From: a virus
Direction: 5' to 3' (one strand)
DNA length: 25,664 nt
IMG/VR virus record: IMGVR_UViG_3300046000_002432
Coordinates: 1 to 25,664 of that record
The notes under the pieces were generated by a model. It was not told the DNA's origin, did not search any database, and saw nothing but the letters and a program-made list of their open reading frames with translations. Both the position numbers and the translations under genes were made by a program. Positions within the stretch are counted from its first letter, which is position 1. Each line of letters opens with the position of its first letter. Shown here piece by piece: positions 1 through 25,664 of this stretch.

Positions 1-1709
1 GAGATGAAATCGAGAGTCTGATCACCATCCACTGTTGACCATGTCAGGTAGGTCGTCGCGGTGTCCTCCTTGTATTCGATAACCGTCTTGCCGCCGCTCT
101 GCACGAACTGACTGCTCGGTGCGCTCCAGACGACTCTGATTCTTGGAACCGCTGTGCCGTCCGCTTGAATCAACTGCGTCGTGCCGTCTGCGGTCAGCGT
201 GAGATTGGTCGGAGCGACGATTGAAAACGGAGACGGCAGCGTCGTGTTCGGCGCGCCTTCGACCGCGATTTCATCCGTGACATTCCAGTCGTAAATTGAC
301 GATGCGGTCTCGCGCAGTTGCAGCTCGATGACCGGCGTCGGTGGCGTCCCGTCACTCGCCAGCGACCACGCGATGACCTGAAATTCCTTCGCTGAGAAAC
401 CGAGATTGGCATTCGTCAACATCACCGTATCGCCGGCACGCAGCTGCATCGCGGTCAGATTGAATTTGGCCGTGAAGATGATCTCCTCGCGAGCTTGGCG
501 CAGGTTGATGACTGCGATGCGCTGCGCTGCGCTGCTGCTGGTCGTGAACGGCAGGATCACATCGCGCCAGTGATAGATGCCATCATCGTCGGCCAAATAG
601 GTCGCGCTGGTGATCTGCGGAAAGTCAGCCGCGGTCCACTGATTGGCCTCTGAGATGTAGGTGCCTTTGACCGCGTTGACCCGGTCGCGCGCGCTCGTGC
701 GAGTCGAGACCGTAAATGCGCCGGCCATGTGCGTCTCGTCCAGCGTGATGCTCGGCGCGCGATACGCTGCCGCATAGACCACGACCTGACCGCCAGAGTA
801 AGCAATCGTGCCGGCCATCGCGCTCAGGATTTGCCCGATGATGGAATCTGGCGTGGATGACGTTACGACCTGACCGTTGCACTCGTAGCGGTTCTCGTTT
901 GTCGCTGGAGTCGTCACCGGTTTGATCTCGACCTGCTCATCGCAGATATCCGCAGCGGCGATGACCGAGGTGTCGTCAATCTCGCTCGTGTCCATGCCCA
1001 TCCCGAGATCCGAATCGGTCAGATAATCGCGCAGGCACAGCGCAGGATTCGCGCTGTAAGCGGTCGTGAGCGTGTCAGGATTGTAGACCTTCTTGCCCTT
1101 GACCACGCACGAGATATTCGGAATGCCGCCGACGAAAATCTCGTTTGAAAAAGTGAGCTTGCAGTAAATGTAAGCGATGCCGCGCAAGCGATGATTTGAA
1201 TCCCAGTCAGTCGGGAAATCAGTTTGCAGAGTCGTGTCAACGGTCTGCGTGCTCGTGCCGAGGTGCTTGTGAATCAGCGAGCCGTCGTAGTCACCTGACG
1301 CCGCATACTTTCCGGTCGCGTAACCGTCACCGCTTCCGGTCAGCACGAGGTCTTCGTTGAAATATACGTCGCCGATCTCCTGCACCTCGTGACCAGCCAA
1401 AGCGACGACGATGTGAAGATATTGGTTTTTGTTTCCGCTCGTCGCCAAATACACAATCGGACCTGACACTTTGCTCTGACCGTAAATTATTTGCCGTGGT
1501 CCGGTCGGCGTCCGTGACATCGTTCCTCGATCGTTCAGATCGGCCATCGACGGCATCTTCGGTGCAAGCAATCTTGAGACTGCCATCGAAACGCCGACGA
1601 CGGTCGCAATGGCAATTGTGTAGGCGATGACATTTGCAACGACCACAGGAATTCCCGGAGAAGCCGTAGCGATGAGAGTCAGTAAAAATGTGATGAACGC
1701 TTGGAACAT
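1..1709 (-). CDS. J-like tail tip / host-specificity protein (3' end outside window)
   Basis: This is the first 569 residues of an open frame that reaches the left edge without a stop. It starts at ATG 1709, overlapping the upstream stop as TAATG. Residues about 4-48 are hydrophobic, with a short break near residues 16-22. Next comes the typical J entry 'GPRQIIYGQSKVSGPIVYL' (about residues 68-86), then a beta-rich hub region with 'GGIPNISCVVKGKKVYNP' and 'CLRDYLTDSDLGMG'. An Fn3-like stretch begins near residue 510 ('PTNLTLTADGTT'). J-family proteins form the tail tip that binds the host receptor and nucleates tail assembly; that role is inferred from family and from its position last in the tail cluster. 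No separate K- or I-like gene lies before it. The receptor-binding C terminus is not in the window. Confidence 0.85.
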   Translation of the reverse strand, partial: MFQAFITFLLTLIATASPGIPVVVANVIAYTIAIATVVGVSMAVSRLLAPKMPSMADLNDRGTMSRTPTGPRQIIYGQSKVSGPIVYLATSGNKNQYLHIVVALAGHEVQEIGDVYFNEDLVLTGSGDGYATGKYAASGDYDGSLIHKHLGTSTQTVDTTLQTDFPTDWDSNHRLRGIAYIYCKLTFSNEIFVGGIPNISCVVKGKKVYNPDTLTTAYSANPALCLRDYLTDSDLGMGMDTSEIDDTSVIAAADICDEQVEIKPVTTPATNENRYECNGQVVTSSTPDSIIGQILSAMAGTIAYSGGQVVVYAAAYRAPSITLDETHMAGAFTVSTRTSARDRVNAVKGTYISEANQWTAADFPQITSATYLADDDGIYHWRDVILPFTTSSSAAQRIAVINLRQAREEIIFTAKFNLTAMQLRAGDTVMLTNANLGFSAKEFQVIAWSLASDGTPPTPVIELQLRETASSIYDWNVTDEIAVEGAPNTTLPSPFSIVAPTNLTLTADGTTQLIQADGTAVPRIRVVWSAPSSQFVQSGGKTVIEYKEDTATTYLTWSTVDGDQTLDFI

Positions 1710-2329
1710 TATTCGCCGGGATTAAGTGGTTCATAATTCACAGAACCGCTGGCTTTGAATGCCGTTGGATTAGCGTTGCCCCAGTAGATCACCTTGTCCT
1801 GCAATCCTGTGACGTATTCCAATCCAGTGTCTGCTGGAAATCTGCGAAGCTGTTCCTCGTGCGTGTATCGGCTTTCACGAGTTCGCTGAAAATCGACGAG
1901 CTTACTTTCAACGGAGATTCCAATGGATGCAGATGACCCATCGTTTGATATCACCATCGTGTCCATGCGACCGCTGAAGAGAGTGATTGATTCGATCACT
2001 GCTCCGGTGTCCGCGTTGAGCGTGCCGAATCGCACTGCCGCCGTTCTGCCCTGATACGGTTCCGTCAGCGCAGCCGCGACCAAATCATTTGGCACTCCAG
2101 TCAGGTCAATAACCAGACCACGCGCAGACAGGTCTTCAGTTTCTTCGATGGTCGAGATTGAGGAAAGAGCACCGATGCCAGCGTAGGTTGCGCTGTTGAT
2201 CGTGATCGTGCCGTAGCCGGTCCAGTAGCGCACCGTGCCAGCATCAAAATCGAGAGACGTCGCAAAGAACGGATTGAGTTGCGGCGCTGTCGTCGAGGCA
2301 ATGAGCGTCGCTGGAATTGTTCGGCTCAT
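1709..2329 (-). CDS. minor tail protein, lambda L-position (DUF2163-like)
   Basis: This 206-residue protein lies directly upstream of the J-like gene. It starts at ATG 2329, sharing ATGA with the preceding stop, and ends in TAATG with the next gene, so translation is probably coupled. The sequence shows a pattern common to tail-tip proteins of this kind: an N-terminal beta domain ('FDAGTVRYWTGYGTITI'), an E-rich junction ('SISTIEETEDLSARG'), a mid-protein 'LFSGRMDTMVIS', then 'ESKLVDFQRTRESRYTHEEQ' and 'FPADTGLEYV'. Such proteins sit in the tail tip between tape measure and J and probably help build the hub. Assignment to DUF2163 is from memory of the motif pattern and is not certain; the tail role is much firmer because of context. 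Confidence 0.7.
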   Translation of the reverse strand: MSRTIPATLIASTTAPQLNPFFATSLDFDAGTVRYWTGYGTITINSATYAGIGALSSISTIEETEDLSARGLVIDLTGVPNDLVAAALTEPYQGRTAAVRFGTLNADTGAVIESITLFSGRMDTMVISNDGSSASIGISVESKLVDFQRTRESRYTHEEQLRRFPADTGLEYVTGLQDKVIYWGNANPTAFKASGSVNYEPLNPGE

Positions 2330-2922
2330 GTGTTGATAGCCTCAAAGATTCCGAAGTTCAGACCATAAAGTTTGGCCGTGTCGATTGACCACTCGCAGAC
2401 CGGATTTGTTAAACGAAACACGCCGACCGCATTACTGAAAACTATGGCCGAGTCGTCTGGATAGTTTGTCCGCAGCAAAGGAAAGATTTCGTAAGAGGTA
2501 GACGAATTCACCTGCGTGACCTTGTGCAGTTTGGAACTGCTTCCGGTGCCGAGTTGAATCCAATCGCCGACCGCAAACGAGCCAGAGCCACCGTCGATGG
2601 TGATCGTCGTCGTGTTGGCTGAGTGCGAGCCGCTGAGTTTCGGACTGCTCGACATCGTGCCGCGCTGCGTGCCGTTCGAGTAGTCGCGAAAGTAGAACGT
2701 CCCACGAGCGGCCATGATCAGGAAGCCGATCAACTCCTCGGCATCAGCGCGCACCATCGGCGGACACTCGACGTCGCCGCTCATCATCGTCCCGGTCCAG
2801 TTGTAGGCTTGGCTGGAAAACGTGAACGGCGAAATGTTGCGAGCGACCGCGCTGATCGCTGAGAAGCGCAACGAGGAAATGCGAATGGCCGCCGGCGGAG
2901 TGAGTGGGTAGGTGATTGCCAT
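2326..2922 (-). CDS. minor tail protein, lambda M-position (distal-tail-like)
   Basis: This 198-residue protein starts at ATG 2922, 12 bases after the tape-measure stop, and overlaps the next gene by ATGA. The opening 'MAITYPLTPP', the 'ISPFTFSSQAYNWTG' segment, 'CPPMVRADAEELIGFLIMA' and 'GTFYFRDY' follow a pattern recurrent in siphophage tail proteins placed just after the tape measure. A short Gly/Ser-Thr region near residues 95-115 is followed by 'VGDWIQLGTGSSSKLHKVTQV', a beta domain often seen in this family. A distal-tail or tail-tip adaptor role at the end of the tube is inferred from position and overall shape. No catalytic motif is visible. Confidence 0.7.
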   Translation of the reverse strand: MAITYPLTPPAAIRISSLRFSAISAVARNISPFTFSSQAYNWTGTMMSGDVECPPMVRADAEELIGFLIMAARGTFYFRDYSNGTQRGTMSSSPKLSGSHSANTTTITIDGGSGSFAVGDWIQLGTGSSSKLHKVTQVNSSTSYEIFPLLRTNYPDDSAIVFSNAVGVFRLTNPVCEWSIDTAKLYGLNFGIFEAINT

Positions 2923-2934
2923 GATGCTTTACGT

Positions 2935-4227
2935 TTAAGCGAAGGCAGAGCGATACGACCCACCGCGTCGCACCATGTCTGGAATCTCGGCCTTGAGGCG
3001 CCTGCGCTCTTGCTCGAGAATTGGGACAAGCTCTGCGCGCGAGACGCCGCCAGCGATGTTGTAGTTCACAGTGACGCCGCCCATTCCGCCGCCACCGCCG
3101 CTGCTCATCTTGGAGTTAGGAACGATGCTGCCGCTAGAGCTAGGCACGAACAATTCAGGTCCGCGCTCGCCGACGATGTAAGGAGAGCCGGAACTCACGG
3201 GTCCGCCCATAGCCATAAAAGGAACTCCGAGAAGTGCTGACGTAATTCCTTTTGCAAGCGGACCAGTGATGGTCTGCTGAAACACCAAGCGCAGGAGGTC
3301 TTGACCGAGCGCGCGCATCACATCGCTGAGTTTTTGCCCGCTCAGAATCGCGTCCTCAAAACCTTGCGCGATCAGTGAGCCTGCATCTGTGGATAGCTGA
3401 TTAATCTCCGCAATCAGCGGAAGCTGCTTTTGATAATTCTCGGTCAATTCAGAATTGAGCCTGATTCGCGTGGTCAGATCGTCGATATCTGTTCCGGCGA
3501 AGAGCGTCATCAAATTCACTTCCTCTCCTTTAAGTCCGACCAACTTTTCCTGTGCAGAATTTTGCTCTCCAAAAATTGCACTTTGAGCAACGCCAAGACT
3601 CTCCACTGATTTCAGGTAATTTTCGTTAAGAGAAAAAAGCGACTGTGCGACTGATATTTCAATGGCCTTCGCCTTGTTGATTTCCTGCTGATATTTTAGC
3701 GGGTCAGTTTTTTTCAACTCTTCAGCATTATCTCGAATTTGCTGCGCGCGCTTTTTGTCTAGTTCGGCATTTTTAGATTCACCGAGACCGACATTTTTTA
3801 ACTGTTGATTGAGATTTTCTGCCTCCTCGTTTGCTAACTTCAAAGCGTCGGCACCTCGTTCCATTCTGATTTCAAATGCTTTTGCGGCAATGTCTCCACC
3901 TGTAAATACTCCTGCTAATTCTGCTGCCAATAACGACACGGCATTTTGTGCCATCATTGCTTTCTCATCAAGATATCCAGTAGCAACTGTCAATTTATCC
4001 AAATCCTCTGAACTCATTCCAAGTTTTTTTGCGCTTTTTTCTGCGTCTTCTAGATATGCGTCGAGTCGTTTTACTCCACCAACGACTGCACCGAAACCAA
4101 AGAAAGTCGCCATTCCAACGCCAACTTGCTTGGCCGTCGTGTGCATCTTCGACAGCTTGTTCTGCACGCTCGCAAAAGCCTGTGCGGTCTGATCCACCGC
4201 CTTCAGTTGAAATGTTGCGCTCGCCAT
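2935..4227 (-). CDS. tail tape measure protein (short)
   Basis: This 430-residue protein starts at ATG 4227, one base after the stop of the frameshifted chaperone frame. The N terminus 'FQLKAVDQTAQAFASVQNKL' is typical of tape measures. A Gly-rich hydrophobic segment (about residues 36-56, 'VGVGMATFFGFGAVVGG') is followed by a long helical, charged middle (about 60-300) and the C-terminal signature 'MAMGGPVSSGSPYIVGERGP', a Ser-rich patch and a poly-Gly stretch. Tape measures set tail length and line the tube lumen. By the usual 1.5 angstrom per residue this one predicts a tail of roughly 65 nm. The middle of the gene (about 3500-4100) is visibly richer in A/T than the flanking tail genes, suggesting a different history for the helical core. 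Confidence 0.9.
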   Translation of the reverse strand: MASATFQLKAVDQTAQAFASVQNKLSKMHTTAKQVGVGMATFFGFGAVVGGVKRLDAYLEDAEKSAKKLGMSSEDLDKLTVATGYLDEKAMMAQNAVSLLAAELAGVFTGGDIAAKAFEIRMERGADALKLANEEAENLNQQLKNVGLGESKNAELDKKRAQQIRDNAEELKKTDPLKYQQEINKAKAIEISVAQSLFSLNENYLKSVESLGVAQSAIFGEQNSAQEKLVGLKGEEVNLMTLFAGTDIDDLTTRIRLNSELTENYQKQLPLIAEINQLSTDAGSLIAQGFEDAILSGQKLSDVMRALGQDLLRLVFQQTITGPLAKGITSALLGVPFMAMGGPVSSGSPYIVGERGPELFVPSSSGSIVPNSKMSSGGGGGMGGVTVNYNIAGGVSRAELVPILEQERRRLKAEIPDMVRRGGSYRSAFA

Positions 4228-4228
4228 T

Positions 4229-4701
4229 TTATTTCGTGAGTTGGTTTCGGTGGTCTATGTAAGCAAGCCAGCCGTTCAATTCTTGCACCGGCATCGCTGT
4301 GACCTCGTGCGCGAACTTTCCGAGTCGATCCGCGATTGCATAGACGGCGAGGAAGTCGGACGCATCCCCACCGTGAATCAGTTTTTTAGCTCTTCGACCG
4401 TCGGTGCCTCCGTTGACATGATTGCGTTCGCGGTGCGCGCGATGACGTTGCTGTCGGCCTTGTGCAGCAGCGTCGGTTTGTGGTCGATGTCGAAGAGCTT
4501 TTTACCCTCGGCGTCCGTCGCCTTGAGAATCAAAATATCGACCAGCAATTCCATGTCGTTATCTCGGCTCTTCCGGTAGAGTTTATTCTTTTCCGAGAGC
4601 GTGACGGGCGTCGCGTAGACCGTGAGCTTCCACTCAGGCACCTCGATCGTTTTGGTGCCGAGTGAGGCGAAGTGTTCTCTGACAAGGTCGATTGCGTCCA
4701 T
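4229..4701 (-). CDS. frameshifted tail assembly chaperone (lambda gpG-T-like fusion)
   Basis: Reading shifts -1 at the slippery heptamer 4387-4381, so the ribosome bypasses the TGA at 4380-4378 and adds 50 codons. It ends at TAA 4231-4229, two bases before the tape-measure ATG. The fused product is 157 residues: the 107-codon G-type part plus an extension beginning 'LIHGGDASDFLAVYAIADRL' and ending 'ELNGWLAYIDHRNQLTK'. The Trp-Leu-Ala-Tyr pattern near the C terminus is typical of the T part of such chaperones. In lambda, gpG and gpG-T coat the tape measure and recruit tail tube protein; neither is in the mature virion. The extension has no start of its own, which explains why this 150-base stretch looks empty to simple ORF calling. 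Frameshift efficiency cannot be judged from sequence. Confidence 0.85.
4344..4387 (-). promoter_or_regulatory. programmed -1 ribosomal frameshift signal
   Basis: On the minus strand the zero frame reads GAG CTA AAA AAC TGA, so the heptamer A AAA AAC (4387-4381) fits X XXY YYZ exactly. A 6-nt spacer (4380-4375) leads to a hairpin. ACGGTGGGGA (4374-4365) pairs with TCCTCGCCGT (4353-4344) over ten pairs, two of them G-U, around an 11-nt loop. Slippery sequence, spacing and stem match known -1 frameshift stimulators. The -1 frame stays open for 50 codons and encodes a T-like domain. Confidence 0.85.
4378..4701 (-). CDS. tail assembly chaperone, short form (lambda gpG-like)
   Basis: The 107-residue zero-frame product starts at ATG 4701, eight bases after the tail tube stop, and ends at TGA 4380-4378 immediately after the slippery site. 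It is acidic-to-mixed and helical, beginning 'MDAIDLVREHFASLGTKTIE' and containing 'VTLSEKNKLYRKSRDNDMEL'. That resembles the small chaperone encoded between tail tube and tape measure in nearly all long-tailed phages. It should be made in excess over the frameshifted fusion and bind the tape measure during tail assembly. Identification rests on position, size, and the frameshift signal overlapping its last codons, more than on sequence alone. Confidence 0.87.
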   Translation of the reverse strand: MDAIDLVREHFASLGTKTIEVPEWKLTVYATPVTLSEKNKLYRKSRDNDMELLVDILILKATDAEGKKLFDIDHKPTLLHKADSNVIARTANAIMSTEAPTVEELKN

Positions 4702-4709
4702 GCGTCACG

Positions 4710-5096
4710 TCAGACTGTCAAAGTCGAAAGCGTGCCGTTGCCTTCGATGGAGATCGAGCCTTCGATCATGCCGTCAAATGAAGCATTGATATCAAACTTC
4801 GTGACCACTCCGGCGCCGGAATAATAGGTCGCCGATGCTGCGATGCCGATTGGATAAAGATTCACGGTGACCGACGAGCCGATAGAGCAGAGCACCTGAC
4901 CAGCGTCATTCGGATCCCAGAATACATCGCCTGAGACGTTGAAGGTTTTCATCGTGCCGCGGCGCGTGCGATAGGTGTCGCCGATCACGCTGTCCTCGAC
5001 CGTGTCGGACGAGTGCGAAAGAGCGTAGTTGCGAAGCTCGCCAATCGTGGTGGATGAGATTTTAACGACGCCAGAGCGTCCGAGTGAGTTGGCCAT
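4710..5096 (-). CDS. major tail (tube) protein
   Basis: This 128-residue protein starts at ATG 5096, one base after the upstream stop (TAAAATG). It is Ser/Thr/Gly-rich and almost wholly beta, as expected for a tail tube subunit. 'LSHSSDTVEDSVIGDTYRTR' followed by 'FNVSGDVFWDPNDAGQ' matches the loop-strand pattern of tube proteins that compare a reference state with a modified one. The C terminus 'FDINASFDGMIEGSISIEGN' is the usual end strand. It sits where lambda V lies, between the terminator-type gene and the chaperones. Hexameric rings of this protein should stack to form the tail tube. It is shorter than lambda gpV (246 aa) and lacks an Ig-like C-terminal domain. Confidence 0.85.
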   Translation of the reverse strand: MANSLGRSGVVKISSTTIGELRNYALSHSSDTVEDSVIGDTYRTRRGTMKTFNVSGDVFWDPNDAGQVLCSIGSSVTVNLYPIGIAASATYYSGAGVVTKFDINASFDGMIEGSISIEGNGTLSTLTV

Positions 5097-5097
5097 T

Positions 5098-5529
5098 TTA
5101 TTCTTGGGTTAGATAGATGCAGTTGAAGGTGTGCCGAGCGACGCCCCAGCGCTTGTCCTCATCTGGCTCGATTACATAATCGACAGATGTTAAATGCGTA
5201 TCGCGGCAGCTTCCTCCGAGCGTCGGGTCAGCTAGGATTGCAGCCTCGACCGCTGCTGATCCTGTGTCGAAAAGGTCGTCGATGATCGTGGTCGAGGTCT
5301 GCGTCGTGAAGAAATCGACCATCACTTGAAGCTGGCGAAACTGTTGACCGGCTCCGATTGGCATCGACCGAATCTCGATCTGTTCGTTGATCGCGTAGAC
5401 CGCAGCAGATGGGAAGCTGACGCTGGCGATGGTATTGTTCCGACCTCGAATCAGATTGGCCGTGATGACCACGCCGGCGCTCGTAAGCGCGGTGCCGATA
5501 GCGTTGCGGATATTCGTGCGCGTGCTCAT
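5098..5529 (-). CDS. tail terminator, lambda gpU-like
   Basis: This 143-residue protein starts at ATG 5529 and overlaps the preceding gene by ATGA. The opening 'MSTRTNIRNAIGTALTSAGV' followed by 'LIRGRNNTIASVSFPSAAVY' matches tail terminators, where an N-terminal helix is followed by a strand bearing a conserved Pro-Ala. The C-terminal part 'DVYVIEPDEDKRWGVARHTF'-like segment (actual text: 'VDYVIEPDEDKRWGVARHTF') forms the last strand pair. In lambda, gpU hexamers cap the tube when it reaches tape-measure length and create the surface that binds the head. The call relies on this pattern plus placement between the Z-like gene and the tube gene, exactly as in lambda. Confidence 0.8.
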   Translation of the reverse strand: MSTRTNIRNAIGTALTSAGVVITANLIRGRNNTIASVSFPSAAVYAINEQIEIRSMPIGAGQQFRQLQVMVDFFTTQTSTTIIDDLFDTGSAAVEAAILADPTLGGSCRDTHLTSVDYVIEPDEDKRWGVARHTFNCIYLTQE

Positions 5530-6404
5530 GGTTCTTTATACTGAATCACTTTTGCTCCGCTGACCTTGGCAAAGCCTAGATTGACGGCCTTGTTTGCAAG
5601 CAGCCGGTCAATCTTTTCCTGCGTCACCTTGACGCGAATCGCCATCGCGTTGTCGATGTAACGATTGATATCCGGCACCTTGATGTTCGTCGCTGTGCCG
5701 GTGATGTAAGGATTTCTGCCGAAGTTGGATGACGTGATGCCAGACGCGGAAGCGTGACGACGAATCCACGCCGGAACGCGAATGCCGCAGGCAAGTGCAG
5801 CCGCTGCGAATCCTGACTTCGCCCAGCCGACGCGCGATTTGACCAAATCAAAATAGGCGTCAGCGGAGGAATTCTGAATCCACATTTGATCCTGCACCTT
5901 CCAGCGACCGATGACGCTCTGCGACACGTTGCCGGTGCGTCCTTTGGAATTGCGATAGCGTTTGTGAAAGTTGCCCATCTCCGATGTGGAAGCCGCCTGA
6001 TTCCAGAATCGCGACATGATGCGAATCGTCTTTGACCGTTCCCATCCGAGATGAACGCCGACCGTTTCGGTCCTGCCGTTCTTTGGAGGAACTAGCGACG
6101 AACTGCCGATGCGCTGAAACAAACCGACCGAGGAATAGCGAGCGCTCGCTGCACGCTTGCCTCCGAACAAATCGCCCTTGATCGCGTTCTCGCCGGCTTC
6201 TTTTGCAGCTGTGGTCATTCCTCCTTTGCCGGGACTGCCGAGCGTAGACTTCCCAATCGTCGGAGGAATAATGAGCATGAGCGTCTTCGCCACGAGTCCG
6301 CCCTCCTGCTTGATGACCTGACCAAGCTCCACGCGCCCAGCGTCAGCCAGCCGAGCAAGCGCGAACTCCAACTTCTTTGAGTCAACTTTGACCGAGAACT
6401 TCAT
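5526..6404 (-). CDS. tail completion protein, lambda gpZ-position
   Basis: This 292-residue protein starts at ATG 6404 and overlaps both neighbours by four bases. The N terminus 'MKFSVKVDSKKLEFALARLA' resembles the helical start of gpZ/HK97 gp10-like proteins, which bind the minor capsid or tail surface at the head-tail junction. The central 'VGWAKSGFAAAALACGIRVP' followed by 'AWIRRHA' is a distinctive segment of long members of this group. A basic, Arg/Lys-rich character runs through the protein. It is about 100 residues longer than lambda gpZ (192 aa). Function as a tail-completion factor is inferred from order (FII, Z, U, V) and the N-terminal pattern. Confidence 0.72.
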   Translation of the reverse strand: MKFSVKVDSKKLEFALARLADAGRVELGQVIKQEGGLVAKTLMLIIPPTIGKSTLGSPGKGGMTTAAKEAGENAIKGDLFGGKRAASARYSSVGLFQRIGSSSLVPPKNGRTETVGVHLGWERSKTIRIMSRFWNQAASTSEMGNFHKRYRNSKGRTGNVSQSVIGRWKVQDQMWIQNSSADAYFDLVKSRVGWAKSGFAAAALACGIRVPAWIRRHASASGITSSNFGRNPYITGTATNIKVPDINRYIDNAMAIRVKVTQEKIDRLLANKAVNLGFAKVSGAKVIQYKEP

Positions 6405-6721
6405 ATCTGCGTGCAGACGTCGATCTCGACTCCGGTTCCTTCCGCATCGAATCGAAGCTGCTCGACGAAGTAGGTCACGCCGGCGCGCACGAGCGTCTGA
6501 GTTTGAGCCGGTCTAGTGCCGACCTGATTCGTGGTCAGAAAGATTGTGAACTTGGATTCGTCGCGACGCTGATTCTCGAACTCGTCAAACGCATTGCGCG
6601 ACGAAGACCATATGCCGGTGACCGTGCTGCCCAAATAGCTAAACGTGACGCCGGCCTGCGCCATGATGCCGTCGTAATCGGCTTGGAGTTGGGTCGAATC
6701 AAAGTCTCGGACTGCGGCCAT
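6401..6721 (-). CDS. head-tail connector, lambda gpFII-like
   Basis: This 106-residue protein starts at ATG 6721, 16 bases after the GT-B gene stop, and overlaps the Z-like gene by four bases. It begins 'MAAVRDFDSTQLQADYDGIM' and continues with beta strands ('VTFSYLGSTVTGIWSSSRNA', 'FTIFLTTNQVG', 'VTYFVEQLRFDAEGTGVEID'). Small size, a helix followed by a beta sandwich, and position immediately before the Z- and U-like genes fit the gpFII family. These proteins attach to the portal-gpW complex and provide the docking site for the tail. Direct sequence recognition is modest; context carries most of the weight. Confidence 0.7.
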   Translation of the reverse strand: MAAVRDFDSTQLQADYDGIMAQAGVTFSYLGSTVTGIWSSSRNAFDEFENQRRDESKFTIFLTTNQVGTRPAQTQTLVRAGVTYFVEQLRFDAEGTGVEIDVCTQI

Positions 6722-6737
6722 ACCAAAGCGCCATCCG

Positions 6738-7439
6738 TCAAACTATCCGAGACGCATCACAGATCGTGTCATTCTGCGGATCTCCGCTTAGGACATGAAA
6801 AAATGAAGAGCGAACGGCGCCACAAATAATCGCCGGAGCAGAGTTGATCGTAAACACGCTGCGAGCGTCGCGCAGCAGACGCGGCAGATGCGACGACCGG
6901 CGCGCAGTCAGGATCGAATCCTTGGCGATTCCAGCCCTTGCGAGCGCCTCGGCATGGCTAGGGTCTGCCAGAGTCACGAAAGGCCCGCAGATTCGATCCA
7001 TTGCCTGTTCCTCGAGACTCTCGATCGAGTAGCGATTTCGCTGCGAGTAGCCGAACGGCGAGAAGATGCTGACGTCAGGTGCCAGAAAGTAGTCGGCGAG
7101 GCTTGGCATCTGATCGATCAGGTCGAAAACCGGCTTGCGGTCGATGCCAGCGAGCAACGCGTTTGATCCGTAGACAAAATCCAGCCACGTCTGACCAGAT
7201 TCGACGAACTGGTTGAAACGATTCGGCCAGATTTCGAGGTCGAGTAGCATTCCAAAATCGTGATCCGCGCGCTGACTTCGGAGCGATGGCCGGCAGTAGC
7301 TGACGCAGTCAAAGAACTCGTGATACTGCGCGAGGCACTCGACGTGGACCTCGTCGCCGTTCGCCGCGAAGTGCCGCGCGATTGGCAGGATTCGGATGAT
7401 GTCGCCGAGCCGCTGCGAGTAGGCGATGCAGATTTTCAT
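6738..7439 (-). CDS. GT-B-type glycosyltransferase-like protein (GT9/heptosyltransferase-like)
   Basis: This 233-residue protein starts at ATG 7439 inside the ATGA overlap with the upstream glycosyltransferase, so the two are probably co-translated. The N terminus 'MKICIAYSQRLGDIIRILPI' has the hydrophobic strand, loop and G-D-I-I plus Pro seen at the acceptor-side Rossmann domain of GT9 enzymes. 'GDEVHVECLAQYHEFFDCV' follows as strand two. The C-terminal 'SVFTINSAPAIICGAVRSSF' matches the donor-side loop of the same group. It is clearly shorter than cellular heptosyltransferases (about 320-350 aa), so it may be a minimal phage form or have lost a segment. Donor and acceptor are unknown. Its place among virion genes suggests modification of a virion or host surface structure. 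Confidence 0.6.
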   Translation of the reverse strand: MKICIAYSQRLGDIIRILPIARHFAANGDEVHVECLAQYHEFFDCVSYCRPSLRSQRADHDFGMLLDLEIWPNRFNQFVESGQTWLDFVYGSNALLAGIDRKPVFDLIDQMPSLADYFLAPDVSIFSPFGYSQRNRYSIESLEEQAMDRICGPFVTLADPSHAEALARAGIAKDSILTARRSSHLPRLLRDARSVFTINSAPAIICGAVRSSFFHVLSGDPQNDTICDASRIV

Positions 7440-9145
7440 GCAGATTGACTAGATGGATTGCGAAGCTCGAACAGTTCCTTGCCGGCCTTGTATCGCTCTT
7501 CGGAATTATTGTGATCGTAGGTCTTATCGCTTGGAGCACGACCGAAGGAAGGATGCAGATGCTCAAAGGTGATTCTGTCTCGTGCATCTATCACGACGCC
7601 GTCCTTCCAAGCGCGCGTGCTGAATTCGTTGTCAGAATAGACCGACTCGTAGCCATCGTGGAATAGTTCGTTGCCTTGCTGCTCGTAGCGAGCGCGCGAG
7701 CAGATTGCCATGCAGAGCAAATTGTCGGTGCGATTGCCGTCGTTGACCGCGATGACAAACGAATCGAATGCCGGGTCTTTGTCTCCGACCTCTGCGAGTA
7801 ATTTATCATCCCATCCGAGAGACGGAATCCAGTCGTCGGAGAGTTGAATCAGGATGTTGCCGTTTGCTTTCTTTGCCGCGCGATTCCATGCAGCGACGCA
7901 CGACTTTTTGTCGGACACTACGCTGACAAAATAATTGGCCATCTCCACGGAATCTTTGTCGTCTGAATCGACTGCGAAGATGTGCTCAATCTGCGACGGA
8001 TTGCTGGCCGATGAAAGCCAAGCGTCACGACACGCGACAGCCTGAGACGACCGATGCCGCGTCGCGTGAAGCAAAGAGATGCGCGGCGTTCTGCCGGCGT
8101 GATACTGCGCCTGCAACACCGTCGCTCGTGCCAAGTTTCCATGACCTCGAAACGCACGCGCTGCCAGATCGTATCCTGCCCAAGTATACCACCTGACCTC
8201 GTGCGTCCACGGTCGGTCAGCCTCCAGCGGTTCGCGAAGCTCCAGCATCTTCTCCGACCAGTAGCTCGCGCGCTGCGTGTCGTTCTTCTCGAAATACAGC
8301 AGAATCAAATTGGCAATCGCCTCGCGGCACCACGGATAAATCGCGTGAGCTTCCATTAGATAACCGAGCGCCTCGCGGTGATTATTGCAGAGCTTCGCCA
8401 AATTGATCAGCGCCTCGTATCGAAAAGCTGGTTGCAGATTCGGAAACGAAATTGCGATCTTCCCGAACGCGATTGCGGCGTTGGTATTGACCGAGCAGAA
8501 ATGCTCTTGGTGGATGTAAAAATACTGTGCAGCGACTTCGCGCACGGAGTGGGCAAGGATTCGCAGATTCCGCCTGCGGTTCTCGCGTTTCACGATTTGC
8601 GGCGAATGAATCCAGACAGGCGCCTGCCAGTCCTCGTGACGGTCATTGGGCAGGAGCAGGAGGTTTTCGTGGACCTCGTGATGCCAGATGCGCCGGTCGT
8701 GGAAAGCGTGACTGCGGATCGCGCGCTCGCGATATAGTCTCTTCCCGCTGCCTCGAACGTCGTAGTAAGCACGCACCATCAGCACCTCGGCCGGCAGTAG
8801 CTCGAGCTTCTCGCGGAATCCTTCCACCTTCTCGATCAGGTCGTCGCAGTCAGCCCAGACCAGCCAGTCTCCGGTTGCCTGCGCGAATGCCTTGTTCCGT
8901 GCCGCTGCAAACGAATCGACGTGCTCCCAAGCCTCTGCGCCCAGCTGGTTCTTGTGCTCGCTGAAAACGAAAGGAATGCCTTTTGCCGCGCACCAGTCAC
9001 GCGCCATCTGTTCGGTCTCGTCTGGCGTCTTGATGCCGATGGCACGCACCAGCGAAAGCTCGTCGAAGATCGGTGCGAACGAGTTGAGCATCGAAATAAT
9101 GTGCTCGATCTCGTTTCCGCAGATTACGCACAAAGAAATTCTCAT
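7436..9145 (-). CDS. two-domain glycosyltransferase (GT2-like + helical repeats + GT-A-like)
   Basis: From ATG 9145 the protein has 569 residues. Residues 1-180 form a GT2-like GT-A domain: 'MRISLCVICGNEIEHI', 'ARNKAFAQATGDWLVWADCD' (DxD-type metal site, WADCDD at 97-102) and 'WHHEVHENLLL'. Residues about 225-350 are helical and TPR-like ('ALINLAKLCNNHREALGYLM', 'EAIANLILLYFEKNDTQRAS'). From 355 a second GT-A-like domain starts ('RISLLHATRHRSSQAVACRD', 'VDSDDKD' at 392-398, 'LSDDW' at 435-439, 'FEHLHP' at 527-532). An upstream GTG at 9181 is open in frame but lies inside the terminator hairpin, so ATG 9145 is preferred. A dual sugar-transfer role is inferred; substrates are unknown. The gene is an insertion relative to the lambda order. 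Confidence 0.75.
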   Translation of the reverse strand: MRISLCVICGNEIEHIISMLNSFAPIFDELSLVRAIGIKTPDETEQMARDWCAAKGIPFVFSEHKNQLGAEAWEHVDSFAAARNKAFAQATGDWLVWADCDDLIEKVEGFREKLELLPAEVLMVRAYYDVRGSGKRLYRERAIRSHAFHDRRIWHHEVHENLLLLPNDRHEDWQAPVWIHSPQIVKRENRRRNLRILAHSVREVAAQYFYIHQEHFCSVNTNAAIAFGKIAISFPNLQPAFRYEALINLAKLCNNHREALGYLMEAHAIYPWCREAIANLILLYFEKNDTQRASYWSEKMLELREPLEADRPWTHEVRWYTWAGYDLAARAFRGHGNLARATVLQAQYHAGRTPRISLLHATRHRSSQAVACRDAWLSSASNPSQIEHIFAVDSDDKDSVEMANYFVSVVSDKKSCVAAWNRAAKKANGNILIQLSDDWIPSLGWDDKLLAEVGDKDPAFDSFVIAVNDGNRTDNLLCMAICSRARYEQQGNELFHDGYESVYSDNEFSTRAWKDGVVIDARDRITFEHLHPSFGRAPSDKTYDHNNSEERYKAGKELFELRNPSSQSA

Positions 9146-9163
9146 GACGCTTTGCCGTCTGTC

Positions 9164-9205
9164 AAAAACGGAAAACCTCACGCCGGTGAAAGCGCGAGGT
9201 TTCCG
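9164..9205 (-). terminator. intrinsic terminator after the major capsid gene
   Basis: Read on the minus strand, the arm CGGAAACCTCGCGC (9205-9192) pairs with the arm at 9183-9169 through 14 base pairs, one G-U, with a single bulged T and an 8-nt loop. Five T residues follow (9168-9164). It begins 17 bases downstream of the capsid stop codon and ends 18 bases before the preferred glycosyltransferase ATG. Hairpin plus U-tract is the standard Rho-independent form. Read-through must still occur for the connector and tail genes unless they have their own promoter. Confidence 0.85.
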
Positions 9206-9222
9206 AAACTAACCTGACTCGA

Positions 9223-10191
9223 TTAAGAGTATTGAGTCGTGATCAACTGAGCCGCGTTCGAATTGACAACCTTCTCGGCGACGTAGTGCGAAGAGCGCAC
9301 GACGTTCGATCGGATCGTCTCGTCGCGGTAGGTCGTCACGCCGATGACTGGACCATACTCGGACCAGTTGAGCGTGAAGCCAGCACCACCGCCGAAGTAG
9401 CCAGCGCCACCATCGGAGACCGAGCCGACCCAAGCCAGCGTGTTGCTCCAGATGTTCGCGCTCGCGTAGGCCACGCCCTCGTTGGCGCTGTCGTAGGACG
9501 ACCGACCGATCAGCACTTCCTGCACGCCCAGAGCCTCGGCAGCAGCCGCAAGACCGACGTTCAAGAAGGTGTCGGACGAGACGCCAGCACCGCGCAAACG
9601 GTTCTGAAACTTCGTCGAAGCCTTGATGCGGTTGTAGACAGGACTCGAAAGAACGACCCTGAGATTGTCGATCGACTCGCCCTTCGCGAGCAGACGATCT
9701 TTGCAGTCATCAACGTCAGCACCGAAATCGAACGTCGCCAGATTCGCGGCCGTGTAAGCGGTCGCAGAATTGGTCGCGGTGAAGACGGTGTTGTCGAAGA
9801 TTTTCGCAGCGACGCGAAGCTCGTGAGCGAGCATGAGCGAACGCTGCGAGAGCTTGCCGGCGATGACTTCAGCGTCGAAGAACCGCGCCATGTCAGCGGT
9901 CACAACGTCATCGATGGTATTCTCGATGCCGTATTCGATCGCGGTGTAGGTGTCCTGAGTGAAGGATTGCGTCGCGCGAGGATACGCACCACCGACAGCG
10001 CGCTGCTTCGCGCTCTGCTTGAGGAGTTGCGCTTCCTTGAGGAGAAAGGTCGGATACTGCCCAGCGCGCACTGGCACGTTGAGGACCGGCATGACCTTGG
10101 TGCCGATAAGTCCATTCTCCCAGTCTTTCGACTGTTCGAGGACACCGGCGATATCGCCACGGAATACCGCGGCTGCATTTGAGTAAGCCAT
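9223..10191 (-). CDS. major capsid protein
   Basis: This 322-residue protein starts at ATG 10191, 19 bases after the decoration gene stop, behind an A/T-rich leader with no Shine-Dalgarno. Features consistent with an HK97-fold coat protein of the lambda-E size class (341 aa) are an N-terminal arm ('MAYSNAAAVFRGDIAGVLEQ'), a beta extension ('VMPVLNVPVRAGQYPTFLL'), a long spine helix ('AQRSLMLAHELR'-like region near residues 115-135; actual text 'SQRSLMLAHELRVAAKIFD') and a C-terminal strand ('VIGVTTYRDETIRSNVVRSS'). Order after protease/scaffold and decoration protein is as in lambda. No separate delta domain is evident. It is followed by a strong terminator, consistent with high expression of the most abundant virion protein. 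Confidence 0.85.
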   Translation of the reverse strand: MAYSNAAAVFRGDIAGVLEQSKDWENGLIGTKVMPVLNVPVRAGQYPTFLLKEAQLLKQSAKQRAVGGAYPRATQSFTQDTYTAIEYGIENTIDDVVTADMARFFDAEVIAGKLSQRSLMLAHELRVAAKIFDNTVFTATNSATAYTAANLATFDFGADVDDCKDRLLAKGESIDNLRVVLSSPVYNRIKASTKFQNRLRGAGVSSDTFLNVGLAAAAEALGVQEVLIGRSSYDSANEGVAYASANIWSNTLAWVGSVSDGGAGYFGGGAGFTLNWSEYGPVIGVTTYRDETIRSNVVRSSHYVAEKVVNSNAAQLITTQYS

Positions 10192-10210
10192 TGTAGTAAA
10201 TTTTTAAGGA

Positions 10211-10570
10211 TTAAAGACTGTTCAGCTTTGGAATGAATTCGACCACCGCGCCGGCCTCGGTCGCAGTCGTCAGAGTTTTGCCGAGAATCACGGTCCCGCT
10301 GACGGAACCGAGACCGTTTGCGCCGATGTAGATCGTGTCACCGACCGTGATCGGACCGGCGAGCATGGAGATTTTCTGAGTGCCTTGACCGTGCAAGAAA
10401 GCGACGGTCACAAAGTCACCAGAGGCAGCATCGATCTGCGTGATGCCATCGACCGAGCCGGCCGTGGAAGCGAGACCGACACCGCGATTGTTGGAGATGA
10501 CGACCGCGCGGAACGCGGTCAGAGCGCTGTTGGCGACGAAGGTGCCTGCGCCGAGATATTGAGTAGCCAT
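10211..10570 (-). CDS. capsid decoration protein (gpD-position, DUF2190-like)
   Basis: This 119-residue protein is small, Gly/Val/Thr-rich and all-beta. It starts at ATG 10570, 12 bases after the protease/scaffold stop. 'FRAVVISNNRGVGLAS', 'DFVTVAFLHGQGTQKISMLA' and 'GPITVGDTIYIGANGLGSVS' show the repeated strand-turn pattern of DUF2190-type phage proteins, in which a 'G..i..Gd.iyi...G.v' segment recurs. Position between scaffold/protease and major capsid matches lambda D. Such proteins bind as trimers at threefold sites of the expanded capsid and stabilise it against DNA pressure; that role is inferred here. Confidence 0.75.
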   Translation of the reverse strand: MATQYLGAGTFVANSALTAFRAVVISNNRGVGLASTAGSVDGITQIDAASGDFVTVAFLHGQGTQKISMLAGPITVGDTIYIGANGLGSVSGTVILGKTLTTATEAGAVVEFIPKLNSL

Positions 10571-10582
10571 GTTATTTTTGGA

Positions 10583-11554
10583 TTAGAGTTTGATCAATTC
10601 GCCGGCCTGCACGCGCGAGCGGAAGGAAGCGTATTCAGTTGGATTGTTTTTCACCGAGAACGAGATGGCGGCAGCTTTGTCGCCTTTGAGTTCGACGCAC
10701 TTCGCAGCGACGATGGTCTCGAATTTCGATTCCACCTTGGCCGGCGCAGCAGCCTCGGCAGAGACGGAAGCGACAGCAGGAGATCCAAAGGTCTTGGCGA
10801 ATTCCTTGAGCGCAGATTCAGCAGCGAACTTCGCCGCGAGTTGCACCGCTTCATTCTGCGCGCTCATGGCGACGGCCGCATCGGGCTTCTTGTCTTGAGG
10901 CGCAATCGCCTCGAGCTTCGTCATGCGCTCATTCATTGCCATGATCGCGGACTCAATCATAGCAGCAATTTCCTTTTGCAATTCTGGATTCATAGTGAGG
11001 AGTTCGATTTCAATTTCAGGCGGTTCCGATCCGATTTGAATCGTATCGGTGCCAGTCTTATCGGTCTGAAGTTGCTTCAGTTTCCGAGAAAAAAATCCAG
11101 CAGGGTTTGCCGCTGGCGAGCTCACGATATCCACGGAGAAGATCTCCGAGCATCGTTGCAGCATCGTCTTCTTATCCGCTGCCATTTCGCTCGGACCAGA
11201 AAACGCAATGGAGAGTCCGAACGTGTCAGGAATCTTGTTAGCGATCTCCAAGATGTAATTCCGATGCGGAGACGACTGGAGCAGATTCAGATCACCAATC
11301 AGCTTTTGCCCGACGATGCTGAAGTTGTCGATGTAGCCGACAATCTCGCCAGCGCCCGAGTTGTGATTCAGATTCACCTTCAGTCCGCCGGCGTATGATT
11401 CCGCTGCGGTCTTGACCTGCTGTAAGGTCTTCGCGTCGATGACGACTTTGTGACCCAGCGCGACGCCCTCGGTGATCAAAGAGACGCCACGAATGATGCC
11501 CTTGACCTCGTCAATGACGCCGGCAGCCGCTGAAAATGAAATGACCTGTTCCAT
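10583..11554 (-). CDS. prohead protease fused to scaffold domain
   Basis: ATG 11554 gives 323 residues. A TTG at 11575 would add seven, and neither start has a clear ribosome site. Residues 1-155 form the protease. 'KVNLNHNSGAGEIVGYIDNF' contains the likely catalytic His64, 'IPDTFGLSIAFSG' the likely catalytic Ser115, and 'SVDIVSSPAANPAGFF' (140-155) is the characteristic block after it, as in phage prohead proteases of the Ser-His-x type. The remainder is Ala/Glu/Lys-rich and helical, with 'NPELQKEIAAMIESAIMAMN' and an Ala-rich stretch, as expected of an assembly scaffold that the protease later removes. The end 'NPTEYASFRSRVQAGELIKL' probably contacts the capsid shell. Fusion of protease and scaffold parallels the lambda C/Nu3 arrangement. 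Confidence 0.8.
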   Translation of the reverse strand: MEQVISFSAAAGVIDEVKGIIRGVSLITEGVALGHKVVIDAKTLQQVKTAAESYAGGLKVNLNHNSGAGEIVGYIDNFSIVGQKLIGDLNLLQSSPHRNYILEIANKIPDTFGLSIAFSGPSEMAADKKTMLQRCSEIFSVDIVSSPAANPAGFFSRKLKQLQTDKTGTDTIQIGSEPPEIEIELLTMNPELQKEIAAMIESAIMAMNERMTKLEAIAPQDKKPDAAVAMSAQNEAVQLAAKFAAESALKEFAKTFGSPAVASVSAEAAAPAKVESKFETIVAAKCVELKGDKAAAISFSVKNNPTEYASFRSRVQAGELIKL

Positions 11555-11583
11555 CAGAATGCTGTGGAACGTCAAAAATCATA

Positions 11584-11808
11584 TTACGACGACTGCTCGA
11601 TGAGCTTCGCATCGGCCTCAATCTGTTTGGAAATGCGGATCAATTCAGATTTGAGAGCCAAGTCGGATGCGCTCGCCGGCTTTCGGCTGTCTTTATTGCG
11701 GATGAGCATCAGGCGCACGCGCTGCGCTATTGCTTCGAGTTTACGTGCCACGCTTTGACGACGCGACATTGCGTGCGTCTTCCTGCGCGCCGGTGCGTTG
11801 GCGCTCAT
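11584..11808 (-). CDS. small basic protein of unknown function
   Basis: This 74-residue protein starts at ATG 11808 in an ATGA overlap with the preceding gene. It has a basic N terminus ('MSANAPARRKTHAMSRRQSV') followed by helical segments rich in Arg, Lys and Leu ('KLEAIAQRVRLMLIRNKDSR', 'LKSELIRISKQIEADAKLIE'). There is no membrane segment, signal peptide or catalytic motif. It lies between the holin-like genes and the protease/scaffold gene, so it could belong to the lysis cassette or be an assembly accessory. I do not recognise the family. Tight coupling to its neighbours supports it as a real gene. Confidence 0.6.
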   Translation of the reverse strand: MSANAPARRKTHAMSRRQSVARKLEAIAQRVRLMLIRNKDSRKPASASDLALKSELIRISKQIEADAKLIEQSS

Positions 11809-12053
11809 CGCTTCGCGAGATAGGTGATCACCGAGCCGATGACTGCGACGATGCCGGCGACGATTGAAGCGACCATTGCCGTCTGTGAATTGATTACAGC
11901 CTTCCAGATTTCCAGTTTCTTGACTCGCCCGTTCGTGTGATCGACCTGCGCGATGATTCGATCGGCCTTCCGGTTTAGCTCATCCTGCGCGGCCATGATG
12001 CGGCTCAGAGTTGCGTTGATCGAATTGGGATTGAAGTCGTCAGGATTAGGCAT
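11805..12053 (-). CDS. single-TM membrane protein, XhlA/holin-accessory-like
   Basis: From ATG 12053 the product is 82 residues; a GTG at 12086 is in frame but would overlap the upstream gene by 23 bases. The first 55 residues are helical and probably coiled-coil ('ATLSRIMAAQDELNRKADRI', 'VDHTNGRVKKLEIWKAVINS'). A C-terminal hydrophobic helix follows ('MVASIVAGIVAVIGSVITYL') with a short basic end (AKR). A coiled coil plus a single C-terminal membrane helix is the layout of XhlA-type lysis proteins, which sit beside holins. It directly follows a three-helix holin candidate, which strengthens a lysis role. No experimental activity can be inferred. Confidence 0.6.
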   Translation of the reverse strand: MPNPDDFNPNSINATLSRIMAAQDELNRKADRIIAQVDHTNGRVKKLEIWKAVINSQTAMVASIVAGIVAVIGSVITYLAKR

Positions 12054-12063
12054 GGTCAGCAGT

Positions 12064-12498
12064 TCACTTTTTTTGATACCGGGCACCGAACCACCAATAC
12101 ATCATCGTCCACGCGCCAAAGTTGATTTCGGTTGCGAGTGCCGAGCGTGTGTCGCCGACGCTCGTGAAGTAGACGGTCGTGATAAAGATTGCACCGACCC
12201 AAGTCAGACCGGGTCGAGTAGCGCGAGAGAACGCATCGACCACGAGGTAAAGGTTCACGATGATCGGATGCGCGTTTGCAGGAATCGAGATGGCGCCTTG
12301 AGTCTTCTGCGACTCGGTGAACGCGAGCCAAGCCTGCGTCTTCTCCGCAGACTCCGTTCGCGCCTGCATGAGACGGATCTCAATGTCCGCTTCCTTGCCT
12401 TTGCGGAACGTGTCGAACCACGAGGTCGCGATGTGGAGCACCGACCCGAAGATGCCGCCGCCAATCGCCGACGAAAAGAAGTCGAAGATCGAACTCAT
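12064..12498 (-). CDS. putative holin with three hydrophobic segments
   Basis: ATG 12498 sits in an ATGA overlap with the preceding gene and gives 144 residues. The longer open frame upstream is an extension into that gene and is not used. Hydrophobic stretches appear near residues 6-24 ('SSAIGGGIFGSVLHIATSWF'), 79-111 ('PIIVNLYLVV' and 'LTWVGAIFITTVYFTSV') and 122-137 ('INFGAWTMMYWWFGARY'). A charged helical section ('RKGKEADIEIRLMQARTESA') separates the first two. This layout resembles the three-TM holins known from gene transfer agents and related phages, which permeabilise the inner membrane for lysis. Assignment is by topology and neighbour only, and no endolysin gene is adjacent. Confidence 0.6.
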   Translation of the reverse strand: MSSIFDFFSSAIGGGIFGSVLHIATSWFDTFRKGKEADIEIRLMQARTESAEKTQAWLAFTESQKTQGAISIPANAHPIIVNLYLVVDAFSRATRPGLTWVGAIFITTVYFTSVGDTRSALATEINFGAWTMMYWWFGARYQKK

Positions 12499-12890
12499 GT
12501 CGGCCAGATTACATCGAACGGGAATCCAGCCTGCTGGGGAACGTCCCGCAGCGCCTTGCGATACGGCGCCCACTGGGATTTAACGGCTGTGCTGATGTCC
12601 GCGCATTGGGTCCAGTCGGTCTTGCCAATTAGCAAATCTCGCGCCTCACGAACCTCTGTTGCTTTAGCTTTGCGCTCCTCTGGGGTGGCAGAAAATGGAA
12701 TGAGAGAAAACACTCCTGCGTTAAACGAATACTTCCCCGGCTCATAGTCTGCTGGAAGCGTAGTCTCCACTATCTGCCAGCCCGCAATAACGTGCTTGGG
12801 ATAGACGGCATCTGAGGACGTAATGGCGTCAGCCGTTTCCGTAAGGCTGCCCACCGCAAGAATGTTTGAACCTTGGATTAGGATTTTCAT
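12495..12890 (-). CDS. tail fibre assembly chaperone (Phage_tail_APC-like)
   Basis: This 131-residue protein starts at ATG 12890, overlapping the tail fibre stop by ATGA. The C-terminal half carries a very recognisable signature: 'REARDLLIGKTDWTQCADIS' followed by 'QWAPYRKALRDVPQQAGFPF' and a final 'DVIWPT'. The pattern 'RD.LL...DWTQ..D' then 'YR.ALRD.P.Q.GFP...WP' is typical of phage tail fibre assembly chaperones encoded just after fibre genes. The N-terminal half ('MKILIQGSNILAVGSLTETA') is more variable. It should help fold or trimerise the preceding fibre and not remain in the virion. Adjacency to the fibre gene supports this. Confidence 0.85.
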   Translation of the reverse strand: MKILIQGSNILAVGSLTETADAITSSDAVYPKHVIAGWQIVETTLPADYEPGKYSFNAGVFSLIPFSATPEERKAKATEVREARDLLIGKTDWTQCADISTAVKSQWAPYRKALRDVPQQAGFPFDVIWPT

Positions 12891-15800
12891 GCGGCAATCT
12901 CAATGTTAAGTAGGCGCATTTGATAGGTTGAGGCAGAGTTAACAGTAGAGCCTCGACTTGCTTGCCCAAGAAAAATAACCCTGTTGCTTGCTACTGCTGG
13001 AATTGGGTATTGAGCAATAAGCTGCGAAGGCGTACTAATAAAGCCTCTATCATAAAAATAATCCCCATTTGACCTTAATACAATAACGCCCGATCCACCC
13101 GCCGCAGCGTTGTTAAAGTTGCTAGTAAAAACGTAATCACCGCTAGAAAGCCGAACGCTACGAAAACTGCTTATGGCTGAGTTTACGATACTTAAATTAG
13201 TTTTTAGTGCACCAGAAGTAATTGTGGTGCCAGAAATTTTATGTGGGACAAGAGCCAATTCATAAACTGAAGTGGTTACGGTAACGCTTTCCATTACCGA
13301 TATAAAATCACTTGTTCCTTGTGGAAGAATAGCTCCTGCTCCTCTACTTCCGCTACCTGCCGTACTAATGCTATTAAAAAGTATGGTTCCCGCAGTAACA
13401 GTTCCTGCGCTTTCTGTAAGAATTACAGCGCGGCTTACCGAAGTGAGGTTAAAATAAGAAAATAAAACTGTGGTAGCGGTAAGTGGAAATAGAATAGGCT
13501 TGTAACGGTTATAAGAACCAATGGTAGCAGCATAACTTAAGTTGGGGCTAAGACCCGCAATTGTTTCTACCGTTAATACCGCACCAACAGTTACCGTTGT
13601 TCCTGAAATGGTAAACGCTTGAGCACCTGTAATAGTATCGTTTGTGTCTGGAGCAATCAGTGCTTTTGTTGTTGATAACAAACACGAAGCAACAGGCCCT
13701 GCGGTCAATCTTGTACCGCCAGCAGTCGAAGTTGCAACGGTGCAAACCGGAGGATTGGCATTGGTAACGCTTACCACCACTGCGCTAATGGTGTAGGGAG
13801 CAGCAGCTCCGCTCATATAAATCACCAATCCAGTAGTCGCCGTTAACGGGTAGGTCGTAGTGCTATCAACGACATTGTTTGTCGCAATAATGTTAACCGC
13901 GCTGCCGAGATTGACCGTTGTTCCACCAGATACTTGAAACGCTGCAACTGAGGTATTTCCAGCACCAGTAGCGGTTGCCCAACTTACTAGATAAAGCGTT
14001 GCCGCAAGTTGAGCAATCTTAGGAGCACCAAAAAAATCCTCAACTCCAACGCCTGTGTCTGTAAGTGTAGATGATGGTGTGCCAATAGTTAGGGTGGTTG
14101 CACCAGAAAGTGAAATTACTACGCCAATTAATGTGCCAGTTGAACTGCTATAAAACACAATTGCCGTTGTGCTTGTAATTAAGAACACTGAGCGCGGCAC
14201 CATGCTTGCCGTAGCCGATACTGTTACCGGCGTGCCCACTGCGCCCGTGGTGTTATCAACCGCCACAGCAGCAAACCCGCTGGATAACGCAAGAAAGTGA
14301 AGCGACTTATTAGAGTCAAAAGCTAAAAAAGGAAGATACCGAGTGCCCGCGTAAGTAGAACTAAACGTGCTATCAATGGTAATAAGGCCGGGTTCAAGCT
14401 GGTCGCCAGTGATGTTCCACACACCCGCAGCAGTAGAAACGTCTTGGCACGAACAAAATGCGGTGCCTCCAGCAGCAATTGCCATAAGCAATGTGCCAGC
14501 ACTGTTGCGAATACCGACCGGATATCCGCCGCTTGCGTTGTTGAGATAGAACTTAGGCGAACCAACCGTTACCGTAGTAGCGTCAGGCAGCGTCACCGAC
14601 TTGCCAAGCGCGGTCATGGCGATTGGCTGATAACCGGGAGAAGCAGCCGTTAACGTGGTATTGGTGGTAATTGTAGCTCCAGTAGAACTGATGCCACCAC
14701 CGGAAGGTGTTGAACTCGACCAAGTCGTGCCGTTGGAGGTGAGCACATTCCCGGTCGTTCCCGGTGCGACAAATTGAACTGCGCTCGTCCCGTTACCAAG
14801 GAGGACGTTGTTTGCCGTCAACGTGGTCGTGCCGGTCCCGCCCTTCGCGACGGTGACGGTATCAGACAAGGTCGAGCCAGCCGCCGTGACCGTGATAGCT
14901 GCCGTTCCGTCGAAATTTACGCCATTGATCGCCCGAGCAGTAGCAAGAGCCGTGGCCGTCGCTGCGTTGCCTGTGGTGCTGCCAGATGACCCGCTGGCGT
15001 TGCCGGTCAGATTCGCCGTGATTGTGCCGGCGGTAAAATTACCGGACGCGTCACGCGCAACGATTGCCGATGCCGTGTTTGCAGATGCTGCGGTCGTCGC
15101 TGAATTGCTGACCTTCAGCGCCGTCGAGATCGTGTCGAGCTTGGTATCGGCAATTGCCGCGCTCGCATTAATGTCTGCGTTCACGATAACGCCTGCTGCG
15201 ATTGCGGTGGCATTTCCTACGCTCGACACATCGCCAGTCAGATTCGCATTCGTCGTTACGTTTCCAGCCGTCAGTCCAGCAGCCGTGCCGGTAATGTTCG
15301 TGCCGACGAGCGCGGACGGTGTTCCGAGCGCCGGCGTGACAAGCGTCGGCGAAGTCGCAAAGACAAGAGATCCGCTGCCGGTCTCGTCAGAAATTGCCGT
15401 GGCAAGCTGCGCCGAGGTCGCCGTGACGGTGTTGGTAGCCAAGTCGATCGACTTGTTCGTCAGCGTGTCCGTCGTCGCTTTACCGACCAGCGTGTCCGTT
15501 GCGTCTGGGAGACTCAGCGTGCGATCAACGGTCTGCGTGCTGCTCAACATCGTGCGCGTGTTTGTCGCTCCTCCAGACGCGTTGAACATTACGCGTTTGG
15601 TTTCGTCCACGCTGTCGTTGACGTTGACATAACCGCTCGCGCCCTTGGCAACCAAGTGCAAGCCGACCGAAGCGTCGGTTCCTGTTGCGCGAATATGCAC
15701 CGCATTTCCAGTCGCGCTATTTTCAATCGTGACTTGATTCACCGCTGACGCAATCGAAGCCAGCTTGAGCGTGGCGTTCGTGCTGGCATCGTTGATCTGC

Positions 15801-17722
15801 GCGATGACTGGAGTCGTGATCGTCGGAGAACTGCTGACGACAAAGGTCGAACCAGTTCCGGTTTGTGCTGCGATAGAAGTGGCATTGCCGACTGACGTGA
15901 TCACTCCGGTCAGATTTGCATTCTGGACGACCGTGGCCGCAAAGCTGCCGGTGCCGCTGCCTGTCACGCCGCCTGTGAGCGTTATCGTCTGGTCGCCCGT
16001 GTTGGCACCAGACACTGAGGTCGTGCCGGTGACGGCAAGCGTCGGAGTGGATGCGCCAGAGACGACGACGGAATTGACCGAGGTGGGAACGATGGCACCG
16101 AGCGTCAGGCTGATGGCCGGCGTGGTCGTCGAGGTCGCTACGGTGCCGGATACTCCGTTCGCCGTGGTCACCGACACGCTCGTGACGGTCCCGCTGCCTC
16201 CAGCCGCGACGAAGGAAGTGTTCGTGCCGTCGCTTTGGAGCACCTTTCCGCTCGCTCCGACCTGCGACGGAAGCAGCGCATTTAGCGCATCATTCGCGGT
16301 GACCTGACCTGTGCCACCCTTGGCAATCGTGACCGTATCCGAGAGCGTGCTGCCGGCAGCGGTCACCGTGATGGCCGCGGTGCCGTCGAAGTTTACGCCG
16401 TTGATTGCGCGCGCTGTCGCGAGCGCGGTTGCGGTCGATGCCAAGGTAGCGGTCGATGCGTTGCCAGTCAGAGCAGCGGTGATCGTGCCTGCCGTAAAGT
16501 TGCCAGACGCATCACGAGCGACGATAGCGGAAGCCGTATTCGCAGACGCCGCAGTCGTGGCCGAGTTCGAGACCTTCGACGCGGTCGAGATCGTCGCGAG
16601 CTTCGTATCCACAATGGCCGCGCTTGCGTTGATATCAGCGTTGACGATGACGCCCGAACCGATCGCCGTCACAAAAGAACCTGTTCCGCTTCCGGTCACA
16701 TCACCAGTCAGCGTGATGGTCTGATCGCCGGTGTTCGTGCCGCTGATCGCGCTCGTGCCAGTCACTGCCAGCGCCGGCGTCGAGGAACCGGACAGCGTCA
16801 CGGCGTTGACGGTCGTCGGCGTGATCGCACCGAGCGTCAGGCTGATTGCTGGCGTCGTCGTACTGGTTGCAACCGTTCCCGAAACACCGTTTGCGGTCGT
16901 GACGGAAACACTCGTGACGGTCCCAGAGCCACCGCCGCCGCCTGTTGCGGTGATCGTGATCGAGCCGGGCGCATTCGCAATCGTGACACCAGAGCCAGCG
17001 GTCAGCGTCGCCTTCGCGAAATCTCCGTTTGAGCCGATGAGCAACTGCCCATCGGTTGACGCTCCGACCAGATCGAGAATCGAAGTCACGCCACCTCCAC
17101 CGCTGCCAGTTCCACGCGCTGCGCTCAGAGTCCACGCAGATGTCGTTCGCGATGGCTTCTCTTTATTGTCATCCGTGTTCGAGACGTAGGAATCTCCATT
17201 GTATGCGACAAGGTCGAGGCGCTGGTATCTTTCGCTCGCCTGCCACTTGCCTCGCGGGTTCAGACCTTTCGGCTCGGCAAATTCTTTTCGCAGTTGGTCA
17301 ATTTCTCCAGCTCGCGGAAAACGTGAAAGCTCGTCGAGGACGATTGATTTTACCTTGGACGGAATCTCCATTGCCGCCGCAGCGATCAAGTCTTTCGCCT
17401 GCTGTTCGATTTCCTTCGTCTTGTTTTTTTCCGCCAGCAGCACCGAGTATTTTGCGGCCGTGGTTCGTTCCAGATTGCGAAGCAGTTCGTCAACTTTTTC
17501 GGTCAGATTGATTTCAATGGAATCTGCCAACTCGCCTGATTTGTTTTTCGCAAATTCCTCAAGCTCGCTGCGAAGTTGCGGCTCGATCACCTCGAGGTTT
17601 TTTTCAATTTCGTCCGTCAGAAATTGCCGCATCTGCGGAAGCTGCTCGACGAGTTCTTTCAACTCGGTCCGCTGAATTAGAGCCAGTTCAACCAGACGTT
17701 CGATTTTGAGTTGGGTATCCAT
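12887..17722 (-). CDS. giant modular tail fibre / receptor-binding protein
   Basis: The protein has 1,611 residues from ATG 17722; a TTG at 17737 overlapping the portal stop is an alternative. Residues 1-145 are charged and coiled-coil-like. Residues about 152-195 ('GLNPRGKWQASERYQRLDLV', 'GDSYVS') resemble a small carbohydrate-binding module. Residues about 200-1000 are Ser/Thr/Gly/Ala-rich fibre modules with 'IAKGGTG', 'TNTGDQTITLTGDVTGSGTG' and 'ALGTPSALVGTNITGTAAGL', many repeated. Residues about 1005-1110 form a 'VTLPDATTVTVG' beta module, and 1125-1611 contain roughly eight imperfect 45-60-residue beta repeats, probably a beta-propeller tip. The downstream third is visibly A/T-richer. 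The gene lies between portal and protease, not next to J. Its role is inferred to be host-surface adhesion. Confidence 0.85.
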   Translation of the reverse strand: MDTQLKIERLVELALIQRTELKELVEQLPQMRQFLTDEIEKNLEVIEPQLRSELEEFAKNKSGELADSIEINLTEKVDELLRNLERTTAAKYSVLLAEKNKTKEIEQQAKDLIAAAAMEIPSKVKSIVLDELSRFPRAGEIDQLRKEFAEPKGLNPRGKWQASERYQRLDLVAYNGDSYVSNTDDNKEKPSRTTSAWTLSAARGTGSGGGGVTSILDLVGASTDGQLLIGSNGDFAKATLTAGSGVTIANAPGSITITATGGGGGSGTVTSVSVTTANGVSGTVATSTTTPAISLTLGAITPTTVNAVTLSGSSTPALAVTGTSAISGTNTGDQTITLTGDVTGSGTGSFVTAIGSGVIVNADINASAAIVDTKLATISTASKVSNSATTAASANTASAIVARDASGNFTAGTITAALTGNASTATLASTATALATARAINGVNFDGTAAITVTAAGSTLSDTVTIAKGGTGQVTANDALNALLPSQVGASGKVLQSDGTNTSFVAAGGSGTVTSVSVTTANGVSGTVATSTTTPAISLTLGAIVPTSVNSVVVSGASTPTLAVTGTTSVSGANTGDQTITLTGGVTGSGTGSFAATVVQNANLTGVITSVGNATSIAAQTGTGSTFVVSSSPTITTPVIAQINDASTNATLKLASIASAVNQVTIENSATGNAVHIRATGTDASVGLHLVAKGASGYVNVNDSVDETKRVMFNASGGATNTRTMLSSTQTVDRTLSLPDATDTLVGKATTDTLTNKSIDLATNTVTATSAQLATAISDETGSGSLVFATSPTLVTPALGTPSALVGTNITGTAAGLTAGNVTTNANLTGDVSSVGNATAIAAGVIVNADINASAAIADTKLDTISTALKVSNSATTAASANTASAIVARDASGNFTAGTITANLTGNASGSSGSTTGNAATATALATARAINGVNFDGTAAITVTAAGSTLSDTVTVAKGGTGTTTLTANNVLLGNGTSAVQFVAPGTTGNVLTSNGTTWSSSTPSGGGISSTGATITTNTTLTAASPGYQPIAMTALGKSVTLPDATTVTVGSPKFYLNNASGGYPVGIRNSAGTLLMAIAAGGTAFCSCQDVSTAAGVWNITGDQLEPGLITIDSTFSSTYAGTRYLPFLAFDSNKSLHFLALSSGFAAVAVDNTTGAVGTPVTVSATASMVPRSVFLITSTTAIVFYSSSTGTLIGVVISLSGATTLTIGTPSSTLTDTGVGVEDFFGAPKIAQLAATLYLVSWATATGAGNTSVAAFQVSGGTTVNLGSAVNIIATNNVVDSTTTYPLTATTGLVIYMSGAAAPYTISAVVVSVTNANPPVCTVATSTAGGTRLTAGPVASCLLSTTKALIAPDTNDTITGAQAFTISGTTVTVGAVLTVETIAGLSPNLSYAATIGSYNRYKPILFPLTATTVLFSYFNLTSVSRAVILTESAGTVTAGTILFNSISTAGSGSRGAGAILPQGTSDFISVMESVTVTTSVYELALVPHKISGTTITSGALKTNLSIVNSAISSFRSVRLSSGDYVFTSNFNNAAAGGSGVIVLRSNGDYFYDRGFISTPSQLIAQYPIPAVASNRVIFLGQASRGSTVNSASTYQMRLLNIEIAA
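14834..15196 (-). repeat. tail-fibre repeat II, copy b
   Basis: Encodes 'AGVIVNADINASAAIADTKL' through 'TARAINGVNFDGTAAITV' to 'VAKGGTG', 121 residues. It is paralogous to 16307-16657, with diverged codons but a nearly identical protein. Confidence 0.85.
15941..16195 (-). repeat. tail-fibre repeat I, copy b
   Basis: Second copy of the block at 16673-16927. It has the same first 35 residues and the same 'NTGDQTITLTG..TGSGTGSF' end, with several substitutions between ('TPTTVNAVTLSG' versus 'VPTSVNSVVVSG'). Confidence 0.85.
16307..16657 (-). repeat. tail-fibre repeat II, copy a
   Basis: Encodes 'SGVIVNADINASAAIVDTKL' through 'TARAINGVNFDGTAAITV' to 'IAKGGTG', 117 residues. It matches copy b at 14834-15196 almost residue for residue except for a short length difference in the middle ('STATLASTATALA' versus a longer Ser/Gly-rich stretch). 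Confidence 0.85.
16673..16927 (-). repeat. tail-fibre repeat I, copy a
   Basis: Encodes an 85-residue block starting 'SGTVTSVSVTTANGVSGT' and ending 'GDVTGSGTGSF'. Its first 35 residues are identical to copy b at 15941-16195, but about a fifth of the bases differ, nearly all at synonymous positions. One serine is AGT here and TCG in copy b. Confidence 0.85.
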
Positions 17723-17733
17723 CGATGAATTTA

Positions 17734-19836
17734 TCAATTCGATTTCTCAGCCTGAGTCGAACCGTCAGGAGTTGATGTGGCCGGCCTCGAAAAGTTGATA
17801 AGTTCTGCGATGCGACTGGCTTCTTTGACTTGATCAGCCTGCACGTCGAGTCGCTCGACGATTTTGGTCGCCCACGAGTAACCCGCGTCTCCGCCCCAGC
17901 CCATCCACGCCTGCCATCCGCGACCCTGCTCGCTCCACGTCTCGCCCTTTTTATCGACCTCGTGACGATCAAAGAATGCCTTCATGCGCTTCACGGTATC
18001 GACTGAGAGCGGACGCTTGTTCATGATGTCGCGCGCTCGTGCGATTCCGACGCTGGTCATTCCGCGCTGAGACGGTGGCTTTGATGCGCGCACCTCGAGC
18101 GAGCGTTTTGCATTCTGCACCATCGCATCGGTCGGAATGTAACTGTCGATTTCAAAATTGATGGTCACGCAGTTCTCTTCGAGCGCACCGTTTTCTTTCG
18201 GCGAGTTGGACGCGCCGGCTGAATCATCGCTCGGCACGGCGTCGCTAGGTGCAACGCTGCTGCTCGATGCCACTTGTGCTGCTGCCGCTGCCGCGCCGAC
18301 GTTGTCGCCTGCCGCTGCCGCTGCTGCTGGAGTTGACGGAAGCGAATTCGTCACGAGACGGATCGAAGTTTCTGGCACTCCGTATTTCGACGAGAGTTCC
18401 TTGATGAAGCTCGCCTCGATTGCGATCTGCTCCAGCCGCGAGAAAGCGTCGGTGCCTTCTTCGCTGGCAATCTCTGCCAAGCTCTTTGCGCCTTGCCGAT
18501 TCTCGTTCAAGTTCGCCGCAGATTCGCGACCGACGTCGATCGAGAGCTTAGCCGGAAATCTCCACTCGCCGGCAGTCGCTCGGCGCAGTGCCTGCACCAT
18601 TGTCTCGCCGGCCTTCAGACTCGGCGCCGTCAATTCTCCGCGAGCGATTGCGTCGATCAGGACTGCGTTTTTGATCGGGTCGAGAACCTTGTCCACGAGC
18701 ACGCCCTGATGACGCGTGAACACGCGATCAGCCGCAGCGAATTCTGCGCGCACGCTTGGACCTTGGTAACCTTGCGATCCGAAGAGCACCGCCTGCGGAA
18801 TGCCGACTGCCAGAGAAATCTCGTGCATCAGATGCTGCACGAATCCTGTGAACGCCTGCGATGGTCGCGACGGCATCACCTCGATCTTGTCGGCGTTTCC
18901 GAAGTAACGAATCATGCCGACTTCGCTGAGTTCGTTCTGCTGCTGCTGTCCGTTGCCTAGCGTAACCGCTGGATTAGGAGTGAAAAGATTGCGTGGATTC
19001 GCCGTGCCACGATCCGAAAATACAAGTGCGGCCTGCTGCGACGCAAAGCGCACGCCAGCTTTTTCAGCTTCGAGAATTTCATAAAGCGAGCGAGCCGTGC
19101 GAATGCCCGAATGAAAGTCGGTCACGCCGCGATATTGATCGACTCGGAACGGGTCAAAGTAGTGACAGAAATTTGCAGCCGGCACGTCCTCTGGGTCGAA
19201 GTAAATGCCAGAGCGGTCCACGCGAAAAATCCTGTATGCAATCGGCTGACCGTAATCGTTAGTGAAAATGCCCTGATAATAATTCTGCGAGATGTCCGTC
19301 TGATTGTTTGGATTCCCGATGCGAGTCGCTGGCACCAGCTGAATCTTCAGACCTTCGCCGGCGCGCCGAATTACGAATCCGCAATCGCCATCTACCGGAC
19401 GTTCCTCTGCCGCAAGCTGGATCAACTTCTTGAAACTGTGCCTGCCGGTAACGTCCGCGCTTTTGCACCACGCGTGGAAGTATTCGGACACCTCCGCGTT
19501 GTATTCGCGGTCACCAGTCATCGGCGAATACTCGGTCGGCGTGAGATTGATGCCGAACACACGAGACGACGCGCGAATCTCAGGCACGTTCTCGACCAGA
19601 TCGCGAGCCTCCCACATCATGATGATGCGGTCGCGAACTGTCTGCGGTGACTCGCTGACCTGTCCGTATTGCTTCGGATTGTAGAGTCGATTAGTCCTCG
19701 CCGCGTTATACTCGAAGAGCGCCTTCGTCACGCGCGACTCCAGCCGGCTCAATCCCCACGACGGCGCGACGTTGTCGATGGCTTTATCCAGCCACGTTTT
19801 GTTTGCGACAATTTGCGACGGGTCGAAGGTTTCCAT
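17734..19836 (-). CDS. portal protein, lambda gpB-like, with extra C-terminal domain
   Basis: This 700-residue protein starts at ATG 19836, two bases after the gpW-like stop. The first 500 residues have lambda-type portal features: 'YNAARTNRLYNPKQYGQVSE' near residue 43, 'RASSRVFGINLTPTEYSPMT', 'DGDCGFVIRRAGEGLKIQLV', 'VGIPQAVLFGSQGYQGPSVR' and a stretch of Q/N before 'LSEVGMIRYFGNADKIEVMP'. Portals form the dodecameric DNA gate at one capsid vertex. Residues about 498-552 are a low-complexity Ala/Ser/Pro linker. Residues 553-700 hold an additional conserved-looking domain with 'PPSQRGMTSVGIARARDIMN', 'FFDRHEVDKKGE' and 'AWMGWGGDAGYSWATKI'. Lambda gpB (533 aa) lacks that domain. I recognise the motif as recurrent in phage head proteins but know no function. 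Confidence 0.88.
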   Translation of the reverse strand: METFDPSQIVANKTWLDKAIDNVAPSWGLSRLESRVTKALFEYNAARTNRLYNPKQYGQVSESPQTVRDRIIMMWEARDLVENVPEIRASSRVFGINLTPTEYSPMTGDREYNAEVSEYFHAWCKSADVTGRHSFKKLIQLAAEERPVDGDCGFVIRRAGEGLKIQLVPATRIGNPNNQTDISQNYYQGIFTNDYGQPIAYRIFRVDRSGIYFDPEDVPAANFCHYFDPFRVDQYRGVTDFHSGIRTARSLYEILEAEKAGVRFASQQAALVFSDRGTANPRNLFTPNPAVTLGNGQQQQNELSEVGMIRYFGNADKIEVMPSRPSQAFTGFVQHLMHEISLAVGIPQAVLFGSQGYQGPSVRAEFAAADRVFTRHQGVLVDKVLDPIKNAVLIDAIARGELTAPSLKAGETMVQALRRATAGEWRFPAKLSIDVGRESAANLNENRQGAKSLAEIASEEGTDAFSRLEQIAIEASFIKELSSKYGVPETSIRLVTNSLPSTPAAAAAAGDNVGAAAAAAQVASSSSVAPSDAVPSDDSAGASNSPKENGALEENCVTINFEIDSYIPTDAMVQNAKRSLEVRASKPPSQRGMTSVGIARARDIMNKRPLSVDTVKRMKAFFDRHEVDKKGETWSEQGRGWQAWMGWGGDAGYSWATKIVERLDVQADQVKEASRIAELINFSRPATSTPDGSTQAEKSN

Positions 19837-19838
19837 TT

Positions 19839-20078
19839 TCAGTTTCCGTTAAAGCTGACGAACGTGACGTCTGGAGCATTGCCAGCGACCACATCGAGCG
19901 CGCTCGTGATCTGTCCGAGCATCCGATTGAGCGCAGTCAGGTCGGCGCGCGTCACGCTTTTGCCGTTCAGCGAATAGCTGGAATTGAGCAAGACGGCTTG
20001 AATCGCGTCCAGCGTCTTCGTCTTCAGCGTTTGCAGCGTTGCCGAATCGAGGTCTTGAAACGGATTGTCATTGGCCAT
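19839..20078 (-). CDS. head-tail joining protein, gpW-like
   Basis: This 79-residue protein starts at ATG 20078. Sequence 'LDSATLQTLKTKTLDAIQAV' gives a helix, 'LNSSYSLNGKSVTRADLTAL' a beta hairpin, and 'NRMLGQITSALDVVAGN' a second helix. Helix-hairpin-helix in about 70 residues is the gpW fold. GpW adds to the portal after DNA packaging and prepares the site for FII and the tail. Placement between the large terminase and portal genes is exactly that of lambda W. The final residues 'DVTFVSFNGN' are probably a flexible tail. Confidence 0.82.
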   Translation of the reverse strand: MANDNPFQDLDSATLQTLKTKTLDAIQAVLLNSSYSLNGKSVTRADLTALNRMLGQITSALDVVAGNAPDVTFVSFNGN

Positions 20079-20093
20079 CTACACCGAGCGAAT

Positions 20094-20106
20094 CGTCAAA
20101 TTGACG
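20094..20106. repeat. short inverted repeat between large terminase and gpW genes
   Basis: CGTCAA-A-TTGACG is a 6-bp perfect inverted repeat with a single-base spacer in the 38-bp gap. The same half-sites, one base longer and further apart, occur at 25580-25600 over the candidate promoter. No -10 box follows at proper spacing, so it is not scored as a promoter. Confidence 0.4.
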
Positions 20107-20116
20107 ACGAGAGCAA

Positions 20117-21910
20117 CTAGGCGACGGCCTGCGGAACGTGATAGCGAATCAGACCTGCAATCGTTGCCACGCAAAGCATCATCGCGGACGTGTCCAGACC
20201 GTGATTCGGCGCATTGCTTTTGACCTCGCGCCACTCCCAGACGCCGGTTCGCACCTCGACCTTGTGCTCGCCTCGGATGTGTTCGAGGTAGATCGGATTC
20301 ACGTCTGCCGGCAATTCCCACTTCAGATCGCCTCGGCCTTCGAGAGCAGATGAAAGCACGTCTTTGAAGTAGTCGCCGGACCAGTTGTAAAAATAGACGT
20401 CTCCGCCTCGGTAGTCGCTGACCTGCGGATCGGAGAATGGATAGTTCACGAGCTGACCGGTGTTCTCATCTCGAAGCGGCCACGTCCTGCGAGCGAAACC
20501 TTTCATCGAGCGCCAGCCAAAGTCCGCTGAATCGCGGTCCACGTCGCTCGGTCGGTATCCTCGGTCCTGCGCGACGCATCCATCGGAGACCTTGAGCCGG
20601 TGCTGGAGCGCTCGAAGCTGGTCGCGCGTGTCTACTCTTCCAAAATAAAGCTGACGGTAGCGCGGACCTTCTGACGTTGAGAACGCGCCGACCTCGACCC
20701 ACCAGTGATCCTGCTGACGGTCGATGGTCATAAATCGTCCGACCTCGTTCGGTATCTCCTCGGCGCCGGCGTAGTCGGTGACCTTGTAATCTGATTTCCC
20801 GAGGAAGATGTTGACCACCTTTTTCTCGACGATCCACGGCAGCGCTTCACGCTTCGTTTTGAATTCTTGGCGCAGTCGGTCGTCGCCGGTGCGCTGCGCG
20901 TGATTCTCGGCCTGCACGAACTCCTCGACCAGCATCCGCATCGGTCGAGCGACCAGTGCCTCGACGCGAAATGACTGCACCTCCTTGGGCGCAGTTGGAT
21001 TTTGCGGAACGTAGATTCCTGTGCGTTTCCACGCCTCGCGCGTCGTGTCCGCATCTGGACTCTCATGACCGCAATGGATGCAGCGGAATCGGCAGGAATC
21101 GACTGCCTTGGCTACGTCCCAAGTGTCATCGTCCCGCTTCGCGGTGCGGTCCCAAACGACGCCGGCGTATTTGCCTGCCTCGGTCGTGGTCTGCGCGAAT
21201 TGGATCGGATGAATCTTGGCGCACGACGGACACTTCGCCGACCACTCCTGCTGGTTCCCGGTGCGGTAGCTCGTGTCCTCCACGTTGCCGGTCTCGGCGT
21301 CCATGATCGGAGCTTGGCTGATGTTGTAAATCTTCGACCGTCCGACCTCCTCGAACTTGGAAACGCGAGCGATCGCGTGCGCGTATATCTCCTGCCAGCG
21401 CGGAAGCCAAATCTCGTCATTGACCTTGTAGCGGATCGACTGCGACTGCTGCGAAGAAAGCGACGCAGCGTTCATCACGAGGAAGAATCCGCCGAAGTAA
21501 ATCTCGGTGGTCATCCGCTGAGGACCAGCACGCGGAAGCATCGCGGCAACTGGTCTGCATCGCTCCATCAACGGATTCAGCCGCGACTTCGCGTGCCGCT
21601 CGACCATCTCCTCGGTCTGCATGGTCCACGAGATCGGACCAGCGTCATTCGCGATGAGCCACGGAATCCAGATATCGGCGACGAGCGTGCCGCCGATCTG
21701 CACGGCCTTGCGGAAATGCACGCGACGCACCAGCGGATTTTGGAGTGCGTCGAATATCGGAATCAGCCAAGGCGTGATCCTCGCGTTGAACGGTCCCGGC
21801 GTTGCGTAGGATTCCGGCAGCGTGATGTGCTTGCGCGCCCACTCGTAGATCGGCGAGCGGTCTGGCTGCGGCAGGCGCAGCTTGGAAAGCAATGCGTCCT
21901 GCGCAGTCAT
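20117..21910 (-). CDS. terL: terminase large subunit (GpA family)
   Basis: This 597-residue protein starts at ATG 21910, two bases after the ParB-like gene stop. The N-terminal ATPase has 'WARKHITLPESYATPGPFNA', a GpA-type variant Walker A 'RKAVQIGGT' (67-75) and Walker B 'YKVNDE' (161-166). A zinc-ribbon insertion is marked by CPSC (227-230) and CIHC (277-280). The C-terminal nuclease shows 'FMTIDRQQDHWWVEVGAF' (Asp397) and 'CVAQDRGYRPSD' (Asp449) as likely metal ligands. GpA-type terminases cut concatemeric DNA and pump it through the portal; the type suggests defined-end (cos-type) packaging, though that is not proven here. Motif content and length (lambda gpA 641 aa) give high confidence. 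Confidence 0.93.
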   Translation of the reverse strand: MTAQDALLSKLRLPQPDRSPIYEWARKHITLPESYATPGPFNARITPWLIPIFDALQNPLVRRVHFRKAVQIGGTLVADIWIPWLIANDAGPISWTMQTEEMVERHAKSRLNPLMERCRPVAAMLPRAGPQRMTTEIYFGGFFLVMNAASLSSQQSQSIRYKVNDEIWLPRWQEIYAHAIARVSKFEEVGRSKIYNISQAPIMDAETGNVEDTSYRTGNQQEWSAKCPSCAKIHPIQFAQTTTEAGKYAGVVWDRTAKRDDDTWDVAKAVDSCRFRCIHCGHESPDADTTREAWKRTGIYVPQNPTAPKEVQSFRVEALVARPMRMLVEEFVQAENHAQRTGDDRLRQEFKTKREALPWIVEKKVVNIFLGKSDYKVTDYAGAEEIPNEVGRFMTIDRQQDHWWVEVGAFSTSEGPRYRQLYFGRVDTRDQLRALQHRLKVSDGCVAQDRGYRPSDVDRDSADFGWRSMKGFARRTWPLRDENTGQLVNYPFSDPQVSDYRGGDVYFYNWSGDYFKDVLSSALEGRGDLKWELPADVNPIYLEHIRGEHKVEVRTGVWEWREVKSNAPNHGLDTSAMMLCVATIAGLIRYHVPQAVA

Positions 21911-21912
21911 AT

Positions 21913-22740
21913 TTAACCGACTAAGCTCGGGAACTCCTCATCGACCGAAACCTTCAGCACGCCGAGTGTTTTGTTCTGCAAAAAGTTTTTGAACGCTTTG
22001 ATCGTCAGCGCGAATAAATGACCTTTCGTCATTCGCGTTCTGCTGCCTCGCGAAGCGATGAGTCGATTGCGTAGCAATGTCGCGGACGAATTTTCTCCAC
22101 CTTCAAAAAGATTTTGAAGAAACATTTGCGCTGCATTCTTCTGACCGATGTTGCTTCCCAAAACGTAAATTGCTCCTGCAATGGATTGCGGAACGATTCT
22201 TGTTTTCATGTAGAGACCGGTGGAAAAACGTGCCGCCTCTGAAAGCAATTCCTCGTTGTCGATGCAATAGTCGATGAGTTGGACTTGGGTCGGAGAAGTT
22301 CCTTGTTTGTTCTTCGACATATCCGCTGCGGTTCGCGAGGAGGACCGAATTTGATTTTGGTCATACGCTTGAACCCATCGTGCGATTGAAGGAATGACTT
22401 TGCAGTATTCGATGTTCCCTAATCCGTCGCCGACCGTGCGCTTCAGTCCAGCGTCGATGACCTTGTAAAGCTCTTGGTCGGTGCTCTCCATCACGATGAA
22501 ATTGTGAGATGTTCCAGATGCAACAACTGCTTCGAGCCGATGTTGTCCGTTCGCTACTTTTCCCATGATGCGCAAAATTGCATCGCAAGAAAGCCTCCAT
22601 CGTCCTGCTGCCATATCGGCTGTGAGACGCTTGCCGTAATTCGGCCTGACTACCCGTTGACCTTCCCACCTGTTGTTGAGCCACTCGGTAGCAATGGCAG
22701 GCGTGATGTTCATAATTTCCACTCGTGCGTTGATCTTCAT
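21913..22740 (-). CDS. ParB/sulfiredoxin-superfamily phage protein
   Basis: This 275-residue protein starts at ATG 22740; a second ATG ten codons in is also possible. The first 80 residues match a phage-borne ParB-like domain: 'ITPAIATEWLNNR', 'NYGKRLTADMAAGRW', then the key 'GKVANGQHRLEAVVASG' (NGQHRL replacing the ParB GxxR-type box) and 'FIVMESTDQELYKVIDAGLK'. The remainder is helical, with no recognised domain. The usual partners of this fold bind nucleotides or cut DNA, but the specific activity of this subfamily is not known to me. The gene separates the small and large terminase genes, which are adjacent in lambda, and is noticeably A/T-richer than both, so it looks like an inserted cargo gene. 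Confidence 0.7.
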   Translation of the reverse strand: MKINARVEIMNITPAIATEWLNNRWEGQRVVRPNYGKRLTADMAAGRWRLSCDAILRIMGKVANGQHRLEAVVASGTSHNFIVMESTDQELYKVIDAGLKRTVGDGLGNIEYCKVIPSIARWVQAYDQNQIRSSSRTAADMSKNKQGTSPTQVQLIDYCIDNEELLSEAARFSTGLYMKTRIVPQSIAGAIYVLGSNIGQKNAAQMFLQNLFEGGENSSATLLRNRLIASRGSRTRMTKGHLFALTIKAFKNFLQNKTLGVLKVSVDEEFPSLVG

Positions 22741-22780
22741 TTTCGTCGTTGGTTATGTTGTTTTTTTCTGAGCCTAAATT

Positions 22781-23425
22781 TTAAGAAAGCGCATCCGCTT
22801 GTCTCGACTGCGCCAGCGCCTCGGTCTCGAACTTCGCGATGTTCGCGTTGATGACCTCGCGGATTTCTTCGAGGATCACGGCACCTTCGACGTTCGCCTC
22901 GGCAGCGTTCTTGCCGACGACGCGCGGACCTAGCTCGACCTCCAGCTTCAGCCGCAGGAGCAGGTCGAGCTTCTGACCCAGCGTGACCAGCATCGCCTCG
23001 ACCACGTCCCGGTCGATCACGTCGCCGGCCTCGCGTTCGTTCTTTGCGCGCGCCAGCCGGATCTGCTCGCGCATCAGTTCCGCTTTCAGGTCGGCAAGGT
23101 TCTTCGTGGCCGTGTCCTTGCCGATCACGTTGTCCGCGCAGAACTGCTGCCACGCTGTTAAGTTTTCGCGATGCCCGTCCTCGTGCTTTTTCGGCGCATC
23201 AGGGAAGCGGTTGCGGGCGTCGTAGATCGCTTGGCGCGACAAGCCGAGTTCTTTTGCCAGCGTGGTCGTGTCCTTCACCCAGCCGTCGAGCTGACCAGAT
23301 TGGAAATCGTTCAGCGCTTTGCGCTCGGAGGTCGTCAGCGTCTTGCCGGCCTTCAGCTTCGTCGCGATGTTCGAGACATTGCGGCGAGCTAAGATTTCAG
23401 CGGCTGACTGCGCTGGGTCGGTCAT
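22781..23425 (-). CDS. terminase small subunit (Nu1-like)
   Basis: This 214-residue protein starts at ATG 23425 in an ATGA overlap with the methyltransferase gene. A winged-helix DNA-binding region is seen near residues 50-80: 'VKDTTTLAKELGLSRQAIYD' followed by 'ARNRFPDAPKKHEDGHRENL'. The helical C-terminal half 'DLKAELMREQIRLARAKNER' and 'DVIDRDVVEAMLVTLGQKLD' is typical of Nu1/small terminases and probably mediates oligomerisation and contact with the large subunit. Small terminases recognise the packaging site and regulate the motor. It lies upstream of the large subunit gene with one inserted gene between. Confidence 0.83.
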   Translation of the reverse strand: MTDPAQSAAEILARRNVSNIATKLKAGKTLTTSERKALNDFQSGQLDGWVKDTTTLAKELGLSRQAIYDARNRFPDAPKKHEDGHRENLTAWQQFCADNVIGKDTATKNLADLKAELMREQIRLARAKNEREAGDVIDRDVVEAMLVTLGQKLDLLLRLKLEVELGPRVVGKNAAEANVEGAVILEEIREVINANIAKFETEALAQSRQADALS

Positions 23426-24546
23426 GGCATCAGCTTTTCAAGCACGGCCTTTTTTCCGGTAAGCGTTTCCCATCGCTGCACGATCACGTCGCAATAAGCC
23501 GGCGAGATTTCCAAGCCGTAGCACTTGCGGTTCAGTTGCTCGGCGGCGATCAGCGTGGTGCCTGAGCCGAGGAACGGGTCTGCTATGATCTTGGATTTGG
23601 AAAGCCAGCAATCAAAGACCCACTGATATAGCGCGACAGGTTTCTGTGTTGGATGTTCTCGCTTCGCATCGCGTTCGGATGCCTTGTGGTTTCCGCTCCA
23701 TGCGTGACGAAAAACTCGCACTGGACCACCGACGCTTACATAAGCAAGTTCCGCGTCAGCAAACGTCATCCCGTGATGATCTTTGTCCCAAACAGCCCAA
23801 GACGACGAACCGGGTATCGCGTCACTAAAATAGTTTGCGCCCCACCAGATTTGTATCGGTGCAACATTCGACCAAAAGCGGAACGCAGATCGCGCAAGGG
23901 ATGCGTCCTCATCTCCTGCCATCACCATTGCAACCCTGCTATTCCCTAGACCATTTGGAGCATTCATCCCTGTCCCGTATGGCGGATCAGTCAAGACCGC
24001 GTCGACCTTCACATCGTCCATCAACCTTGTTACATCCTGCTCTTTTGTCGAGTCGCCGCACAATACACGATGATCGCCGAGAATCCAAAGGTCGCCCAGC
24101 TTCGTAATCGGATCGGCTGGCGGTTCTGGCACCTCGTCCTGAGTCACTTCAGCGCCGAGCATCTTGTCCACCTCGGCAGAATCGTAGCCGGTCGCCGCGA
24201 GTAAATCCGCGTCCTCGACCTTTAGCGATTCCAGCACCTTGGCGAGTCCGTCTTCGTCCCACTCTGCCAGTTCAGCCGTCCGGTTATCAGCAATCGCGAA
24301 CGCCGTGGCCTCGACTCCGGTCAACTCGGTGCGCGTGATTTCAATCTTGGTCCAGCCTAGTTCCTGCGCTGCGGTCAGAGTTCCGTTGCCGGCGAGCACA
24401 ATTCCTTTTGCGTCCACGACGATCGGCTTTTGCTGACCGAACTTTCGCAGGCTGGCTTTGATCGCGTCCAAATTCTTGCGCGAGTGCTTGCGGACGTTCG
24501 ACGGGTCAAGCGACAGCGCGGACAGGAGCACGGTTTCAAACTTCAT
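23422..24546 (-). CDS. ParB-like domain fused to DNA methyltransferase
   Basis: This 374-residue protein starts at ATG 24546. Residues 1-130 are ParB-like: 'LDPSNVRKHSRKNLDAIKAS', 'FGQQKPIVVD', and 'IVLAGNGTLTAAQELGWTKI', where GNGT replaces the usual GxxR box, so canonical CTP hydrolysis is doubtful. Residues 145-374 are an amino-methyltransferase with beta-class motif order: DPPYGT (187-192, catalytic), HPTQKP (298-303) and the SAM-binding DPFLGSGTT (323-331). DPPY favours N6-adenine methylation, with N4-cytosine possible. No restriction gene is adjacent, so it is probably an orphan phage methyltransferase that marks phage DNA against host restriction or affects packaging. Target sequence is unknown. 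The start has no Shine-Dalgarno and is preceded by a T-rich stretch. Confidence 0.88.
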   Translation of the reverse strand: MKFETVLLSALSLDPSNVRKHSRKNLDAIKASLRKFGQQKPIVVDAKGIVLAGNGTLTAAQELGWTKIEITRTELTGVEATAFAIADNRTAELAEWDEDGLAKVLESLKVEDADLLAATGYDSAEVDKMLGAEVTQDEVPEPPADPITKLGDLWILGDHRVLCGDSTKEQDVTRLMDDVKVDAVLTDPPYGTGMNAPNGLGNSRVAMVMAGDEDASLARSAFRFWSNVAPIQIWWGANYFSDAIPGSSSWAVWDKDHHGMTFADAELAYVSVGGPVRVFRHAWSGNHKASERDAKREHPTQKPVALYQWVFDCWLSKSKIIADPFLGSGTTLIAAEQLNRKCYGLEISPAYCDVIVQRWETLTGKKAVLEKLMP

Positions 24547-24765
24547 TTGTAAAGATTGTAAAAAAAGTCAGTCGCAAATTCTTGCACTAGGTCTTGTAAC
24601 CCGCAGACCCGTTTTTGGCCTAGAAGTCTACTACCTCCCCAGCCCCCATGCCTTGGCAAACGCCCATTGCGTGCGATCCTAGGCCATTTGACCGCCCGGC
24701 TGATGGAATCACTAGGGTCTGCCGAGCATCGGAATGCTGGCTTGCCCTGTTGCGCTGGCTGGAGG
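24547..24765. other. non-coding gap with CTAGG-motif cluster
   Basis: No credible gene was found on either strand in these 219 bases. CTAGG/CCTAG occurs at 24587, 24619, 24678-24683 (palindrome CCTAGG) and 24712. TGGCCTAG (24616-24623) and CTAGGCCA (24679-24686) form an 8-bp inverted repeat. CACTAGG repeats directly at 24585 and 24710. The left end near the methyltransferase start is T-rich on the minus strand, with a TACAAT that could be a -10 box but lacks a -35 at normal spacing. A cos/packaging or regulatory role is possible but unproven. Confidence 0.5.
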
Positions 24766-25203
24766 TCATGCCGGACCTTGTTCGAGCGCGTCGCGCAAGC
24801 CGTCTGCGGCTGACATCGCGCCTTCCTTGTGGCTGACGTTGGCTCGATACTCAGCGAGCAGCGCGGCGACCTCTGGAAAGCAAAGTTTGATCGTCTTCAG
24901 GTCGTTCGCCCACTGCCAGTGCAGCGCCTGACGGGTCACGCCTCGACGCTCGGCCTGCTGCTCGTAGGATTGCAGGATGGCTCCGGTGTCGCCTGAGCCG
25001 AAGCGCAGCACCAGCCCGAAGCCGGATGCGCTCAGGTCGGCCAGCGTTGCGAGCCGGCGAACGAGCGAGGCCGCCGCGTCCATCTTGATGTCGTCCATCT
25101 CGATCAGCCGAGCGAAGACCTCAGCCATGAGCTTGGCCTCGTCGCTGGCGCCGTCGTAGCGCGTGCGGAATACAGGCTGGAGATTGAGCGTGTAGGTTAT
25201 CAC
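24766..25203 (-). CDS. small protein of unknown function with HTH-like segment
   Basis: The 145-residue protein starts at GTG 25203, overlapping the upstream stop as GTGA. It is mostly helical. The segment 'YEQQAERRGVTRQALHWQWA' resembles a helix-turn-helix (QQAERRGV as first helix, TRQALHWQW as recognition helix), which would fit a small DNA-binding regulator. The N terminus 'MITYTLNLQPVFRTRYDGAS' and 'EVFARLIEMDDIKMDAAASL' are not recognised. Position first in the late operon suggests early or regulatory function. The HTH reading is an inference from local pattern only. Confidence 0.6.
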   Translation of the reverse strand: MITYTLNLQPVFRTRYDGASDEAKLMAEVFARLIEMDDIKMDAAASLVRRLATLADLSASGFGLVLRFGSGDTGAILQSYEQQAERRGVTRQALHWQWANDLKTIKLCFPEVAALLAEYRANVSHKEGAMSAADGLRDALEQGPA

Positions 25204-25466
25204 ATCGCGCGCAACGGATCATGCACCAGAGCGAGGTCGTCCTCAGACAGCGTGATCTGCGTCATGCCTTCCAGCGGCAGAATTCCCATCTGGCTTTTCT
25301 GCGAGATGGTCTGGAGGATCTTCCGCAGACGCTTGATTCGCTCTGCGTATTCGGAAGCGCGGTGCTTCCGGTGAGACTCTAGCTGCTCGATAGAGTGATG
25401 CGCTCGTTGAGCGAGCCGCAGCGCCTCTAACTCCAACTGATCGCTGACGTCGTTGTTTTTTTCCAT
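25200..25466 (-). CDS. small helical protein of unknown function
   Basis: From ATG 25466 the product is 88 residues. A longer frame from TTG 25586 exists, but that TTG is part of the candidate -35 box, so the ATG is preferred. It has an acidic start ('MEKNNDVSDQLELEALRLAQ'), then a long charged helix rich in Arg, Glu and His ('HRKHRASEYAERIKRLRKIL'), probably a coiled coil. It ends 'MTQITLSEDDLALVHDPLRA'. No known domain is recognised. It is the first gene after the candidate promoter and overlaps the next gene by GTGA, so both are likely co-transcribed. Confidence 0.6.
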   Translation of the reverse strand: MEKNNDVSDQLELEALRLAQRAHHSIEQLESHRKHRASEYAERIKRLRKILQTISQKSQMGILPLEGMTQITLSEDDLALVHDPLRAM

Positions 25467-25556
25467 GTTCGTTTTCCGTTTCCTTGGGCGCTGAGTCGTT
25501 GGTGCTTTGCCCACGCGTGTCGTGAAATGTTCTTTGGTTTCCCGGTCACGATGATC

Positions 25557-25586
25557 GCTATACACTGGCAGGTAATAATCCGTCAA
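25557..25586 (-). promoter_or_regulatory. candidate sigma70-type promoter for the leftward operon
   Basis: Read on the minus strand, TTGACG (25586-25581) is followed by an 18-base spacer and TATAGC (25562-25557). It is the best -35/-10 pair seen upstream of the first gene and would give a leader of about 85 bases to ATG 25466. The -35 box overlaps the inverted repeat at 25580-25600. Confidence 0.5.
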
Positions 25587-25600
25587 TACGTTTTTGACGG
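25580..25600. repeat. inverted repeat over the promoter -35 box (possible operator)
   Basis: CCGTCAA (25580-25586) and TTGACGG (25594-25600) are perfect 7-bp inverted arms separated by seven bases. The left arm contains the -35 hexamer of the candidate leftward promoter, so a dimeric regulator bound here could block or recruit polymerase. No regulator gene is identified. Confidence 0.5.
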
Positions 25601-25664
25601 TGCCTGTGCTCAGGCTGTGCGCTCAGCCGGCAAACTGAACTGCACGCCCGTGCAAAGTTCTTTT

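Follow-up and report, generated by a model that had tools for sequence, protein, structure and literature searches.

A fixed capsid-adjacent slot in uncultivated phages carries a conserved glycosyltransferase gene and interchangeable outer enzymes

Glycosylation of phage virions is documented in a few mycobacteriophages and has mostly been discussed as a means of antibody evasion. Two studies report glycosylation of virion proteins in Che8, Corndog and Myrna (PMC12363180, PMC11256854), the first of which describes Che8 gp110 as essential for virion glycosylation (PMC12363180). In Corndog, an O-methyltransferase, two glycosyltransferases (GTs) and a GlcNAc-transferase (gp35-38) lie between portal and protease within the virion operon, and capsid modification was proposed by its authors (PMC4351075). 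Outside phages, the flagellin-modifying enzyme GmaR has been proposed to bind its substrate through its TPR domain (PMC9638930). Phage virion glycosylation and GT/methyltransferase modules in virion operons, one of them (LittleE) in the very slot described below, are already known. The suggestion in the first-pass annotation that a linked module of this composition is undescribed is not supported, given that Corndog (PMC4351075), Che8 gp108-110 (PMC12363180) and the GTs between capsid and connector genes of LittleE are already comparable.

The window, a 25,664-nucleotide stretch of the uncultivated virus record IMGVR_UViG_3300046000_002432, presents the gene order TerL, portal, decoration-like protein, major capsid protein (MCP), a GT2 gene (the core enzyme) and a GT9-like gene, FII-like protein, tail terminator, tail tube, chaperone and tape measure. 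The features of the slot and its surroundings are as follows:

10211..10570 (-): decoration/cement-like protein, possible acceptor (PF09956 at E 2.4e-4, below the gathering cut-off; PHROG 673 at E 3e-8)
9223..10191 (-): MCP, possible acceptor (PHROG 1005 at E 3e-33)
9146..9222 (-): 77-base gap between MCP and GT2, with an intrinsic-terminator-like hairpin and U-run
7436..9145 (-): core enzyme, 569 aa; GT-A domain (about 1-184), TPR-like helices (187-350), second GT-A domain (355-562)
7440..7447 (-), approximate (alignment junction at 7444): junction without a methyltransferase gene, where relatives including L001 and L002 have a gene for a SAM methyltransferase of about 206 aa
6738..7439 (-): compact GT9-like GT-B protein, 233 aa, its gene in ATGA overlap with that of the core enzyme
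6401..6721 (-): FII-type head-tail attachment protein, closing the slot (PF05354 at E 7e-4, below the gathering cut-off, and synteny)

The Pfam matches to Phage_attach, Phage_cement_2 and the tail tube family fall below the gathering cut-off, and these assignments lean also on PHROG or synteny. The start codon of the core enzyme at 9145 was set by alignment of homologues. Both slot genes are kept in many independent contigs and are under purifying selection, with dN/dS of 0.06-0.08 for GT2 and 0.18 for the GT9-like gene; because of this conservation and these low ratios the two ORFs are real genes, and chance or non-coding ORFs are ruled out. The first-pass annotation had placed a two-gene, ATGA-coupled cassette between the capsid and connector (E/FII) genes, and both the coupling of 9145-7436 (-) to 7439-6738 (-) and the location, with the MCP upstream and the FII-like gene downstream, are confirmed.

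Several other genes of the window were noted in passing. A 1616-aa ORF at 12887-17737 (-), between the portal and protease-region genes, has no Pfam match; its N-terminus is conserved and the length of its product is very variable among relatives, from about 643 aa (L283) to 1901 aa (L280). The 292-aa product of 5526-6404 (-), after the FII-like gene, falls into two identity classes among relatives, about 24-34% or 49-85%, which suggests that this connector-region gene is exchanged as a module, its identity classes having no obvious tie to cassette type. The 374-aa protein encoded at 23422-24546 (-) joins a ParB-like N-terminal part to a DNA methyltransferase part and has many PHROG matches; in L280 the ParB_N gene and a C5 cytosine methylase gene are adjacent but separate.

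The core enzyme is matched by Pfam Glycos_transf_2 (PF00535) in its N-terminal part (E 2.9e-13), and the PHROG glycosyltransferase families 13126 (residues 1-347) and 14945 (residues 355-552, E 1.6e-16) together tile it. Its AlphaFold2 model, built from 29 sequences (pLDDT 89.6, pTM 0.81), consists of a GT-A domain, helical repeats at 187-350 and another GT-A domain, which bears out the two GT-A-like domains joined by TPR-like helices that had been read from the sequence alone. The N-terminal domain combines the modelled GT-A fold with a DxD-type motif, and its ten marker residues, D99, D101 and D102 among them, are unchanged in all 95 phages compared; ten marker residues of the TPR region are nearly invariant in the same 95, with two single substitutions. 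The C-terminal domain likewise has a GT-A fold and a DxD-type motif, with D437/D438 and D393/D395 invariant and the motifs HATR, D393, SDDW, D505, H529 and H531 unchanged in all 51 full-length proteins. In each of the 44 phages bearing a stand-alone GT-A enzyme, GTA2, the core protein is shortened to 460-506 aa and the C-terminal GT-A motifs are lost or eroded; shortened and full-length proteins share an identity of 0.60 over regions one and two but of 0.35 over the third. One phage outside the main GTA2 clade, L174, has a 506-aa core protein with the motifs HATK and RDNY together with a stand-alone GTA2, an apparent earlier stage of this decay. The association suggests replacement of the second GT domain by GTA2 but falls short of statistical proof, because no more than two changes on the tree are attributed to GTA2.

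Comparison with solved structures places the core enzyme near enzymes that act on proteins. A profile search returned the flagellin GlcNAc-transferase GmaR (E 9e-10) and ThuS (E 0.0016), and a fold search with the model placed the peptide S-glycosyltransferases SunS and ThuS at the top (7msp, TM 0.65 by target length), so that the architecture of a GT2 domain followed by TPR-like helices, as in SunS and GmaR, is recovered by both profile and fold. The teichoic acid enzymes TarS and TarP appear in both the profile and fold lists, and chondroitin and heparosan synthases in the fold list. The best reading is that the nearest solved relatives point by analogy to a protein acceptor; a polysaccharide acceptor is also conceivable, since TarS/TarP and the chondroitin/heparosan synthases are among the fold matches.

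Searches of Pfam, PHROG and PDB sequences gave no match for the 233-aa protein. Its model (pLDDT 92, pTM 0.90) finds GT9 enzymes as top fold matches, namely 3tov, WaaC, WaaF and TibC (TM 0.66 by query length), which bears out its earlier description as a GT9-like GT-B protein. As sequence matches to the GT9 family are lacking, the label used here is GT9-like by predicted fold only. GT9 is mainly a family of LPS heptosyltransferases and also includes TibC, a protein heptosyltransferase. A GT fold is thereby predicted in both proteins, and the three putative transferase domains proposed in the first-pass annotation (GT-A, GT-A and GT-B/GT9) are supported by the predicted folds. Neither protein contains a membrane-segment-like stretch (maximum KD19 hydropathy 1.17 in both).

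The slot is fixed across the sampled lineage. At least 280 relatives of the core enzyme were found in IMG/VR by pattern search, and the best 80 per search were examined. Among 115 distinct MCP relatives having at least 600 bases downstream, sampled at about 66% or more identity to the window MCP (more distant capsids lie outside this scope), GT2 is the next gene after the MCP in 114: within 300 bases in 104 and behind an inserted gene in 10, the insert being an HNH endonuclease in the cases inspected (for example L148:5154-5855). The sole exception, L341, ends 736 bases past the MCP, inside the same HNH gene. At the other edge the GT9-like gene abuts FII in 78 of its best 80 relatives, the remaining two having no FII match. 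Wherever a relative offers enough sequence, linkage to virion genes is observed, and the genes are not scattered. No match to the MCP was found among 50,697 phage records, so no cultured member of the lineage was detected, and the sole match of the core and GT9-like proteins among cultured phages was a weak one in Pelagibacter phage HTVC008M, involving the C-terminal domain. A single match among genome contigs, a 27,992-base phage-like contig of the lineage (L279, VGHX01000030.1), is binned in a Betaproteobacteria MAG, by which a betaproteobacterial host is weakly indicated at best.

The gap between MCP and GT2 is conserved in structure. Of 90 distinct homologous gaps, 89 contain a hairpin and following U-run at E < -15 kcal/mol; the figure for mononucleotide shuffles is 7 of 450, and the stems differ in sequence between gaps. 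The annotation of Pseudomonas phage PMG1 has a terminator at the same place, directly 3' of the MCP. From this we infer that the hairpin keeps the enzymes less strongly expressed than the capsid protein.

The genes after that of the core enzyme, meanwhile, vary. In the close relatives L001 and L002 (core enzyme 92% and MCP 99% identical to those of the window) a 207-aa SAM methyltransferase (Methyltransf_23, E 1e-13) is encoded between the core and GT9-like genes and coupled to both; the alignment shows its absence from the window as a clean gap of about 608 bases near 7444, with ATGA coupling present. The window is the only record of the homology-based table with just the GT2 and GT9-like genes and, as one record, may reflect real loss or an assembly matter. 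The two-gene cassette of the first-pass annotation stands as a description of the window, which carries a reduced form of a larger and variable cassette; that annotation mentioned neither the absent methyltransferase gene nor the hairpin behind the MCP gene. On an MCP tree of 95 phages, with cassette types assigned by homology, the following genes come after the core:

stand-alone GT-A enzyme GTA2: 44 of 95 phages
methyltransferase and GT9-like protein: 27 of 95
GT-A enzyme GTA3: 11 of 95
Methyltransf_24/TylF, GT and GT9-like protein: 4 of 95
DUF5672 and GT9-like protein: 4 of 95
methyltransferase, GT and GT9-like protein: 2 of 95
single cases, including one that combines GT9b (a second kind of gene similar to the GT9-like one, so labelled by motif only) with a two-part TPP enzyme and a zinc alcohol dehydrogenase

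This tree requires a minimum of 10 switches between types, against 45 for shuffled labels, and the types are therefore clade-linked yet turning over. Almost all outer genes of the slot encode GTs, methyltransferases or sugar-type enzymes. In L075 (4565-7486) the usual outer enzymes are replaced by a GT9-resembling gene (found also in L160), a two-part TPP-dependent enzyme and a zinc alcohol dehydrogenase, a set that suggests an unusual cap or sugar.

The reading preferred here, with a probability of roughly 70%, is that the cassette serves glycosylation of a virion protein, begun by a conserved enzyme and continued by interchangeable outer ones. The cassette would be expressed late, the terminator-like hairpin 3' of the MCP holding enzyme levels below those of the capsid. 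The GT-A and TPR half of the 569-aa protein would recognise a virion protein, with the MCP and the decoration protein as the likeliest candidates, and attach the first sugar; its second GT-A domain may then add another and the GT9-like protein a further one, while in relatives the methyltransferase or other transferases would extend or cap the glycan. The outer enzymes are swapped between lineages, and particles of different lineages should therefore carry different glycans. Homology of GTA3, the outer enzyme of some relatives, supports a tie between the slot and known virion glycosylation at the level of sequence: GTA3 of L010 is homologous to Che8 gp108 (33% identity, E 6e-26), and its 57 INPHARED matches are all from Mycobacterium or Gordonia phages. 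Mirror-tree correlations of the core enzyme are 0.76 with the MCP, 0.91 with the decoration protein and 0.89 with FII, and pick out no single acceptor.

The enzymes could instead act late in infection on host LPS or surface glycans, blocking superinfection or preventing progeny from adhering to cell debris. The GT9-like fold is closest to the LPS heptosyltransferases WaaC and WaaF, and the TarS/TarP matches of the core enzyme point the same way, but GT9 also includes TibC, itself among the fold matches, and the top matches of the core act on proteins. Moreover, neither a flippase nor a membrane-type GT partner is seen in the slot, hydrophobic segments are absent, and the core gene, in contrast to accessory conversion genes, occurs throughout the sampled lineage in a locked position between MCP and connector. 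Of the two targets left open by the first-pass annotation, a virion protein is thus retained as the most likely, and host-surface modification, with superinfection exclusion or conversion as its role, is disfavoured by universality, operon position and the lack of hydrophobic segments, and is kept as an unlikely rival.

Two further readings are less probable again. The cassette might build a free or lipid-linked short glycan in the manner of a chondroitin synthase with its two GT-A domains, to be transferred later by another enzyme to a virion or host component. Fold matches to the polymerases K4CP and heparosan synthase do span both GT-A domains, but at TM-scores of about 0.27 against 0.40 for SunS (by query length), and the conserved function is not paired alternation, since 44 of 95 phages have lost the second GT-A. 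Nor did any oligosaccharyltransferase come to notice in passing, and this reading is considered distinctly improbable. Hardest to credit is glycosylation of hypermodified bases in the phage DNA. Phage GTs are capable of base glycosylation, and methyltransferases could in principle act alongside, but the core fold resembles SunS and GmaR, the genes sit inside the virion operon, and among the genes checked in one 39-kb relative (an incomplete set) there is no base-hydroxymethylation gene, those found being C5 cytosine methylase, ParB_N, RecT-like, RusA and nuclease genes.

If virion-protein glycosylation is the correct reading, an uncultivated and widespread lineage treats glycosylation as a core morphogenesis function, in which the initiating enzyme is kept as strictly as the capsid gene and the outer enzymes are exchanged. 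As far as searches tell, and within the open-licence literature, what is new is the lineage itself, the GT-A/TPR/GT-A core, the retention of that core in nearly all members and the exchange of outer enzymes. This raises the puzzle of what lineage-specific sugars would offer to environmental phages, which are unlikely to encounter vertebrate antibodies. It is tentatively proposed, at somewhat less than even odds, that many phages keep a capsid-adjacent glycan slot in which a conserved protein-targeting initiator is combined with exchangeable outer enzymes and capsid sugars consequently differ by lineage like serotypes, here in an environmental and probably non-actinobacterial lineage with no known immune selection. 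If true, virion glycans would have an ecological role other than antibody evasion. The arrangement makes it testable which virion protein is modified and what the TPR-guided GT recognises.

As in Che8 and Corndog, GT and methyltransferase genes of the lineage are linked to one another or to virion genes. Che8 gp108-110 form, like the slot, a coupled run of GT and methyltransferase activities, and gp108 joins a GT2 part, homologous to the GTA3 of relatives, to a TylF-type methyltransferase; unlike the slot, they lie at the right genome end and not after the MCP, in a phage of an actinobacterial host. The window itself has no GTA3, and pairwise comparison of the core enzyme with gp108, gp109 and gp110 gave no significant match. 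The Omegavirus LittleE, compared here by its genes, uses the same slot for gp15-21, in the order MCP, GT, kinase, MT-GT, GT, GT, connector. Its gp15 is a GTA3 homologue, a likeness to the slot of relatives, whereas gp17 and gp18 show no significant match to the core enzyme, gp21 has only a weak GT2-type Pfam match and the slot also holds the kinase-like gene. The Corndog module, compared here by its published description, has the O-methyltransferase, two GTs and GlcNAc-transferase inside a virion operon as well, but between portal and protease and not between MCP and connector.

D3-type Pseudomonas phages (PMG1, PP9W2) carry a GT-B and a methyltransferase between head closure and a tail component. 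Their methyltransferase is homologous to that of the slot (32% identity, E 6e-14) and adjoins the gene annotated as GT-B, but this GT-B is not detectably related to the GT9-like protein and the annotation of the stretch includes no GT-A/TPR core; the 233-aa protein showed no detected relation to the GT-B gene product of PP9W2 or to the L075 gene product. The core enzyme has its closest architectural counterparts in the glycocin S-glycosyltransferases SunS and ThuS and the flagellin O-GlcNAc-transferase GmaR, with which it shares a GT2-type GT-A domain followed by TPR-like helices; their acceptors are proteins, and the phage enzyme differs from them in the addition of a second GT-A domain.
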